The translations under genes and the position numbers were made by a program. The notes beneath the pieces are model-generated. The model ran no database searches. It had not been told where the DNA came from and saw only the letters and a program-made list of their open reading frames with translations. From Peptoniphilus sp. BV3C26 (GTDB lineage Bacteria > Bacillota > Clostridia > Tissierellales > Peptoniphilaceae), in contig NZ_AWXB01000058.1 of assembly GCF_000478985.1 (NCBI RefSeq), positions 62,001 to 126,000 on the forward strand: a stretch of 64,000 nucleotides of DNA, in the 5' to 3' direction. This document shows, one piece after another, positions 1-64,000 of the stretch. Every line of letters starts with the position of its first letter. The stretch's first letter is position 1.

Positions 1-2
1 AT

Positions 3-380
3 ATAGTTCAAGACCAAGATAAACTTATGTGTATTGATGAATTTAAAAGACAAATTGAAAATTCTGAAAATATTAAGGTTCACACTTCATCAAAATTACT
101 TGAAATTAATGTTGTAAATGGAAAGTGTTTAAGTGCAAAATTGACAAATTCTGAAATAAAAGATGATAAGGGCATTGAAATTTATGCTCAAATCGGTCAA
201 AATGGCAACAGTGAAATTCTAAAGGATTTTGCAAATGTTAATAATACTTTCTTAGATGAAGATATAATTTCAAAAACTTCAGGACTTTTCTTTGCAGGAG
301 ATATTCGTGTAAAGCCTGTTAAACAAATTGCAACAGCTGTTTGTGACGGTTGCCTTGCAGGAATTAATGCTTGTAAATAA
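3..380 (+). CDS. trxB: thioredoxin reductase, C-terminal part (cut by window edge)
   Basis: This is the C-terminal part of a flavoprotein that uses NADPH to reduce thioredoxin. The frame is open from base 3, so the start lies outside the window; the internal ATG at 27 is not the true start. The tail shows the FAD-binding end typical of the family: a GLFFAGDIRVKP segment followed by KQIATAVCDG, where Asp of AGD contacts FAD. The end is normal length and stops just before a strong hairpin. Several redox genes lie in the next 9 kb, but they run on the other strand. The family call is secure; which thioredoxin it serves is not visible. Confidence 0.93.
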   Translation: MVQDQDKLMCIDEFKRQIENSENIKVHTSSKLLEINVVNGKCLSAKLTNSEIKDDKGIEIYAQIGQNGNSEILKDFANVNNTFLDEDIISKTSGLFFAGDIRVKPVKQIATAVCDGCLAGINACK

Positions 381-382
381 AA

Positions 383-413
383 AAAGCTATGGGAAATTTC
401 CCATAGCTTTTTT
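383..413. terminator. bidirectional intrinsic terminator
   Basis: A perfect hairpin with arms AAAGCTATGGGAA and TTCCCATAGCTTT is flanked by A and T runs. It can end trxB on the plus strand and the M20 peptidase gene on the minus strand. Confidence 0.92.
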
Positions 414-416
414 CTT

Positions 417-1541
417 TTAAAATTCAGTAAGATATTTTATTATAGCTTTTGCAGCTTTTATAAATTCTTCAATTACCACATATTCTTCTTTTGTGTGGAC
501 TTTTTCCATGCCGGCTCCTATTATTATAGAGTTAAAGCCTTCTTCTGCAAAAAAGTTTGCGTCAGAACCTCCCCCTATTATTTGTAAGTCTGCATCAATT
601 CCCATGTCTGCATATATTTTTTGAAATTCTTTTGCAAATTTTAAATCGTCTTTTGAGGTTAGGGGCGGATATACAAATTCTTTTTCTATTTCAAATTTTC
701 CCCCATATTTTTTAGCACTTTCTTTGCCGATTTTTTCAAACTCAGATAAATATTGTTCCAATTTTTCTTTTTTGTGGGATCTCATTTCTCCATGGCAATA
801 AGCATAATCAGGCACTACATTTGTTGGAAAGTCGCAATGTATCTCTGAAATATTTGCCGTTGTAATTTCGTCAATTCTTCCAAGTTTAATTTTGCTTATA
901 GTTTCAGCTAATATTTTTATTGCATTTATTCCTGCTTCAGGATTTATTCCGGCGTGAGATGTTTTTCCATAGGCTTTTAAGAAGTAGTTTGATGCACAGG
1001 GTGCCTGATAGGCTACATGGCAGGAAGGGCCAGCGTTATCAACTACAATCATATTTTTTGCAGGGTTTATATTTTTATAAACTTCCTTCCAATTTATATT
1101 TTGTGCTCCAAGCATTCCTGCTTCTTCTCCTGGTGTGAAAATACAATAAATATCTCTGTGGGCAATTTTATTTTCTTTTAAATATTTAATTGCATATAAG
1201 ACAGTGGCAAGTCCTGCTTTGTCATCTCCACCTAAGGTGGTACTGCCGTCTGTTCTTATTATTTTTTCTTCTTCTACAATTTTTACATTTTTATTAGGCT
1301 CAACTACATCCATGTGGGCTGAAAAAGTGACTCCTTGTCCCTCACCTTTTATATGGGCGAAAATTGTGGGACAGTTTCCTCCATAGGTATCTTGAGACTC
1401 ATCAAGATAGATTTCTGCGCCTATGTTTTCTAAAAATTTTATTATATGTTTTGCCACTTCTTTTTCCTTTAGAGATGGTGAATGAATTTCTACAAGTTCT
1501 TTGAATATTTTTTTTAATTCTTCTTCATTAAAATTTTTCAT
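417..1541 (-). CDS. M20-family metallopeptidase, peptidase T-like
   Basis: This is a predicted cytoplasmic di-zinc aminopeptidase, probably acting on tripeptides or other short peptides. The metal ligands are visible: SAHMDVV (His76, Asp78), GGDDKAGLA (Asp106/107) and the catalytic/metal pair in GEEAGMLG (Glu139/140), with a late GGGSDANFF segment and VHTKEE near the end. The length of 374 residues suits the PepT-like (PepT2) group, which is shorter than classical PepT. The start follows an AGAGGA site. It overlaps the end of the upstream unknown gene by 14 bases, so the two are co-transcribed. A carboxypeptidase role in the same superfamily cannot be excluded. Confidence 0.9.
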   Translation of the reverse strand: MKNFNEEELKKIFKELVEIHSPSLKEKEVAKHIIKFLENIGAEIYLDESQDTYGGNCPTIFAHIKGEGQGVTFSAHMDVVEPNKNVKIVEEEKIIRTDGSTTLGGDDKAGLATVLYAIKYLKENKIAHRDIYCIFTPGEEAGMLGAQNINWKEVYKNINPAKNMIVVDNAGPSCHVAYQAPCASNYFLKAYGKTSHAGINPEAGINAIKILAETISKIKLGRIDEITTANISEIHCDFPTNVVPDYAYCHGEMRSHKKEKLEQYLSEFEKIGKESAKKYGGKFEIEKEFVYPPLTSKDDLKFAKEFQKIYADMGIDADLQIIGGGSDANFFAEEGFNSIIIGAGMEKVHTKEEYVVIEEFIKAAKAIIKYLTEF

Positions 1542-3060
1542 TTTTTTCCTCTTTTTTAAGTTTTTTAATTATTTTCTTTGTTTTTTCTGGTGGATAGGGA
1601 GCATTTTTTAAATTGTAATAATTTTTATCTATGACCAGGGCCTTTGTAGGAATATTTTCTTTTCCCGTAGGAACAAGTACATAATCATCTTCTAAAATTG
1701 TATCATCTTCTGTAATATAATTATACTTTTTATATGAGTCTTTAAAGACTACGCTTAAATAAATTAAATCTCCTTCATGTCTTGGTGCTTTTTTTGCGAG
1801 TTTTATGTTAAAAATATCAAATTCGTCATAATAGGACAAAATACTTTTTATTAATTTTATAAAAGTAAGCCATGATTTAGGCAGATTTTCTATGTTAAAA
1901 TCTCCCTCTAAACTTTCGCTTTCAAGATTTCTATAATCAATTGTGATTTTACATTTTATATTGTCAATTTCTGATGGAATTACCTTTTTCTTTTTCCCAC
2001 TTTTCTTATCTTTTTTTTGAGTCAGTTTTAAACTTGATACATAATCTAAAAGAATTCCAATCCTATTTTTAATTTTATATTCTTTGTTTATTTCTACATT
2101 ATCTCCTAAAGCTCGTGCAACGTATATGCTTTCATTTTTTCTGTTTATTAGTAGAAATTCTTCATTATCATAGACAGAGGAACAAAATATTTCTCCGTCA
2201 ACTTTTTCAGCTTCCACCGCTTTTATTCTTCTGAAGTTTATTTTTATATTTTCTATAATATGAGAGCTTTCATAATTTCCAAAAGCCCATATTTCTTTAT
2301 TATTAAGAATATTTCTAAAAACTTCTGTAAGGTTTATTTCAGATTTATTATAGGACATATATATGCCTATTAGTGGTCCGTTAAGTTTTATTATTTTATT
2401 ATTTTCGTCTGTCAGCTCCAAATACCAATTGCCTATACCGGGGCTAAATTTATTAAAGTTTTTTCCTTTTAAAAATTCTTTTGTTACATCAAATAAAAGG
2501 TCTTTGTCTTCTTCACTTATTTGAAAATTTGCCTTATAAGTTTCATGGTAAAGTTCTTTTAAGTCCACAAATTTATATCTTATTAATTCCACATTTCCAT
2601 TAAAATCAATAAAAATCCTCTGCTCAATTTCTTGGCCTTTTTTCATGTTTTTATCGGAAAAAAGTTTATTTGAAATTAATTTTATTTTTTTTATTTTTCC
2701 AAATTCTTTTTCTTCTTTTGCATAGGTCAAGTTACAAAGACGAAAACTTGCATTTATCATCCAAATTAAATTTTCTTTATCCTCGCTTATGTTTTGGGAT
2801 ATATTATAAAGTTTTGCGTAAATAGCAGAAATTAAAATAAATATATCTTCAGAACTTAAAAATGAGCTTTCTATTAAGTTTGAATCTTTAAAAACTTGAG
2901 GATTTTTTGCAAAAAATCTATTGCCTAAGTAAATATCTGCTCCTAATTTTTCCAAATTTTCAAAAATTTTTTTATAATTTAAGTCTTGAAAGGCAAATAG
3001 GGGGTCTAAAAATTTATTTAATAAAAAATTCCCATATTCATTAAGATTTGTATAGATCAT
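1528..3060 (-). CDS. conserved-looking hypothetical protein, 510 aa
   Basis: I do not recognise this protein. It has no signal peptide and no membrane segment, so it is probably cytoplasmic. It is rich in Lys, Glu, Ile and Asn, with a short basic stretch (KKDKKSGKKKK) near residue 355 that looks like a linker between a larger N-terminal region and a C-terminal region beginning around residue 370. The start is well supported by GAGGTGG three bases before ATG. Its 3' end overlaps the M20 peptidase start by 14 bases, which suggests translational coupling. No catalytic motif could be picked out by eye. Confidence 0.75.
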   Translation of the reverse strand: MIYTNLNEYGNFLLNKFLDPLFAFQDLNYKKIFENLEKLGADIYLGNRFFAKNPQVFKDSNLIESSFLSSEDIFILISAIYAKLYNISQNISEDKENLIWMINASFRLCNLTYAKEEKEFGKIKKIKLISNKLFSDKNMKKGQEIEQRIFIDFNGNVELIRYKFVDLKELYHETYKANFQISEEDKDLLFDVTKEFLKGKNFNKFSPGIGNWYLELTDENNKIIKLNGPLIGIYMSYNKSEINLTEVFRNILNNKEIWAFGNYESSHIIENIKINFRRIKAVEAEKVDGEIFCSSVYDNEEFLLINRKNESIYVARALGDNVEINKEYKIKNRIGILLDYVSSLKLTQKKDKKSGKKKKVIPSEIDNIKCKITIDYRNLESESLEGDFNIENLPKSWLTFIKLIKSILSYYDEFDIFNIKLAKKAPRHEGDLIYLSVVFKDSYKKYNYITEDDTILEDDYVLVPTGKENIPTKALVIDKNYYNLKNAPYPPEKTKKIIKKLKKEEKNEKF

Positions 3061-3096
3061 TTTCCACCTCAGTTTTCAGTCTATATTAAAACCTAT

Positions 3097-3133
3097 AAAA
3101 AAGACAGCCTTAAATCTTATAAGGCTGCCTTAA
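3097..3133 (-). terminator. intrinsic terminator after the CoA-disulfide reductase gene
   Basis: On the minus strand CAGCCTTA and TAAGGCTG form a stem followed by six T residues, directly after the stop of the gene at 3136. Confidence 0.88.
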
Positions 3134-3135
3134 AT

Positions 3136-4833
3136 TTAGTTAAAATTATAATCTGTTAAAATTTTTTCTCTTCCTAAAACTTTATCTTGATAGTATTCGT
3201 AAAGAGATATGCCTAAGAAGGATCCTGCTATATTATAAACTTCTTTATAGCCATGTCCCTGAAGACATTTAAGGGCATTGTAAGACCTTTGAGATGATCT
3301 GCAGTGTAAATATACCTTTTTGTCTTTTGGAATCTCCTCAAGCCTTTCTCTGAGCTCAGAGAGGGGTATATTTTTTGCACCTATAAGGTGAGATGCTTCA
3401 AACTCAACTTTTTCTCTTACATCAATTATGCACTCATGGTTTTCTACAAGTTCTCTTACTTTTGTAAGGGGAACTTGCTTAAATTCTTCATATAGAAGAT
3501 TAAGTCCTACAAGGGCAGCTTGGTTTACTACATCTTTTGCACTTCCATAGGGTGGTGCATAACATAACTCAAGTTCTTTTAAATCTTCAAGGCTTCCGTT
3601 TTTTTGTATTAAGGTTGAAATTACATCTATCCTCTTTACTGCCATGCCCTTTGATATTGCTTGAGCTCCTAAAATTTTTCCTGACGGATATTCAAATATA
3701 AGTTTAAAAAATATTGGGCTTGCCTTTTTCATTAAACCTACCCTGTCTGAAGGAATCACAAAAGAATATTTATAATTAATTTTATTTTCCAAGCACTCTC
3801 TTTCATTTAAGCCGACACTTGCAACATTTAAATCAAAAATTTTTACAGCTGATGCTCTTACAACCCCTTTGTTGTTATGGTTTCTGTTATATATGTGATC
3901 TGCCACTGCTCTTGCTTGTCTTTGTGCCGGTCCTGCCAAGGCAAGTCTTTCATTTTTTCCTGTTATAAAATTATGACTTTCTATTACATCTCCAAGGGCA
4001 TAAATATCTTCTTTTGAGGTTTGGTAATTATGATTTACTTTTATTGATCCTCTTTCAGTAAGTTCAATCCCACAGCCTTCTGCAAGTTTTGTGTTAGGTT
4101 TAACTCCTAAAGCTGCAATTACTAGTTGAGCCTTTACTTGTCTACCGGACTGTAAAATAACCTTATCTTCTTCAATTTCTTTTACCTGATCATTTACAAT
4201 TAAATTTATATTTTCATCTAAGATATATTTTTGTAAAATTTGTGCCATTTCATAATCAAGGGGCATCATAACTTGCTTTTGTCCTTCAACAAGACTTACA
4301 TTAAGACCTCTATTTTTTAAGTTTTCCATAACTTCAAGGCCTATAAAGCCTCCCCCTATTACCAGGGCATCTTTTACATTTTTTTCTCTTATAAATTGAT
4401 CGATTTTTTCCACATGGGGAACAGTTTTTACAGGAAATACATTTTCTCCTTCTATCCCCTTAATTGATCTTGGAAGAACTGCATCTGCTCCTGTTGCAAG
4501 GACAAGTTTATCATAGGATTCAAAATATTCTTTATTATTCTTTAAATCTTTTATTTTTACCTTCTTTTCTTCTGCGTTTATTTCAAGAGCCTCATTTTCT
4601 ACTCTAACTTCAATATTATATTGTTTTTTAAATTTTTCAGGACTCATTAAAAGCAAAGCTTTGCTATCTTCAATTTCGCCACCTAAAAAATATGGCAAAC
4701 AACAATTGGAAAAAGATGGATAGGGTCCTCTTTCTATTAAAATTATTTCTGCCGACTCATCAAGTCTTCTAAGTCTTGCAGCCGTTGATGCACCTCCAGC
4801 AACAGCTCCTATAATTAAAATCTTTTTGCTCAT
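3136..4833 (-). CDS. cdr: CoA-disulfide reductase with C-terminal rhodanese domain
   Basis: The protein is an FAD/NAD(P)H disulfide reductase of the CoADR/NADH oxidase class fused to a rhodanese domain, expected to reduce CoA-disulfide, CoA-persulfide or related sulfane sulfur. Residues 1-35 form the first dinucleotide fold (IIGAVAGGASTAARLRRL). The redox-active cysteine lies in SNCCLPYFLGG (Cys44), with a second Cys beside it that is unusual, since most relatives have NCGLPY. A second nucleotide fold is at ALVIGGGFIGLE. The rhodanese loop HCRSSQRS carries the sulfur-accepting Cys. The 565-residue length matches CoADR-rhodanese fusions. The start has AGAGGTG upstream. A palindrome 66 bases upstream of the start codon suggests dedicated regulation. 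Confidence 0.93.
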   Translation of the reverse strand: MSKKILIIGAVAGGASTAARLRRLDESAEIILIERGPYPSFSNCCLPYFLGGEIEDSKALLLMSPEKFKKQYNIEVRVENEALEINAEEKKVKIKDLKNNKEYFESYDKLVLATGADAVLPRSIKGIEGENVFPVKTVPHVEKIDQFIREKNVKDALVIGGGFIGLEVMENLKNRGLNVSLVEGQKQVMMPLDYEMAQILQKYILDENINLIVNDQVKEIEEDKVILQSGRQVKAQLVIAALGVKPNTKLAEGCGIELTERGSIKVNHNYQTSKEDIYALGDVIESHNFITGKNERLALAGPAQRQARAVADHIYNRNHNNKGVVRASAVKIFDLNVASVGLNERECLENKINYKYSFVIPSDRVGLMKKASPIFFKLIFEYPSGKILGAQAISKGMAVKRIDVISTLIQKNGSLEDLKELELCYAPPYGSAKDVVNQAALVGLNLLYEEFKQVPLTKVRELVENHECIIDVREKVEFEASHLIGAKNIPLSELRERLEEIPKDKKVYLHCRSSQRSYNALKCLQGHGYKEVYNIAGSFLGISLYEYYQDKVLGREKILTDYNFN

Positions 4834-4898
4834 TTTTTCACCTCTTTTATTTAACTAACCTAACTTTCTTAAAATTTTTATTCTCTTAAATATAAAAT

Positions 4899-4923
4899 AT
4901 ATAGTTAAGCTACTTAACTATAT
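4899..4923 (-). promoter_or_regulatory. perfect palindrome, probable operator of cdr
   Basis: Arms ATATAGTTAAG and CTTAACTATAT are separated by three bases, giving an 11-bp perfect inverted repeat 66 bases upstream of the cdr start. A half-site TTAACTATA recurs at 4942-4950. No regulator gene is adjacent, so the binding protein is unknown; an ArsR-type or other sulfur/redox regulator is an inference from the target gene only. Confidence 0.55.
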
Positions 4924-4985
4924 CATAAAAATAAATGAACTTTAACTATAATTAATTAAAATTCATTATTTTTTATATTTTTTCT

Positions 4986-5341
4986 TTATTTTACCAGGCC
5001 ATAGGTTTGAATAACATTATCTGCAAGCCCTCTATCTACAATTGTATAAATTGCATTAAACATAAAATCTCCCTCCTTTGAAATTTCTCCTTGGTTTTCA
5101 CAGGTTTCCGATCCCCATACTCCCAAAACATTTTCCACATAGGCTATCCCCCTATGGGCTTTTCAAACTCAAGTTTTTGGCAAATATATTGACCAGCTTT
5201 TTTTATTGTTGAAGAATAGCCTATAATTAAAACTATTTCTTTCTTTTTATCATTTAAACCCAAATAGTCGAAAATATTTTTATTTGCAGTTCCTCTTCCA
5301 AGAAAAATTGTTCCTCCTTCAAAGCCCATTTCTCTTAACAA
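4986..5341 (-). pseudogene. decayed PII-like regulatory protein (two partial PII modules)
   Basis: Two fragments in different frames look like one ancestral tandem PII-like protein of the kind found beside DUF1538 membrane proteins. The first piece (5144-5341) carries GGTIFLGRGTANKN and KKEIVLIIG, which match the T-loop side and late strand of PII proteins, but its N-terminus is missing. After EKPIGG a stop is met; adding one G to the G5 run at about 5147-5151 would restore GIAYVENVLG. That frame then reads into a second module start (MFNAIYTIVDRGLADNVI), with its own AAAGGAGGGAG site and ATG at 5061-5063, and stops after 25 codons. The second module is therefore truncated too. I infer that nothing here makes a working PII. 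Confidence 0.72.
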
Positions 5342-5552
5342 TATTTGTGCCGAAAGAATCTCCTCTGGGAGTAATTCCTATATCAACTCCCAGTAAAAAA
5401 ACCGTAAGACCTATAATTATAAAAAAAGCTCCTAAGTAAAAGCGAATAAACATATTCCCTTCCAAAGGAGTTATAGTTAAATGTAAAAATAAAACTAAAA
5501 TGGAAATAGGAAGAACTGTTGCAAAAACTTCTTTAAATTTTTCAAATATCAA
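5319..5552 (-). pseudogene. truncated DUF1538 membrane protein
   Basis: A TTG start with AGGAGG seven bases upstream leads into a membrane segment pair (VLPISILVLFLHLTITPL; IRFYLGAFFIIIGLTVFLLG) and the DUF1538 hallmark LGVDIGITPRGD. Full DUF1538 proteins are several hundred residues with two repeats of the domain; here only about 78 residues remain before a stop. The reading frame ends inside the PII-like remnant, so a deletion appears to have joined the front of the DUF1538 gene to the middle of the PII gene out of frame. Confidence 0.72.
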
Positions 5553-5626
5553 AGAATCGCCTCCTAAAAACATAAAACCTAGATCTATCCTATTGTAAAA
5601 ACATGACCTTTTGCAAGTCTAAAGCT

Positions 5627-6367
5627 TTAAAACTTTTTAATTTCCTCTTCTATGACATTAATTTCTTCTTTAATATCAGGATGTTCTTCAATTTCACTTT
5701 TAATAAACATAAGCATAAAACTTAAAAATAAGAGAAAACAAGAAATCCAAATTGTTTTTAAGCCCAAAAAACCAATAAGTCTTCCACCTATGACAGCTCC
5801 GCCGGCAAATAAAAAAATTATGCCGAAATATTGGATAGATTTTTCCAAAATACTTTTATTTTTTGTTTTAAAATATGCAAAAAGTGCTTCCGTTCCGCTT
5901 CTAATATTACCTATACACATAGTGCTTGCAAATAAATGGCCATTAACTTTTCTAAAAGTCTGAACTTGCATGGCACAGGAAAAAGATACAAGAGAATTTG
6001 CAATTAAATTTAATTTTTCAGGTAAAAAGCCCACTATAAACAAAAGAAAAATTTCAATAATTAAAACCCTTTGTCTCCAATGAACTTTTCTTGAACTTTT
6101 AAATTTATTCCTGATAAATTCAGCAACAATAACTCCAAAAGAAAAAAATAAGATTGGAATAAAATAGGCAAAAACTTTAGAAAAATTTCCCTCATATAAA
6201 CTGCCACTCATAAGGACAATATTACCCGTTTGAGCATTGGCAAAAACATGTCCCCTTGCAATATAGGTATACATATCCTGTAAACCACCTGAAATTGATA
6301 AGAAAGCGGCAGTTAAAAAAGATTCAGACATTTCATTTTTACTTTTGTAATTTATTTTTAAATCCAT
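5627..6367 (-). CDS. YoaK family (DUF1275) membrane protein
   Basis: This is a six-or-so-helix inner-membrane protein of the YoaK/DUF1275 family, whose function is not established. The family signature is clear at the N-terminus: ISGGLQDMYTYIARGHVFANAQTGNIVL. Further hydrophobic segments follow at roughly residues 60-80, 98-115, 120-135, 175-195 and 200-220, and the tail is acidic and soluble. The 246-residue length is typical. The ribosome site GAGGT is rather far (11 bases) from the ATG chosen. It follows the decayed PII locus on the same strand and precedes it in transcription. Confidence 0.85.
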   Translation of the reverse strand: MDLKINYKSKNEMSESFLTAAFLSISGGLQDMYTYIARGHVFANAQTGNIVLMSGSLYEGNFSKVFAYFIPILFFSFGVIVAEFIRNKFKSSRKVHWRQRVLIIEIFLLFIVGFLPEKLNLIANSLVSFSCAMQVQTFRKVNGHLFASTMCIGNIRSGTEALFAYFKTKNKSILEKSIQYFGIIFLFAGGAVIGGRLIGFLGLKTIWISCFLLFLSFMLMFIKSEIEEHPDIKEEINVIEEEIKKF

Positions 6368-6394
6368 TTAAAAAATAAACCTCAAAATAAAATT

Positions 6395-6742
6395 TTATAA
6401 ACTCTCAATATATTTTTTTACATCCGGGCCAACAAAAACCTTATCTTTCACAAGAAGAATAGGTCTTTTAACCAGCATACCGTCTGTGGACAAAAGTTTA
6501 TATTTTTCTTCAAGAGTCATCTTTTCAAGTTTTTCCTTTAAATTATTTTCACGATAAATTTTTCCACTTGTATTAAAAAATCTTTTAATATCAAGGCCGG
6601 ATTTTTCATGCCACTTTTTAATTTCTTCTTGATTCGGATTTTCTTTATCAATTTCTCTTAAATCATACTTTAAATTTTTTTCTTGCATTAATTTTTCAAC
6701 ACCCTTACAGGTTGTACATTTTTTATAACAAATAAAAATCAT
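6395..6742 (-). CDS. ArsC/Spx family protein
   Basis: This small cytoplasmic thioredoxin-fold protein belongs to the ArsC/Spx/YffB superfamily. The N-terminal CTTC pair at residues 9-12 (KKCTTCKGVEKLM) corresponds to the Spx/ArsC active-site loop, and the conserved ending LLVKRPILLVKDKVFVG is present. The length of 115 residues fits. With both Cys in a CxxC it could act as a redox switch like Spx or as a reductase; the sequence alone does not decide. Its AAAGGAATT ribosome site lies at the end of the preceding flavin reductase gene, one base away, so the two are co-transcribed and probably linked in redox physiology. Confidence 0.86.
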   Translation of the reverse strand: MIFICYKKCTTCKGVEKLMQEKNLKYDLREIDKENPNQEEIKKWHEKSGLDIKRFFNTSGKIYRENNLKEKLEKMTLEEKYKLLSTDGMLVKRPILLVKDKVFVGPDVKKYIESL

Positions 6743-6743
6743 T

Positions 6744-7670
6744 TTAATTCCTTTCGTTAAAAATATTTCTTGATAAATCTTTCATTCTCATGGCAAGATT
6801 ATAATTTTCTCCAAGAACGTCATAGGGAATATCTTCATTTAAAACTCCCCTTTCCATATCTTCTGGTAAAAGTCCCATATCATCTGCACTATAATCTTCC
6901 ATCCACTTTTCAGATGAATAATAGTCGTCAAAGGCCTTGGCTTTTTCTTTAAAATTTTCAAATTCATCTAAGGCTTCGTTTAACTTTTCTTGAACTTTAG
7001 AAAGCTCTTCCATAATCTTTTCCATCTTTGTTATTCTTTTAATTCTCTTATCAAGATCTTTTTTCAAATATTCTTCGCTGTATTCTTCAGCTTCCATATC
7101 CAAGTTTTCATCTTCCATAATCTCTTTGCTTGCAAAAGCATTTCCAACAAAACCCCCAAGAAGATTATAAGTGTTTTCTACTGGATTATAGGTTATAAGA
7201 TCCATAGACTCAGTTTTAATTTTTCCCTCTTGATCAATAAATTCTTCTTCTACACAGACATTTACAATTTCGCCCACAAGTCTGTGGTCTTTTTCATCAT
7301 AACTTACAAATTTACATTCTATGGAAAGAGGACTGAAAGAAATTATAGGAGCATCTACAAATTCACTTTTTATAGCTTCAAAGCTGGTTCTTTTAAGTTT
7401 ATCTTTATTTTCATTTCCAGAAACAATTCCAATGTAATCTGCATCAAGTAAATGTTCCATATCTGCAAGATTTACCGTAAAAGCTTTTGTTCTTAAAACA
7501 TTTTTTATAGTCTTTCTAACAGGGTTTATATAGAGGGAAATGCTTTTGTCATCTCTCATAGAACCATAGGCAACGTTCATGGCATTTGGACTTTTATCTT
7601 CGTTGTAGGTGCCTATAACAAGTACCGGCATTGGCAAAAGATAAGGTTTAATTCCTATGTTTTTTCTCAT
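6744..7670 (-). CDS. flavin reductase-like FMN-binding protein fused to DUF4298
   Basis: Residues 1 to about 190 form a flavin reductase-like (split-barrel FMN-binding) domain, seen in the start LLPMPVLVIGTYNEDKSPN and in the middle KAFTVNLADMEHL. From about residue 200 to the end the protein carries a helical DUF4298 domain: RIKRITKMEKIMEEL, then FDDYYSSEKWMEDYSADD, then GLLPEDMERGVLNEDIPYD. DUF4298 is usually a stand-alone small protein, so the fusion is unusual. The start has GGAGATAATT before ATG. The gene lies upstream of and next to the ArsC/Spx-like gene, supporting a redox role. Substrate is unknown. Confidence 0.85.
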   Translation of the reverse strand: MRKNIGIKPYLLPMPVLVIGTYNEDKSPNAMNVAYGSMRDDKSISLYINPVRKTIKNVLRTKAFTVNLADMEHLLDADYIGIVSGNENKDKLKRTSFEAIKSEFVDAPIISFSPLSIECKFVSYDEKDHRLVGEIVNVCVEEEFIDQEGKIKTESMDLITYNPVENTYNLLGGFVGNAFASKEIMEDENLDMEAEEYSEEYLKKDLDKRIKRITKMEKIMEELSKVQEKLNEALDEFENFKEKAKAFDDYYSSEKWMEDYSADDMGLLPEDMERGVLNEDIPYDVLGENYNLAMRMKDLSRNIFNERN

Positions 7671-7787
7671 AATTATCTCCTCCTACTTTTTATTCTTTAT
7701 AAATTATATCATTTATTGTTAAAATCTAATCCATAAAACTTTAATAAAGTTTTTTTTCTGATAAAATTATTTTAAGGGAGGTTTTAT

Positions 7788-9329
7788 ATGCTTCTTATAA
7801 AAAATATAAAAGTCCCCTTTGACAGAGATACCTCTGCCATCAAAGAGGCTATAGAAAAAACAATTCATAAAAAAATAAATTCTTTTAAAATTTACAAAAA
7901 ATCCCTTGATGCAAGAAAGGGAATTTATTATGTATATCAAGTTTTAATTGATGAAAAAGTGGACGAAAAAATCAGAAAAAAATTAAAAAATAATATTTGC
8001 GACTTTTCAGAAGAAGAACTTATACTAAAAAATAAAAATAATATTAAAAAAGCCATAATAGTAGGAGCAGGTCCAGCAGGTCTTTTTTGTGCCTATGCTC
8101 TAGCTAAAACAAATGTAAAGGTAACAATTATTGAAAGAGGAGAAAAAATTGAAGACAGACTTAAAAGTATTGAAAAATTTTTAAAAACTCAAACTTTAAA
8201 TGAAGAGTCCAACATTCAATTTGGTGAAGGCGGTGCCGGAACTTTTTCAGACGGAAAACTTACCAGCCGGTCTAAGGATAAGAGATCTCGTGAAATTTTT
8301 AAAATCTTAGTTGAAAATGGGGCTCCTGAAGAAATTTTATATGAGCAAATGCCCCACGTAGGAACAGACCTTTTAAGAAAGGTAATAATAAACATAAGAA
8401 AAAAAATAGAAAGTTTTGGTGGAGAATTTGTTTTTAAGGAAAAATTTGTGGACCTTAACATAAAAGATGGAAAAATAATTTCTCTTATTACAGACAAAAA
8501 TTCTTACTCTGCTGATGAATATATCCTTGCTTTGGGCAATTCCGCAAGAGATACTTTTTTTATGCTTAATAAATATATTGATCTTAGTCAAAAACCCTTT
8601 GCTGTCGGCTTTAGAATTGAACATTTACAAAAAGATATAAATTTATGTCAGTATAAAATTGCAGATGAAAGACTTCCCCAGGCAAGCTATCAGTTAAATT
8701 ATTTTAACAAAGAAAAAAATATTTCTGTCTACACTTTTTGCATGTGCCCTGGTGGATATGTAATTGCAGCTTCCAGTGAAAAAAATAGACTTTGTGTAAA
8801 TGGAATGAGTTTTCACAAAAGAGATGGTCAAAATGCAAACTCAGCTATTGTAATGGCAATAGGGGAAAATGTCTTAGGAAAAGATAATCTTTCAGGAATT
8901 AAATTTCAAAGGGAAATGGAAGAAAAAGCTTTTAAATTAGGTGGCGAAAATTTTTTTGCTCCTGTTCAAAAACTTTCAGATTTTTTTGAAAATAGGGTAA
9001 GCGAAAATTTAGGCAAGATTAAACCCTCTTATGAGCCTGGATATAAATTTGCAAACTTAAATGAAATTTATCCCCAAATAATAAATGATTCAATAAAAAT
9101 AGCCCTTAGAGAATTTGATAAAAAAATACCCGGTTTTGCTGACGGAGATGTAATTTTAACAGGAATTGAAACAAGAACTTCTTGTCCCATAAGAATTGAC
9201 AGAGAAAATTATTCAACTTTAAAATTTAAAAATTTAAGACCTATTGGAGAAGGGTCTGGATATTCGGGAGGAATTATTTCTTCTGCTTTAGACGGACTTA
9301 AATGTGCAATACAAATCCTTGAAGATTAA
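7788..9329 (+). CDS. NAD(P)/FAD-dependent oxidoreductase (COG2509-like)
   Basis: A cytoplasmic flavoprotein of the uncharacterised COG2509 family. About 85 N-terminal residues (LLIKNIKVPFDRDT onward) form the family's leading domain; the FAD-binding fold follows at IIVGAGPAGLFCAYALA with its acidic end at IIERGEK. NIQFGEGGAGTFSDGKLTSR is the family hallmark, and the C-terminus has GEGSGYSGGIISSALDG, the second FAD contact. The length of 513 residues is usual. GGGAGG lies seven bases before the ATG. It is a single gene ended by a clear hairpin. Its substrate is not known for the family. Confidence 0.88.
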   Translation: MLLIKNIKVPFDRDTSAIKEAIEKTIHKKINSFKIYKKSLDARKGIYYVYQVLIDEKVDEKIRKKLKNNICDFSEEELILKNKNNIKKAIIVGAGPAGLFCAYALAKTNVKVTIIERGEKIEDRLKSIEKFLKTQTLNEESNIQFGEGGAGTFSDGKLTSRSKDKRSREIFKILVENGAPEEILYEQMPHVGTDLLRKVIINIRKKIESFGGEFVFKEKFVDLNIKDGKIISLITDKNSYSADEYILALGNSARDTFFMLNKYIDLSQKPFAVGFRIEHLQKDINLCQYKIADERLPQASYQLNYFNKEKNISVYTFCMCPGGYVIAASSEKNRLCVNGMSFHKRDGQNANSAIVMAIGENVLGKDNLSGIKFQREMEEKAFKLGGENFFAPVQKLSDFFENRVSENLGKIKPSYEPGYKFANLNEIYPQIINDSIKIALREFDKKIPGFADGDVILTGIETRTSCPIRIDRENYSTLKFKNLRPIGEGSGYSGGIISSALDGLKCAIQILED

Positions 9330-9330
9330 A

Positions 9331-9361
9331 AAAAAGCTTAACTTTAAAAGTTAAGCTTTTT
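9331..9361. terminator. bidirectional intrinsic terminator
   Basis: AAAAGCTTAACTT and AAGTTAAGCTTTT form a near-perfect hairpin with A and T flanks. It sits between two converging genes whose stops it almost touches. Confidence 0.92.
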
Positions 9362-9659
9362 ATTTTACAAATACACATAGCCAAAGAGTTGTTTCTTCTT
9401 TCGATGTATAAGAAACTCTATGCTTTTGTCCTTTTTTTATGAAAAAACTCTCTCCCGGATTAAGTTCAAGGGAAAAATCTTCAAACTCTAATATTCCCTT
9501 TCCCTTAATAACAAGGACCCATTCATCTTCATCTTGTATCATCCAGTCACTTGTTTGTCCGTAGGATAAAATTCTTTCTATTCTTAAATTTTTCTCTCTA
9601 CATAAAATATCTATAAGTTCATTTTCTCTTTTTTCTTCTTTAAAATCAAAAATATTCAT
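9360..9659 (-). CDS. small cupin-domain protein
   Basis: A single-domain cupin of 99 residues. The two cupin motifs can be followed from DEWVLVIKGKGILEFED, through LELNPGESFFIKKGQKHRV, to a final beta strand. The GESFFIKKGQKHRV portion provides the second-motif His, but the first motif lacks the usual HxH, so metal binding is uncertain. It lies one base after the ClC gene and is probably co-transcribed with it. A sensing or ligand-binding role is possible, but no function is assigned. Confidence 0.82.
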   Translation of the reverse strand: MNIFDFKEEKRENELIDILCREKNLRIERILSYGQTSDWMIQDEDEWVLVIKGKGILEFEDFSLELNPGESFFIKKGQKHRVSYTSKEETTLWLCVFVK

Positions 9660-9660
9660 C

Positions 9661-10956
9661 TTAATTTTTTCCCACCATCATCTCATAAAGGTGACTGTAG
9701 AATGGTTTTGAATGTAGACTTTCCGCAAGAGTATAGGAAAGCATGGCAACTATTGCTACTGCTAAAAGATAGTCAAAAGAGCCTCCTGTCATTTCAAGAA
9801 TTAAAACTATTCCTGTTAAAGGAGCTCTTACTATAGATGAAAATTGTCCGCACATACCTAAGATTGAAAAAGTAAGAATTAAATCCGGTGTGATTATTCC
9901 CGCACCTGCAAGGATTGAGCCATAAATATTTCCAACTAAAGAACCCATAGCAAGAAGAGGAACCAAACTTCCTCCAGGACAACCTACGGCAAAGATGATG
10001 GCAAGTAAGAATAATTTCATAAAATAGTAATAAATTAATCTTAAAGGCTCAGCATTTTGACTTAGGGGATAAAAAATAAAATGTTCTCCCGATCCAAATA
10101 AATTTATATCCATAAGTAAAAAAATTGCAGTTACTAAAAAAGGAATCACAAATTTTACAAAGGGATTAATTTTGATTTTTTCACCATATTTTTTACTGCC
10201 TATAATTACCTTATTATACAAAACTCCCGAAAGACCAGTTAAAAGTCCAAGAAAAAATATATGGCTGTAAGCTGAAAGTCCAAGAGCTTTTATCTTTGGA
10301 ATATTTTCAAGAGTAGGATGATTTCCAAGTAACATATTTGAAATTATTATTGCAGAAAAAACTGTAACTGAAGAACTTAAAAAAATCTTTCTATTTGTTT
10401 TTTTATAAATTTCTTCAACGGCAAACATAATACCTGAAAGTGGAGCGTTAAAGGCAACGGCAAAACCCGCTCCTGATGAAGCCCCAACAAAAACTCTTCT
10501 CTCCTCAACTGACTTACCTATTTGGTGAACAGCTTGACCCACAAGACCTCCCATTTGCACTGAAGGGCCTTCTCTTCCTAAAGTTAAACCAGAACCAACT
10601 GTAACTATGCTGGTAAAAAATTTCATAGGTAAAGTTTTTTTCCAGTCTACATTGAATTTCTTATCAAGTACACCGAATATTATAGGTATTCCCGATCCTT
10701 TTATATTGGGATCAACTTTTGTAAAAAAATAAATTATACTTGCCATTATGAAAAAGGCTGAAATAAAAATTATTTTTCCCATGGGACTAGATCCATAATT
10801 TTTTAAAAACCCTGTAACAAGTTTTGCAAACTTATCAATGCCCATCTTATAAAAAGTTATAACGAGGCCTGTACAAATACCTGTAAGAAAAAACAAAAAT
10901 AAAGAATTAAAATTAATCTGCACCCATCTTAGTTCTTCGTTCTTTAATTGTTTCAA
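9661..10956 (-). CDS. ClC-family chloride channel/antiporter
   Basis: This is an integral membrane ClC protein that moves chloride, probably in exchange for protons. The selectivity-filter motifs are canonical: GSGIP (residues 87-91) and GREGPSVQ with the gating glutamate at 129, followed by the inner-gate region GIMFAVEEIYKK and the late GQFSSIVRAPLTG. The glutamate pair EE corresponds to the internal proton glutamate of exchangers, which favours H+/Cl- antiport over a simple channel. There are no C-terminal CBS domains; the 431-residue length matches short bacterial ClCs. It is not of the fluoride-specific CLC-F type, since the filter is standard. Confidence 0.93.
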   Translation of the reverse strand: MKQLKNEELRWVQINFNSLFLFFLTGICTGLVITFYKMGIDKFAKLVTGFLKNYGSSPMGKIIFISAFFIMASIIYFFTKVDPNIKGSGIPIIFGVLDKKFNVDWKKTLPMKFFTSIVTVGSGLTLGREGPSVQMGGLVGQAVHQIGKSVEERRVFVGASSGAGFAVAFNAPLSGIMFAVEEIYKKTNRKIFLSSSVTVFSAIIISNMLLGNHPTLENIPKIKALGLSAYSHIFFLGLLTGLSGVLYNKVIIGSKKYGEKIKINPFVKFVIPFLVTAIFLLMDINLFGSGEHFIFYPLSQNAEPLRLIYYYFMKLFLLAIIFAVGCPGGSLVPLLAMGSLVGNIYGSILAGAGIITPDLILTFSILGMCGQFSSIVRAPLTGIVLILEMTGGSFDYLLAVAIVAMLSYTLAESLHSKPFYSHLYEMMVGKN

Positions 10957-11020
10957 AATTTACATCTCCTTTAAATATATCGTTTCTATTATAACAAATA
11001 ATTTTTATTGGAGAAAATTT

Positions 11021-12358
11021 TTATGCAGTTTCCTTTCCATTATAAAATATCAAATCGTAAAACTTCCTTAAAAGACTTACTGAAACAAGTGCTACAAAAG
11101 TTGGAAGAAGCCATGAAAGACCTTCTGCTGCTAAGGGAAGGGATTTTTCCAAATCTGTAAATAGGGGAAGACTTACTTTAAAAGTCTTATCAAGCATTTG
11201 TATAAAAGGAAGACTTACGGAAAAAAATGCAGCTACTAAATAACTTGCTCTCGTGTAATTTGCATAGTCGTGGCTTATACCCATAACAATTAAAACAAGG
11301 GCAACAGGATAAATTAAGATTAAAATAGGCACTGAAAATGCAAGTAAGTTATTTAATCCGAAATTTGCCACAACAAAGGAGAAAAAGGTCCAAATTAAAA
11401 CCCAAGCCCTATAAGACAATTTTTCCTTAAATAAATGGTGGAAATATTCTCCTCCACTGGTAATAAGTCCTACACAAGTTGTTAAACAAGCAAGAGTAAA
11501 TATTCCTGCAAGTAAAAATAAACCAAAATCTCCATAAGCAAGTTTAATTGCCTTAGTAAGAACCACTGCTCCATTTTCAGATCCTGCAAACATTCCTGAT
11601 GTTAACATACCTATTGAGCTTAACATTGCATAAACTATAAATAATACAAGGCCAGCTAAAACTCCAGCTTTTATTGTATATTTTGTAACTTGATTTTTAT
11701 CTTCAACTCCAAATCTCCTAATAGCAAGAGCTATTACATATCCAAAATTTAAAGCAGCAACGGCATCCATTGTGTCATAGCCTGAAAGAAATCCCTTAAC
11801 TAAGGGTGATGATTCATAATCTCCAACAGGACCGCTTATATTCTTGCCTACAAAAACAATTTTCACAAACATTAAAAAAATCATAATTAAAAGGGCAGGA
11901 GTTAAATATTTTCCAACTCTTTTTACAAGTTCATTAGGCTTAAGGCAAATTAAAAGGGCAACTAAGAAAAATACAAAGGTATAAATAAGCCTTGCAAGAT
12001 TTATATTAAAACCTTGAGGAATATAAGGAGCTATTGCCATTTCAAAAGGAACACTTCCCGCTCTTGGTATACCTAAGCCGGGCCCTATGGATATATAAAT
12101 TGCTGTTGTAAAAACAATAGAAAAAACAGGTCCCACTCTATTTGCCAAGTTTGAAAGGCCGTCCGTTTTACCAACTACTATAGCTCCTATAACGGGAAAA
12201 ACAACCGCCGTTACAGCAAAACTTAAAAGAGCAGTGAAAGTGTAAGAACCCGCTTGATTTCCTAAAAGGGGCGGAAAAATTAAATTGCCGGCTCCGAAAA
12301 ACAGACCAAACAACATAATGCTTAATTGTAAAAACTCACTTCTTGTTAATTTTTTCAT
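11021..12358 (-). CDS. brnQ: branched-chain amino acid transporter BrnQ (LIVCS family)
   Basis: A 12-helix sodium-coupled importer of leucine, isoleucine and valine. Family signatures are FGLFFGAGNLIFPPLLG near the start, SIGPGLGIPRAGSVPFE at about residue 90, and DAVAALNFGYVIALAI near residue 205. Length 445 is standard. It has a strong AAGGAGAT site before ATG. The gene is preceded on the same strand by a T-box leader with a probable isoleucine AUC specifier, so expression should rise when tRNA-Ile is uncharged. That agrees with the transport substrate. Confidence 0.95.
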   Translation of the reverse strand: MKKLTRSEFLQLSIMLFGLFFGAGNLIFPPLLGNQAGSYTFTALLSFAVTAVVFPVIGAIVVGKTDGLSNLANRVGPVFSIVFTTAIYISIGPGLGIPRAGSVPFEMAIAPYIPQGFNINLARLIYTFVFFLVALLICLKPNELVKRVGKYLTPALLIMIFLMFVKIVFVGKNISGPVGDYESSPLVKGFLSGYDTMDAVAALNFGYVIALAIRRFGVEDKNQVTKYTIKAGVLAGLVLFIVYAMLSSIGMLTSGMFAGSENGAVVLTKAIKLAYGDFGLFLLAGIFTLACLTTCVGLITSGGEYFHHLFKEKLSYRAWVLIWTFFSFVVANFGLNNLLAFSVPILILIYPVALVLIVMGISHDYANYTRASYLVAAFFSVSLPFIQMLDKTFKVSLPLFTDLEKSLPLAAEGLSWLLPTFVALVSVSLLRKFYDLIFYNGKETA

Positions 12359-12395
12359 TTTAAATCTCCTTTTTTTTGATTAATTTAAATTTTAT

Positions 12396-12640
12396 GCAAT
12401 AAAAAAATCCTTTGTCTTATAGACAAAGGACGAAATTTTCCGCGTTACCACCTTTTATTCTTATTAAAATAATAAGCTCTCAAGCATCAATCAATGCCGG
12501 GTATAGATAACGCCTACCAAAGCGTCAAATCTTACTATTTTCAGACTTGCAAAAGAAAAATGATTTTCGAATCCACTTTAACTGTGAGCTTTCACCAACC
12601 GCTCACTCTCTGTAAGTTTCCATAGACCTACTCGTTTTTT
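12396..12640 (-). ncRNA. T-box riboswitch upstream of brnQ (probable Ile, AUC)
   Basis: The minus-strand leader contains Stem I with AGTA at the loop-E side, the AGAGAG bulge region, the GGTTGGTGAAAGC distal loop, and then GAA-A-ATC, which places an AUC specifier at 12562-12564. The T-box proper is AGGTGGTAACGCGG (about 12440-12455), followed by the terminator stem GTCCTTTGTC / GACAAAGGA and seven T residues. Transcription antitermination by uncharged tRNA-Ile is the known mechanism. The specifier assignment rests on alignment by eye to known Stem I geometry. Confidence 0.92.
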
Positions 12641-12675
12641 CAAATTTTTATTATAAAATTTAAACTATTGTGAGA

Positions 12676-12704
12676 ATAATAATATAATTTTTCTCTCCTG
12701 TCAA
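12676..12704 (-). promoter_or_regulatory. sigma-A promoter of the brnQ T-box leader
   Basis: TTGACA (12699-12704) and TATTAT (12676-12681) are separated by 17 bases on the minus strand, about 35 bases before Stem I. Confidence 0.8.
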
Positions 12705-12711
12705 ATAGAAT

Positions 12712-13914
12712 TTAAAAATTTTTTTGTAAAAACTTTTTATAAGACAAATCAATTAAAAAGGCTCCTAAAGGCGCTGTAATTATTATTCCAAGAACAGCCA
12801 TAGATAATATTGCCATACCACTTTTAAGACCCGCTCCTAAGGCTACAGAGCCTATAGCAGCCTGAACTGTAGCCTTGGGTAGGTATGAAAAAATGCAAAA
12901 CAATTTTTCTTTATTTTTTAATTTTCCTGGGTTTACTGAAATAAATACCCCAAGACTTCTAAAAATAAGACCTGCAAAAATTAATATAAGTCCCAATGGA
13001 CCTATCTTTGTCATGTAGCTTATATCAACTTCAGCTCCCACAAGGACAAATAATAAAATTTCCGCAAAAATCCAAAGCTTTCCGAATTTTTGACCCAACC
13101 TTTCCACTACAAAATCATTGGACTTAATTCTTATAAGAGAAGCCATGGAAACCACAGCTAAAAGACCTGAAAAAGGAATTATATCCTTAAGTAAATCTTC
13201 TCCTGAACACAGGATAAAAGAAATTGCCAGAATAATAATAACCTTTACAGTATTTCTAATATATTCATCTTTTTCATATAAACTCTCAAAAAATAAATAT
13301 AAAATATAACCGACTAATGCCCCTAATAAAATCCCAATGATAATAGAAAGAGGGACTTTAAATAGGCTCATTAAATTAGGATCTTGACCCTTTGCCATAG
13401 AAAAAAATGAGGAAAATAAAACCAAAACAAAAATATCATCACAGGAAGCCCCTGCTAAAATCATCTGAGGAATGGATTTTTTAACCCCATAGCCCTCCTC
13501 CATAAGTCTTACCATTCTTGGCACTACAATTGCGGGAGAAACAGCAGCCATAACCGCTCCAAGCATGGCCCCTTCAACTAAAGTCATAGATAAAAAAATC
13601 CTTGCAAAAATTACATAGGCTAAAATTTCAAAACTTGCCGGACAAAAAAGATAATAAAACAGCAGAAAGTCCAACTTTTTTTTAAATCTTTTTATATCAA
13701 GAGAAAGACCAGCCTTTATTAAAATTACAATTAAAGCCATCTTTCTAAGCTCCGGAGAAATTAAAAGAATTTTATTGTCCAATAAATTTAAAAAATGGGG
13801 TCCCAAAACTATGCCCGTAAAGAGCATTCCTATAATATTAGGTATTTTTAACTTTTTGCACACTTGTGCAAGGCCCATTCCAATTAATAATATTAAACCC
13901 AGGGATATTAACAT
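12712..13914 (-). CDS. cation:proton antiporter (CPA2-like)
   Basis: A membrane antiporter of the monovalent cation:proton superfamily with about 12 hydrophobic segments in 400 residues. The N-terminus has KKLKIPNIIGMLFTGIVLGPH, the Kef/NhaP-like opening. The ion-binding pair is ASCDD (Asp159, Asp160), the two-aspartate arrangement associated with electrogenic CPA2 exchangers. No regulatory TrkA domain is present. It is preceded by a fluoride riboswitch, and such antiporters are a known class of riboswitch-controlled gene. I infer that it helps the cell withstand fluoride, perhaps by handling protons or sodium that enter with it, or by moving fluoride itself. Confidence 0.88.
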   Translation of the reverse strand: MLISLGLILLIGMGLAQVCKKLKIPNIIGMLFTGIVLGPHFLNLLDNKILLISPELRKMALIVILIKAGLSLDIKRFKKKLDFLLFYYLFCPASFEILAYVIFARIFLSMTLVEGAMLGAVMAAVSPAIVVPRMVRLMEEGYGVKKSIPQMILAGASCDDIFVLVLFSSFFSMAKGQDPNLMSLFKVPLSIIIGILLGALVGYILYLFFESLYEKDEYIRNTVKVIIILAISFILCSGEDLLKDIIPFSGLLAVVSMASLIRIKSNDFVVERLGQKFGKLWIFAEILLFVLVGAEVDISYMTKIGPLGLILIFAGLIFRSLGVFISVNPGKLKNKEKLFCIFSYLPKATVQAAIGSVALGAGLKSGMAILSMAVLGIIITAPLGAFLIDLSYKKFLQKNF

Positions 13915-13931
13915 AAAACCTCCTATAAAAT

Positions 13932-14013
13932 AAAAAAAGCTGACTCTTCCGTTAAAATACAGAAGTCATCAGCTTATAGCAGTTCAGAAAAATCTTGGGA
14001 GAACTTCATTCCC
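13932..14013 (-). ncRNA. fluoride riboswitch (crcB motif) with terminator
   Basis: On the minus strand the aptamer reads GGGAATGAAGTTCTCCC, then AACTGC, then GCTGATGACTTCTG. This matches the crcB motif: the first hairpin loop (GAAGT) can pair with ACTTC in the later strand to make the pseudoknot. The same GCTGATGACTTC can instead pair with GAAGAGTCAGC at 13939-13949, forming a terminator followed by seven T residues. This is a transcription-off switch without fluoride. It lies just before the antiporter start. Confidence 0.92.
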
Positions 14014-14020
14014 AAAAAAT

Positions 14021-14048
14021 ATTATATTAAAAATAAAAATAAAAACAA
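14021..14048 (-). promoter_or_regulatory. promoter of the fluoride-riboswitch transcript
   Basis: TTGTTT (14043-14048), a 16-base spacer and TATAAT (14021-14026) place the transcript start at about the GGG that opens the aptamer. Confidence 0.7.
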
Positions 14049-14064
14049 GAAAATTTTTAAAATT

Positions 14065-14985
14065 TTATTTATAAGTTTCCCAAGTCCTTCCCCCGTCCTG
14101 GGACTTATATCTATTAATATTTCCATTAATATCTTTAAAAGTTAAATATATATTTCCCTTATGGTCAACCTTACCTTCAAAACTTGGACTTGTGTCCTCT
14201 AATTCTGAAATAAAAATAAGTTTTTCATCCTTAATTTTTACAAAAAACCAATGAGTCCTCGGCCCTGCATGGTCAACTTCCAATAGGGCAAAATCAGAAT
14301 TTTCAATTTTCTTAGAATCTTTAAAAGAAAATTTATCCACAATTTTTTGCTTGTTTTTATAATCCTCTTCCTCATTTTCTTTTAAAGGTTCTTCTGCTAC
14401 ATCGTCATCAGCTATTTCTGGTTCTGCTTCTTTTTCTTTGCCTGTATCAACCTTTTCTTTTGGTGTTTTATTTTTAATATCTGGTTTACCTTTTTCTTTA
14501 ATAATTTTTAAAATATCCCTTGCCCCTTCATCTTTTATATCATTTAAATCAGAAAAAATCTTTTCAATTTCCTTTTCATTTAACTTATCCATAGTAAAAA
14601 ATTTTTTCTTATATATCTCATAATAAGGATCAAGCCAACCTTCATTTACATAATAGTATTTTTGATTCTCAAATAAAAAAGGATTATTATCCTTGACGGC
14701 AAAAATACTTAATATTGCCATAATATACAGCCAGAGGAAGGCTAAAATTACAATTAAAATAAAAAATAATATTTTTAAAAACTCTTTATTTTTAAGCTTA
14801 AATAAATTTATTACAAAAAATATTTGGCAAGAGATAAAACTTATAAAATTAAAAATTATTATAGAGTTGTTTAAAATTGGGATAAAATAAATTTTTTCAA
14901 TAAAGAAAAATAAAAAATATGTGAAAACAAAAGAAAAAAAGTAAATTATTAAAGATAAAATAAATTTTTTATTTTTTAAGCTCAT
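14065..14985 (-). CDS. membrane-anchored hypothetical protein with Asp-box-like C-terminus
   Basis: I do not recognise the family. Four hydrophobic segments fill roughly residues 8-30, 38-60, 70-95 and possibly a fourth immediately after. A Lys/Glu-rich region of low complexity follows at about residues 165-215 (EKVDTGKEKEAEPEIADDD). The last 90 residues are a small beta-rich domain ending in YKSQDGGRTWETYK, which resembles an Asp-box (BNR) turn. The protein is 306 residues. It is probably transcribed after the SIMPL gene upstream. A surface or sensor role is only a guess. Confidence 0.7.
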   Translation of the reverse strand: MSLKNKKFILSLIIYFFSFVFTYFLFFFIEKIYFIPILNNSIIIFNFISFISCQIFFVINLFKLKNKEFLKILFFILIVILAFLWLYIMAILSIFAVKDNNPFLFENQKYYYVNEGWLDPYYEIYKKKFFTMDKLNEKEIEKIFSDLNDIKDEGARDILKIIKEKGKPDIKNKTPKEKVDTGKEKEAEPEIADDDVAEEPLKENEEEDYKNKQKIVDKFSFKDSKKIENSDFALLEVDHAGPRTHWFFVKIKDEKLIFISELEDTSPSFEGKVDHKGNIYLTFKDINGNINRYKSQDGGRTWETYK

Positions 14986-15048
14986 CTTACATCTCTTTTT
15001 AATTATAGTATTTATTAAAATATCTTTTCCCTTTAAACATATTGCCTA

Positions 15049-15705
15049 TCATTTTATTTCCCAAATTAAAGTAACTGTATCTTCCATATCAATGTCGTCA
15101 GGTTCAATTTCAAAGTTATATGATGCTTCATAAATTAAATTTTTAGACATAAGGGACTTGTTCATAGGCTCTGAAAACATCTTTATTTCTCCCCAAGAAT
15201 AATCAATAGAAATTAAATTTCCTAAAAAAAGCCCACTAGCTTCAACTAATATTTCAGCTTTTCTCTTAGAATCTTCTACAGCCTTAGCAAGTAATTGATT
15301 TTTTGCCGCTTCCGTATCTTTTACAGTATATTTTATAGAAAATTCAACATTTACATGGCTTTTCGCAAGTGCAGTCAATACTTTAGACAATTTTTTATTG
15401 TCACTAGGAAATTGAATATATAAGAAGTGAGTGTATTTATAACCTAAAAATCTTCTTCTGTAATTATTTTCCTTATCATGATAGCCCTCATATTCTGAAT
15501 CAATTGAAAAGCTCGTGGTTTTAAGATTCTTGGAATCAAGGCCTGCGCTTTCAACTGTATTTCTTAAATCTTGCATATCACTTGCAGATTGTGTTAGGGC
15601 TCCTTCATAATTTGGGCTTAAGTATGTAGCTTCCATATTAATTCTAATAGTATCCGGCTTAACAGATAATTTTCCAATTCCTTTAACTCTAATTGTTCTT
15701 TCCAT
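15049..15705 (-). CDS. SIMPL domain (DUF541) protein
   Basis: A SIMPL/DUF541-family protein of 218 residues. The family opening RTIRVKGIGKLSVKPDTIRI is clear, as is the middle AEILVEASGLFLGNLISIDY. Relatives are often exported, but here there is no signal peptide at the start, so it may act inside the cell. The start follows a GGGGGAC-type site before ATG. The family's function is poorly defined. It is the first gene of a minus-strand pair with the unknown membrane protein that follows. Confidence 0.88.
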   Translation of the reverse strand: MERTIRVKGIGKLSVKPDTIRINMEATYLSPNYEGALTQSASDMQDLRNTVESAGLDSKNLKTTSFSIDSEYEGYHDKENNYRRRFLGYKYTHFLYIQFPSDNKKLSKVLTALAKSHVNVEFSIKYTVKDTEAAKNQLLAKAVEDSKRKAEILVEASGLFLGNLISIDYSWGEIKMFSEPMNKSLMSKNLIYEASYNFEIEPDDIDMEDTVTLIWEIK

Positions 15706-15954
15706 AAATTAAGTCCCCCTTTTTATAATTTATATATTTTCTATTTTTATTTTATAATAATAAAGATTTTTTGTAAAAATACCTTATATATTTAATTTAC
15801 ATTTTTTTAATTCTTATTGGTAAATTTCCCTTAAGACTTTTATTTTAATTCATTATTTTTTAACTTATTTTGATATAATAAATAAAAATAGAATTGTTTT
15901 AAAAGGGTAATTTTTTACCCTAATAAATTTTAGATTAAATGAAAGGAGATTAAT
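15706..15954 (+). promoter_or_regulatory. divergent intergenic region with promoter and leader hairpin of the signalling operon
   Basis: An extended -10 box TGATATAAT lies at 15871-15879. Downstream, AGGGTAA-TTTT-TTACCCT at 15904-15921 forms a seven-base-pair hairpin in the leader. It has no T run after it, so it is not a terminator; it may be an operator or a stabilising hairpin. A good AAAGGAGAT site precedes the start at 15955. Confidence 0.55.
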
Positions 15955-17603
15955 ATGTACCGCAAAGAAATTTTCACCTATTGCCTGTCCATAGTTTTTG
16001 TCCTTATGGCAGCTCTATTACATATTTTGGAATACTTTCATTTGCTTAACTTTTCTGTCAATGTTCCGGTCTTCGCTTTATATACTTACGTAATTCTCTT
16101 TTGGAAACGTAACATGGAAAACAGAATTTTGAGAACTTCTTCTATAACCCGCATTAGGAGTATCAGTTTTCTGCTTATTGGCTACCTGGCCACGAGAACT
16201 TTAAAGTACGAAATATTAATTAACAATCCTGTGGCTATGAATCATGTTAGAAACTTTTACTATTTTTTCTCTCTAAATATAGTTCACCTTGTATTTTTTA
16301 CATGTCTTTTAATTGCAAAATCTGAAAGAGAGCCTATAAATAAGTGGTGGAATCTTTTATGGATCCCCACAGAAACATTTATTTTACTTATTTTGACCAA
16401 TGATTTTCATAACTTAGCTTTCACATCAACTCAAAACGGCATAAGTCAATATGGCCCCCTTTTTTACATAATACTTATTTATATAAGCATCTTAGGAGTC
16501 GGCTCTGTAATTCTTACGTTTAGACCAGCTTTAAGCACAACAAGCTTAAAAAGTATATTGATTCCTAATTTAATTTTAATTATTTGGGCAATTTATACTT
16601 TTCTATACATCAGTGATTGGAAATACTTTTACTTTATTAAAATCTCTTTTAAAAGTGCAGAGTTTAATATATTAATTGTCATTTTATTTATTGAATCTTT
16701 AGTGTTTACAAGACTATTGCCTTCAAACAGGGGCTATGACCGTTTTTTAAAGCTGTCCTCTCTAAATATAGGCATAATGAACTTGGATGAAAAAATTGTT
16801 TTTTCTCCCAAGGAAGGTCCCAAGGTTAGCCCATCCCTAATAAAAAAAGCCTTGGGAAACCCCAGCCTTATTAATAAGGATACTCTTCTTGAAAGTGCCA
16901 CAATTAATGGTGGCATAGCATTTTGGTTTATCAACTTAAAAGAACTTAATTCTCTTAAAAGAAAACTTTTTGCTTTAAACGAGAATTTAATGAATGAAAA
17001 TGACCTTCTTATTGCAGACAATAAACTTAAAGAAAATATGGCGAAACTTGAAGAGCAAAATGAAATAAGGTCTTACATTGACAAAAAACTAAATCCTCAA
17101 TTTAACCATCTTAAAAAAATAATAGAACATCTGCCAGAAAATGAATTTGAATTTGAAAAAGCTCTAAAGAATGCCTCTATCTTTAACGTTTATATCAAAA
17201 GATATTCAAATTTGTTTTTGCTTTCAAAAAATAAAAAAATCTTCCCCTCTCTGAAGTTCGCCTTGCTTTCTGGGAATCTTTAGATTATTTAAAGTTAAAA
17301 GGTGTTGAAGTTTTTTTTGATTGGCAGGTAGAAGATAGCTTAGATGCACAAAGCTGTCTTTATATTTACGAAATCTTTCAAAATATTTTAGAACTTCATC
17401 TTAATTTTCTCTATTCCATATCTTTACTGTTTGAAAAAAATGAGACTGATTTGGAGCTTATAATTCGTATAAATTCTTCTAAATTGTTCTCTATAGAAAA
17501 ACTTATTAAAAAAATAGAATCAGAATCTAAAATTTCAGTCTTTGAAAATTTGGAAAAGGAAAATCCCTACTGGATTATTAAAATTAAAGGGGTGATTGAA
17601 TGA
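15955..17603 (+). CDS. membrane sensor of a three-gene signalling operon (frameshifted)
   Basis: The first 245 residues contain about seven hydrophobic helices, followed by a globular stretch, a coiled coil near residues 315-360 and a C-terminal helical region. The uninterrupted frame ends at 17283 after 442 residues. The next frame stays open to 17603 and clearly codes (LSEVRLAFWESLDYLKLKGVEVFF onward, in parts), ending in an ATGA overlap with the next gene. One extra A in the A7 tract at about 17231-17237 would join the two into 549 residues. This fused tail resembles a degenerate kinase module without a visible His or ATP-binding boxes. I infer a sensor partner to the downstream kinase. 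The break may be mutation, slippage or a sequencing indel. Confidence 0.7.
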
Positions 17604-18868
17604 CTTTACTTAGTTTAAACAACTTTTATCTTTCAGTTATCTTTATCATAAGTCTTTTGCTTCTAACCGTTAGCATAGAAGTTGCCGTAGAAAGGTCTGA
17701 CATTAAAATAAAATCCTATAGCTTTTTATACAGTCTTCTGCTTTCCTTGGCAAGTCTTTTACCTGCACAAACCTTAGCAGAAATCGGTAGTGGAAAAATC
17801 TTTATAGCTAAGATTTTTTTAAACTCCAGTATATATGGCTTTATTTTTTATATTTTATGTGTTTTTTTTCTGGAAATTTTCTTTATTAAAAAAATTTTAA
17901 ACGATAGAAAGAAACAAATAGGAAAAAACTCCATAAAAGAAAGTATGGATAATCTTCCTGACGGAATATGCTTTTCTAAATTAGATGGAACACCTCTTTT
18001 GGTCAACAGAAAAATGCAAGAAATAAGCTACCAAGTTTTCGGCAAAAGACTTGTCAATGATCTTGCCTGTGAAAAAGCCGTAAGAGAGAAAAAAATTAAA
18101 TCCCAAGCAAGTGTTTTACAAGACAATCCCCTAATTATTGAAAGCGACAATAAAATTTGGCTCATAGAAATTGTTTATCATAGCTTAGTTAGAGAAACCT
18201 TAGCCTATGATATAAGCCTTGAATGGGACTTGTTAGAAAAGATCAAAAATAAAAACATGGAGATTAAAGCCTCCAATCTTCGCCTTAAAGATTATCAAAA
18301 AAATGTTAGCCAGTACACAAGGCAAAAAGAAATTTTGCAGGCAAAAATTAATATCCATGACAAAATTGGTCAATCTTTAATTTATTTTAAACACTACTTG
18401 GAAAAACCCAATAAAAATAAAGAAGATAGAAATAAATTAATCCAACTTTGGCAAGAAAGTCTTTTGATTTTAAAAGAAAAAAAAGATTCCACCTCAACTA
18501 AATCTTCATGGGAAAAGCTAATCTCTACAGCCAAAGCCATAGATGTTGAAATCCATCTTAAAGGGCAACTTCCAAAATCAAAAGGAGACTTAAATATCCT
18601 GGTTGGCATAGTCCATGAAGCCTTAAACAATGCCATAAGACATGGAGAAGCAAAAAATGTTTGGATAAATTTGGAAGAAGACGACTCAAAAGTTTATTGT
18701 CAAATAATAAATGACGGCAAAGCTCCCCAACTGCCTCTTGAAGAAAAAGGCGGACTTAAAAATATTCGCCAACGCTTAAAAATTTACAATGGAGAAATGA
18801 AAATCTATACAGACTCAAATTTTAAACTGGATTTATCTTGGCTTAAAGGAGAAAATTATGACTTATAA
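17600..18868 (+). CDS. sensor histidine kinase (DesK/NarX-type)
   Basis: A membrane kinase that should phosphorylate the regulator encoded next. Three hydrophobic helices occupy roughly residues 8-100. A small PAS-like region (DNLPDGICFSKLDGTPLLVN) follows at about 117-200. The HisKA_3 motif is NIHDKIGQSL with phospho-acceptor His253. The HATPase domain shows the N-box HEALNNAIRHG and the G-box GGLKNIRQRL. The length of 422 residues is usual. The start ATG overlaps the previous stop (ATGA), and the 3' end overlaps the regulator by 11 bases, so all three are translationally linked. The signal sensed is not visible. Confidence 0.93.
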   Translation: MTLLSLNNFYLSVIFIISLLLLTVSIEVAVERSDIKIKSYSFLYSLLLSLASLLPAQTLAEIGSGKIFIAKIFLNSSIYGFIFYILCVFFLEIFFIKKILNDRKKQIGKNSIKESMDNLPDGICFSKLDGTPLLVNRKMQEISYQVFGKRLVNDLACEKAVREKKIKSQASVLQDNPLIIESDNKIWLIEIVYHSLVRETLAYDISLEWDLLEKIKNKNMEIKASNLRLKDYQKNVSQYTRQKEILQAKINIHDKIGQSLIYFKHYLEKPNKNKEDRNKLIQLWQESLLILKEKKDSTSTKSSWEKLISTAKAIDVEIHLKGQLPKSKGDLNILVGIVHEALNNAIRHGEAKNVWINLEEDDSKVYCQIINDGKAPQLPLEEKGGLKNIRQRLKIYNGEMKIYTDSNFKLDLSWLKGENYDL

Positions 18869-19484
18869 AATAATGATTGTAGACGATCAATTTGTATCAA
18901 GAGAACTGTTTAAACTTTATATTGACAAATCTCCCAACTATCAAGTCGTACACTCTATAGACAGTGCTATGTTTGCAGACACCTATGCCTTAAATGGAGA
19001 CATAGACCTGGTAATTATGGACATACTCATGCAAGACGGATCTAACGGTCTTGATGCAGCGGAAAAAATAAAAAGACTGAAACCAGACTTAAAAATAATA
19101 GCCGTAACAAGTATGCCTGAAGTTTCTTGGATGGAAAGAGCAAAAAAAATAGGAATTGAAAGTTTTTGGTATAAAGAAGTCTCCGAAAAAACAATCTTGG
19201 AAATTATTGAAAGAACTCTATGTGGAGAATCCATTTATCCTGAAGAAACACCAAAAGTTAAACTTGGACTTGTAGACTCAGCTAACCTAACCCCAAGAGA
19301 AATTCAAGTCCTTCGTCTTCTTACAACAGGAGTTGGTAATGAAGAAATTGCGAAAAGACTAAAAATTTCAGAAAATACAGTGAAAACTCACATAGGACAC
19401 CTTTTAAATAAAACAGGCTTTAAAACTCGAACACAACTTGCAATACAAGCTCGCATTACAGGTTTTGTAATAGAGGATGATTGA
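18858..19484 (+). CDS. NarL/LuxR-type response regulator
   Basis: A two-domain transcription regulator. The receiver domain carries the acidic pair IVDDQ (Asp9/10) and the phospho-acceptor Asp55 in IMDIL, and the switch residues VTS and K in WYKEV. The C-terminal LuxR-type helix-turn-helix begins at LTPREIQVLRLL and includes EEIAKRLKISENTVKTHI. The length of 208 residues is standard. It overlaps the kinase gene by 11 bases and is the last gene in the operon, followed by a strong terminator. The target promoters are unknown, though the divergent or leader hairpin region at 15.9 kb is a candidate. Confidence 0.94.
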   Translation: MTYKIMIVDDQFVSRELFKLYIDKSPNYQVVHSIDSAMFADTYALNGDIDLVIMDILMQDGSNGLDAAEKIKRLKPDLKIIAVTSMPEVSWMERAKKIGIESFWYKEVSEKTILEIIERTLCGESIYPEETPKVKLGLVDSANLTPREIQVLRLLTTGVGNEEIAKRLKISENTVKTHIGHLLNKTGFKTRTQLAIQARITGFVIEDD

Positions 19485-19524
19485 TTTTATAATTTTTTAA
19501 AAATTGAAATAATTTGAATAACTT

Positions 19525-19566
19525 AAAAAGGGCTATTGGAAAATATATTCCACTAAAGCCCTTTTT
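19525..19566. terminator. bidirectional intrinsic terminator
   Basis: AAAAAGGGCT and AGCCCTTTTT enclose a small inner stem (GGAA/TTCC). It sits between the converging regulator and stalk-protein genes. Confidence 0.88.
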
Positions 19567-19569
19567 GTT

Positions 19570-20316
19570 TTAATTAACTCCAATTAATAATTTAAAATCG
19601 TCCTTAAGTGGATCGTACTCTAAAAGCAAAGTTCCAACGTCATTAATAAAATATTGTCCAACAAGCTCTGACAAGTCCTTATCTATAGGATTGTCCTTTC
19701 TCACGCTTACAAAATAACCTTGGTCACTTTCATCTAAAAACTTTACTGAATATTTCTTAACATCAGTAACATAAGCCTTGTCATCAATAATTTGAAGTTC
19801 TTTTAACCTTAGTAAAACTTCACTAGCTGCATTATTTTCATTAATGTATTTAGGCAAATTTGACTTTTCGTTAATATAGACTGCCCTTATATTTCCATCC
19901 CATTCTACAATCATTCCCAAAAGTTCAGCCACAGACCTTAAAGAAAGAAAAGTTCTGTTGTTTTTAATAATGGGGGGACAATCAAGTAAAGCCGGCCCTG
20001 CCATTTTTTTATTTGAAATCCAAGCCATATCATCACCAATTGCAAGATAAATATTACTGTCATCCCTCTCTATATTTATGCTTTTATTTTCCTTTTTGTA
20101 AGTTACTTTTGCCCCAAGATTTTCAGCCACTGCCCTAAGGGGAAGAAAAACTCTGGAATCTAAGATAAAGGGCTCTTGATTTGATTTTATAAGCTCATCA
20201 TTTACATAAATTTTTACAGATTTATAAGCTTTAAATCCGCTTAAAATAAAAGCTGAAAAGATTATAGATAAGGCCATAAATTTTAAAATCATGTTTTTTT
20301 TCTTTAAATTTTTCAT
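19570..20316 (-). CDS. exported copper amine oxidase N-terminal (stalk) domain protein
   Basis: An extracellular protein made of paired stalk modules. Residues 1-30 are a signal peptide or anchor. Two copies of the CuAO_N1 repeat follow: VYVNDELIKSN with FLPLRAVAENLGAKVTY, and a second copy with FLSLRSVAELLGMIVEWDG. The C-terminal 90 residues are unique. These modules form wall-associated stalks in Firmicutes, and no amine oxidase active site is present. Its length is 248 residues. It stands alone, with a long intergenic region upstream. The AGAGGTGC site fits the ATG chosen. Confidence 0.87.
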   Translation of the reverse strand: MKNLKKKNMILKFMALSIIFSAFILSGFKAYKSVKIYVNDELIKSNQEPFILDSRVFLPLRAVAENLGAKVTYKKENKSINIERDDSNIYLAIGDDMAWISNKKMAGPALLDCPPIIKNNRTFLSLRSVAELLGMIVEWDGNIRAVYINEKSNLPKYINENNAASEVLLRLKELQIIDDKAYVTDVKKYSVKFLDESDQGYFVSVRKDNPIDKDLSELVGQYFINDVGTLLLEYDPLKDDFKLLIGVN

Positions 20317-20530
20317 AATAGCACCTCTTTAAATTTTTCCCAAAAATTTTTTGCAAATGAAAGTCTCAATGCTTTTATATTTTTATAAACCTGCTTTTTT
20401 AATTTTCCTTTTAAAAATATGTAATTAATCCTTCATATCCTTGTAATAGATTGTTTTTATTTTTTGCACATCACCCGAAAGGATGACATTTACATGTTTT
20501 TTTCAATTTTTTTGATCTTTTTATATATTT
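20317..20530. other. AT-rich intergenic region upstream of the stalk-protein gene
   Basis: Apart from the ribosome site of the stalk gene, only one notable patch is visible: around 20467-20490 a GAAA-loop mini-hairpin with the stem TCACCC/GGATGA (one mismatch). I find no coding region and no known riboswitch here. Confidence 0.4.
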
Positions 20531-20670
20531 TTTTATTTAATTCGCCTTCGCCGCCAGACCAATAGCGGATATTTGCAACCAAATCAAAGATTTGGGCAAA
20601 TAGTTGCATGAGACCTACCACGATTTTTTTTAAAAAATCGGGTTAGAGCTTCAAAATTGGTCCCTACATT
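20531..20670. repeat. long interspersed palindromic repeat, copy A (140 bp)
   Basis: This copy is almost identical to 56382-56519: the two differ by two single-base length changes and only a few substitutions. The ends are inverted (GACCAAT near the left, ATTGGTC near the right, outside them CGCCGCC and CCTACAT). Inside are two more palindromes: CAAATC with GATTTG, and CGATTTTTT with AAAAAATCG. No protein is encoded. It looks like a small non-autonomous or structural repeat. Confidence 0.9.
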
Positions 20671-20706
20671 GACTACATTGACTTTGTTTTATATTTTTTT
20701 TGCAAA

Positions 20707-20733
20707 TAAAAAAGAGACCTCTTAAGTCTCTTT
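20707..20733 (-). terminator. intrinsic terminator of the carboxypeptidase operon
   Basis: AAAGAGACTT and AGGTCTCTTT form a hairpin followed by a T run on the minus strand, 15 bases after the stop at 20748. Confidence 0.85.
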
Positions 20734-20747
20734 GGTAATTTTTTTAT

Positions 20748-22076
20748 TTATGCTGCAGATTTTTCCATATTGTAAAAGATGTCTCTGTATATTTGCATAA
20801 TCTTGTTTAAAATTCCCTTTTCTCGCACTTCTTCTTTTACTACTAAATTATTGTTTCCTATTTCTTTTCCGTCTATGGAATAAATTATTGTTCCAACTTT
20901 TGTTCCTTCTTTTAAGGGGGCTTTCATGGTGTCAAGTTGGATTTTTTCTTGAACTTTTTCTTCTTTATCTAAAAGCAAGCTCATGGGCTTTTCTATATAT
21001 ACGTCATATTCTTTTTTCAGGGCGTTTTCTATTTGGATTTTTCCTTTTGAGTTTTCTTCTGCTCCTAATATTGTCCATGAATATTTCTTAAAGCCATTTT
21101 CCATTATTCTCTTTGCCAGGACAAATCTTTTAAAGTCGTTTGTTGAGCCTGTTACAATTCCTATAAGCCTTGTGTCTTCACTTTCTTTTTCTTTTCCCTT
21201 GCTAAGACCTGTTGCTATTAATACTCTGCCGGCGGCGTTGGTGTTTCCTGTTTTTAGTCCGTCTATTTGAGGAAGTATTCCGAGAAGGGGATTGGTGTTG
21301 TATTCTTTATAATTTCTTTGGGGATCTTCCAAGACTTTTATGCTCGAGTAGTTTAAAATTTCAGGATAGTCGTGGATTAAACTTCTTGCAAGGATAAACA
21401 TTTCTCTTGTTGTCATCTTGTTATAGTCTTCTATGGTATAGTCTGTAAGCCCTGTTGGGTTTACCATGTGGGCGTTTGTAAGCCCAAGTTTTTTACATTT
21501 ATCATTCATAAGGACTGCAAAGTTTTCAACTGAGCCCGCTACTTTTTTGCTTAGGGCTGTTATTGCATCATTTCCCGAAACTACCATGGTTGCATCTAAA
21601 AGTTCTCTTACGGTTTTTTGATCGTTTTCTTTTAATTTGTAGGTTGAACCTATAAGGACTGAGCTTTCATGATCTACGGTTACTAGGTCATCTAAGCTTA
21701 GGTTTCCTTCTTTTATTTTATCTAAAATTACATATACGCTTACAAGTTTCGATGTGGATGCCATGGGTCTTACTTCGTCTATGTTGTTATATTCCAAGAT
21801 TTTTCCGCTCTTGTAGTCTCCAAGTAAAAAGGACTTTCCCAGATCTGAAGATGGAAGTTTTTCCAGCTCCATTATTTTGTTATATTCTTCAAAGGTGGCG
21901 TTTAAGGGTCCTTCTTTTGTGGGAACGAGTATTGGTTGATCTCTTACTGGTCCTTGATTTTCTTCTATTGCGGTTTGATTGTTTTCTTTTTCCTTAGTCT
22001 GAGCTCCTTCTACAAGGGTTAGGTTAGTAAAAAGTAAAAGCCCTGCAAGGAAAAAAATAAGGGAAGTTTTCTTCAT
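20748..22076 (-). CDS. D-alanyl-D-alanine carboxypeptidase (DacF-like, S11)
   Basis: A secreted or membrane-held penicillin-binding protein that trims D-Ala from peptidoglycan stems. Residues 1-25 form a signal peptide, then a polar linker extends to about 75. The active-site motifs are ASTSK (Ser107, Lys110), SGNDA and LKTGNTNAAG, in standard order and spacing. A C-terminal PBP5-like beta domain and an amphipathic anchor helix (NKIMQIYRDIFYNM) complete the 442 residues. It starts one base within the end of the thiamine-binding-like gene, so the two are coupled. The name DacF is by resemblance to Bacillus enzymes. Confidence 0.94.
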   Translation of the reverse strand: MKKTSLIFFLAGLLLFTNLTLVEGAQTKEKENNQTAIEENQGPVRDQPILVPTKEGPLNATFEEYNKIMELEKLPSSDLGKSFLLGDYKSGKILEYNNIDEVRPMASTSKLVSVYVILDKIKEGNLSLDDLVTVDHESSVLIGSTYKLKENDQKTVRELLDATMVVSGNDAITALSKKVAGSVENFAVLMNDKCKKLGLTNAHMVNPTGLTDYTIEDYNKMTTREMFILARSLIHDYPEILNYSSIKVLEDPQRNYKEYNTNPLLGILPQIDGLKTGNTNAAGRVLIATGLSKGKEKESEDTRLIGIVTGSTNDFKRFVLAKRIMENGFKKYSWTILGAEENSKGKIQIENALKKEYDVYIEKPMSLLLDKEEKVQEKIQLDTMKAPLKEGTKVGTIIYSIDGKEIGNNNLVVKEEVREKGILNKIMQIYRDIFYNMEKSAA

Positions 22077-22381
22077 TATTTCTCCAATTTTTCTTCTACG
22101 GATTTGATTTTTTCGTGAAAATCTCTTTCTTTGTCTCTTCGGTCGTCGATTTTTATTACGGAATAAACTCTGTTCGCTCCTTTTTTAAATACAGATTCTT
22201 GCATAATTTCTATAGCTTTATATAGTGTAGAAAGTTCTTCTGCTGCTATTACTGTTCCCATGGGGTTTAATTCATATTGTATTCCTTCCATGTCTTTAAT
22301 GCTGTCAAGAGCTCCTGCTACATATTTAGAACAACTTGTTCCTTGTCCTAGGGGTACAAGGGTAAGTTCACAAACTTTCAT
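22076..22381 (-). CDS. MTH1187/YkoF-type thiamine-binding family protein
   Basis: A small cytoplasmic protein of 101 residues from the MTH1187 (DUF77) family, some members of which bind thiamine. The signature is in the start CELTLVPLGQG and the middle YELNPMGTVIAAEELSTLYKAI. The start follows AAGGAGG with good spacing. It overlaps the following carboxypeptidase gene by one base. No thiamine genes are near, so the ligand is uncertain in this organism. Confidence 0.9.
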   Translation of the reverse strand: MKVCELTLVPLGQGTSCSKYVAGALDSIKDMEGIQYELNPMGTVIAAEELSTLYKAIEIMQESVFKKGANRVYSVIKIDDRRDKERDFHEKIKSVEEKLEK

Positions 22382-22479
22382 ATTTCCTCCTTAAATTTTT
22401 AAATAATATAAAATTCTTTTTCTATTGTATAACTGATTTTTTTAAGACTCAAGTTAAGTAATTCTTAAATTTAAAATTT

Positions 22480-23037
22480 TTACTTTTTAAAGCTTATATC
22501 TAAGTCATTTAATTTATATTTTTCAATGATTCTTATGACTTTTTCTGCATATTTAGGGTCAGTTGCGTAGCCTGCAGCTTTTATTTCTCCTATGGCCTCC
22601 TTATAAGTTTTGGCTTGCAGGACTTTTTTATATCTCTTTTTACTTCCTATTAAATTTCCATAATCGTAAAAAGAATCTTTTTTGGATTTATATTTTCTGA
22701 AATTTTCCTTTTGCTTAACAGACTTGCCATTTATATATTCTTCTGTTTCCAAGGCTACTGTATCTTTTTTACCCTTTATGCCAAAATAATTATTATATTC
22801 AGAAGAAAGCTTACTTCTTCCGTAATTACTTTCAAGAGCGGATTGGGCAAGGGTTACTGATGGAAAAAGTCCATATTGGTTGGAAACTTCTATTGCTAAA
22901 TCTTTTGTACTTTCTATGTATTCTTTTTTTATATCTATCTGATTTTTTTGAGCATTTTGTACAATTAAAAGAAATAAAAATATGGGAATTAACAAAAAAC
23001 TCAAACAACCGATTTTTTTCTTCTTTTTTTTCGCCAT
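22480..23037 (-). CDS. N-acetylglucosaminidase domain (LytG/FlgJ-like) protein
   Basis: A cell-wall hydrolase with an N-terminal membrane anchor (residues 7-25, IGCLSFLLIPIFLFLLIV, after a lysine cluster). The catalytic domain follows: LAQSALESNYGRSKLS, in which Glu is the catalytic acid, then YNNYFGIKG and the tail ending KYAEKVIRIIEKY. It has 185 residues, so it is a minimal domain with no repeats or wall-binding part. Its AGGGAGGACC site is good. It is transcribed before the thiamine-binding-like and carboxypeptidase genes and fits the local wall-remodelling theme. Confidence 0.9.
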   Translation of the reverse strand: MAKKKKKKIGCLSFLLIPIFLFLLIVQNAQKNQIDIKKEYIESTKDLAIEVSNQYGLFPSVTLAQSALESNYGRSKLSSEYNNYFGIKGKKDTVALETEEYINGKSVKQKENFRKYKSKKDSFYDYGNLIGSKKRYKKVLQAKTYKEAIGEIKAAGYATDPKYAEKVIRIIEKYKLNDLDISFKK

Positions 23038-23121
23038 AGGTCCTCCCTGCCCTTTATTTTATCAAAAATAGGTCATAAAATATATATAAGCTTTATAGTA
23101 TAATGAATTAGAGGTGATTTT

Positions 23122-24036
23122 TTGAAGCCTGTTGACTTATCTTTTACTGGTTTTGAGTTTGATAATTGCAAAAATAAAAAGAAATATTCAATTTTCCACA
23201 AAGAATATCCTTTAATTCTTTCTCGAGATATGCTTATGGCAATAGAATATCTTCTTTGGTATGTTCCCAATATAAACTCCATTCAATCTTCAAAAAATGA
23301 TATGGTGGAGTCCATAGATTTTGATGATTTTTCCTTTGATATTGTAATGGAAAATATGAATCTTAAAAAAGAAGATGTGGCTTTTTTAGACTATATAAAT
23401 CCTTTAATTGTAAATTTTTATAGAGATGAGATTTGCACCAATTGTCAAAAAATAATTTTAACTCGCTATGAAAATGAATCCAAGACCAAAAGTCTTTTAA
23501 GGCACATTAGAAATGCCATTGCTCACGGATATTTTAATGTTGTAGATGGAATCTTAATAGGTTTTGATTTTAAAAATGAAAATTATAAAATTGACGACTG
23601 CACGGGAATTTTTAAAATCAGACCTGAAAATTTACTTAAAGCTTTAAAAATTTTAGATCTTGAGGTTACAGAAGAAAAACTTGCTTCCATTGCTCTTAAA
23701 AAAACTGGTTACGAAGTTGAAGGTTTTGAAGATGAAAATATCAAATTAGGCTTTGATTTTTGGGCTAAAAAAGGCAATAAAAGATATGCCGTTGAAGTTA
23801 AAAAATATCCGGAACATAAAACTTTGCCTCAAGATGCCATAGACAAATTAATCAAAGAATTTTCTGGAACCTATGCAAAAAATGCAAAGCCCGTTTTATT
23901 TATAAACACATCCCTTATGACGGATAATGAAAAGACAAAGTTAAGAAGAGAAAAAGTAATTTTGTTAGACGTTAAAAATATTAAGAAAATGCTTAGAGGA
24001 ATAGATATTTTAAAAGAAATTGAAAAACATGAATGA
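23122..24036 (+). CDS. HEPN-like domain plus PD-(D/E)XK nuclease-like protein
   Basis: The family is not one I can name. The start is TTG at 23122, with GAGGTGA upstream. The region about 85-175 is helical and contains RHIRNAIAHG, a perfect RN-x3-H motif (Arg130, His135) of HEPN ribonucleases and HEPN-like proteins. From about residue 185 a PD-(D/E)XK-like fold can be seen: KKTGYEVEGFEDENI, then LGFDFWAKKGNKRYAVEVKKY, in which Asp212 and Glu225-x-Lys227 fit the metal-binding set. There are 304 residues. Fusions of HEPN and this nuclease fold suggest RNA/DNA damage, as in abortive infection, but this is an inference. It overlaps tadA by eight bases. Confidence 0.7.
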   Translation: MKPVDLSFTGFEFDNCKNKKKYSIFHKEYPLILSRDMLMAIEYLLWYVPNINSIQSSKNDMVESIDFDDFSFDIVMENMNLKKEDVAFLDYINPLIVNFYRDEICTNCQKIILTRYENESKTKSLLRHIRNAIAHGYFNVVDGILIGFDFKNENYKIDDCTGIFKIRPENLLKALKILDLEVTEEKLASIALKKTGYEVEGFEDENIKLGFDFWAKKGNKRYAVEVKKYPEHKTLPQDAIDKLIKEFSGTYAKNAKPVLFINTSLMTDNEKTKLRREKVILLDVKNIKKMLRGIDILKEIEKHE

Positions 24037-24499
24037 TATATATTTTATGAAACTTACTTTAAGGCTGGCAAAAAAAGCTTATAGCCTTGGTGAAGTCCCT
24101 GTTGGAGCTATAGTAACCCTTGATAATAAAATTGTAGGTTACGGTTACAATTTAAAGGAAACTTTAAAAGATGCCACAGAGCATGCGGAAATACGGGCCT
24201 TAAAAATGGCGGCGAAAAATTTAAAAACTTACCACCTTGAAGGTGGACGCATGTACGTCAATTTAGAGCCCTGTTCCATGTGCGCTGGTGCTATGGTCCT
24301 ATTTCGTATTAAAACTCTTGTAATAGGCTGTGACAGCCTCAGAATGGGTGCTGCTGGGTCTAATCTTAATATCTTAAATAGAGAAGGCTTAAATCATAAA
24401 GTCGAAGTTGTAAGAGGTGTTTTAAAGGACGAGTCCAACAGATTAATTTCAAATTTTTTTGAAGAAATGAGATTTTATAAAGAAAGGAATGGAAGATAA
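24029..24499 (+). CDS. tadA: tRNA-specific adenosine deaminase TadA
   Basis: The enzyme converts adenosine 34 of tRNA-Arg to inosine. The zinc site is complete: HAEIRALKMA provides His and the catalytic Glu, and PCSMCAG provides the two Cys. The opening MKLTLRLAKKAYSLGEVPVGAI is typical. It has 156 residues. The start chosen is the ATG overlapping the end of the previous gene; a TTG nine bases upstream is possible, but the ATG is the better fit. No strong ribosome site is present, so it is likely translated by coupling with the nuclease-like gene. Confidence 0.93.
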   Translation: MNDIYFMKLTLRLAKKAYSLGEVPVGAIVTLDNKIVGYGYNLKETLKDATEHAEIRALKMAAKNLKTYHLEGGRMYVNLEPCSMCAGAMVLFRIKTLVIGCDSLRMGAAGSNLNILNREGLNHKVEVVRGVLKDESNRLISNFFEEMRFYKERNGR

Positions 24500-24533
24500 T
24501 TTTTCGTGAGAATTTTTATTCCATTCCTTTTTA
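24483..24533 (+). terminator. intrinsic terminator of tadA
   Basis: AAAGGAATGGAA and TTCCATTCCTTT flank a 24-base loop and are followed by T residues. The stem includes the last codons and the stop of tadA. Confidence 0.85.
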
Positions 24534-24547
24534 TTTAATTGGATTTG

Positions 24548-24604
24548 CCGTCGGACCAATTTCAGATATTTGCTGTCGGTCCGTTTATGTCGCGTGGGAG
24601 AAAA
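24548..24604. repeat. palindromic repeat, degenerate copy (family of 20531)
   Basis: Starts GCCGTCGGACCAAT, continues AGATATTTGC as in the long copies, then breaks into TGTCGGTCCG and ends GTCGCGTGGGAG. It looks like a shortened long copy joined to a minimal-unit tail. Confidence 0.7.
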
Positions 24605-24695
24605 AATAAATATTTGAATTAAAATTTATTTTACATTATTTAAGAAATCCTTTCATTTTAAACAAATTTATTTTCACCATAACCCTTGAAAATCT

Positions 24696-24740
24696 TGTAG
24701 GGACCGGTTTACCGGTCCGCGTGTATAATGTGAGAGAAAA
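24696..24740. repeat. palindromic repeat, minimal hairpin copy (inverted orientation)
   Basis: TGTAGGGACCGG, TTTA, CCGGTCCGCGTG form a hairpin. The reverse complement shows the same left and right ends as the long copies, with GG/CC in place of AAT/ATT at the centre. Confidence 0.8.
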
Positions 24741-24851
24741 AGCTTAACATTTTTTATAAATTATTTTTACGCTCTACGTGAAGCATTTATTTTAAAATTT
24801 TCAACATACCTTTTTTCATTTTTTTATTTTATTTCTATTGATTCGGCTGAC

Positions 24852-24881
24852 GCCGTCGGACCAATAAATTGGTCCCTACAT
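24852..24881. repeat. palindromic repeat, minimal hairpin copy
   Basis: GCCGTCGGACCAAT directly followed by AAATTGGTCCCTACAT. This is the left and right end of the long repeats with the middle missing. Confidence 0.82.
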
Positions 24882-24909
24882 TTATTTGCGAAGATTTATT
24901 TTTGTGATT

Positions 24910-24953
24910 TGTAGGGACCGGTTTACCGGTCCGCGTGTGTCGGGTGAGAAAAC
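24910..24953. repeat. palindromic repeat, minimal hairpin copy (inverted orientation)
   Basis: Nearly the same as 24696-24740: TGTAGGGACCGG, TTTA, CCGGTCCGCGTGTG and a GTGAGAAAA tail. Together with its neighbours it fills the 575-base gene-free stretch after tadA. Confidence 0.82.
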
Positions 24954-25022
24954 AAAATCCACATTTGATTTAAAATTTATTTTTAAATCTACATTTTTAT
25001 TTTTATTTTTTTTATGCAAATT

Positions 25023-25065
25023 AAAAAATACCTTATAGGTTTTATTGCCATATAAGGTCTTTTTA
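25023..25065 (-). terminator. intrinsic terminator of the superoxide reductase gene
   Basis: ACCTTATA and TATAAGGT form the stem, followed by a T run on the minus strand, 10 bases after the stop. Confidence 0.85.
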
Positions 25066-25074
25066 TTTTAAGTT

Positions 25075-25428
25075 TTAGATTTCTAATGAATTTTCCCAAA
25101 GTCCGTGAATGTTGCAATAGCTTAGTGCATAAACTAGACCTGATTTTTCAGTTTTTATGCATACATTTACTTCTGGTTTAGAACAAATTTCTTCTTCTCC
25201 GTGAGCGCTAAATGTATATGAGCCTACTTCTGTTGGAAATTTTGCTCCTTCCGGTTGGAAAAATACTTTTATCCAAGCTATATGATGTTCAAGAGTATTA
25301 GGATGTTCTACTTCTTCTCCTACAAGTGCATGAATTTTTAAGCATCCTTCTGATTTTTCTGCATGAAGTGCAGGTACGTGTTTTTCGTTTTTCCAATCTC
25401 CTGATTGTACTGTTTGTGTTAATTTCAT
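25075..25428 (-). CDS. superoxide reductase (neelaredoxin/class II desulfoferrodoxin)
   Basis: A small iron enzyme of anaerobes that reduces superoxide to peroxide. The iron ligands can be followed: KHVPALH, HPNTLEHHIAW and CNIHGLW give four His and one Cys, with the catalytic lysine in EKHVP. There is no N-terminal desulforedoxin domain, so it is class II. The start is the ATG at 25428, which has GGGAGG seven bases upstream; an upstream in-frame ATG gives nine extra residues without a site. The length of 117 residues is typical. Thioredoxin reductase, thiol peroxidase and MsrB in the window give the same oxygen-defence theme. Confidence 0.93.
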   Translation of the reverse strand: MKLTQTVQSGDWKNEKHVPALHAEKSEGCLKIHALVGEEVEHPNTLEHHIAWIKVFFQPEGAKFPTEVGSYTFSAHGEEEICSKPEVNVCIKTEKSGLVYALSYCNIHGLWENSLEI

Positions 25429-25523
25429 ATATTTACCTCCCAAATTTTTAACCATTATATATTTACCCTTATGTTTTTTTATTATTCACTTTCTTGGTAA
25501 ATTTTATTTTTTATTCTTAAATT

Positions 25524-25549
25524 AAAAAAACCGCAAGTTGTTTTGCGGC
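25524..25549 (-). terminator. intrinsic terminator of the YabE-like gene
   Basis: CCGCAA and TTGCGG form a short stem followed by seven T residues on the minus strand. Confidence 0.85.
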
Positions 25550-25561
25550 TTTATTTTTAAA

Positions 25562-26554
25562 TTATTCAATTACATATACTTTTACATTTCTTCTTCCGAA
25601 TCTGTTTGCTTGTGCGTTGGTGTTGTAGAATAAGTCTATTCTTTTACCTTTTATTGCACCGCCTGTATCTTCTGCTACTGCATATCCATAGGTTGGAAAT
25701 CCGTCCATTGATTCAATGTAAAGTTTTGATCCTAGGGGTATTACTCTTGGGTCTACTGCTACGGCACCTACTCTTGCACGAGTACCCATGGCGGTTCTTG
25801 ATCCTGCTGTTGGGTCATAGGCTGTTGCCTGCATTACATAAACTGCTTTTACTTTTTTGCCTTCAAGGCCCTTTGCTTGTGGTTTTTTTGTTCCCACTTC
25901 TTTTATTTCGTCAACGGGCTCTTGAATTATTTGACTTTTTACAACTTCAACTTTTGAAGGAACTCCATTAACGTATGTTGTTTCAATGGTGTTTCTTTGA
26001 AGTCCTTTTACACCAATTTGTATGATGTTTACTTCTGATTCGTATTTTTGATCATTTTTTTGTTCTTTGCTTTCAAAGTTTATTTCAACTTCTTCTTCTG
26101 TGCTTCTCTTTTCTATTCTGTCAACTTTAATTGTCATTCCTTGAGTTGCTTTTTCAGTAACTGAGGGATTTACTCTATCAAATTCATTTAGGTCTATTCC
26201 TAAATCTCTAAGTACATCGCCTACGCTCTCTCCTTGAGCTTCAGTTATAAGAGTTTTGTTTCCGTCTTTTATTATATATGACTTGGGAGAAATAATTTTT
26301 ATTTCCATCTTGTCTACTATTTCTGTATCCAAGTCCGGATCAACTAATTCTCTATTTTTTAATTCAATTTTTTCAGTTTTTAAAAATTCTTCTACTGTTT
26401 TTGAATATGTTACTATATTTTTTTCTTGTCCATTAATGTTAAGCACGACATTTTTTCCGAGAGCTGTTGAAAAACCCATTGTCACAATTGCTATTACAAA
26501 TAGGGACAAAAGGATAATTTTTCTAATTCTCCCGTTAATATTTCGTTCTTTCAT
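25562..26554 (-). CDS. YabE-like cell-wall protein (DUF348, G5, 3D domains)
   Basis: An exported, probably wall-active protein of 330 residues. A signal anchor lies at residues 10-32. DUF348-like modules follow (VVLNINGQEKNIVTYSKTVEEFL; TLITEAQGESVGDVLRDLGI, in parts), then a G5 domain at about 160-240 and a C-terminal 3D domain: MQATAYDPTAGSRTAMGTRA, VDPRVIPLGSKLYIE, AEDTGGAIKGKRIDLFY. Three conserved Asp residues of the 3D domain are intact, as in the lytic transglycosylase-like fold. The ATG at 26554 has GGAGG six bases upstream. WalR-type boxes flank its promoter. Confidence 0.92.
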   Translation of the reverse strand: MKERNINGRIRKIILLSLFVIAIVTMGFSTALGKNVVLNINGQEKNIVTYSKTVEEFLKTEKIELKNRELVDPDLDTEIVDKMEIKIISPKSYIIKDGNKTLITEAQGESVGDVLRDLGIDLNEFDRVNPSVTEKATQGMTIKVDRIEKRSTEEEVEINFESKEQKNDQKYESEVNIIQIGVKGLQRNTIETTYVNGVPSKVEVVKSQIIQEPVDEIKEVGTKKPQAKGLEGKKVKAVYVMQATAYDPTAGSRTAMGTRARVGAVAVDPRVIPLGSKLYIESMDGFPTYGYAVAEDTGGAIKGKRIDLFYNTNAQANRFGRRNVKVYVIE

Positions 26555-26578
26555 AAAAAACCTCCAATTCTCATGAAA

Positions 26579-26595
26579 TGTTACTATTTTGTAAC
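26579..26595 (-). promoter_or_regulatory. WalR-like box, downstream of the promoter
   Basis: TGTTAC-TATTT-TGTAAC fits the WalR (YycF) consensus TGTWAH-N5-TGTWAH exactly. It lies in the transcribed leader, about +8 to +24. Confidence 0.55.
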
Positions 26596-26609
26596 TTTTC
26601 ATAGTTTTG

Positions 26610-26638
26610 AGTATAATTTATAAAAGTTTAATTGTCAA
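26610..26638 (-). promoter_or_regulatory. sigma-A promoter of the YabE-like gene
   Basis: TTGACA (26633-26638), a 17-base spacer and TATACT (26610-26615) on the minus strand make an almost ideal promoter. Confidence 0.82.
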
Positions 26639-26644
26639 ATTTTT

Positions 26645-26661
26645 TGTAACTTTTTTGTTAC
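26645..26661 (-). promoter_or_regulatory. WalR-like box, upstream of the promoter
   Basis: TGTAAC-TTTTT-TGTTAC fits TGTWAH-N5-TGTWAH exactly and is just upstream of the -35 box, a usual position for activation. WalR control of wall hydrolases is known in other Firmicutes; here it is inferred. Confidence 0.58.
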
Positions 26662-26682
26662 ACTTTAAAAATTCAATAAAAT

Positions 26683-26750
26683 ACAGGCTTAAATAAGTTT
26701 TAAAAAAATAATTTTTTGAAATTTATTTTTTTTATCTTATCTAAGCCTGT
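26683..26750 (-). terminator. long-loop inverted repeat, possible terminator of the Nudix operon
   Basis: ACAGGCTTAAATAAG and CTTATCTAAGCCTGT pair at 14 of 15 positions around a 38-base AT-rich loop. A weak T-rich run follows on the minus strand. It lies between the Nudix stop and the YabE-like promoter, so it may end the operon. Confidence 0.5.
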
Positions 26751-26785
26751 TAAATAGCGATTTATTTTTTTATATTACAAGTTGA

Positions 26786-27430
26786 TTAAATTTTTGTAAA
26801 CTTTTGGGAAATTATGTCCGTGAAGTTTCTAATCATTTTTGCAGTAAAACCCCAGATTATTTCTTCTTTATAGTGGTACAATTCCACTATTTCCCCATAT
26901 CTTTTAAATTTATAATTTTCTCCATTGGGAATTAAATCGTAGGGAAAGTCCGGTTCTTTTGTAATTTTTATACTGGTTTTATAAGCATCGGGAGAATTTT
27001 CCAAGAAAAAACTTAGAGGAACTGTAAAAATATAAGACACTTCATCTTTATTTGCTTTTATCTTATAAAATTCTTCATCAATTAGACCTATAAAAGTGTA
27101 AATTATTTCCCTATTGGGATTTACTAAAAAATTTCCCTGGGCAAAAATTTTTATTTTATTTTTTTCTATTAAAAGTTCTTCGCAGGTTTCTCTTATTGCC
27201 GCCTCTTTTTCTTCTTCAAAGGCTTCAATCTTTCCTCCGGGAAAAGAAACTTCACCCGGTTGTGTTCTTAAAGAATCCGCTCTTCTTTCAAAAAGAACGT
27301 GGATTTCTCCATCCACCAATATAAGAGGAATTAAAACTGAATATCTACTTTTTATATCAACGGGCAAAGGTTTGTGACCTTTTATAAGCTCTTCTATTTT
27401 TTCTAAGTTTATATTATCTAATTTATCCAT
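26786..27430 (-). CDS. Nudix hydrolase, CoA pyrophosphatase-like
   Basis: The enzyme is predicted to hydrolyse CoA or a related dinucleotide pyrophosphate in the cytoplasm. The Nudix box is GGKIEAFEEEKEAAIRETCE ELL, with the preceding SFPGG typical of the NudL/YeaB CoA pyrophosphatases. The length of 214 residues fits. The start lies eight bases inside the mscL end, so it is co-transcribed with mscL and dCMP deaminase. The substrate is by family only; no CoA-specific motif is proved. Confidence 0.87.
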   Translation of the reverse strand: MDKLDNINLEKIEELIKGHKPLPVDIKSRYSVLIPLILVDGEIHVLFERRADSLRTQPGEVSFPGGKIEAFEEEKEAAIRETCEELLIEKNKIKIFAQGNFLVNPNREIIYTFIGLIDEEFYKIKANKDEVSYIFTVPLSFFLENSPDAYKTSIKITKEPDFPYDLIPNGENYKFKRYGEIVELYHYKEEIIWGFTAKMIRNFTDIISQKFTKI

Positions 27431-27872
27431 TTAATTCTGATGTGCAGTGAGGGCATCTTGTTGCCTCAACATTTATCTGACTCTTACAATAAGGGCAGAT
27501 TTTACTTGTTACTTTTTCTTCTTCCGGTTTTTTAAATTTATTTGTAAGCTTTGTCATTTCTCTTATTATTGTAAATATTACAAGAGAAATTATTAAAAAG
27601 TTGACCACATTTTGAATGAAACTTCCATAAGCAAAGGTTGCAGTTGCTTCTTTTGCTGCTGCTAAAGTTGGATAGTCCTTTCCATCAAGGGCATAAAACA
27701 TTTGGCTGAAGTCATTTCCTCCTGTTAATTTTCCAATAATAGGCATCATTATATCATTTACAAGAGATGTTACTATACTTCCGAAAGCGCCACCTATTAT
27801 AACACCAATAGCCATGTCAACTACATTTCCCCTTGAAATGAAATCTTTAAAATCATTTACAAATTTTTTCAT
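27423..27872 (-). CDS. mscL: large-conductance mechanosensitive channel MscL with zinc-ribbon tail
   Basis: A two-helix membrane channel that opens under osmotic down-shock. The start MKKFVNDFKDFISRGNVVDMA is the family signature; TM1 is about 16-42 and TM2 about 84-105. Residues 126-143 add two cysteine pairs (CPYC and CPHC), a zinc-ribbon tail that standard MscL of E. coli or Bacillus lacks. It is 149 residues. It has an AAGGA ribosome site. It follows dCMP deaminase and overlaps the Nudix gene by eight bases. Confidence 0.95.
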   Translation of the reverse strand: MKKFVNDFKDFISRGNVVDMAIGVIIGGAFGSIVTSLVNDIMMPIIGKLTGGNDFSQMFYALDGKDYPTLAAAKEATATFAYGSFIQNVVNFLIISLVIFTIIREMTKLTNKFKKPEEEKVTSKICPYCKSQINVEATRCPHCTSELNG

Positions 27873-27887
27873 CTTTATCCTTCCTTT

Positions 27888-28325
27888 TTAATCTTTCAAT
27901 CCTTCTTCCATTTTTACGAGTTTTATATTATTTTTTTCTATAAGTTCAAGGGCATATTGGTCCATCCTATAGGCATTTAAATAATATATTTCTTTTATAC
28001 CCGCCTGTAAAAGTGCCTTGGTACAATTTAAACATGGAAAATGAGTCACATAACACTTACAATTTTTAACTGATATACCTTCCTTGGCACAATATAAAAG
28101 GGCGTTCATCTCCGCATGAATTGTAGCTATACAGTGACCATCACGCATAGTATGTCCTATTTCATCACAAGAGGGATTGCCGGCTAAAGAACCATTATAG
28201 CCTGTGGATACAATTCTGTTGTCTGAATTTACAAGGACACATCCTACAAAGGCCCTGTCGCAAGTTGATCTTTTTGCCACAAGTTTTGTTATGTCCATAA
28301 AATATTGATCCCAAGATTTTCTCAT
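27888..28325 (-). CDS. dCMP deaminase (ComEB-like)
   Basis: A zinc enzyme converting dCMP to dUMP for thymidylate synthesis. The zinc site is [11 protein letters not shown] and PCLNCTKAL, with the opening [21 protein letters not shown] typical of the family; NPSCDEIGH supplies the extra zinc ligand often seen in this family. The length of 145 residues is normal. Its ATG overlaps the TGA of the ribonuclease HI gene in the shifted frame (ATGA at 28322-28325), which supports that the upstream gene once read through to here. Confidence 0.93.
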
Positions 28326-28925
28326 ATTGCCTCCTTTGCAAGTTTGTCAACATATTCATTAAGCTCAACTCCCTTATGGGATTTAACTTTAATAAAAACA
28401 ACTTCCAAACTTTCTTTTATATTATCATAAAAAGACCTTATAGTCCTTTGTAAGGCTTTTATTTGTCTGCCAATTTCCAAGGGCCCAGTCTTCTATTCCC
28501 CTATAGTCATAGTGGATATAAATTTTATCTTTTTTAAGTTCTACCGCTCTTTTCATTGCAAGAATGGCTCCCTTTAATTCTCCTGCTACATTTCTAAAAG
28601 AAGCATCTTCATCGAAAAATCTTTTTGAATATTCTTCCTTAATTTTTCTATCTCTTAAATAAACTCCGTAGGAATAAGACTTATCCTCATCTCTATAAGA
28701 ACCATCAACATAGGCAACCATTTCATTTTCCTTTAAATCTTCAAAAGATTTTAAGGAAACATCTTCTTTTAAATTTTCATTGGAACTATTTATAAAAGCC
28801 TGAGCTTCTTCTAAAGTTTTAAACTTTTTATAAACTGCATTTTTAAATCCCATGACCTGTTCCTTGCACTGGTCCCAAGTTTTATAAATCCCTCTTTCTC
28901 TTCCCACTTTTACAGCGTAATACAT
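28322..28925 (-). pseudogene. rnhA: ribonuclease HI with hybrid-binding N-terminus, interrupted by a frameshift
   Basis: RNase HI cuts the RNA strand of RNA-DNA hybrids. The ATG at 28925 has GAGGTGG upstream. Residues 1-45 form the caulimovirus-type hybrid-binding domain (YYAVKVGRERGIYKTWDQC). The catalytic domain begins MVAYVDGSYRD, with the acidic residues in DGSY, GELKGAILAM and HYDYRGIEDW. The frame ends after KDYKVFL at 28425. Removing one T from the T5 run (28429-28433 on the plus strand) gives KVFYDNIKESLEVVFIKVK and [18 protein letters not shown], the proper C-terminus with its HxG loop. The stop then overlaps comEB as ATGA. It is either a fresh mutation or a sequencing indel. Confidence 0.85.
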
Positions 28926-28963
28926 TTTCCACCTCAAAAATATTATACCAAAAGACAAGAAAT

Positions 28964-28992
28964 AAAAAAGGACGAGCTTTTTCTCGTCCTTG
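28964..28992 (-). terminator. intrinsic terminator of groESL
   Basis: AAGGACGAG and CTCGTCCTT form the stem, followed by six T residues on the minus strand, 22 bases after groEL. Confidence 0.92.
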
Positions 28993-29013
28993 ATTTTAAT
29001 TTTATTTTGATTT

Positions 29014-30645
<1,632 letters not shown>

Positions 30646-30653
30646 TTACCTCC

Positions 30654-30935
30654 TTATTTTATAACTGCAAGTAAGTCTTGGTATTTGATTACTATATATT
30701 TTTCTTTTTCAAGTTCAACTTCAGTTCCTGCATATTTGGAAAATAAAACTTTATCTCCTACAGAAATTTGTCCCTTTGTCTTTTCGTCTTCTTCAACATC
30801 TTTACCTATTGCAATAATTTCAGCAATGTTTGTTTCTTCCTTTGCTGATGATGGCAATACTATTCCTGATGCTGTCTTCTCTTCTATTTCTATTTTTTTA
30901 ATTACAACTTTTTCTCCTAAAGGTTTAAGTTCCAT
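30654..30935 (-). CDS. groES: 10-kDa co-chaperonin GroES
   Basis: The lid of the GroEL cage. The family start [14 protein letters not shown] and the mobile loop region [14 protein letters not shown] are clear, as is the end [20 protein letters not shown]. It is 93 residues. It has GGAGG before ATG, and a CIRCE element lies 34 bases upstream. The gene precedes groEL. Confidence 0.98.
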
Positions 30936-30968
30936 TTTATCCTCCTATAAAAATTTTTTACAAAATTA

Positions 30969-30995
30969 TTAGCACTCATTTATCTTAAGTGCTAA
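30969..30995 (-). promoter_or_regulatory. CIRCE operator (HrcA) of groESL
   Basis: TTAGCACTC-N9-AAGTGCTAA matches the CIRCE consensus except for one base. HrcA-type repression released by heat is the established function. Confidence 0.95.
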
Positions 30996-31033
30996 TTGTA
31001 TTGTAATACATATATTTTATTTTTTCAAGCTTA

Positions 31034-31726
31034 TTAAAAAATAAGTCCAAATATTATTGCAAACAAAATTGAAGGAAGCATATTGGCAGTTTTAAAGTCT
31101 TTCATCTTAAGCATATTAAAGGCAAGGGCTATTATTAAAAGTCCACCCACTCCGCAAATATTGTTTATAACTGCAGGGGTAAAAAAATTCTTCAAAATGT
31201 TTGCAGCTAAATAAATAAGGCCTTGATATAAAAAAACGCTAAATCCTGAAAAAATCATGCCCCTTCCAAGACTTGCACTCATCATAAAAGCCGAAACCGT
31301 ATCTAAAATCGCCTTTGAAATTAAAATGGAGTTATCTCCTAAAAGGCTGGAATTTAAAGGACCTATTATCGCCATAGACCCAACGCAAAATAAGAGAGAG
31401 CCTGTTACAAAGGCTTCTACAAATTTATTTTGTCCAAGGTCATTTTTTTGTTTTTTCAAAAAAATTTTTTGAATTTTTAAACCTAAGCCGTTAATTTTTC
31501 CTTCAATGTCAATTTTTGTTCCCACAATTGTTCCAAGAACAAGGGCTATTATTACAGAGAGTAAATTATCTCCCTTTAGGGCTGTGTTTATTCCAATAAT
31601 AAGAACGCTCAACTGAAGGGCATCAATAATTGCATCTTGATATTTTTTAGAAATTTTATCCCCTATAATTGAACCTATAAAAGAAGCAAATATTATTCCA
31701 AAAGAATTTATTAAAATAGCTATCAT
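31034..31726 (-). CDS. DUF554 family membrane protein
   Basis: An integral membrane protein of 230 residues, related to YqgA (DUF554), function unknown. Hydrophobic segments fill most of it. The opening LINSFGIIFASFIGSIIGDKI and the middle VLGTIVGTKIDIEGKINGLG match the family. Its ATG overlaps the stop of the Ogg gene (ATGA), so they are translationally coupled. Confidence 0.88.
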   Translation of the reverse strand: MIAILINSFGIIFASFIGSIIGDKISKKYQDAIIDALQLSVLIIGINTALKGDNLLSVIIALVLGTIVGTKIDIEGKINGLGLKIQKIFLKKQKNDLGQNKFVEAFVTGSLLFCVGSMAIIGPLNSSLLGDNSILISKAILDTVSAFMMSASLGRGMIFSGFSVFLYQGLIYLAANILKNFFTPAVINNICGVGGLLIIALAFNMLKMKDFKTANMLPSILFAIIFGLIF

Positions 31727-32604
31727 ATTTTTCCCAACTTATTTTCTCTGCCATAGAAAAAGAGGTATTGTTGTGCAAAGCCTGCAAAATCTTTAAATAA
31801 TTCTCTTCCCCTATCTGCAACTTCTGTTTTTTTAACTGTTTCCTTAAAATACAATTCTTCCATTACTCTTTTTATCCAAACATCAACAGGAAAAGATTCG
31901 CTTCTGCCGTAAGCAAAAAGAAGGATACAATCTGAAACCTTAGGTCCAACTCCTGGAAGTTTTTGTAGCTCTTCTGAAGCAAGTTTTAAATCTTTTGTAT
32001 AAAAAGAATTTATATCTATTTCCTCATCATAAATCATATTCGCGGCTTTTACTATTCTCTCATCACGAAAGCCAACTTTTGCAAATTCTCTTAAATCTTT
32101 AGGATCTGCATTTTTTAAAACTTCCGCCTTGGGAAAAGAATAGTAAGTTCCAAAGGGATTTTCTATTTTTTCTCCGTACATTTGACTTATGATTTTTATA
32201 CTCTTTTTGATTCTTTTTATGTTGTTATTGGCACTTATTATAAAGCTTATAATTGTTTCAAAGGGATCTTGATTTAAAATCCTTATTCCTCTTCCATATT
32301 CAATTGCCCTTTTTAAAACTTGATCCTCACTTAAATCATTTATAATTTTTAAATAATCCCTATTTAAATCAAAATAATTTCTCCAAATTTTATTAAAGTC
32401 ATCTTCATCAGAGTTTTTAATTATAATGTCCTTTTCTTTTTTACTTATATTTATAACTCTATCGTGGGCAACATTGGTAAAAGAACCGTCTTCTTCCAAT
32501 TCCCATCTAAAGGCCTGTCCGCACAAAAAAATGTGTTCCGGATTAAAGGCGTCCATGTTTTTTAAAATTATTTCTTTTTCATTGTTTTTATAGATCTCAT
32601 TCAT
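31723..32604 (-). CDS. ogg: 8-oxoguanine DNA glycosylase/AP lyase (Ogg)
   Basis: The enzyme removes 8-oxoguanine from DNA and nicks the site. The helix-hairpin-helix LPGVGPKVSDCILLFAYG carries the catalytic lysine, and FPVDVWIKRVM carries the catalytic aspartate. The N-terminal QAFRWELEEDG fits the OGG1-like fold. A start at 32604 gives 293 residues; the longer frame up to 32667 begins inside the rex terminator, so it is not used. The ribosome site is weak. It fits with the other oxidative-damage genes. Confidence 0.9.
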   Translation of the reverse strand: MNEIYKNNEKEIILKNMDAFNPEHIFLCGQAFRWELEEDGSFTNVAHDRVINISKKEKDIIIKNSDEDDFNKIWRNYFDLNRDYLKIINDLSEDQVLKRAIEYGRGIRILNQDPFETIISFIISANNNIKRIKKSIKIISQMYGEKIENPFGTYYSFPKAEVLKNADPKDLREFAKVGFRDERIVKAANMIYDEEIDINSFYTKDLKLASEELQKLPGVGPKVSDCILLFAYGRSESFPVDVWIKRVMEELYFKETVKKTEVADRGRELFKDFAGFAQQYLFFYGRENKLGKI

Positions 32605-32651
32605 ACTTAAAATTTTAACACATTTTTTTAATTTTAAACTTTTAATAATAT

Positions 32652-32682
32652 AAAAAACAAGCAGCATTGCTACTTGTTTTTT
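32652..32682 (-). terminator. intrinsic terminator of rex
   Basis: AACAAG-AGCA and TGCT-CTTGTT arms (each with one bulge) form a hairpin followed by a T run on the minus strand. It contains the rex stop codon. Confidence 0.82.
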
Positions 32683-33305
32683 TTAGTGTTTTCTTTTAAA
32701 TAATAAGACAGGGTAAGTAGTGAGTCGTTAAGTCTTACATTTTCAACAACTACGCTTTCTGGTGCCTGAATATCAACAGGAGCAAAATTCCAAATGCCCT
32801 TTACATTTCCTCTTATAAGGATGTCAGCAATCTCTTGAGCTACAACTTTGGGAGCACTTATAATACCGACATCTATTTTATTTTCTTTTAAAAATTTACT
32901 TAGCTCACTTATACTTTTAACTTTTATACCGCCGACAAGAGTCCCTGCAACTTCATCAATATCAAAGAGCATATCAATTGAAAAGCCACTTTTTTTAAAG
33001 CCTGGATATCTTGCAATTGCACGTCCAAGATGTCCAACTCCCACAACAACTGCTTTATAATCTCGATCTATTCCTAAAATTTTGTCGATTTGACTTCTAA
33101 GATCTGCCGCATTATAACCGTAGCCTTGTTGCCCGAATCCTCCAAAATTGTTTAAATCCTGTCTTATTTGTGAGGCTGTAAAACCAGTAAGCTTTGAAAG
33201 TTCACCAGAAGAAATTCTCTCAATTCCTCCGTCAATTAATTCTGTTAAATATCTGTGATAAATTGGAAGGCGTCTTATGACCGTATCAGAAATTTTCTTT
33301 TCCAT
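32670..33305 (-). CDS. rex: redox-sensing transcriptional repressor Rex
   Basis: Rex represses fermentation and respiration genes when NAD+ is high and leaves DNA when NADH rises. The N-terminal winged helix has SDTVIRRLPIYHRYL and LTGFTASQIRQDLNNFGGFG. The NAD-binding fold begins VVVGVGHLGRAIARY. The ATG at 33305 has GGAGGTGG just before it; the frame runs open upstream without a site. The gene is 211 residues. An adjacent Rex-like palindrome over its own promoter suggests autoregulation. Confidence 0.95.
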   Translation of the reverse strand: MEKKISDTVIRRLPIYHRYLTELIDGGIERISSGELSKLTGFTASQIRQDLNNFGGFGQQGYGYNAADLRSQIDKILGIDRDYKAVVVGVGHLGRAIARYPGFKKSGFSIDMLFDIDEVAGTLVGGIKVKSISELSKFLKENKIDVGIISAPKVVAQEIADILIRGNVKGIWNFAPVDIQAPESVVVENVRLNDSLLTLSYYLKENTKKNK

Positions 33306-33321
33306 ATCCACCTCCGAAAGT

Positions 33322-33357
33322 ATGTTATTATTATAACAATAAAAAACTTCTTTGTAA
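33322..33357 (-). promoter_or_regulatory. rex promoter with overlapping Rex-like operator
   Basis: TTACAA (33352-33357), a 16-base spacer and TATAAT (33330-33335) form a promoter. The palindrome TTGTTA-N6-TAACAT at 33322-33339 covers the -10 box and matches the Clostridial Rex site TTGTTAA-N4-TTAACAA at 11 of the 12 outer positions. Confidence 0.6.
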
Positions 33358-33406
33358 AACTTTAATATAAGCCCCCTGCTGTGATAAAATTTTTGTGAGG
33401 TAAAAA

Positions 33407-35287
33407 ATGGCAATAATAAATATTCAAAATTTATATAAAAATTTTATAGATAGAGAAATTTTTTCAAATGCTTCTCTCATTGTGGAGGAAAAAGATAAAA
33501 TCGGTTTAATAGGAAATAACGGAACTGGTAAGACTACCCTCTTAAACATTATCTCAGAAGCTATATCCTTCGACAGGGGCGATTTTTTTAAGACAAAGGA
33601 CCTGAGTATTGGCTACTTAAAACAAGACCATATTTGGGCGGATAATTTAAGCCTATATGATGTTTGTCTCAGAGCTTTTAAAGATATTATAAAAATTGAA
33701 AAAAGACTTTCTTATTTAGAAGAGAAAATGAGCAAAAATCACGATGATTTAGAAAATACTATGGAGGAATATTCCATTCTTCAAGAAAAATTTCAGGCTC
33801 TTGACGGATACAGCTACAAGTCAAAAATCCGTGGAACTTTAAGGGGCATGGGCTTTTCTGAAGATGAATTTAATAAGCCTGTAAAAAATCTTTCCGGCGG
33901 TCAAAAATCAAGGCTTTCTCTTTTAAGTCTTTTATTGGAAAACCATGATCTTCTCCTTCTTGATGAGCCTACAAACCACTTGGATATTGATGCTATAACT
34001 TGGCTGGAAAAATTTTTAAAAGATTATAATAAGGCCCTTATAATAATTTCTCACGACAGATATTTTTTAAACAACATAGTAAATAAAATAGTCCTTCTTG
34101 AGGATAAAAATCTTACTCTTTTTAAAGGAAATTATGATTATTATGTAAAAGAGCGTAAAAAACAAATTGAGCTTAAAAAGAAACAATATGAAAATCAGGA
34201 AAAAGAAATAAAACGTCAAGAAGAAATAATTGCAAGATATTTAAGCCTCGGTAGAGATAGGTTTATAAGAGCTGGAAAGAGCAGGCAAAAACTTTTGGAC
34301 AAAATGAAAAGACTTGAAGCTCCAAAAGAAAAAAATCAAACTCTTGTAAAATTTAAAGTTGATGTGGAACCGGGAAAGGACATCTTAAAAGTTGAAAATT
34401 TAGAAAAGTCTTACAAGAAAAAAATCTTTGAAAATATTTCTTTTGAGGTCTACAAAAATGACAAGATCGGCTTGACCGGTCCCAACGGAATTGGAAAAAG
34501 TACGATTTTTAAAATTATTACTGGGAAAATTAAAGACTATAAGGGAGATTTTTCCCTGGGAGCCAATGTAAAAATCGGGTATTTTGATCAGGAAATGGAA
34601 AATTTATCCTTGGAAAAAACTGTAATTGATGAAATTTGGGACGAGTATCCTAAATTATCCTACTATGATATTAGAAAATATCTAGCTCAATTTTTATTTA
34701 TAGGAGACGATATTTTTAAAAATATTTCAGAACTTTCCGGCGGCGAGAAAGCCAGAGTAAGTATTTTGAAAATCATGCTTAAGGGGGCAAATTTTTTGCT
34801 TCTTGACGAACCTACTAACCACCTGGATATTGATTCAAAAGAGGGTCTTGAAGATGCCCTTATAAATTATGAGGGAACTATCCTTGCAATTTCCCACGAC
34901 AGATATTTTTTAAATCACGTTGTAAATAAAATATTTTTTATGGAAAATTCAGAAATTAAAGAATATCTTGGAAATTATGATTATTATCTTGAAAAGACAA
35001 GAGTTTCTGAAGAAGAGGAAGAAGAATATATTTCAAAAACCAAAAGGGATGAAATTAAAAAATTAGAAAGAGAAAAACGGCAAGAAAAAAAACTTATTGA
35101 AAGGCAAAAAAAAGAATTGGAAGAAAAAATTTCCAAATCTGAAAAAAACTTATCCACAATAGATGCAAAGCTTGAAACCTACAGTAAATCTGGAGATTAC
35201 GAAAAAATCTTAGAACTTACAGAAAAACGTGAAAGCCTTGAAAATACTATAAATGACCTATATGAAAAGTGGATGGAGATTAATTAA
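33407..35287 (+). CDS. ABC-F family ATP-binding protein
   Basis: A ribosome-associated ABC-F ATPase, without membrane domains. The first ATPase has GLIGNNGTGKTTL and LSGGQKSRLSLL with LLLDEPTNHLDIDAITWLE; the second has GLTGPNGIGKSTIF and LSGGEKARVSIL with LLLDEPTNHLDID. A linker helix lies between them, and a C-terminal coiled coil (residues 540-626) resembles YdiF/Uup. The ATG has GAGGTAAAAA upstream. Which translation step it helps (rescue, or ribosome protection from antibiotics) cannot be told. It is divergent from rex. Confidence 0.93.
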   Translation: MAIINIQNLYKNFIDREIFSNASLIVEEKDKIGLIGNNGTGKTTLLNIISEAISFDRGDFFKTKDLSIGYLKQDHIWADNLSLYDVCLRAFKDIIKIEKRLSYLEEKMSKNHDDLENTMEEYSILQEKFQALDGYSYKSKIRGTLRGMGFSEDEFNKPVKNLSGGQKSRLSLLSLLLENHDLLLLDEPTNHLDIDAITWLEKFLKDYNKALIIISHDRYFLNNIVNKIVLLEDKNLTLFKGNYDYYVKERKKQIELKKKQYENQEKEIKRQEEIIARYLSLGRDRFIRAGKSRQKLLDKMKRLEAPKEKNQTLVKFKVDVEPGKDILKVENLEKSYKKKIFENISFEVYKNDKIGLTGPNGIGKSTIFKIITGKIKDYKGDFSLGANVKIGYFDQEMENLSLEKTVIDEIWDEYPKLSYYDIRKYLAQFLFIGDDIFKNISELSGGEKARVSILKIMLKGANFLLLDEPTNHLDIDSKEGLEDALINYEGTILAISHDRYFLNHVVNKIFFMENSEIKEYLGNYDYYLEKTRVSEEEEEEYISKTKRDEIKKLEREKRQEKKLIERQKKELEEKISKSEKNLSTIDAKLETYSKSGDYEKILELTEKRESLENTINDLYEKWMEIN

Positions 35288-35311
35288 AAATAATCTTCAT
35301 CCACTTTTTTT
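35265..35311 (+). terminator. intrinsic terminator of the ABC-F gene
   Basis: AAGTGGATG and CATCCACTT arms extend as GAGATTA and TAATCTT; seven T residues follow. The stem contains the stop codon. Confidence 0.9.
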
Positions 35312-35369
35312 ATTCACAGGGCAAAATGTTATAATTACTTTATCCCCAAAGTTATTAACATTATCCACA
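35310..35369 (+). promoter_or_regulatory. cluster of DnaA-box-like nonamers
   Basis: TTATTCACA (35310-35318), TTATCCCCA (35340-35348) and TTATCCACA (35361-35369) lie within 60 bases on one strand. The last is a perfect DnaA box. No replication gene is near, so this may be an outlying DnaA-binding cluster or chance in an AT-rich gap. Confidence 0.45.
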
Positions 35370-35396
35370 AGGGTTAGAACAAATATTTGTTGACAT

Positions 35397-36098
35397 TTAT
35401 AAGTTTATTTTTATGCCCTCAAGTTTATTTTTTTCTCTTTCTCCTTCCAACAATTTTTTAACAACAAATCGAGTTTTAGGAGCTTCAACATTTATTCTAT
35501 AGCTTCCTCTTTGGTCTTTTCCTTTTATAATTAAAGTTCCGCTTTTTTCCTCATAGATATTTTTAATGCCTTCATAGGGAAAATTGTAAATTCCAAAAAC
35601 CAAACCATCCTCATAAATTCCCGCTTGAACATCGTATTTTTCTCTTCCGTTTCTAAAGGGTCCCTTTTCCTTAATAGTGAAAATCTTTATATTGTCTTTT
35701 TCTTCCACAGTGGGAAAAATTCCGCTATAAAGATTCATTGTAAAAGTAAAAAGAACGAGAATCATAATAAGGGGGTTGGAGAGTTTATTAATAAGTAAAT
35801 TATCTCTTAAATAAAGTTGTCCCAAGAAAAAGGCATTTAGAAAAATTACAAAGGCTACATAGACAAAGACATTTAAATATAATCTGGTCTTTCGCATAGT
35901 AAGTCCCTTTAAAGATAAAATCTGGTTATATTCTTTAAGCATGGCAATAGTCGTAGTTAAAAACATAATATTTACAATAGCCCACAAAATATTTAAAACT
36001 GTGGTATCTTCCACATAAGGACTGGGGCCAAAATATTTTTCGCTTCCAAAAGCTATTATTAATGATATAAGACCTATAAAAATTGTACTTTTTTTCAA
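35397..36098 (-). CDS. membrane protein with C-terminal PH-like region, unknown
   Basis: The start is a TTG at 36098 with AAAGGAGG eight bases upstream, giving 233 residues; the frame runs open to 36326 but without a start site and over msrB. Four hydrophobic segments fill residues 5-125. The remaining part is beta-rich: YDVQAGIYEDGLVFGIYNFP, IKNIYEEKSGTLIIKGKD, RINVEAPKTRFVVKKLL. The layout resembles small bacterial membrane proteins with a PH-like (DUF5673-type) domain, though I am not certain. It stands alone and is divergent from msrB. Confidence 0.68.
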   Translation of the reverse strand: MKKSTIFIGLISLIIAFGSEKYFGPSPYVEDTTVLNILWAIVNIMFLTTTIAMLKEYNQILSLKGLTMRKTRLYLNVFVYVAFVIFLNAFFLGQLYLRDNLLINKLSNPLIMILVLFTFTMNLYSGIFPTVEEKDNIKIFTIKEKGPFRNGREKYDVQAGIYEDGLVFGIYNFPYEGIKNIYEEKSGTLIIKGKDQRGSYRINVEAPKTRFVVKKLLEGEREKNKLEGIKINL

Positions 36099-36154
36099 AA
36101 CAAAAACCTCCTTTAATATTGTAACATAAGGGGTATAAATAAAGAGGAGGCAAT

Positions 36155-36613
36155 ATGAAATATTATAAAAAAAGTGACGATGAATTAAGAAAAACTTTAA
36201 GTAAGATTCAATATGATGTAACTCAAAATAGCGGAACGGAAAGACCTTTTTCTGGTGAGTACGACAATTTTTTTGAAGATGGAATTTATGTAGATATAAC
36301 CAGCGGTCAACCTCTTTTTTCTTCAAAAGATAAATTTAACTCTGGTTGCGGTTGGCCAGCTTTCTCAAAGGTTATTGAAAATACAAAATTAATAGAGCTT
36401 AGAGATGAAAGGTTCGGTATGCACAGAATAGAAGTTCGTTCCAATGCAGACGCCCACTTAGGTCATCTTTTTAATGATGGCCCTAAAGATCTTGGAGGAT
36501 TGAGATACTGCATAAACAGTGCAAGTTTAAAATTTATCCCCAAAGACAGGCTAAAAGAAGAAGGTTATGAAGAATATTTAAAATTGTTTGATAAGGATAA
36601 AAATAAAGATTAA
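36155..36613 (+). CDS. msrB: peptide-methionine (R)-S-oxide reductase MsrB
   Basis: Repairs R-methionine sulfoxide in proteins. The core is [13 protein letters not shown], then [12 protein letters not shown], then [13 protein letters not shown] with the catalytic cysteine. The CxxC zinc-binding pairs of some MsrB proteins are absent. It is 152 residues. The start has AGAGGAGGC upstream. It ends at a strong hairpin. It belongs with the oxidative-defence set in the window. Confidence 0.95.
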
Positions 36614-36624
36614 TTCTATGTATT

Positions 36625-36654
36625 AAAAAAGCACCTTTTAAAGGTGCTTTTTAT
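36625..36654. terminator. bidirectional intrinsic terminator
   Basis: AAAAAAGCACCTTT and AAAGGTGCTTTTTA form a hairpin between msrB and the small gene on the other strand. Confidence 0.92.
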
Positions 36655-36661
36655 TTTGTTT

Positions 36662-36880
36662 TTATCTTCTATTTTGGTTGTCAACCCATTCTTTAGCTTC
36701 TTCAACTGCATCTTCAGTAGGAATTTCAACTCCTGTTTCAGGATCTTTTCCTGCAGTTTTTGAATAAATATCACTTGCTGGTTTGTGAGCTTCTTTAATT
36801 TCACTATCTTGTTCAATATCAGCTTTAACTTGTTTTAATCTCTTATTTGTTAAATTTTCTCTTGCTTCTTTTTCTGACAT
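36662..36880 (-). CDS. small acidic protein with DUF3787-like C-terminus
   Basis: A 72-residue, charged, soluble protein. Its C-terminus IPTEDAVEEAKEWVDNQNRR resembles the DUF3787 (CDIF630_02480 spore-surface) motif. The start is well supported by AGGAGG before ATG. Whether this organism sporulates cannot be told, so the spore link is only a family resemblance. It is a single gene, divergent from the ABC exporter operon. Confidence 0.7.
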   Translation of the reverse strand: MSEKEARENLTNKRLKQVKADIEQDSEIKEAHKPASDIYSKTAGKDPETGVEIPTEDAVEEAKEWVDNQNRR

Positions 36881-36973
36881 AATAATCCTCCTAATTAATT
36901 TAAAAAATTTTAATTCTCTATTTATTATAACACTAAAAGCAAAAACTTTAGGTATTCTTGCAATAAATAATTT

Positions 36974-36989
36974 TACAGTTCATACTGTT
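36974..36989 (+). promoter_or_regulatory. short palindrome before the ABC exporter operon
   Basis: ACAGT-TCAT-ACTGT lies about 25 bases before the ATG, with a TTA/TTAA extension on each side. MarR-type operators often look so, but no regulator is adjacent. Confidence 0.35.
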
Positions 36990-37011
36990 AATAATAGGAA
37001 TGAGGTGGAAA

Positions 37012-38748
37012 ATGCTTAAAACAATATTATCACAAGTAAGAGAATACAAAAAATATGCTCTATTAAGTCCCCTATTTGTAACTTTTGAAGTGCTTTTTGA
37101 TATTTTAATTCCCTATTTTATGAGTGTTATCGTTGACAAGGGAATAAACCTTGGAGATGAGGACCTGATAATAAGAATGGGAATTTTTTTGGTAATTTCA
37201 GTTTTATTATTATTCATATCAGGAATTGCATCAGGATATTTTGCAACCAAAGCTTCAGCAGGACTTGCGAAAAATTTGCGGGACTCCATGTTTAAAAATA
37301 TTCAAGGCTTTTCCTTTGAAGATATAGATTCTTTTTCAAAGGGTTCCTTATTAACGAGGATGACAACTGATGTGCAAAGTGTTCAGCTTTCCTTTCAAAT
37401 GTCCACGAGAATAGCCATAAGGTCTCCTCTCTTATTAATCTTTGCATTTTTTATGAGTTTTAAAATAAATTCAAAACTTGCAATGTATTTTTTAATTATG
37501 ATTCCAATTATGGCCTTTGTCTTAATTCTTGTAATAAAGAAAGTTTATCCCTATTTTAAAAAAGTTTTTCAACTCCTCGATAAATTAAACACTCATGTTT
37601 CTGAAAACTTAATAGGTATAAGAGAAGTAAAAGCCTTCACTCGTGAAGACCAACAAATTTCTAAATTTAATGAAATCTCAAAAGATTTATACCATAAATA
37701 TATTTATATTCAAAAAAATTTTATGATGCTTATGCCCTTTATGAATCTTTGCGTTTATAGTATATCTTTACTCATAGCCTGGCTGGGAGCAAAATTTATT
37801 ATCTTGGGTTCCATGAAAACCGGCCAACTTATAAGTTTAATTACCTACTCCTTTCAAATTCAAATATCTCTTGTTATATTCGCCATGGTCTTTACTCAAA
37901 TTGTAAATTCAAGAAATGCAGCTGAAAGAATAAGTCAAATAATAAATAAGGATTCCAGTTTAAAAAATGGCGAAAAAAATGTAAATATCGTAAAAGACGG
38001 AAGCATAAGTTTTGAAGATGTATGCTTTTCCTACACTGATGATCTTAATAAACTTGCCCTTAAAAATATAAATTTAAACATTAAAGCAGGAGCTAATGTA
38101 GGGATAATAGGTTCAACAGGTTCTTCAAAATCCACTTTGGTTCAACTTATACCAAGGCTTTATGATGTTACAAAGGGTTGTGTAAAAGTTGGCGGCCTCG
38201 ATGTGAGAGATTATAATCTAAAGGCTCTTAGAGATAGTGTTGCCATGGTTTTACAAAAAAATCAATTATTTTCAGGAAGTATAAGAAGCAATTTAAAATT
38301 TGCAGATGAAAATTTATCTGACGAAAAAATGATTGAAATTTTAAAGGTTGCAGGAGCGTACGACTTTGTAAAAGAAGCTGGAGGTCTTGATGCAAAAGTT
38401 GAAAGAGGAGGAAATAATTTTTCCGGAGGGCAAAAACAAAGGCTTACCATTGCAAGAGCCCTTCTTAAAGATCCAAAGATCTTAATTTTAGATGACTCCA
38501 CTTCCGCTCTTGACAACACTACTGAAAGAAAAATCGTAGAAAACTTAAATAAATATTTACCGAATTTAACAAGGCTTACCATATCTCAAAGAATAAACTC
38601 TTTAAAATATGCAGACACAATTATAGTTATGGATGAAGGAGAAATTGAATCCATAGGAGATCATGAGTATCTTTTAAAGAATTCAAAAATATATAGAGAA
38701 ATTTCTCAATCTCAAGAAAGAGAGGGGGATTTTGATGAAAAAAAATAA
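37012..38748 (+). CDS. heterodimeric ABC exporter, first subunit (degenerate site)
   Basis: A six-helix membrane domain is followed by an ATPase domain. Walker A is GSTGSSKSTLV, the signature is FSGGQKQR, Walker B ends ILDDSTSALD (Asp for the catalytic Glu) and the switch loop is TISQRINSL (Gln for His). These changes are those of the degenerate-site subunit in heterodimeric exporters such as BmrCD or TM287/288. The ATG at 37012 has GAGGTGG upstream; the frame starts 12 bases earlier. It overlaps the next gene by 14 bases. Drug or lipid export is likely, substrate unknown. Confidence 0.92.
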   Translation: MLKTILSQVREYKKYALLSPLFVTFEVLFDILIPYFMSVIVDKGINLGDEDLIIRMGIFLVISVLLLFISGIASGYFATKASAGLAKNLRDSMFKNIQGFSFEDIDSFSKGSLLTRMTTDVQSVQLSFQMSTRIAIRSPLLLIFAFFMSFKINSKLAMYFLIMIPIMAFVLILVIKKVYPYFKKVFQLLDKLNTHVSENLIGIREVKAFTREDQQISKFNEISKDLYHKYIYIQKNFMMLMPFMNLCVYSISLLIAWLGAKFIILGSMKTGQLISLITYSFQIQISLVIFAMVFTQIVNSRNAAERISQIINKDSSLKNGEKNVNIVKDGSISFEDVCFSYTDDLNKLALKNINLNIKAGANVGIIGSTGSSKSTLVQLIPRLYDVTKGCVKVGGLDVRDYNLKALRDSVAMVLQKNQLFSGSIRSNLKFADENLSDEKMIEILKVAGAYDFVKEAGGLDAKVERGGNNFSGGQKQRLTIARALLKDPKILILDDSTSALDNTTERKIVENLNKYLPNLTRLTISQRINSLKYADTIIVMDEGEIESIGDHEYLLKNSKIYREISQSQEREGDFDEKK

Positions 38749-40612
38749 TATTAGAAAGTTATCTAAAAATGATAATTTAAAAGTCGGAAAAAGACTTTTA
38801 AATTATATTATTAAAAAACACAAATTTAAATTAATTTTCGTTTTCTTCTTGGTAATTTTTTCTACAATATCAGGAATATCTTTTTCTGTATTCTTAAAAA
38901 CTTTAATAGATTCTTATATCAGTCCATTAATTGGAGTAAAAAATCCTGATTTTTCTCCCTTATTAAAGGCAATTTTAACTATGGCTTTAATTTTTTTAGG
39001 TGGAACTATTTCAAATTTTATCTATCAAATGATTATGGTGTATGTAACTGAACAAACCTCCTATGATTTAAGAGAGGATGTTTTTAAACATTTACAAACT
39101 CTTCCCATAAGTTATTTTGATGAAAATTCTCACGGAGATATTATGAGTGTCTTTACCAATGATATTCAAGCTGTAGAACAAGTTATAGCAAATTTACCCA
39201 TACTTTTTTCTTCAATAATGTCTATAATTTTAATAATTTTGGTTATGCTTTTTGAATCTTTAAGTTTAACTTTAGTTGTAGGTCTTTGCCTTGTGCTTTT
39301 GTACATTATAATGAAATTTATGGGCAAGAAATCCTCATCCTACTTTATAAAACAACAGGAAACTTTGGGAGAAGAAAATGGTTTTATAGAAGAGAGAATA
39401 GAGGGACAAAAAATTATAAAAGTTTTTTCTTACGAAGATAAAACAATGGAAGAATTTAGAAAAATAAACGAAAGACTTTTTGAAAACACTATGCTTGCCA
39501 ACAGATACTCTCTATTCTTAATACCTATAGTCTTTTCAGTTTTTAATCTTCAATACGCTTTTATAGCCCTAGCTGGAGGCCTCATGGCCCTTAGTGGAAA
39601 ATTTAATATAAGTGTAGGACTTATTGCAACTTTCTTGCAACTTTCAAGAAATTTATCAGGACCTATGAGAAACATCTCCTCTATGCTTAATCAAGTTTTA
39701 CTTGCCCTTGCTGGAGCCTATAGGGTTTTTAATCTTTTAGATCAAGAGTCGGAAGAAAACTTAGGAAAAATAGAACTAGTAAGAATAAAATACCAAGGGG
39801 ATAAAATTATAGAATGCAAAGAAAATACCGGACTTTGGGCTTGGAAAAATCCGGAAGATTTACAAAATCCCTACACCCCTCTAAAGGGTGATATAAGATT
39901 TAATAATGTTACTTTTGGCTACAAGGAAGGGGAAGCTGTTTTAAAAAACATTTCTCTTTTTGCAAAACCTGAAGAAAAAATTGCCTTTGTCGGTTCCACA
40001 GGAGCTGGCAAAACTACAATTACAAATCTTATTAACAGATTTTATGATATATGGTCAGGCTCCATAAGCTTTGACGGAATAGACATAAGAAAAATAAATA
40101 AAAAAGACCTAAGAAAATCTTTAGGCATGGTTTTGCAGGACACTCATTTATTTACAGGAACAGTAAAAGAAAATCTTCGTTTCGGTAAATTAGATGCCAC
40201 TGATGAAGAAATAATAGAAGGGGCAAAAAAAGCAAGAGCCCACTATTTTATAGAGCTTTTGCCTAAGGGATATGAAACTATAATCTCAGGAAACGGCAGT
40301 GAAATATCTCAAGGACAAGCCCAACTTTTATCCATAGCCAGAGCGGAAATATTAAGTCCTCCAGTTTTAATACTTGATGAAGCAACATCTTCTATAGACT
40401 CGAGAACTGAAATGCTAGTGCAAAAATCCATGGATCAAGTTATGAAAGGAAGGACAACTTTTGTAATAGCTCACAGACTTTCAACAGTTCAAAATTCAGA
40501 TGCGATTATGGTTCTTGAAAAAGGAAATATAATTGAAAGAGGAGACCATAAGGATTTAATAGAACAAAAGGGTCTTTACTACAAACTTTACAACAGTGGT
40601 CTTGAAGAATAA
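38735..40612 (+). CDS. heterodimeric ABC exporter, second subunit
   Basis: The partner subunit, 625 residues. Six transmembrane helices, then an ATPase domain with GSTGAGKTTI, an altered signature ISQGQAQLLSIARAEI, and an intact Walker B VLILDEATSSID and H-loop VIAHRLSTVQ. Its degenerate signature pairs with the first subunit's degenerate Walker B, leaving one full ATP site per dimer. The linker after the TM region is longer than usual (about residues 340-385). The ATG has AGAGGGGGAT upstream. A hairpin ends the operon. Confidence 0.93.
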   Translation: MKKNNIRKLSKNDNLKVGKRLLNYIIKKHKFKLIFVFFLVIFSTISGISFSVFLKTLIDSYISPLIGVKNPDFSPLLKAILTMALIFLGGTISNFIYQMIMVYVTEQTSYDLREDVFKHLQTLPISYFDENSHGDIMSVFTNDIQAVEQVIANLPILFSSIMSIILIILVMLFESLSLTLVVGLCLVLLYIIMKFMGKKSSSYFIKQQETLGEENGFIEERIEGQKIIKVFSYEDKTMEEFRKINERLFENTMLANRYSLFLIPIVFSVFNLQYAFIALAGGLMALSGKFNISVGLIATFLQLSRNLSGPMRNISSMLNQVLLALAGAYRVFNLLDQESEENLGKIELVRIKYQGDKIIECKENTGLWAWKNPEDLQNPYTPLKGDIRFNNVTFGYKEGEAVLKNISLFAKPEEKIAFVGSTGAGKTTITNLINRFYDIWSGSISFDGIDIRKINKKDLRKSLGMVLQDTHLFTGTVKENLRFGKLDATDEEIIEGAKKARAHYFIELLPKGYETIISGNGSEISQGQAQLLSIARAEILSPPVLILDEATSSIDSRTEMLVQKSMDQVMKGRTTFVIAHRLSTVQNSDAIMVLEKGNIIERGDHKDLIEQKGLYYKLYNSGLEE

Positions 40613-40617
40613 AAATA

Positions 40618-40645
40618 AACGGCTAAAATATTTAGCCGTTTTTTA
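40618..40645 (+). terminator. intrinsic terminator of the ABC exporter operon
   Basis: AACGGCTAAA and TTTAGCCGTT form a stem followed by T residues, six bases after the stop. Confidence 0.92.
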
Positions 40646-40682
40646 ATGAATTTATTTAATAAAATTATGGTAAACTTAACTT

Positions 40683-41330
40683 ATGGAAAATAAAAACACT
40701 TTTACAAAATTTTTAATTTATTTTTTAATATATCTTTTGACTTCTGCCGTAATTTATTTTTTTAACATAAGAAGATTGTATTTATTATTTAATACAGGCC
40801 TTGCCTTTATTCCCTTTATTTTAACTTCTTATGGAAAAAGAGAAAAGACAAGGGGCATATTTTTAATTTTAGCAGTCTTAGTTGCAATAATTTTTTATCC
40901 CAACTGTATTTATATGTTTACGGACTTTATTCACATAAAAAGAAGCGACTACTATACAAACATAAATCAAGTAATTTATGTTTTCAATTACTTAAATTGG
41001 CTTCGCCTGGGCACAGATTTAATTATGATTTTACTGTCCCTTATCTTGGGCTATGAAAGCTTTGTAAATTTAGTTACAATTTTTAAATGCAGAGGCCATA
41101 TCCTTGCGGAATTTATCCTTTTAATTTTTTTCAGCGGTCTTGCTTCTTTAGGCGTATATTTAGGCAGATTTATAAGATTAAATTCCTGGGATATTTTAAA
41201 TCCTCTATCACTAAAAATGCAAATAACAGATATAATTTCAAAAATGAACCTTAACGACTACTATCTTCTATGTGTTTTTGCAGGAGTTCATTTCCTTGTT
41301 ATCTTGCTTTTTGCAAATTTAAAAAGATAA
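40683..41330 (+). CDS. DUF1361 family membrane protein
   Basis: A 215-residue protein with six or seven hydrophobic segments. The family motif FYPNCIYMFTDFIHIKRSDYY matches the usual PNAPYIlTDl-like core in DUF1361 proteins. Function unknown. It is a single gene that converges on rlmH, with stop and stop almost touching. Confidence 0.83.
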   Translation: MENKNTFTKFLIYFLIYLLTSAVIYFFNIRRLYLLFNTGLAFIPFILTSYGKREKTRGIFLILAVLVAIIFYPNCIYMFTDFIHIKRSDYYTNINQVIYVFNYLNWLRLGTDLIMILLSLILGYESFVNLVTIFKCRGHILAEFILLIFFSGLASLGVYLGRFIRLNSWDILNPLSLKMQITDIISKMNLNDYYLLCVFAGVHFLVILLFANLKR

Positions 41331-41810
41331 TTATTTGTGATAGGGTTCATTATTAATAATTTTAAAAGCCCTGTAAATTTGCTCTAAAAGATTGATCCTT
41401 ATAAGTTGATGAGGTAGAGTCATTTTTGAAAAAGAAAATGACTCATTTTTTATTTTTAATACATTTTCACCAAGCCCTAAACTTCCTCCGATAATAAAAA
41501 CAAGGCTGGACTTGCCATGAATCATTAAAGAATTTAATTTTTCTGCAAACTCTTCGCTGGTTCTTTCTTTGCCCTTAATTTCAAGACTAAAGCAGTAATC
41601 TCCATCTTTTATCTTTGATAAAATCCTCTCTCCTTCTTTTTGGAGAATCAATTCTCTTTCCCTGTCAGTTGGATTGTCAGGAGTTTTTTCATCTTCAACT
41701 TCAATAATCTCAAACTTGCAAAAGGCAGATAATCTTTTTAAATATTCCTTTTGAGCTTCTTTTAAATATTTTTCTTTTAAATGGCCAGGACAAATTATTT
41801 TTATCTTCAC
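41331..41810 (-). CDS. rlmH: 23S rRNA (pseudouridine1915-N3)-methyltransferase RlmH
   Basis: A SPOUT-fold methyltransferase that methylates pseudouridine 1915 using SAM. The start IKIICPGHLKEKYLKEAQKEY and the knotted end VFIIGGSLGLGENV and SKMTLPHQLIRINLLEQIYRA are family marks. It is 159 residues. It overlaps the nicotinamidase gene by four bases, so it is co-transcribed with it. Confidence 0.96.
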   Translation of the reverse strand: MKIKIICPGHLKEKYLKEAQKEYLKRLSAFCKFEIIEVEDEKTPDNPTDRERELILQKEGERILSKIKDGDYCFSLEIKGKERTSEEFAEKLNSLMIHGKSSLVFIIGGSLGLGENVLKIKNESFSFSKMTLPHQLIRINLLEQIYRAFKIINNEPYHK

Positions 41811-42349
41811 TTAATCTCCACTTTTTCCTTTAAATCTTCTAAATTTTTCCTATGATCCTCTTCATTTACATAAGCAAGGCAATTCTTTAATAAACTTACT
41901 TTTTTACCAGTCTTTAAAAGTTCAAGAACAGTTTCCCTTACACAATACTCCGATGCAATGCCGCAGACAATAAATTCCTCCGTTTGAATTTCATGTAACT
42001 TTTGTCCCTCAGCATTTTCTCCATTAAAGGCACTGTATTCTTCAATATCATCATTAAGCCCTTTCTTATATGTGTTTTGAGAATTTGGTCTTTTGTCCTC
42101 AGAAAGTTTTAAAAACTTTTGAGATAATTCTGCTCCATAAGTATTTTCAAGACAGTGAATAGGCCAAATGCCTCCGTTAACCTTAAAGCTCTTATTATTT
42201 TTACTGTGCCAATCCATTGTATAAACAGGATTTACCTTATTTTTTTCAATATATTCTACAATATTATCTATAGCTTCCTGACCCTTTAAACAGGCAAGAC
42301 TTCCACTTATAAAATCATTTTGACAATCAACAACAACTAAAGTTTTCAA
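41807..42349 (-). CDS. pncA: nicotinamidase (isochorismatase-family amidohydrolase)
   Basis: Converts nicotinamide to nicotinate for NAD salvage. The catalytic triad can be seen: VVDCQNDF (Asp), the Lys-containing loop near KKGLNDD, and GIASEYCVRET (Cys). The metal-binding MDWHSKNNKSF fits nicotinamidase. The start is TTG at 42349 with GGGAGG six bases before it; that gives 180 residues. Nicotinate phosphoribosyltransferase lies 3 kb away, so the two steps are both encoded here. Confidence 0.9.
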   Translation of the reverse strand: MKTLVVVDCQNDFISGSLACLKGQEAIDNIVEYIEKNKVNPVYTMDWHSKNNKSFKVNGGIWPIHCLENTYGAELSQKFLKLSEDKRPNSQNTYKKGLNDDIEEYSAFNGENAEGQKLHEIQTEEFIVCGIASEYCVRETVLELLKTGKKVSLLKNCLAYVNEEDHRKNLEDLKEKVEIK

Positions 42350-42374
42350 AATAAACCTCCCAAATTTTATGTAT

Positions 42375-42399
42375 AAAAAAAGGGAGCCAGGCTCCCTAT
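42375..42399 (-). terminator. intrinsic terminator of tpx
   Basis: GGGAGCC and GGCTCCC form the stem, followed by seven T residues on the minus strand. Confidence 0.93.
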
Positions 42400-42404
42400 T
42401 AAAA

Positions 42405-42905
42405 TTAAAGTAATTTTTCAGCTTCTTCAATAGCCCTATCAAAGTTTACTTCATGAGTAACTTCAGGAACTATTTCAACATATTTTACAGTGCCTTCCTT
42501 ATCAACAATGATAACACCTCTTGTAAGAAGTGCAAGTTCTTCAATCATAAAGCCATATTTTTTTGCAAAATCTCTGTCCTTATAATCACTAACTATAATA
42601 GCCCTGTCAATTCCTTCAGCTGCACAAAATCTTCCTTGAGCAAAGGGAAGGTCCATGGAAACAGTTACAACCTTTACATCTTTACTCATTTCAGTAGCCT
42701 TTTCATTAAAAGTTCTTGTTTGAATTGAGCAAACTCCCGTATCAATGGAAGGAACTATACTTAAAATTACAACTTTTCCTAAATCATCACTTAATTTATA
42801 TTCGCTTAAATCATTATTAACTGCCTTAAAATCAGGTGCCTTTTGTCCAACTTCAACTTGCTTTCCACAAAGAGTCATCTTTGTTCCGCCAAATGTTACA
42901 TTCAT
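42405..42905 (-). CDS. tpx: thiol peroxidase Tpx
   Basis: A peroxiredoxin that reduces peroxides with thioredoxin as electron donor. The peroxidatic cysteine is in SIDTGVCSIQT (Cys59), and the resolving cysteine in GRFCAAEG (Cys94); the start TFGGTKMTLCGKQVEVGQKAPDF fits in parts. It is 166 residues. AGGAGG lies before the ATG. It is a single gene with its own terminator. It should work with the thioredoxin system whose reductase is at the window's left edge. Confidence 0.96.
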   Translation of the reverse strand: MNVTFGGTKMTLCGKQVEVGQKAPDFKAVNNDLSEYKLSDDLGKVVILSIVPSIDTGVCSIQTRTFNEKATEMSKDVKVVTVSMDLPFAQGRFCAAEGIDRAIIVSDYKDRDFAKKYGFMIEELALLTRGVIIVDKEGTVKYVEIVPEVTHEVNFDRAIEEAEKLL

Positions 42906-43027
42906 TATAATAACCTCCTAAAAAATAAAATCAATCTACATATAATTTATATCCAAATCAAAAAAAATTAAACCATTATAGTATACTTTTAAAATTCTTT
43001 TACAAAATAATTTTTTCTTTTTGTAAT

Positions 43028-43056
43028 TAAAAAACCGAAGAAAATTCCTTCGATTT
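43028..43056 (-). terminator. intrinsic terminator of the TRIC gene
   Basis: CGAAGGAA and TTTTCTTCG arms form a short hairpin followed by T residues on the minus strand. Confidence 0.8.
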
Positions 43057-43061
43057 TATTT

Positions 43062-43709
43062 TTATATTTTTTTAATTTTAGGAAGGTGGAAGTTACATTT
43101 TAAGGATATAAGCCTTATTATTACCACAATGGAAAATGTTATTATCATTAAAAAATTTTTGTTTATATCTGTTTTAAAAAACATTATATATGCTAAGGCT
43201 CCTAAAAAAGATGCGACTGCATATATTTCTTCTCTAAATATAACGGGAATGTTTCCTGCCATTACATCTCTTATTACTCCTCCTCCTACTCCTGTTACCA
43301 TGCCCACAAATATCAATAAAAATTTACTTTCATAACCCATGCTTATTGCGGTATTTATTCCTGTTACAGTAAATGCTCCAAGACCTATGGCATCAAATAA
43401 AAGCATTATTTTTTCTATTTTTTTCATTGTACGAGAATTTATAAAATCAAATTTTACATAAAAAATTGCAAATAATATTAAACTGGATATTAAAGAATAT
43501 ATGGCAAGTTTTGAATCTCTAAACATTTGTGGAGGAATATTTCCAAGAACCAAGTCTCTTATACATCCCCCTCCTAAGGCCGTCACAAGCCCAAGGACGA
43601 CTACTCCAAGAAGATCCATACTTTTTCTTATGCCCACCATAGAACCTGCAAAGGCGAAGGATATGGTTCCCAAAAGTTCAAATAATATGTCCATAGCTTC
43701 GTAGTTCAT
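43062..43709 (-). CDS. TRIC family cation channel (UPF0126)
   Basis: An inner-membrane protein of 215 residues and about seven helices. The two internal repeats each carry a GGG(C/V)IRD motif: ALGGGCIRDLVLGNIPP and GVGGGVIRDVMAGNIPV. Bacterial TRIC proteins form cation channels. It overlaps the small membrane protein gene before it by four bases; three genes (44682-43062) therefore make one operon. Confidence 0.92.
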   Translation of the reverse strand: MNYEAMDILFELLGTISFAFAGSMVGIRKSMDLLGVVVLGLVTALGGGCIRDLVLGNIPPQMFRDSKLAIYSLISSLILFAIFYVKFDFINSRTMKKIEKIMLLFDAIGLGAFTVTGINTAISMGYESKFLLIFVGMVTGVGGGVIRDVMAGNIPVIFREEIYAVASFLGALAYIMFFKTDINKNFLMIITFSIVVIIRLISLKCNFHLPKIKKI

Positions 43710-44062
43710 TTTTTTCTCCTAACTATTATAACAATTAAAAATAATGCTACAAGGCTTCCAATAAGGTTATATACTAGGTCTTTTACTTGGGGCGCTTTTG
43801 TATATATAAAATAAAAATTTAAGGCAAGTAAAATTATTTCTATTAAAAGACCGATTAATCCCACAATTATTAATTTATTCTTATCTTTTTTTACAAAGTC
43901 CATTAAGTATTTTAAAAGTATATATTGTATAAAACCTACTATGGGAAGTATTATTACTTCCCAGGGCCTTTTCATTTGATATTTTATTAAAGAATAAGTG
44001 GCAAGATATGCCTGAGCGCCTGCTATTGCAGCTAATAAGTTTTTTATTATTTGTTCAAACAT
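43706..44062 (-). CDS. small membrane protein, unknown
   Basis: An unrecognised protein of 118 residues with four hydrophobic segments at about 8-25, 37-55, 62-85 and 95-112. It has no motif I can name. It overlaps the HAD phosphatase gene by one base and the TRIC channel gene by four, so it is a translationally coupled middle member of that operon. Confidence 0.7.
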   Translation of the reverse strand: MFEQIIKNLLAAIAGAQAYLATYSLIKYQMKRPWEVIILPIVGFIQYILLKYLMDFVKKDKNKLIIVGLIGLLIEIILLALNFYFIYTKAPQVKDLVYNLIGSLVALFLIVIIVRRKK

Positions 44063-44682
44063 TATTTTAACAAACGCTCCTTTAAATCTTTTACTCTTTC
44101 AACTATTTCATCTGCTCCGAATTTTTCCAATTCTTCCTTGCTTCCATATCCATAGAGGACTCCTATAGTTTTAAGCCCGTTTTCTTTTGCTCCCACTATA
44201 TCTGAAAATCTGTCTCCTATCATAATTGCTTCTTTTGTTTTTAATATTTGAAGAGCTTCTCTTATGACCATGGCCTTTGTATTTTTTTCAGTTGTTGAGC
44301 CTTTTATTGTCTCAAAATATCCATCTATCTTTAATCTTTTAAGGATCATTTTTGCGTGAGCTTCAGGTTTTGATGTTGCCACTGCAATTTTATGTTTTTT
44401 TGAAGTTTCTATTATTAAATCTTCTATTCCTTCAAATAAATTGCATTCATTAATGGCTTTTTTCAAATAAAAATCTCTGAATATTTCTGTGGCTTCTTCT
44501 ATTTCTCTTTCATTCATTCCCAGCTTTTTGAAGCTTTCATGAAAGGTTGGCCCTACATATTTTAAAAGATCTCCGTATTTTTCTTTTTTTATGCCCATTT
44601 CTTCAAAGGTTATTTTAAGTCCTTCTACAATTCCCTTTTGAGAATCTATTAGAGTTCCATCTAAGTCAAATAAATATATCAT
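44062..44682 (-). CDS. HAD-superfamily phosphatase (PGP/PpaX-like)
   Basis: A cytoplasmic phosphatase with the HAD motifs: FDLDGTLIDS (nucleophile and acid Asp), VATSKPEAH (Thr/Ser motif), and MIGDRFSDIVGAKENG (metal Asp). The cap domain opens QKGIVEGLKITFEEMG. The length of 206 residues suits phosphoglycolate phosphatase-like or pyrophosphatase PpaX-like enzymes, and the exact substrate is unknown. It is first in the operon with the two membrane proteins. Confidence 0.9.
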   Translation of the reverse strand: MIYLFDLDGTLIDSQKGIVEGLKITFEEMGIKKEKYGDLLKYVGPTFHESFKKLGMNEREIEEATEIFRDFYLKKAINECNLFEGIEDLIIETSKKHKIAVATSKPEAHAKMILKRLKIDGYFETIKGSTTEKNTKAMVIREALQILKTKEAIMIGDRFSDIVGAKENGLKTIGVLYGYGSKEELEKFGADEIVERVKDLKERLLK

Positions 44683-44757
44683 GTCTTCTCCTATTTTTTA
44701 ATTTTATTTAATCTTAACATAAAATTCAGTTTAAATAAGTTGGGTTTTTATTTTTTA

Positions 44758-44794
44758 ATAAAAAACCCCATAATATTTTCATATTATAGGGTCT
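44758..44794 (-). terminator. intrinsic terminator downstream of the gene at 44799
   Basis: ACCCTATAATAT and ATATTATGGGGT form a hairpin with a GAAA loop followed by T residues on the minus strand. Confidence 0.9.
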
Positions 44795-44798
44795 TTTA

Positions 44799-45536
44799 TT
44801 AATCTAATATTTCAAGGATTTTTTCTAAAAATATTCTTTGTGTTTCTAAAAGCATTTCAAAATTTAATTTTTGCCAATTTAAAAATAATTCAAATTGTCT
44901 TTCAGCATAAGTTTGTTTCATCAACTGGCCTTTTTTTTCAGAAATCTTGGCCGGCAACTCAGGATTTTTCCTTAAATCTACCCTTTTTTCCTTGGGCGGA
45001 TGCATTTCAATAATAAGTTCTCCAAAATTTTTATCTTCTTGAACTTTTATTTTCTTTGTTTCCTTTTTTTCGGCTTTAATTTCTATTTTTGCGGGAACTT
45101 TTCCCTGTCTTAAAATTATCTCATTTTTTTGATTTAAATATTCTTTGCTTAACTTTATTATCTCTTGATCTTTTACTTCCTTAAAAATTATGCCCGAAGA
45201 AAGGTCTAGTATTTTTTCATTCAGATCTTCTTTTTTAATTTTTTTAAAGACAAAGGGAATTTGGAAGCCCTTATTAAATTTCGAATCTTTTAAAGCAGAG
45301 CCTATTGCAATTTCTTCACTACATATCCAAACTATATCGCCCTTTTTTATTTTGCTCATGCCGTTTAAAAGAATGGATGCTTTTCTTTGATTTTCCAATT
45401 TTTTTCCAATTAACTTTTTATATTCCATAAAATCTTTATAAGCTTCTTTAACTTCTAAGTTAAAAAATATACTTTTGGAATTTAAAAAATCTTCAAATAC
45501 CCCTTGGTCTGCAATAAGTCTATAAACTGAAACCAT
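44799..45536 (-). CDS. hypothetical protein, 245 aa
   Basis: An unrecognised soluble protein. The first 150 residues look globular; a Lys/Glu-rich linker (AEKKETKKIKVQEDK) lies at about 153-168, and the last 80 residues are helical (ERQFELFLNWQKLNFEMLLE). It lies just after nicotinate phosphoribosyltransferase on the same strand with 16 bases between, so it is probably co-transcribed. No catalytic motif is seen. Confidence 0.7.
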   Translation of the reverse strand: MVSVYRLIADQGVFEDFLNSKSIFFNLEVKEAYKDFMEYKKLIGKKLENQRKASILLNGMSKIKKGDIVWICSEEIAIGSALKDSKFNKGFQIPFVFKKIKKEDLNEKILDLSSGIIFKEVKDQEIIKLSKEYLNQKNEIILRQGKVPAKIEIKAEKKETKKIKVQEDKNFGELIIEMHPPKEKRVDLRKNPELPAKISEKKGQLMKQTYAERQFELFLNWQKLNFEMLLETQRIFLEKILEILD

Positions 45537-45552
45537 ATTTTTTCTTCCTTTT

Positions 45553-47007
45553 TTATTTTTCTCTATGTTCTTTTAAAAGTGTATCCTTTACTTCCCACAA
45601 TTTTTGAGACAAATCCACTATATATTCATGAGGATTTTCAAGCCTTTTAACTTCATCCCAAAGAGAATCCAATTCATTTTTAGCTCTTTCTCTTATTTCT
45701 TCCAAAGTTGGCTTTTTATAAATTAATTTTCCTTCCCTGTAAATTTGCACAAGAAGAGGCTTTACATAATAATCTTTGAAAGTCTTTCTCTTCCAAGTGT
45801 AAATAGGATGGAAAAGTTCAATAGGCTTACTTTCATCTATTTTTTCATCATGTAAAGTTATAAGATCTGCCTCAGCTTTTCCTGTCTTCTTGTCATAGAT
45901 TCTATATAGATTTTTAAAACCTGGAGTTGTAATCTTGCTTACATTCTCTGAAATTTTAATAGAAGGACGAATATTTCCGTCAGCTTCCTCAATTCCCACA
46001 AGTTTATAAACTCCACCAAAAACAGGAGAAGATTTTGAAGTTATAAGCCTTTCTCCAACTCCAAAACTGTCAAGTTTAGCCCCCTGCATTAAAATGTTTT
46101 GAATTGTCCACTCATCAAGAGAATTTGATGCCATTATCTTTGCATCTTTATAGCCAGCCTTGTCCAGCATTTTTCTTGCTTCCTTAGAAAGATATGCAAT
46201 ATCTCCTGAATCTATTCTTATTCCCTTAGGCCTAAATCCTCTGGGAACTACTTCCTCATCAAAAACTTTAATTGCATTTGGAACTCCCTCTTTTAAAACA
46301 TCAAAAGTATCTACAAGAAGCAGACAATTGTCTGGATAAACCCTTGCATATTGTCTAAAAGCTTCAAGCTCAGAATCAAAAAGTTGAACCCAAGAATGAG
46401 CCATAGTACCAAGAGCGGGAACCCCGTAAATCTTTTCAGCAAGAGTATCTGCCGTTCCGAGACAGCCTCCTATATAAGATGCCCTTGCTCCCAAATTTGC
46501 CCCAGAATATCCTTGAGCCCTTCTTGAGCCAAATTCAACCACAGGACGACCTTCAGCAGCATTTACAATCCTATTTGCCTTTGTTGCAACCATAGATTGA
46601 TGATTTATTGTTAAAAGCACCATAGTTTCCAACATTTGAGCTTGGATAACAGGTCCTCTTACTATTACAAGGGGTTCTTGAGGAAAGGCAATTGTTCCTT
46701 CTGGAATTGCCCAAACATCGCATTTAAATTCAAAATTTTTTAAATATTTTAAAAATTCCTCATCAAAAATTCCCTTGGTCCTTAAAAAGTCAATGTCCGA
46801 ATCATCAAAGTGGAGATTTTCCATATAATCTATAACTTGTTCAAGACCTGCTATAATTGCATAGCTTGCATTGTCGGGAACAGAACGGAAAAACATATCG
46901 AAAATAACATTTTTTTCCTTAAGTCCAACTTTAAAATAACCGTTGCCCATTGCAAATTCATAAAAATCGCAAAGGAGGGTTAAGTTTTCTTTTTTTTCAA
47001 AATTCAT
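45553..47007 (-). CDS. pncB: nicotinate phosphoribosyltransferase
   Basis: Makes nicotinate mononucleotide from nicotinate and PRPP. Family marks are LLCDFYEFAMGNGYF at the start, VEFGSRRAQGYSGANLG in the middle, LGTMAHSWVQLF, and IRIDSGDIAYLSKEARKML. The ATG at 47007 is chosen; an in-frame GTG 12 bases upstream is possible but has a poorer site. The length of 484 residues is typical of the Gram-positive form. It partners the nicotinamidase at 41807. Confidence 0.95.
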   Translation of the reverse strand: MNFEKKENLTLLCDFYEFAMGNGYFKVGLKEKNVIFDMFFRSVPDNASYAIIAGLEQVIDYMENLHFDDSDIDFLRTKGIFDEEFLKYLKNFEFKCDVWAIPEGTIAFPQEPLVIVRGPVIQAQMLETMVLLTINHQSMVATKANRIVNAAEGRPVVEFGSRRAQGYSGANLGARASYIGGCLGTADTLAEKIYGVPALGTMAHSWVQLFDSELEAFRQYARVYPDNCLLLVDTFDVLKEGVPNAIKVFDEEVVPRGFRPKGIRIDSGDIAYLSKEARKMLDKAGYKDAKIMASNSLDEWTIQNILMQGAKLDSFGVGERLITSKSSPVFGGVYKLVGIEEADGNIRPSIKISENVSKITTPGFKNLYRIYDKKTGKAEADLITLHDEKIDESKPIELFHPIYTWKRKTFKDYYVKPLLVQIYREGKLIYKKPTLEEIRERAKNELDSLWDEVKRLENPHEYIVDLSQKLWEVKDTLLKEHREK

Positions 47008-47136
47008 TTTTTCTCTCACTTTCCTTATCTTTAGTCAATTATATTATTAAAAAAAATCTTTTCAAGAAATAGGAAAAATTTATCAAGTTTTAAAATTTTT
47101 AAAATGCTTCATGTTAAGGATCCTTGTTTTATAAAA

Positions 47137-47168
47137 TAAAAAATCACCTTATTTTTAAGGTGATTTTT
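47137..47168 (-). terminator. intrinsic terminator of the amino-acid ABC operon
   Basis: AAATCACCTT and AAGGTGATTT form a stem followed by T residues on the minus strand, just after the ATPase gene's stop. Confidence 0.92.
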
Positions 47169-47178
47169 CGATTTCTTC

Positions 47179-47913
47179 TTATTTTTCTAATATTCTTGAC
47201 AAAAATTCTTTTGTTCTTTGATTTTTTGGATTGTTAAATATATTTTCTGGACTGTCTTCTTCAAGGATTACTCCCTTATCCATAAATAATACCTTTGTTG
47301 ATACGTCCCTGGCAAATTCCATTTCGTGGGTTACTACTATCATGGTCATTCCTTTTTTTGCAAGTTTTTTCATAATGTCCAAAACTTCTCCTACCATTTC
47401 TGGATCAAGGGCTGATGTTGGTTCGTCAAAAAGCATTACATCAGGTTTCATTGTTAAAGATCTTGCTATGGCAACTCTTTGTTTTTGTCCTCCTGAAAGT
47501 TGTCTTGGCCTTGCATTTTGATATTTTATCATTCCCACGTCTTCTAAGTTTTTTTTGGCAAGTTCTTCTGCTTCTTCTTTTTTCATCTTTAGCACTTTTA
47601 TGGGACCTATTGTGCAATTTTCAAGGACTGTTAAATTTTCATAAAGATTAAAGGATTGAAATACCATTGCCATTTTTGTACGGATTTTTCTTAAATCTAC
47701 CCTGCCTTCAAATATGTTTTTGCCTTCAAATATTACATCTCCTGATGTTTTTTCTTCAAGGCCATTTATACATCTTAAAAGGGTACTTTTTCCTGATCCT
47801 GATGAACCTATTATGGATACTACTTGTCCTTTTTCTACTTTAAAGTTTATATCTTTTAATACTTTATTTTTACCAAAGTTTTTTTCTAAGTGTTTTATTT
47901 CTAAAATTTCCAT
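47179..47913 (-). CDS. polar amino acid ABC transporter, ATP-binding protein
   Basis: The ATPase of a three-gene amino-acid importer. It has Walker [14 protein letters not shown], signature [15 protein letters not shown], Walker [15 protein letters not shown] and H-loop VVTHEMEFA, like GlnQ/HisP/ArtP. The ATG at 47913 follows CAGGTG; an upstream frame to 47979 lacks a site. It is 244 residues. It lies one base after the permease gene. The operon begins with a T-box leader of probable lysine type. Confidence 0.95.
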
Positions 47914-47914
47914 T

Positions 47915-48640
47915 TTACACCTGCATTTGATTTCCCATGGAAAGTTCGTAAGTTTCCGGTCCTTCCATTTTTCTTTCAATCCATCTTAAAAGGTTTGTTA
48001 TTATTGTTGTCAATAGTAGATAAATGATACTTGTTATAAGCATGGGTGAAAAATAATCTCCACTTGCTCCTCCTATGGATTTTGATGCAAAGAAAAGTTC
48101 ATTTATGGCTATTACGTTTAATACCGATGTATCTTTTATGTTTATTACAAATTCGTTTCCTGTTGCTGGCAAAATATTTCTCATTGTCTGCGGTATTACT
48201 ATATAGAGCATTGTTTGAAGGTGACTCATGCCGGAACTTGTTGCCGCTTCAAATTGTCCCTTATCCACTCCTATTATTCCTCCACGAACTACCTCAGACA
48301 TATAGGCTCCTGTGTTTATGCTTACTATAAAATAAGCTGCAAGCATTTTATCAAGGGTTATATTAAATAATATGGGCATTCCATAAAATATAAGCATGGA
48401 TTGAACCATCATGGGTGTTCCTCTGAAAACTAAAATATATATGGAGAGAATAGCATTTATAATTTTTTGAAAAATTCCCTTTGAACCTTTTTGTTTTGGG
48501 ATTGTCCTTATTGTTCCTACTAAAAGTCCTATTATTAAGCCTACTATTGTGCCGAATATAGAAATTTTAAGAGTAACTATTGTTCCGTTAATAAACATGG
48601 GGCCGCTTGTTGCCCAAATGTTGGAAATTTTATTTAGCAT
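47915..48640 (-). CDS. polar amino acid ABC transporter, permease
   Basis: The membrane subunit with five helices. The opening [20 protein letters not shown] and the EAA loop [21 protein letters not shown] are characteristic of HisM/GlnP-type permeases. The stretch [16 protein letters not shown] is also typical. It is 241 residues. It begins three bases after the binding-protein gene ends. Confidence 0.95.
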
Positions 48641-48643
48641 TTA

Positions 48644-49486
48644 TTAATTTGCCTCCGAAATTGGTTGCACTGAAAGTGCTTCTTCCATTAATTTTTGTCT
48701 ATCTTCTTGGGTTAATGTCTTTAAAAATTCATTTATCTTATCTTTTAATTCTGTATTATCTTTTTTAAGTCCAACTGCAATTCCTATGTCTGAATCTGAT
48801 ACGTCAAATCCCTTTCCTTCTTCAAAGCTTACATAGGTAAAATCATCTACTGCTTTTGTTATGGAAAGTCCTTCTGGAAGCTCTGCAACATATCCATCAA
48901 TTATACCACTTTTAAGGGCAACTCTTTCTTGAGAAAAGTCACCTATGGGGTCTTGTTTATCTATGCCTGGCATTTGATCTAATACATCATAGTGGAAGGT
49001 GTTAAGTTGACCTGTAAGTTTTGCTCCTGCAAAGTCATTTATTGATTTTGCATCTTTATATTTTGAATCTTTTTTTACTACAACTATTAAATCGCTCTTC
49101 CAATATAAGTCGGAAAAATCTATTTCTTCTCTTCTTTTGTCTGTTGGGCTCATTCCTCCTATAATTGCATCTATATAGCCTGCTTGAAGGGCTGGTATAA
49201 GTCCTGACCATTCCATTTTTTGAATTACAAGTTTTTTACCAAGAGAATCTGCTATTTTCTTTGCAATTTGTACGTCATATCCATTTGCAAATTCTTTTGT
49301 ATCTGCTATGGGAACTGCTCCGTTTTTATCGTCTGTTTGTGTCCAGTTGTAGGGAGCATACATAGCTTCCATTCCTACTGTAAATGTTTCTGAATCCTTT
49401 TTTTCTTTTGCTTGTTGAGAATCCTTACTTCCACATGATGTTAAAATCATTATTGATACAAGTAAAATACTTATTAATTTTTTCAT
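48644..49486 (-). CDS. amino acid ABC transporter, substrate-binding lipoprotein
   Basis: A periplasmic-type binding protein tethered by a lipid. The signal ends in the lipobox LTSC, with Cys20 or so to be acylated. Mature features are TFTVGMEAMYAPYNW, GYDVQIAKKIADSLGKKL and IIGGMSPTDKRREEIDFSD, as in family 3 binding proteins. The ATG at 49486 has AGGAGG upstream; the open frame before it is part of the T-box. It is 280 residues. If the T-box reads lysine, this is probably a lysine or basic amino acid binder. Confidence 0.93.
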   Translation of the reverse strand: MKKLISILLVSIMILTSCGSKDSQQAKEKKDSETFTVGMEAMYAPYNWTQTDDKNGAVPIADTKEFANGYDVQIAKKIADSLGKKLVIQKMEWSGLIPALQAGYIDAIIGGMSPTDKRREEIDFSDLYWKSDLIVVVKKDSKYKDAKSINDFAGAKLTGQLNTFHYDVLDQMPGIDKQDPIGDFSQERVALKSGIIDGYVAELPEGLSITKAVDDFTYVSFEEGKGFDVSDSDIGIAVGLKKDNTELKDKINEFLKTLTQEDRQKLMEEALSVQPISEAN

Positions 49487-49511
49487 TTTTTTCCTCCTAA
49501 TTTTTAAATCA

Positions 49512-49740
49512 AAATAAAAAAAGCTTCCGCCCCAAGGGACGAAAGCATCGTGTACCACCCAATTTTATACATTTCTCGCAAAATGTACCTCTTTAAGTTT
49601 AAACTTATTTGTTAACGCCAACTACGTCTTGAAATATTACTTCAAGAAGCTCCGAGTCCTTATTCTTTGAAAAAGTATCTGTGCTCTTTCACCTTACAGC
49701 ACTCTCTAAGAGACCTTTTTTCCAAATACTCTTCTCTTCA
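49512..49740 (-). ncRNA. T-box riboswitch upstream of the amino-acid ABC operon (probable Lys, AAG)
   Basis: The leader has AGTA followed by TTTG, later CAAA then GAA-T-AAG, so the loop-E geometry puts AAG at 49659-49661 as specifier. The AGAGAG bulge region and distal GTAAGGTGAAAG are present. The T-box is GGGTGGTACACG (49549-49560), followed by the terminator stem GCTTTCGTCCC / GGGCGGAAGC and T residues. Lysine is the best reading; a Glu GAA reading one register earlier is less likely. Confidence 0.88.
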
Positions 49741-49758
49741 TCGCTAAAACTTTAAACC

Positions 49759-49787
49759 ATTATACACAAAGTAATTTTTAAAAACAA
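49759..49787 (-). promoter_or_regulatory. sigma-A promoter of the amino-acid ABC leader
   Basis: TTGTTT (49782-49787) and TATAAT (49759-49764) with 17 bases between, about 20 bases before the T-box. Confidence 0.78.
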
Positions 49788-49811
49788 GGGAATTTCAATT
49801 TATTTTTGTTT

Positions 49812-50570
49812 TTATTTTAAATAACCTAAATTTTTTGATATTTTTTGAGAACAAAGAAGCAATTTTTTCTTTAAAGCTTCAACATCCTTGTCAATAATTC
49901 TAAATTTAGGTCCAGTTATTGAAATAGCACCTTCAATTTTATTTTGTCCGTTTATTATTGCCGTTCCCAAACAATAAATCCCCTTTTCATTTTCTTCATC
50001 ATCTATGGCTATTTTACTTTTTCTAACTTCTTCAATTTCTTTTAAAAAAGCCTCTAATTTTATATCTGATTTTTTTATAAGGCCTTCTTCAATAGTTTTT
50101 TTAACAATTTCTTTTATTTCACTATTTTCAAGAAAAGACAAAATTGCCTTTCCTACTGAAGTTTTTACTAAAGGAGCCCTTCTTCCTATTCTGGAATTTA
50201 AAGTAATTGCATTTTGTGCGTCAATTTTATCAACATATACTACATAAATTCCGTCACGAGTGACAAGATGGACTACTTCATTTATATCTTGAGACAAATT
50301 TTTTATAAATTCATGGCTTATTCCAATAAAATCCATTCCCGCAAGTTTTGTGTTTGCAAGAGAATAGAGTTTATATGTAAGAGAATATTTTGAATCTTCA
50401 TCTTGTTTTACATATCCAAGGGAAATAAGGGTATTTAAAAATCTGTGAACCGTTGACTTGTGAAGATTAACTTCCTTGCTTAGTTCAGTAAGACCTGCTC
50501 CCGCAGGAAATTTTTCAAAACTTTCAAGAATATCAAATACTCTTACAATGGATTGTATTTTATCTTCCAT
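49812..50570 (-). CDS. IclR-family transcriptional regulator (KdgR-like)
   Basis: A repressor or activator with an N-terminal winged helix and a C-terminal ligand domain. The opening SIVRVFDILESFEKFPAGAG and the helix LTELSKEVNLHKSTVHRFLNTL are typical. The ligand domain shows RIGRRAPLVKTSVGKAILSF and the C-terminal YCLGTAIINGQN. It is 252 residues. It is divergent from the KDPG aldolase and KDG kinase genes, so it most likely responds to KDG or KDPG as KdgR proteins do. Confidence 0.9.
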   Translation of the reverse strand: MEDKIQSIVRVFDILESFEKFPAGAGLTELSKEVNLHKSTVHRFLNTLISLGYVKQDEDSKYSLTYKLYSLANTKLAGMDFIGISHEFIKNLSQDINEVVHLVTRDGIYVVYVDKIDAQNAITLNSRIGRRAPLVKTSVGKAILSFLENSEIKEIVKKTIEEGLIKKSDIKLEAFLKEIEEVRKSKIAIDDEENEKGIYCLGTAIINGQNKIEGAISITGPKFRIIDKDVEALKKKLLLCSQKISKNLGYLK

Positions 50571-50645
50571 AATTACACCTCTTAACTTACTAAAGTTAAT
50601 ATTAACACAAAAAAAAATAAATTCCTATATTTTAAACTTTTACCC

Positions 50646-50717
50646 TTGACTGAAAAATCGATTTCATATATACTCTAATTGGTTTTAAATTACGAAAGTT
50701 AGTTTTATATTATGAAA
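50646..50717 (+). promoter_or_regulatory. promoter and repeated operator of the KDG/KDPG operon
   Basis: The promoter is TTGACT (50646-50651), 17 bases, TATACT (50669-50674). Just after the start point, two direct repeats follow, TTTTAAATTACGAAA (50683-50697) and TTTTATATTATGAAA (50703-50717), 13 of 15 bases alike and 20 bases apart. These are good sites for the divergent IclR-type regulator, acting as a roadblock. Confidence 0.65.
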
Positions 50718-50732
50718 CTTTTTGGAGGGAAA

Positions 50733-51362
50733 ATGAATAAATTAGAAGTTTTAAAAAGAGTTCACGAACTAGGAATAGTAGCTGTAATTCGTGGAAAGAA
50801 TAAAGAAGAAGCTTTAAATTATGCAAAAGCCTGTGTTGAAGGTGGAGTTGATATTCTTGAAGTTACTTTTACAGTTCCCGGCGCAATTGATGTACTTAAG
50901 GAATTAAATGAAGAAGTTAAGGATGCACTTTTAGGTGCAGGTACTGTTCTTGATCCAGTTACTGCAAGACTTGCAATAATGAACGGAGCAAATTTCATAG
51001 TGTCTCCTTCCTTTGATAAGGATGTTGCAAAAATGTGTAATCTTTACGGAGTTCCTTATATGCCAGGTTGTATGACTCCAACTGAAATGACTGAAGCCTT
51101 AAAATATGGCGTAGACATTATTAAAGTCTTCCCAGGTTCAGCTTTTGGTCCTTCATACTTCGGAGCAATCCACGGACCCCTACCTCATGTTAACCTTATG
51201 CCAACAGGTGGAGTTGACATTGACAATGTTGGAGAATGGATTAAAAAAGGTGCTTATGCTGTAGGTGTAGGTTCCAAACTTGTTAAAGGTAGTAAAGAAG
51301 AAATTATAGAAAAAGCAAGAAAATTTTTAAATAACATTAAGGAGGCTAAAAATAATGGCTAA
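50733..51362 (+). CDS. eda: 2-keto-3-deoxy-6-phosphogluconate aldolase (KHG/KDPG aldolase)
   Basis: Splits KDPG into pyruvate and glyceraldehyde 3-phosphate; many relatives also cleave 4-hydroxy-2-ketoglutarate. The opening GIVAVIRGKNKEEAL, LGAGTVLDPVTARLAI and the Schiff-base lysine in DIIKVFPGSAFGP are clear. A final GGVDIDNVGEW is typical. The ATG at 50733 has GGAGGG upstream; an earlier in-frame ATG at 50712 overlaps the operator and is less likely. It is 209 residues. It overlaps the kinase gene by eight bases. Confidence 0.93.
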   Translation: MNKLEVLKRVHELGIVAVIRGKNKEEALNYAKACVEGGVDILEVTFTVPGAIDVLKELNEEVKDALLGAGTVLDPVTARLAIMNGANFIVSPSFDKDVAKMCNLYGVPYMPGCMTPTEMTEALKYGVDIIKVFPGSAFGPSYFGAIHGPLPHVNLMPTGGVDIDNVGEWIKKGAYAVGVGSKLVKGSKEEIIEKARKFLNNIKEAKNNG

Positions 51363-52380
51363 AAAAGTTGTTACTTTAGGTGAAATAATGCTTAGACTTT
51401 GCACACCGGGCTTTGACAGATTTGTTCAAGCTGATAGTTTTGACGTTATCTATGGCGGTGGAGAAGCTAATGTTGCAGTAAGTCTTTCAAATTACGGTTT
51501 TGATGCTTATTATGTTACAAAACTTCCAAAGCATGAAATTGGACAAGCTGCTGTAAATGCTTTAAGAAGATACGGCGTTCATACAGATTACATTGCAAGA
51601 GGCGGAGACAGGGTTGGAATTTATTTTTCTGAAACAGGTGCTTCCATGAGGCCTTCAAAGGTAATCTATGATAGAGCAAACTCTGCAATTGCAGAAGCTG
51701 ATGTAAGTGATTTTGATTTTGATGAAATTTTTAAAGATGCAAAATGGTTTCACTTCTCAGGAATCACTCCTGCAATAAGTAAAAAAGGTGCTGAAATTAC
51801 AAAAGCTGCTGTAAAAGCTGCAAAAAAACATGGAGTTACAGTTTCTGTAGACTTAAATTACAGAGCAAAACTTTGGACTCCTGAAGAAGCACAAGAAGTT
51901 ATGAGAGACCTTATGCAATACGTTGATGTTTGTATAGGAAACGAAGAAGATGCTTCTCTTTGCCTTGGATTTACACCAAAGGGACTTGATGTAACAAAGG
52001 GCAAACTTGATATAAAAGGTTACGAAGTAATCTTTAAAGAAATGATGGAAGAATTTGGCTTTAAATATGTAGTTTCAAGTTTAAGAGAATCTTATTCAGC
52101 ATCAGATAACGGTTGGAGTGCTTGTATCTATGACGGAAAAGAATTTTACCACTCTAAGAAATATGATGTAAGAATTGTAGACAGAGTTGGTGGAGGAGAT
52201 TCTTTTGCATCTGGAGTTATATGTGGACTTCTTGACGGTAAATCTACAAAAGATGCTCTTGAATTTGGAGTTGCTGCATCTGCATTAAAACACACAATAA
52301 GAGGCGACTTTAATATGGTTACAAGAGCTGAAGTTGAAAATCTTGTAGGTGGAGACGGCTCAGGGAGAGTTCAAAGATAA
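51355..52380 (+). CDS. kdgK: 2-keto-3-deoxygluconate kinase (PfkB family)
   Basis: Phosphorylates KDG to KDPG, the substrate of the aldolase encoded before it. PfkB marks are GEIMLRLCTPG with YGGGEANVAVSLS, the sugar-binding middle region, and the anion-hole end DRVGGGDSFASGVICGLLDG with the catalytic Asp. It is 341 residues. It begins inside the aldolase gene. The pair completes the lower part of sugar-acid (uronate or gluconate) catabolism; uronate isomerases are not in this window. Confidence 0.92.
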   Translation: MAKKVVTLGEIMLRLCTPGFDRFVQADSFDVIYGGGEANVAVSLSNYGFDAYYVTKLPKHEIGQAAVNALRRYGVHTDYIARGGDRVGIYFSETGASMRPSKVIYDRANSAIAEADVSDFDFDEIFKDAKWFHFSGITPAISKKGAEITKAAVKAAKKHGVTVSVDLNYRAKLWTPEEAQEVMRDLMQYVDVCIGNEEDASLCLGFTPKGLDVTKGKLDIKGYEVIFKEMMEEFGFKYVVSSLRESYSASDNGWSACIYDGKEFYHSKKYDVRIVDRVGGGDSFASGVICGLLDGKSTKDALEFGVAASALKHTIRGDFNMVTRAEVENLVGGDGSGRVQR

Positions 52381-52418
52381 AAAAGAAATTAACAAAAATT
52401 TGATAAATATTTTCCAAA

Positions 52419-52450
52419 GGCCTGCAAATAATTTGCAGGTCTCCTTTTTA
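52419..52450 (+). terminator. intrinsic terminator of the KDG operon
   Basis: CCTGCAAAT and ATTTGCAGG form a stem followed by a T-rich run. Confidence 0.88.
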
Positions 52451-52454
52451 TTAA

Positions 52455-52501
52455 AAAAGGGTTCAACTAAAACATAAGGCATTTTTAGTCGGACCCTTTA
52501 A
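52455..52501 (-). terminator. intrinsic terminator of the dehydrogenase/hydrolase pair
   Basis: AAGGGT-GACTAAAA and TTTTAGT-GAACCCTT pair on the minus strand, followed by T residues, two bases after the dehydrogenase stop. Confidence 0.8.
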
Positions 52502-52503
52502 AA

Positions 52504-53457
52504 TTAATATCCCTTTTTAAAATTTACAATATTTATTAAATCTCTATTTTCAGAAAGAGCTTTTAAATTATATAAAATCCCCATCATTCTCCTGTCATTG
52601 TAATTTTCAGCATCATCGCTCATGTGAGGGCTTATATAAATGTTTTCAAGATCCCACAGAGGACTATTTTTATCAAGAGGCTCTATATTGGCAACATCAA
52701 TGGCAGCAGCCTTTAATTTTTTTGACTTTAAATTTCTATAAAGAGCTTCTTCATCAATAATAGAACCCCTGGAAATATTAATTATGCTAGCTCCGTCTTT
52801 TAACTTTGAAATAAAATTCTCATCAATCATTTTATTAGTCTTAGGAGTGCCCGGTAAAGTTGACACAACAAAATCAAATTGGGATAAATCTTTATATAGA
52901 TTTTCTTTAGAATAAACAAAGTCAAAATATTCAGCACCTTGTCCCCTTGTGTTGTAACCTGAAATTTCCATATCAAAAGCTTTAAGCCTTTTTGCAGCTT
53001 CATGAGCAATGGAGCCTGTACCTAAAATTAAAACTTTTTTATTATATAAAGTTCCCACATGATCATCAGGTCTTTTCCAAATTTTTTTCCTTTGATTATC
53101 AAGGATACTCCTATTTTCTTTTTGAATTTGCAAAATATTATAGACAATCCATTCCCCAATAGGCTCAGAATATGCCCCATGGTTGTTACATAAAATGATA
53201 TTATTTTTTTCTATATAAGAAAGATTTAGGTAATCAAGCCCTACTGAATCTAAAAATATATACTTTAAATCTTTAAAATTATTTAAAAAATCCTTGGGCA
53301 TGCTCTTATACTCAAGACCTAAGCAAAGGACCTGAGCATCAAGAGGAAGGTTGACCTTTAAAGAATCTTTTAACTTTGAAAAATAAACTTCATGCCCCAT
53401 TTTTTCAATTTCTTCTTTATAAGAAAGAAATTTATCCCTTAAAAAAAGAACCTTCAT
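52504..53457 (-). CDS. D-2-hydroxyacid dehydrogenase-like protein
   Basis: An NAD(P)-dependent oxidoreductase of the 2-hydroxyacid dehydrogenase family. The nucleotide fold is VLILGTGSIAHEAAKRLKAF, the catalytic Arg is in INISRGSIID, the Glu in VANIEPLD and the His in ISPHMSDDAENY. It is 317 residues. It follows the alpha/beta hydrolase directly (adjacent codons), so the two are co-transcribed. Substrate unknown; a role in 2-keto acid reduction is a family inference. Confidence 0.87.
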   Translation of the reverse strand: MKVLFLRDKFLSYKEEIEKMGHEVYFSKLKDSLKVNLPLDAQVLCLGLEYKSMPKDFLNNFKDLKYIFLDSVGLDYLNLSYIEKNNIILCNNHGAYSEPIGEWIVYNILQIQKENRSILDNQRKKIWKRPDDHVGTLYNKKVLILGTGSIAHEAAKRLKAFDMEISGYNTRGQGAEYFDFVYSKENLYKDLSQFDFVVSTLPGTPKTNKMIDENFISKLKDGASIINISRGSIIDEEALYRNLKSKKLKAAAIDVANIEPLDKNSPLWDLENIYISPHMSDDAENYNDRRMMGILYNLKALSENRDLINIVNFKKGY

Positions 53458-54357
53458 TTAAAAACCTCCGTAAAAATCTTTTAAAGTCTTAACTAAATCA
53501 TCATAGCAGTCAACAAAAATACAATGACCACTATCTTCAAAAACCTTGTACTTATTATTTTTTCCAAAATAATCTAAATTTTCAAACATTATCTCAAGAG
53601 GAACAACCAAATCATATTTGCCATGAAGGAAAAATAAGGGTACATCAGACTTGCCCTCATAGTCAAAGGATCTTACAGCCCCATTTACATCAGATAAGTT
53701 TTTTTGTTTAAGAGCCTGAGAAACAAAAAAATCAATAGTAGAAGAATCCGGCATGTGTCTGTTAAAAAGAACTCTTTTAAAAATATTTTCAATGCTTATT
53801 TTTCTAAGATCAGCCTCAACATCAAAAAAAGCCGACTTATATAAATTTTTCATTTCATTATAAGTATAAAGATAATCCCTATTTATATTTTTAATATAGT
53901 CATTGTAAGCCGAAAAAATATTAAAATTTAAAAAAGACTTATATAGATCACTCCCTAAATTATCATTGGTCTTTTTAAGACCCCTAATTCCCATGGAAGA
54001 TAAAAAAACTCCGCTTTTTATTCTGTTTTTAATCTCCGGATTTTTAAGAAGCTCCATAAGAACTCCCCCTCCCAAAGACCAACCTATTAAATTAATTTTA
54101 TCTAAATTAAGCTCTTTAATTAAAAGAGCCATGTCCTCAGAAAGATCATAAACGCTTTTTATTCTGTTTTTATAAGAACTTTCTCCAAATCCTCTTAAAT
54201 CCGGTGCAATAAAATTTTTTCCAAGGCTCTTTCCAAGTTTTATCATGATCTCTTTAGAAGTCATATTTCCATGAATTAAAAAATTCACTTCTTTATCATC
54301 ATTAAAGCAATAAGAAAAATAAGAAATTTTTTCTCCGTTTGAAAGATTTATTTCCAT
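53458..54357 (-). CDS. alpha/beta hydrolase
   Basis: A cytoplasmic serine hydrolase with LIGWSLGGGVLMELL (nucleophile Ser), an oxyanion HG at LIHGNMTS, the acid near LHGKYDLVVP and the His in EDSGHCIFV. A cap domain of about 100 residues lies between. It is 299 residues. Esterase, lipase or C-C hydrolase activity cannot be told. Its ATG lies 70 bases from the divergent gene at 54428. Confidence 0.88.
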   Translation of the reverse strand: MEINLSNGEKISYFSYCFNDDKEVNFLIHGNMTSKEIMIKLGKSLGKNFIAPDLRGFGESSYKNRIKSVYDLSEDMALLIKELNLDKINLIGWSLGGGVLMELLKNPEIKNRIKSGVFLSSMGIRGLKKTNDNLGSDLYKSFLNFNIFSAYNDYIKNINRDYLYTYNEMKNLYKSAFFDVEADLRKISIENIFKRVLFNRHMPDSSTIDFFVSQALKQKNLSDVNGAVRSFDYEGKSDVPLFFLHGKYDLVVPLEIMFENLDYFGKNNKYKVFEDSGHCIFVDCYDDLVKTLKDFYGGF

Positions 54358-54427
54358 AAATCCCCGCCTCCTTGTGCAAATTGAAAATATATCCTATCTA
54401 TATTATAATAACAAAAGGAGTGATTTT

Positions 54428-56002
54428 ATGGAAATATTTCAAACACTTCCCACAGTGGTTAGACAAAATCCTGAAGAGAATTTTCAAATAGTAAGAGCAG
54501 ACCTTGTCCTTGGAGACAAACTCTCTCTTGCCGTTGATATATTAAATATGTCCGAAGAAATCGGAACGGGAATAAACTTCGCCGTAAAATTTAAAGACCA
54601 GTTTGACAATCCTCTTTTTAACGGATTAGAATGGTCTTTTTCAGCTAGCGGATTTGAAGCTTTGCCCCATAAAATATATTACATAAAAACTTTTACTCTG
54701 GACTCCCGTTTTACAGAAGCAAGAGCTGTAGAAATCAGAATAGAAAAAGTTCAGCTTAAAAATTCAAAAATATATAAATACGACAAGGATTACGAGTACG
54801 AATTTATTCTTCCCGTTATAACAAGCCAAAAAATGGAAAAAATTAAAAGCACCCTGGGTCCTGAAATAAACACCTACGGAGAAAATACCATTTACGGTTG
54901 GAGATGTGTGTGCGGTGCTCTCAATGGAAAAGACGAAGAAGAATGTAAAAACTGCAAAAGAAACAAAAACTTTGTCCTTAACAATTTAACAGAGCCTCTT
55001 ATAAATTTAAAAATGCTCAATCTTCTAACTCTTAATGAAAATGAAGATAAAGAAAAATTAAAATCAAGTTTAACTCAAACAACCCTTTCAAAAGTTGTTC
55101 CATCCCCCGAAGAAATTGAAGAAAAAAGGATAAATGAACCTAATCAAAATTATAGAAGAGAAAAAAGTTTAACCCTATTTTTTTCAAAACTTATAAAATT
55201 TTTATGGATAATCATATTAATTTTATCTCTATCTTTTGCAGGCTTAAAACTAGTCTTTAGATTTAATGATAAAGAACTTTTAACAAGTGGCATAAATTCC
55301 ATAGAAGAAGGATCCTACGACAAGGCCCTTAAAGAATTTATGTCCATAAGAAATAAAAATCTTTCAAAAGAAAAAATAGATCAAGCAAGAGCCCTTATAA
55401 AAAGTGACCGTGCAAACAAAGAAGGAGATAACTTTATTATCTCCGGAGACTATTTAAATGCAGCAAAAAGTTTCAGAAAAGTAATAGAAGAAGACGGAAA
55501 AAATTATAAATCAGCCCAAGATAAAATTTTAGGCCTAGAAAAAATATTTTTAGACCGGGCAAAAAGAGAAGTCCAAGAAAACAATCCGGAAAAAGCAAAA
55601 AATACCCTTAGCTCATTTTTACAAGTAATACCCGAATCAGCAAAAGCAACAGCTCTTTTAGAAGAATTGAAGGGACAAAAAACTGAAAATTCTGGAAAAA
55701 TTGACGAAAAAACAGAATCGGAAGAAGAAGATAAAACCAGGGCCGACCTTGTAAGCCAAGGACAAGCTTTATTAAACAGCTATCAAAAAGTTCTTTGGGA
55801 CAATGCCAACCTAAGAAAGGGACCCAGCATAAACTCTGAAATAATTACAAGTTTATCAAAAGGAACAGACCTTTACATTAAAGACACAAAAATAGAAGGC
55901 AACAAAAGAATCTGGTGCCTGGTAGAAACAAAAAATGAAAAAACTGGTGAAAGTTTTGAAGGTTGGATCTCAAACAAAGTTATGGAGGCTGCAGAAAAAT
56001 GA
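54428..56002 (+). CDS. membrane protein with zinc ribbon, TPR-like and SH3b domains
   Basis: A 524-residue protein of unusual layout. The first 130 residues are a beta-rich domain; residues 158-178 hold a zinc ribbon (CVC, CKNC). A transmembrane helix follows at about 255-275. The outer part has TPR-like helices (SGINSIEEGSYDKALKEFM; YLNAAKSFRKVI) at about 285-400, an acidic linker and a C-terminal bacterial SH3 domain (NANLRKGPSINSEIITSL, WCLVETK, GWISNK). The ATG has AAAGGAGTG upstream. It may link an inner zinc-ribbon domain to the wall. Function is unknown. The stop overlaps the next start (ATGA). Confidence 0.75.
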   Translation: MEIFQTLPTVVRQNPEENFQIVRADLVLGDKLSLAVDILNMSEEIGTGINFAVKFKDQFDNPLFNGLEWSFSASGFEALPHKIYYIKTFTLDSRFTEARAVEIRIEKVQLKNSKIYKYDKDYEYEFILPVITSQKMEKIKSTLGPEINTYGENTIYGWRCVCGALNGKDEEECKNCKRNKNFVLNNLTEPLINLKMLNLLTLNENEDKEKLKSSLTQTTLSKVVPSPEEIEEKRINEPNQNYRREKSLTLFFSKLIKFLWIIILILSLSFAGLKLVFRFNDKELLTSGINSIEEGSYDKALKEFMSIRNKNLSKEKIDQARALIKSDRANKEGDNFIISGDYLNAAKSFRKVIEEDGKNYKSAQDKILGLEKIFLDRAKREVQENNPEKAKNTLSSFLQVIPESAKATALLEELKGQKTENSGKIDEKTESEEEDKTRADLVSQGQALLNSYQKVLWDNANLRKGPSINSEIITSLSKGTDLYIKDTKIEGNKRIWCLVETKNEKTGESFEGWISNKVMEAAEK

Positions 56003-56309
56003 TTTATTTAAAAGTCGAAGTATTTATTCCAAAAGAAAATGTGACAAGTCTTGTAAATAAATTAAACGAAAAAGGACTTCTTTTGGACGGCAACTATGAT
56101 TATGTCTACTGCGAAAGCCTCGTAAGAGGACATTTCAGACCCCTTGAAGGAGCAAACCCAGCAGTGGGAAAAATCGGACAAGTCACAGACCAGGAAGAAA
56201 TTAAACTGGAATTTAGAATAAAAAAAGAAAAAAAGAAGACGTGGACAAAATAATAAAATTAAATCACCCCTATGAATGTCCAGTAATAAATTATATACAA
56301 TTAATTTAA
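55999..56309 (+). CDS. YqfO/CutA-like (NIF3 C-terminal) domain protein, frameshifted at the end
   Basis: A small protein of the YqfO (NIF3-like middle/CutA-like) family. The signature is NYDYVYCESLVRGHFRPLEGANP and IGQVTDQEEIKLEFRI. The frame closes at 56253 after 84 residues, but the family usually ends in HPYEEP. One extra A in the A7 run at 56228-56234 restores EDVDKIIKLNHPYECPVINY and a stop at 56309, giving about 102 residues. The start overlaps the stop of the preceding gene (ATGA). It is mutation, slippage or a sequencing indel. Confidence 0.72.
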
Positions 56310-56344
56310 ATATTGGAAATAATAAAATTCATAAATTAAAATTT

Positions 56345-56375
56345 TAGAGGCTTATAAAAATAAGTCTCTTTTTTA
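56345..56375 (+). terminator. intrinsic terminator after the YqfO-like gene
   Basis: AGAGGCTTAT and ATAAGTCTCT form a stem followed by six T residues. Confidence 0.85.
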
Positions 56376-56381
56376 TTGTTT

Positions 56382-56519
56382 TTTTATTTAATTCACCTTC
56401 GCCGCCGGACCAATAGCAGATATTTGCAACCAAATCAAAGATTTGGGCAAATAGTTGCATGAGACCTACCACGATTTTTTTCAAAAATCGGGTTAGGGCT
56501 TCAAATTGGTCCCTACATT
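56382..56519. repeat. long interspersed palindromic repeat, copy B (138 bp)
   Basis: Near-identical to 20531-20670, with the same inverted ends (GGACCAAT, ATTGGTCC) and the same inner palindromes. It lies directly after a terminator, in a 308-base gene-free gap, and encodes nothing. Confidence 0.9.
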
Positions 56520-56582
56520 CGTTGGTAAATCTTTTTAAAAAATTTTTATAATGCTCTATGCAAATTTTTATCTACATGGCAC

Positions 56583-56620
56583 AAAAAAATACCCGAGAGC
56601 TATGTCTCGGATATTTTTTA
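56583..56620 (-). terminator. intrinsic terminator of the serine operon
   Basis: AAATATCCGAGA and TCTCGGGTATTT form a stem with T residues on the minus strand, overlapping the last gene's stop. Confidence 0.88.
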
Positions 56621-57010
56621 TTTATAGCGATTTGCTGTGGATTTATAGCCGTTTGAATATAGGGCTTCCCTCAGCCAATTTTTTAATTCTCCTGTGGTTA
56701 AAAGTTGCCTATTTTTAAAGTTTTTCAACACGTCTTCCGTTACGATGTTTATGTCGTATTCGTTCATGGGGCATTCTGCAAATTCGCTGTTGCTTGCTAT
56801 ATCAAAAAACATTTTTTGTTTTGAAAATTTTTGTATATAGCCGTTTTTGTGAAGTACATATCTCTCACCGGGGTTATGAGTTTCTGATATTTGTTTTTCA
56901 AGTACTTCAAGCTCCACTTGTCTTAATAGTTTTACAATTTCATTTGTGTTTAATTTTTCCGTCTTTATTGTTTGATAAATATTCTCAGCAAGACGAGTTT
57001 TTAAATCCAT
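56618..57010 (-). CDS. hypothetical protein at the end of the serine operon
   Basis: A 130-residue, mainly helical, cytoplasmic protein I cannot name. It starts MDLKTRLAENIYQTIKTEKL, and the rest is polar, without cysteine clusters. It follows the transporter gene by 10 bases and has a GGAGAAAAA site; it is clearly the last gene of the sda operon. A link to serine metabolism is only positional. Confidence 0.72.
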   Translation of the reverse strand: MDLKTRLAENIYQTIKTEKLNTNEIVKLLRQVELEVLEKQISETHNPGERYVLHKNGYIQKFSKQKMFFDIASNSEFAECPMNEYDINIVTEDVLKNFKNRQLLTTGELKNWLREALYSNGYKSTANRYK

Positions 57011-57020
57011 TTTTTCTCCT

Positions 57021-58247
57021 TTAAATTAATGCTTGTTCGTCATCGAAGTTTTCTTCAGGGATAGGTCTTTTTACAATATGTTTGTAGTAGATTTTTTCTA
57101 CTGCTATTGATATTGCGTTATCTCCTGTTACATTGGCTGCTGTTCCGAAGCTGTCTTGTGTTAGATAAAGAGAAATAAGAATTGTTGCCATTGGTGAGTC
57201 ACTTGCTACTCCTACAAATGGTAGGAAGGGAAGTGCACTCATTACTGCTCCACCAGGTGCTCCTGGTGCTGCTACCATTGCTACTCCAAGTATTGCGATA
57301 AATTTTATAATCAGTCCGAATGAGTGGTCAAGACCGTACATTTCAAGAAGTGTATAGATACATGCTGTTAATGTGATCATTGATCCTGGTAGATGGACTG
57401 TTGCGCATAGTGGTATAACAAAGTCTCTTATTTGTTTTGTTACTCCGATTCTTCTGTTACATTCTACGTTTACAGGTATTGTTGCTGCTGATGATTGTGT
57501 TCCTATTGCTGTTAAGTATGCAGGTAATGCTTTTCTAAGAGATTTGAATGGATTCTTGCCTGCATATGAGCAGGATACGATAAACATAAGTGAAATGTAT
57601 ATAACGTGTAGTACTATTATGCAAAGGAATATCTTCCAGAATATTGAAAGTATTGCAAATACTGATCCTGAGTAGGACATGTTTGCAAAGTTACCCATTA
57701 TAAAGAATGGAAGTAGTGGAATGATTACTCCTGAAAGTACCATTACTATGATTTCGTTAAATTCATTTATTAGTTTATAAAATCCTTCTCCTGATCCTTT
57801 TTGTCTAAGTATTGAAACGCAAAGTCCCATCATAAATGCAAGTACAAGGGCTGCGGTTACATCAATGATAGCTCCAAGGGGAATTTCAAATAGAGGTGCT
57901 ATTGTCTTTTCACTTGCTGCTTGAATCTTTTCTACTAATTCTGGAGTTATGAAGTTATCAAAAACTACATTTGCCATTGTGTATGATAAACTACCTGCTA
58001 TTAATGTTGAACAGTATGCTATTGCTACTGTTATACCAAGAAGCTTTCCAGCTCCTTCTGAAAGGTCTGCTATACCTTTTGTTACGAATGCAACAATCAT
58101 TAATGGTATTATAAAGTTAAGGAACTTTCCAAAAAGTCCTGAAAGAGTTACAAGTATTTGTGTAACTGTTTCTGGTAGAAATCTACCGATTAAAATACCA
58201 AGGATTATTGCGATGATTAAACGTGGAATAAGTCCTAATTTTTTCAT
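57021..58247 (-). CDS. dicarboxylate/amino acid:cation symporter (DAACS/SLC1)
   Basis: An eight-helix importer of the glutamate/serine transporter family. The opening LIPRLIIAIILGILIGRFLPE, the substrate hairpin GTQSSAATIPVNVECNRRIG and the sodium-site region LTQDSFGTAANVTGDN are clear. It is 408 residues. It lies between L-serine dehydratase and a small unknown gene, so I infer that it takes up serine (and perhaps threonine). The GTQSSAATIP hairpin matches those of Ser/Thr carriers as well as aspartate ones. Confidence 0.9.
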   Translation of the reverse strand: MKKLGLIPRLIIAIILGILIGRFLPETVTQILVTLSGLFGKFLNFIIPLMIVAFVTKGIADLSEGAGKLLGITVAIAYCSTLIAGSLSYTMANVVFDNFITPELVEKIQAASEKTIAPLFEIPLGAIIDVTAALVLAFMMGLCVSILRQKGSGEGFYKLINEFNEIIVMVLSGVIIPLLPFFIMGNFANMSYSGSVFAILSIFWKIFLCIIVLHVIYISLMFIVSCSYAGKNPFKSLRKALPAYLTAIGTQSSAATIPVNVECNRRIGVTKQIRDFVIPLCATVHLPGSMITLTACIYTLLEMYGLDHSFGLIIKFIAILGVAMVAAPGAPGGAVMSALPFLPFVGVASDSPMATILISLYLTQDSFGTAANVTGDNAISIAVEKIYYKHIVKRPIPEENFDDEQALI

Positions 58248-58272
58248 AGTGTCTCCTTTTTTCTAAGGGATT

Positions 58273-59148
58273 TTATTTTTCTCCTAAAAATTCCCTTCTA
58301 ATAGATTGACCGGTTTTTGTTCCTGCTATTCCACCTAAGCCTGTTTCTCTTAAGCTTTCGTCTAATAAATGTCCGACGGAAGCCATGGCTTGAACTGTTT
58401 CTTCAAAAGGAACGATGGATTTAATTCCTGCAAGAGCCATATCTGCTGAAATAAAAGAATTCATAACTCCTGAGGCATTTCTAAAGGTGCAGGGATACTC
58501 AACTAAACCGGCAATCGGATCGCATACAAGTCCCATAACATTTATAAGACTTATGCTTGCTGCTTGAAGAGCTTGATCCGGAGTTCCTCCAAGCATTGCA
58601 GTTATTGCTGATGCTGCCATTGCTGACGCGCTTCCACATTCTGCTTGACAACCACCTTCTGCTCCGGCAAAGGTAGCATATTTTCCAATGATTTGACCGA
58701 TACCGATCGATGTCAATAGCCCTTTTATCATAGTCTCATCATCGAAATTATATCTTTTTCTTGCGGATGTCATTGCAGCGGGCATTATCCCCGAAGATCC
58801 TGCCGTAGGTGCGGCAGCAATCTTGCCCATGGCTGCATTACATTCCGAAGTTGAAAAAGCCATAGCCATAGCTTCAATTAAAAAGTCCCCGACAATGGAT
58901 TTGCCGGTTTTTTTATAGTCCATAAACTTTTTTGCGAAGCCATCTATCATCTTAAATCTTGTACTGTAAGATTTTTCTAAAGTATCATGAGCGGATTTGT
59001 CAAAAACATCAAGAACAACTTTTAATTTTTCTTTTATTTGTTCTTCGGTTTTTTTGGTATTTTTCATTTCAGATTCCAAAACCATTTGACCTATATCAAT
59101 TTTATTTTCCTCACAATAATCAACAATGTCTTTATGAGTATTTAACAT
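58273..59148 (-). CDS. sdaAA: L-serine dehydratase, iron-sulfur type, alpha subunit
   Basis: Deaminates L-serine to pyruvate and ammonia through a [4Fe-4S] cluster. Conserved patches are STSECNAAMGKIAAAPTAGSSGI, EGGCQAECGSASAMAASA and GLVCDPIAGLVEYPCTFRNA (each given in part); their cysteines hold the cluster. It is 291 residues. The beta subunit gene ends one base before it. Together with the transporter it forms a serine-fermenting operon. Confidence 0.95.
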   Translation of the reverse strand: MLNTHKDIVDYCEENKIDIGQMVLESEMKNTKKTEEQIKEKLKVVLDVFDKSAHDTLEKSYSTRFKMIDGFAKKFMDYKKTGKSIVGDFLIEAMAMAFSTSECNAAMGKIAAAPTAGSSGIMPAAMTSARKRYNFDDETMIKGLLTSIGIGQIIGKYATFAGAEGGCQAECGSASAMAASAITAMLGGTPDQALQAASISLINVMGLVCDPIAGLVEYPCTFRNASGVMNSFISADMALAGIKSIVPFEETVQAMASVGHLLDESLRETGLGGIAGTKTGQSIRREFLGEK

Positions 59149-59149
59149 T

Positions 59150-59815
59150 TCACACCTCTACATACTTAGCTTCAAGAAACCTATCTTTGTTTATAATAGC
59201 ATCCTTAATTTCATCAGTTAGATTTCTATCAATTTCAATTGTTAAAGTTACAATGTCTGTCAGTTTATCTTTAACGGTATTTATAGATTCAATATTGTAT
59301 GAATTTTCTGAAAGTATTGAAGAAACATAAGCTATTACACCCTTTTGTTCATTGTATCTTAATAAAATTGTGGGAAATTCTCCTCTAAATTCCAGTTCAA
59401 TTCCGTTTATGTTTACTATAATCATTGCACCACCACCAATAGATGAGCCGATTACAAATTCATCGTGGTCATCATAGTGAAAAACTATTTTTACACTGTT
59501 GGGGTGATATTTTTCACCTAAGTCAGTTTTTATAAATTTATATTTAACACCTTCTTCATCGGCAATTTCAAAACTATTTCTAATACGAGGATCATCAGTT
59601 TCAAATCCCATAACTCCTCCTACAAGAGCCCTGTCTGTACCATGACCCTTATAAGTGTGAGCAAAAGAACCATGTAAAAAGAAATCTACACTTTTCCAGC
59701 CCTTTGAAGATATTTTCATAGCTGTCTTGCCAATACGACAAGCACCGGCAGTATGTGAAGAACTTGGTCCAATCATAATAGGACCTAAAATATCAAAAGC
59801 ACCGAATTCAGCCAT
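59150..59815 (-). CDS. sdaAB: L-serine dehydratase, iron-sulfur type, beta subunit
   Basis: The partner of the alpha subunit. The start FGAFDILGPIMIGPSSSHTAGA holds the serine-binding SSSHTAG loop, and the C-terminal 75 residues are an ACT-type domain (YNEQKGVIAYVSSILSENSY), likely for regulation by serine. It is 221 residues. The ATG is preceded by AGGAGG. It is the first gene of the sda operon, and a perfect palindrome lies about 110 bases upstream. Confidence 0.95.
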   Translation of the reverse strand: MAEFGAFDILGPIMIGPSSSHTAGACRIGKTAMKISSKGWKSVDFFLHGSFAHTYKGHGTDRALVGGVMGFETDDPRIRNSFEIADEEGVKYKFIKTDLGEKYHPNSVKIVFHYDDHDEFVIGSSIGGGAMIIVNINGIELEFRGEFPTILLRYNEQKGVIAYVSSILSENSYNIESINTVKDKLTDIVTLTIEIDRNLTDEIKDAIINKDRFLEAKYVEV

Positions 59816-59926
59816 TTTTACCTCCTATAAAATCAAAGATTTCCAAAAAAAATTTTTTATAGAAATCGTTAACATTAAAATTTTCTTTTTTTGAATTACA
59901 TATATAATTTATACTAATCATTCAAA

Positions 59927-59949
59927 TTTGTCAAAAACTTTTTGACAAA
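59927..59949 (-). promoter_or_regulatory. perfect palindrome between sda operon and amidotransferase gene
   Basis: TTTGTCAAAAA and TTTTTGACAAA are perfect reverse complements separated by one base. On the minus strand the right arm supplies TTGACA, with TAAATT 17 bases further, as a likely promoter of the sda operon. An operator role is inferred. Confidence 0.55.
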
Positions 59950-60040
59950 AAAATAACTATAATTATTAAAAACTTGAAAATTTTTTTATTATTTGATAGC
60001 ATAAAACATTACTAATACTAAAAATATATGGAGTGATTGA

Positions 60041-60736
60041 ATGAAACCTTTAATAGGACTTACCCCAACTTACACTGGCAAATATGAAAGCTATTTTCCT
60101 GTTACTCAATACTATAAAGCTATAATAGCTCTTGGAGGAGTTCCCCTTTTAATACCGATTTTGTCGGAAAGAGAACAAATGAAACCCCTAGTAGAAGCTC
60201 TTGATGGAATTGTTTTTTCAGGAGGCCACGACATTCAGCCTTCTTACTACAATGAAGAAGAAACAAAAGAGCTGGGTCTTGTTGTGCCTGAAAGAGATAA
60301 ACTCGAATATTTGTTGTTTGATGAAATTATGAAAACAGATCTTCCCCTTTTGGGAATCTGCAGAGGTATGCAAATAATAAATGTATTTTTAGGTGGAAGC
60401 TTATATCAAGATATACCTACAAGTTTTCCGTCAGATATAAAACATAGTCAGGAAAAGCCTTTTCATAATGCTTGCCACTCAGTTACAATTACAGATGAAA
60501 AGTTTAAAAATCTCCTTGGAGAAAAAATAAAGGTAAACTCAAGACACCATCAAGGGATAAAAAAACTTGCGGATTCTTTAAGCCCCTTTGCCCAAAGTGA
60601 CGATGGACTTATTGAAGGAGTTTACATGAAAAATAGAGATTTACTTGCTGTTCAATGGCATCCGGAATATCTCTTTAACAAAGACCCTGGCTCAGAAAAA
60701 ATAATAAAATATTTTATAGACCTTTGTAAAAAATAA
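60041..60736 (+). CDS. gamma-glutamyl-GABA hydrolase-like amidotransferase (PuuD, C26)
   Basis: A cytoplasmic class I glutamine-amidotransferase-like hydrolase. The nucleophile is in LLGICRGMQIINVFLGG, the catalytic His/Glu in AVQWHPEYLF, and NSRHHQGIK is typical of the PuuD group. It is 231 residues. It could cleave gamma-glutamyl compounds, but the substrate is unknown. It stands alone and converges on the GNAT gene. Confidence 0.92.
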   Translation: MKPLIGLTPTYTGKYESYFPVTQYYKAIIALGGVPLLIPILSEREQMKPLVEALDGIVFSGGHDIQPSYYNEEETKELGLVVPERDKLEYLLFDEIMKTDLPLLGICRGMQIINVFLGGSLYQDIPTSFPSDIKHSQEKPFHNACHSVTITDEKFKNLLGEKIKVNSRHHQGIKKLADSLSPFAQSDDGLIEGVYMKNRDLLAVQWHPEYLFNKDPGSEKIIKYFIDLCKK

Positions 60737-60782
60737 AAAACTTACCAATCTTTTCAGAAATATTGATTGATTTTTTAATTTT

Positions 60783-60817
60783 AAAAACCGGGCTGTTTTT
60801 CCAGCCCGGTTTTTTTA
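60783..60817. terminator. bidirectional intrinsic terminator
   Basis: AAAAACCGGGCTG and CAGCCCGGTTTTT form a strong GC-rich stem with A and T flanks between converging genes. Confidence 0.94.
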
Positions 60818-61333
60818 TAGTTCTATTAAATATCGTCTTGTTAAAAATTTTTCTCCATCTATATTGTTTTCTATTTTGTCTTTTAGTTTTCCTTTATTGT
60901 TTTCTATTACTCCTATGGAGCCTAAATTCTTATCATTACATGTTAGCAAAACTTCTTTTAAGCCGATTTTTTTTGCTTTTTCAAGGCAAAGGCTGAGCAT
61001 TTGTGTCCCATGGCCTTTTTTCCTATATTTTGTATTTATTGCATAGCCTATATTGCCTCCGAATTTTTTTAAATTTTCCGTAAGCTCATGCCTTAAAGCA
61101 ATTATTCCTATTAAATTATCCTCTTCATCCACCATTAAATAGACATCTGCTCTTACATAGGATTTGGGTAAATCTTTGCCCTTTGCAAATTTTTCTATTT
61201 CTTCAAGCCACTTATTAAATTCTTTTTCATCGTCTAAATTTTCATTGTGTAAATAAAGTTTTTCTCCTTGAAAATTTACAAAAAATTCTTGAAGCTTTTC
61301 TCTATACTTTTTTTCTGGCCTTACTAACTTCAT
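60815..61333 (-). CDS. GNAT-family N-acetyltransferase
   Basis: An acetyltransferase with the acetyl-CoA loop in YRKKGHGTQMLSLCLEKAK (RxxGxG) and the following LLTCNDKNLGSIGVIENN region. It is 172 residues. The target (protein, antibiotic or metabolite) is unknown. It overlaps the small metal-binding gene by four bases and follows glutamate racemase in the same direction. Confidence 0.9.
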   Translation of the reverse strand: MKLVRPEKKYREKLQEFFVNFQGEKLYLHNENLDDEKEFNKWLEEIEKFAKGKDLPKSYVRADVYLMVDEEDNLIGIIALRHELTENLKKFGGNIGYAINTKYRKKGHGTQMLSLCLEKAKKIGLKEVLLTCNDKNLGSIGVIENNKGKLKDKIENNIDGEKFLTRRYLIEL

Positions 61334-61533
61334 TTTATTTTAGCTTTATAGCCTGCTTCTTCTACTGCTTTTACTAATTTTTCGTCTTCTAAGTTTTCTC
61401 CTTTTACTTTTGCTTGTTTTTTAAAGAGAGAAACTTTTACTTCTTCTACTCCTTCTATTCCCTCTAGAGCTTTTTCTACTTTTGCCTTACAATGTTCACA
61501 AGTCATTCCTTGAACTTCTAATATTTTTTCCAT
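61330..61533 (-). CDS. heavy-metal-associated domain protein (CopZ-like)
   Basis: A 67-residue copper-chaperone-type protein. The metal loop MTCEHC at residues 9-14 is intact, and the rest follows the beta-alpha-beta fold (VEKALEGIEGVEEVKVSLF; VKAVEEAGYKAKI). No copper ATPase or regulator lies near, so the metal and partner are unknown. It overlaps the GNAT gene by four bases and has an AGGAGG ribosome site. Confidence 0.92.
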   Translation of the reverse strand: MEKILEVQGMTCEHCKAKVEKALEGIEGVEEVKVSLFKKQAKVKGENLEDEKLVKAVEEAGYKAKIK

Positions 61534-61543
61534 TTTTTTCCTC

Positions 61544-62347
61544 CTAATTTATAATTTCTATTTGTATTTTATTTGCAAATTCTTGCCCAAATAATTTTCC
61601 TACCATTTCTCTTAGCTGGCTGTCTTCTCCACTGGTTAAAAACTTTATATTTTTATTTTTTTCAATGATATTTCTTGATTTTAAAAAGTCTTTCATTGAC
61701 TTTGCCGTTTCTAAGGCAGGATCTATTAAGTTAATTTTTTCACCTTCTTTTTTATTTTTCAGATATTCTTTTATTTTTCCTAGAGCTAAGGGAAAGTGGG
61801 TGCAGCCTAATATAAGAGTGTCGTAGTCAAAATCTTCCAATTGATCTAAGTATTTTTTTATTATTTCCTCAACTTTTTTATCATCTACATGACCCATTTC
61901 TATTGCCGTTACCAAATCTGGACAGGCTAGGGCTCTTATCTCGAAAGATGGATCAAGTTTTTTAAGTTGGTCTTGATAAACTTGCCCTTCTACTGTTGCT
62001 TTTGTTGCTATAAGGGCAATTTTTTTATTTTTACTATTTTTAAAGCCTTCCATTACTCCTGATGAAACTACTCCTAAAATTGGAAAATTAAATTTTGTTT
62101 TAAGATAGGCTTCACTATATGTAGTTGCAGTATTGCAGGCTATTATAGAGGCTTTTACTTTATTTTTTTCAAAAATTTTAAAAGATTCATAGCTTAATTT
62201 TCTAATTTGCTCTGGACTTTTTTCTCCATAGGGAAGGTTTTTCGCATCGCAATAATATATATAATTTTCTTCTGGAAGTAGGTCTATCATGGCTTTTAAC
62301 ACTGTAAGCCCTCCTACTCCTGAGTCGAATATTCCTATTCCGTTCAT
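61544..62347 (-). CDS. murI: glutamate racemase
   Basis: Makes D-glutamate for peptidoglycan. The two catalytic cysteines are in IIACNTATT and LGCTHFPLAL, and the start IGIFDSGVGGLTVLKAM carries the conserved Asp-Ser. The ATG at 62347 follows AAGGTGAT; a GTG nine bases earlier overlaps that site and is not preferred. It is 267 residues. It leads a small operon with CopZ-like and GNAT genes. Confidence 0.96.
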   Translation of the reverse strand: MNGIGIFDSGVGGLTVLKAMIDLLPEENYIYYCDAKNLPYGEKSPEQIRKLSYESFKIFEKNKVKASIIACNTATTYSEAYLKTKFNFPILGVVSSGVMEGFKNSKNKKIALIATKATVEGQVYQDQLKKLDPSFEIRALACPDLVTAIEMGHVDDKKVEEIIKKYLDQLEDFDYDTLILGCTHFPLALGKIKEYLKNKKEGEKINLIDPALETAKSMKDFLKSRNIIEKNKNIKFLTSGEDSQLREMVGKLFGQEFANKIQIEIIN

Positions 62348-62526
62348 TTTTATCACCTTTTTATTTATACCCTTAAGGAATTTTTTTACCTAGTTTTTTT
62401 GCTTTCCTTTATATAATTGTTTATTTTATTTAAAAAGATTAATAAAGTTTTTTAGGGTAAATAATTAATGCAGTTAATTGAATTTAATTTTTAATGTTAT
62501 AAAAAATTTATGAAAGGATGATGATT

Positions 62527-64000
62527 ATGAATAGAAATGAACTTAAGTTGGATAAAAAATATAAACTTTTTATTAATGGTAAATGGCAAGATGCTTCAAA
62601 TGGAGAAACTTTTAAGTCCTATTGTCCTGCCGACGGAGAATTTTTAGCTGAAATTGCTCAAGCTTCTAAGGAAGATGTGGATGAGGCTGTAAGGGCAGGT
62701 AAAGAAGCTTTTAAGTCTTGGAAAAAGACTTCTCCAAAAGAAAGAGCAAGGATTTTAAATAAAATTGCAGATATTATTGACGAAAATAGAGAATTTCTTG
62801 CTATGGTTGAAACTGTTGATAACGGAAAGCCTATTAGAGAAACTATGTCTGTGGATATTCCTCTTGCTGCTCAACATTTCAGATATTTTGCTGGAGCTAT
62901 TCTCTCTGATGAAGGTTCTTTAAATAAAATGGATGAAAATACCCTTTCTCTTGTTATGAGAGAACCTCTTGGTCTTGTAGGGCAAATTATTCCTTGGAAT
63001 TTTCCATTTTTAATGGCTGCATGGAAGCTTGCTCCTGTTTTAGCTGCTGGTGATTGTACAGTTATTAAACCTTCTTCATCAACTTCTCTTTCTCTTCTTG
63101 AACTTATAAAATTAATTGGAGATATTGTTCCTGCAGGTGTTATTAATTTAATTACAGGCTCTGGTTCAAAAGCAGGCCAATATATTTTAGATCACCCTGG
63201 TTTTGCTAAATTTGCTTTTACAGGTTCTACTGATGTAGGCTACAATGTTGCAAAGGCTGCTGCTGATAAACTTATTCCTGCAACTCTTGAACTTGGCGGT
63301 AAAAGTGCAAATATATTTTTTGATGATTGCGATATGGATATTGCTCTTGAAGGAGCTTTGACAGGTATTTTGTTCAATCAAGGTCAAGTTTGTTGTGCTG
63401 GTTCAAGAATTTTCGTTCAAGAAAGTTTTTACGATGACTTTGTTGGAAAATTGAAAGAAAAATTTAACAAGGTAAAAGTTGGCCTTCCTTGGCTTCCTGA
63501 TACTCAATTGGGAGCTCAAATAAATGAAGGTCAAATGAAAAAAGTTTTAGGTTATATTAAAATAGGTGTGGAAGAAGGTGCCACTCTCTGTACAGGAGGA
63601 GAGGCTCCACAAGATTCTCTTTTAAAAAATGGATGTTATACCCTTCCTACACTTTTAACTGACGTTACAAACGACATGAGAGTTGCCAGAGAAGAAATTT
63701 TTGGTCCTGTTGCCGTTGTAATTAAATTTAAAGATGAGGATGACCTTATTGAAATGGCAAATGATTCTGAATATGGCCTTGGCGGAGGCGTATTTACTAA
63801 AAATATAAATCGTGCTCTTAGGGTTGCAGAGGCTCTTGAAACTGGAAGAGTTTGGGTAAATCACTACAACTCTATCCCTGAAGGAGCTCCCTTCGGAGGT
63901 TACAAGAAAAGCGGTATAGGTCGTGAAACTCACAAAATGATTTTAGATGCCTATTCTCAAGTAAAAAATATTATTATAAATATTTCCGATAAACCTACAG
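62527..64000 (+). CDS. aldehyde dehydrogenase (cut by window edge)
   Basis: An NAD(P)-dependent aldehyde dehydrogenase of class 1/2 type. Residues run from YKLFINGKWQDASNG at the start through IIPWNFPFLMAAWKLAP (cofactor), FTGSTDVGYN, ELGGKSANIFFDD (catalytic Glu) and GQVCCAGSRIFV (catalytic Cys) to FGGYKKSGIGRETHKM. About 491 residues are in the window and only a short tail is missing. The ATG at 62527 follows AAAGG; two other ATG codons lie just upstream. Aldehyde detoxification or fermentation is likely. Confidence 0.94.
   Translation, partial: MNRNELKLDKKYKLFINGKWQDASNGETFKSYCPADGEFLAEIAQASKEDVDEAVRAGKEAFKSWKKTSPKERARILNKIADIIDENREFLAMVETVDNGKPIRETMSVDIPLAAQHFRYFAGAILSDEGSLNKMDENTLSLVMREPLGLVGQIIPWNFPFLMAAWKLAPVLAAGDCTVIKPSSSTSLSLLELIKLIGDIVPAGVINLITGSGSKAGQYILDHPGFAKFAFTGSTDVGYNVAKAAADKLIPATLELGGKSANIFFDDCDMDIALEGALTGILFNQGQVCCAGSRIFVQESFYDDFVGKLKEKFNKVKVGLPWLPDTQLGAQINEGQMKKVLGYIKIGVEEGATLCTGGEAPQDSLLKNGCYTLPTLLTDVTNDMRVAREEIFGPVAVVIKFKDEDDLIEMANDSEYGLGGGVFTKNINRALRVAEALETGRVWVNHYNSIPEGAPFGGYKKSGIGRETHKMILDAYSQVKNIIINISDKPT

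Follow-up and report, generated by a model that had tools for sequence, protein, structure and literature searches.

A gene that runs into tadA in Peptoniphilus sp. BV3C26 raises the question of what its product does, in which the original prediction recognised a possible fusion of a HEPN domain with a PD-(D/E)XK nuclease. The window, i.e. the whole stretch of DNA that was analysed, comprises 64,000 nucleotides, and the features of the locus are collected in Table 1. The open reading frame is a genuine gene; the starts of relatives align with that of the fusion protein within a few residues, and their lengths are about equal. The stop codon occupies 24034-24036, and the overlap with tadA amounts to 8 bases when counted from the ATG at 24029 or 17 bases when counted from the listed TTG at 24020, which is in frame with the ATG. 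In a scan for promoters and terminators, promoter-like sites were no commoner than in shuffled sequences. Downstream of tadA, at 24540-24945 of the window, recurring palindromic units around GGACCGGTTTACCGGTCC were seen by eye, apparently intergenic repeats.

Table 1 Features of the fusion locus, in positions of the window
Feature	Position	Strand	Basis or remark
Fusion gene, predicted HEPN and Mrr-type PD-(D/E)XK halves	23122..24036	+	304 aa, TTG start; matched in 68/130 family genomes
Ribosome-binding site AGAGGTGA ahead of the TTG start	23110..23117	+	read from sequence
Predicted N-terminal HEPN domain, residues 1-181, pEK499_p136-like	23122..23664	+	PF18736, L153 homology, model pLDDT 89.1
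Family fingerprint LLWYVPNIxSxQS, residues 44-56	23251..23289	+	partly common to HEPN-only L153
HEPN motif R130-N-x3-H135, end of helix 121-134	23509..23526	+	invariant in 58/58 readable copies; DSSP
C-terminal Mrr-type PD-(D/E)XK domain, residues 183-304	23668..24033	+	Mrr_cat over cut-off; VIA-align fold matches
PD-(D/E)XK triad D212, E225, K227 at hairpin 213-217/220-226	23755..23802	+	DSSP; strict triad in 36/58
tadA	24029..24499	+	overlaps the fusion gene; not part of the system

Identity of the two halves

The R-N-x3-H motif of the N-terminal half lies at Arg130 and His135 as originally described, and conforms to the definition of the HEPN superfamily, an Rx4-6H motif with a polar residue after the arginine (PMC3710099). 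Within the window, R-N-x3-H occurs in one of 61 non-overlapping open reading frames of at least 100 aa; among 20,000 shuffles of the fusion protein it arises in 1.3%, and R-N-x2-A-H in 0.045%. R130, N131 and H135 are unchanged in every readable copy. Likeness to the pEK499_p136 family (PF18736) extends from this motif to the profile itself, which reaches E 0.1 or lower in 30 of 33 diverse relatives (best 3.2e-5), and to a P-N-I-x-S segment. The window protein differs in scoring under the gathering cut-off (19.8 bits against 26.6, residues 104-153) and in being fused to a Mrr-type domain; the row for pEK499_p136 in Table 1 of PMC3710099 gives no REase fusion. The HEPN half is nonetheless linked to PF18736 through an accepted member, because the HEPN-only protein L153 passes the cut-off with 36.0 bits and aligns to the N-terminal half of the fusion family (A2) with E 2.1e-7 and probability 93.6, the P-N-I-x-S segment lying within this alignment. 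In one divergent second copy (L065), Pfam detects no HEPN domain at E 0.1.

AlphaFold models reached a pLDDT of 89.1 and a pTM of 0.87 for the N-terminal half alone, and 87.2 and 0.80 for the full-length protein. According to DSSP, the N-terminal model contains helices 35-47, 65-78 and 121-134, the last ending in the motif, followed by a beta-hairpin and helix 168-180, an order that fits HEPN domains, whose helical bundle carries the motif at the end of helix 3, with the elements following one another in the same way and, in Csx1, the hairpin coming right after the motif (PMC3710099). In a fold search, the modelled half matched no solved structure with a Z of at least 2, a result that speaks neither for nor against a HEPN fold, and sequence searches of solved structures returned nothing credible. 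The N-terminal half is thus predicted, from sequence rather than from structure comparison, to be a pEK499_p136-like HEPN domain.

D212, E225 and K227 likewise sit where the original prediction had placed them, and the window protein thereby carries a D...[DE]xK triad. A loose D-x8-20-[DE]-x-K pattern is however present in 46 of the 61 window reading frames, so that a nuclease set picked by eye meant little by itself. The assignment comes from Mrr_cat (PF04471), which covers residues 185-291 of the window protein with E 6.6e-9 and 36.3 bits (cut-off 21) and is found in 19 of the 33 relatives at E 0.1 or below, in conjunction with fold comparison by VIA-align. Here, the C-terminal half matched Cdn1 (Z 10.9, rmsd 2.7, 115 aligned), AF1548 (Z 9.8, rmsd 3.2, 110 aligned) and Can2 (Z 9.4, rmsd 3.0, 115 aligned), and Z values of 10.9, 10.1 and 9.8 place it in the restriction-endonuclease fold. 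In a comparison with a viral fold library, the named matches under E 0.001 were restriction or Mrr-type proteins. In the model, D212 lies just before one hairpin strand, E225 on the next strand and K227 just after it. The C-terminal half is a Mrr-type PD-(D/E)XK domain, and the proposed fusion is supported by Mrr_cat, by PF18736 in relatives, by the bridge through L153 and by the restriction-fold matches.

The fusion shares with Mrr-type restriction endonucleases a C-terminal domain over the PF04471 cut-off, and differs from them in the HEPN half in front and in the frequent replacement of K227 (16 of 59). Cdn1 and Can2, CRISPR ancillary nucleases, are top fold matches of its C-terminal half; Cdn1 carries a CARF sensing domain where the fusion protein has a HEPN domain, and so does Can2. 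Since Cdn1 cuts ssRNA, a restriction-like fold need not mean a DNase. HEPN-REase fusions as such have arisen on multiple independent occasions, and DUF4145, EC042_2821 and Vsr-type fusions also join HEPN to a restriction fold (PMC3710099). As described there, these belong to other HEPN families, several of them with helicase, wHTH or zinc-ribbon domains or in R-M operons, whereas the protein studied here has two domains only and lies mostly at housekeeping-type loci. A literature search over titles and abstract openings, a scope outside which most subscription papers fall, found no description of the fusion protein among the matches listed, and a search combining HEPN with Anaerococcus found nothing. 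While HEPN-REase fusions are known, the pairing of a pEK499_p136-like HEPN half with a Mrr-type domain, and the near-core status described below, look new.

Triad variation and selection in the restriction-like half

The two halves differ in how their motifs are kept. In the alignment of 33 rows, 19 columns are invariant, and every one of them falls in the HEPN half. Among the 58 rows of the tree, the triad reads DEK in 34, DDK in 2, DER in 12, EDK in 5, DEL in 2 and DEH, DEI and DKK in one each. The strict D-[DE]-K pattern is thus kept in 36 of 58 and absent from 22, with at least seven changes between intact and off on the tree; EDK counts as off here though acidic at both places, and if it is taken as intact the total rises to 41 of 58. 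The proposed PD-(D/E)XK set therefore holds for the window protein, but a description as two active nucleases cannot be extended to the family as a whole.

In the replacement of K227, arginine takes its place in 12 of the 16 affected relatives. K217 is near-invariant, being lysine in 58 of 59 copies, including all 16 that lack K227. Because most of the changes are mild (lysine to arginine) and K217 is kept in 16 of 16, loss of K227 does not establish loss of cutting. It is possible that K217 acts as a displaced catalytic lysine; the alternative reading is binding without cutting.

Selection was estimated from 15 chosen pairs, nine lysine-lost (two of them saturated) and six lysine-kept. For the nuclease half, dN/dS was 0.04-0.10 in the seven estimable pairs in which both members lack K227, with dS below 1 in two only (L104/L105, 0.08, and L101/L102, 0.05), and 0.06-0.16 in the six pairs that keep it, none of which is saturated. 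A wider set of 25 pairs gives rough medians, as it takes in near-saturated pairs with L072 and the fragment L083. Strong purifying selection was computed for both halves, and the nuclease half remains under it after the lysine changes, i.e. it is not decaying. The low dN/dS of pairs without K227 argues that this half is still needed, for instance for binding.

Distribution, loci and accessory copies

A profile of the fusion protein was matched by 68 genomes out of the 130 in its own family, spread over 14 of 39 genera; G109, which is among the 68, has the nuclease part only, and the other 62 genomes have no match. Within three genera the gene is nearly fixed, with matches in 31 of 31 genomes of g25 (Anaerococcus, judging by named loci), 12 of 14 of g23 and 7 of 8 of g3, the first count being derived from an uninterrupted series of matching genomes (G068-G097 plus G025), as 42 non-matching genomes were absent from the listing, and the others likewise. 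Beyond the family, matches become scarce and mostly partial: the order sample contains 70 matching genomes in 249, the two additional ones matching the nuclease part only, the class sample of 391 genomes one full-length copy outside the family (G296) plus nine partial matches, and the phylum sample of 398 genomes sixteen partial matches outside it. PF18736 itself, used as query in a class sample of 341 genomes, matched six, one over the cut-off. No copies were found in plasmid, phage or viral collections, which may omit records of the window's own genome, nor was the HEPN-only L153 found in plasmids.

Sixty of 72 match places were fetched, and 59 proteins including the window protein were analysed; L075, at a contig end, and L115, with the nuclease part only, have no focal reading frame and were left out, and the tree of 58 rows also omits L083, a broken gene. 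Mapped onto the tree of the HEPN half, the labels of 13 genera can be explained by 13 changes, against a minimum of 12 and a shuffled mean of 32.4. The genera g3, g14 and g32 form single supported clades, while g25 needs three changes and g23 and g5 two each, in part owing to second copies.

The loci are mostly genus-specific, stable and chromosomal, and the neighbours of resident copies are by eye of housekeeping type. In g3, g32 and g8, the fusion gene lies in 9 of 10 loci beside genes that we take to be rplM/rpsI, judging by their sequence. A membrane-protein gene follows within two genes in 19 of the 20 main g25 loci fetched, and a small one follows in 10 of 12 main g23 loci. As regards a conserved partner of the kind found in type II toxin-antitoxin systems, no neighbour of at least 70 aa is common to the genera, in a search that would miss smaller partners or RNA antitoxins. 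PADLOC 2023 gave no convincing match of the window protein to known anti-phage systems (best E 0.013), and for 33 relatives only weak matches scattered over 11 families (best E 1.2e-4). Ten window neighbours were scanned, and four of them match PADLOC models (CARF-like, PDC-S07, dCTPase and ABC-ATPase) with E values of 1e-5 or lower, which were judged to reflect generic shared domains.

We note that in 4 of 59 loci (L070, Pfam-confirmed, L107, L109 and L116) the gene immediately upstream, in the same orientation, encodes a macro domain; the macro-domain cluster comprises 15 genes in 61 loci. Operons that combine pEK499_p136-type HEPN genes with macro and R-M genes are described (PMC3710099), so that the association may go beyond chance, but it is suggestive at most, the loci being related by descent.

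A second, divergent copy is present in three g25 genomes and one g23 genome, and the second copies form one supported clade together with a g60 sequence. That of g23 (L084) adjoins a GmrSD-type restriction gene, and L072, the most divergent member, lies between Maff2 and a gene for a T4SS coupling protein, which places it in a conjugative element. For the remaining second copies, L065, L067 and L069, and for L076, no mobile or restriction neighbours were recognised. The HEPN-only L153 sits within an apparent type I R-M operon, the hsd naming being by eye. Some of these contexts, of accessory copies and of L153, point to a defence or mobile origin. Whether homologues lie beside defence genes or always beside tadA had been posed as a check; one divergent copy adjoins the GmrSD-type restriction gene and another lies in the conjugative element, resident copies have, by eye, neighbours of housekeeping type, and tadA is no constant neighbour, most homologues lying at their genus-specific loci.

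Three further observations concern this group. In genome G141, the resident copy L083 (4893-5879) is split into two frames of 145 and 158 aa with the HEPN motif between them, and the same genome holds the intact, divergent L084. At L155:4827-6578 (minus strand), a protein of 583 aa carries RNSLAH and RDCIAH, both of them HEPN-like, and reaches no Pfam cut-off. At L154:4314-5225 (plus strand), a protein of 303 aa has a C-terminal HEPN-like RHLRNSIAHG and no Pfam match at E 0.1.

Proposed function and rival explanations

We propose, with a probability of roughly 45%, that the fusion protein is a stand-alone HEPN endoribonuclease effector controlled by a restriction-like nucleic-acid-binding domain, encoded by a formerly mobile defence gene that is now resident. 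The restriction-like half would bind a nucleic-acid signal, i.e. foreign, modified or broken DNA, or RNA, and would perhaps cut it where the triad is intact. Binding would in turn switch on a HEPN dimer, which would cut cellular RNA and thereby halt growth, as in abortive infection. We infer RNA cleavage, ligand and defence role in part from the prediction that HEPN domains act as RNases of suicide or dormancy and are coupled to R-M genes (PMC3710099). The suggestion of a stand-alone protein from a defence-type family is supported to this extent. Against a role in defence speak the presence in every g25 genome, unusual for a defence gene, the housekeeping-type neighbours and the absence of copies from the plasmid, phage and viral collections searched.

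Near-fixation and the type of neighbours favour the chief rival, a housekeeping endoribonuclease whose HEPN half would process normal cellular RNA or answer the cell's own DNA damage, the restriction-like half only positioning the substrate. Near-fixation in three genera (31/31, 12/14, 7/8), genus-specific loci beside, by eye, ribosomal-protein genes among others, a gene tree that largely follows the genera (13 changes, minimum 12, shuffled mean 32.4) and dN/dS mostly of 0.04-0.16 where estimable all agree with such an enzyme. However, 62 of 130 family genomes do without a match, so that the gene is not essential to the family, and the second copy beside a restriction gene, the most divergent copy in a conjugative element and the homologue L153 among R-M genes (by eye) fit it poorly; we consider it less likely. 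A type IV-like restriction enzyme, in which the Mrr-type domain would cleave DNA and the HEPN half serve dimerisation or regulation, is unlikely: Mrr_cat over its cut-off, the intact D-E-K triad of the window protein and K217 (58/59) as a potential displaced catalytic lysine are in agreement with it, but the strict triad is missing from 22 of 58 copies, five of them by a mere EDK swap, whereas all 58 readable copies retain the HEPN motif, and every invariant column of the alignment of 33 rows falls in the HEPN half.

Most improbable is a tRNA-linked factor, as derived from the tadA overlap. The overlap of reading frames is genuine, but it is found in only two of the 59 copies, those of the window and L096, which belong to a single genus, and we rejected a tadA-linked function since other genera lack it. 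In four more copies tadA is the next gene on the same strand, 563-825 bases downstream, and L079 is followed by a tadA sequence in broken form. ARAGORN detected a tRNA or tmRNA in 3 of 61 loci, and an Rfam search at gathering thresholds found no structured RNA in seven loci or in 19000-29000 of the window. The tRNA-linked reading is largely refuted by the other genera; tadA looks like a neighbour in some lineages rather than a partner, and the overlap like a local accident.

Returning to the effector reading, the HEPN-Mrr module would have come from mobile defence genes and settled as a resident in the chromosome of some members of the Peptoniphilus/Anaerococcus family. More tentatively, a mobile HEPN-Mrr suicide nuclease may have been domesticated early in this one family and become core in several genera, its RNase site immutable, while the restriction-like half may be changing, in several independent instances, from a cutter to a conserved nucleic-acid sensor on which RNA cleavage depends. 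HEPN RNases are usually viewed as mobile defence genes of patchy occurrence. The near fixation of a HEPN-restriction fusion at stable loci in several anaerobic genera hence offers a tractable case of a defence-type RNase turning resident, and the natural versions of the fusion with and without the motif lysine represent natural experiments in which the use of the restriction fold as a sensor versus scissors is directly testable.
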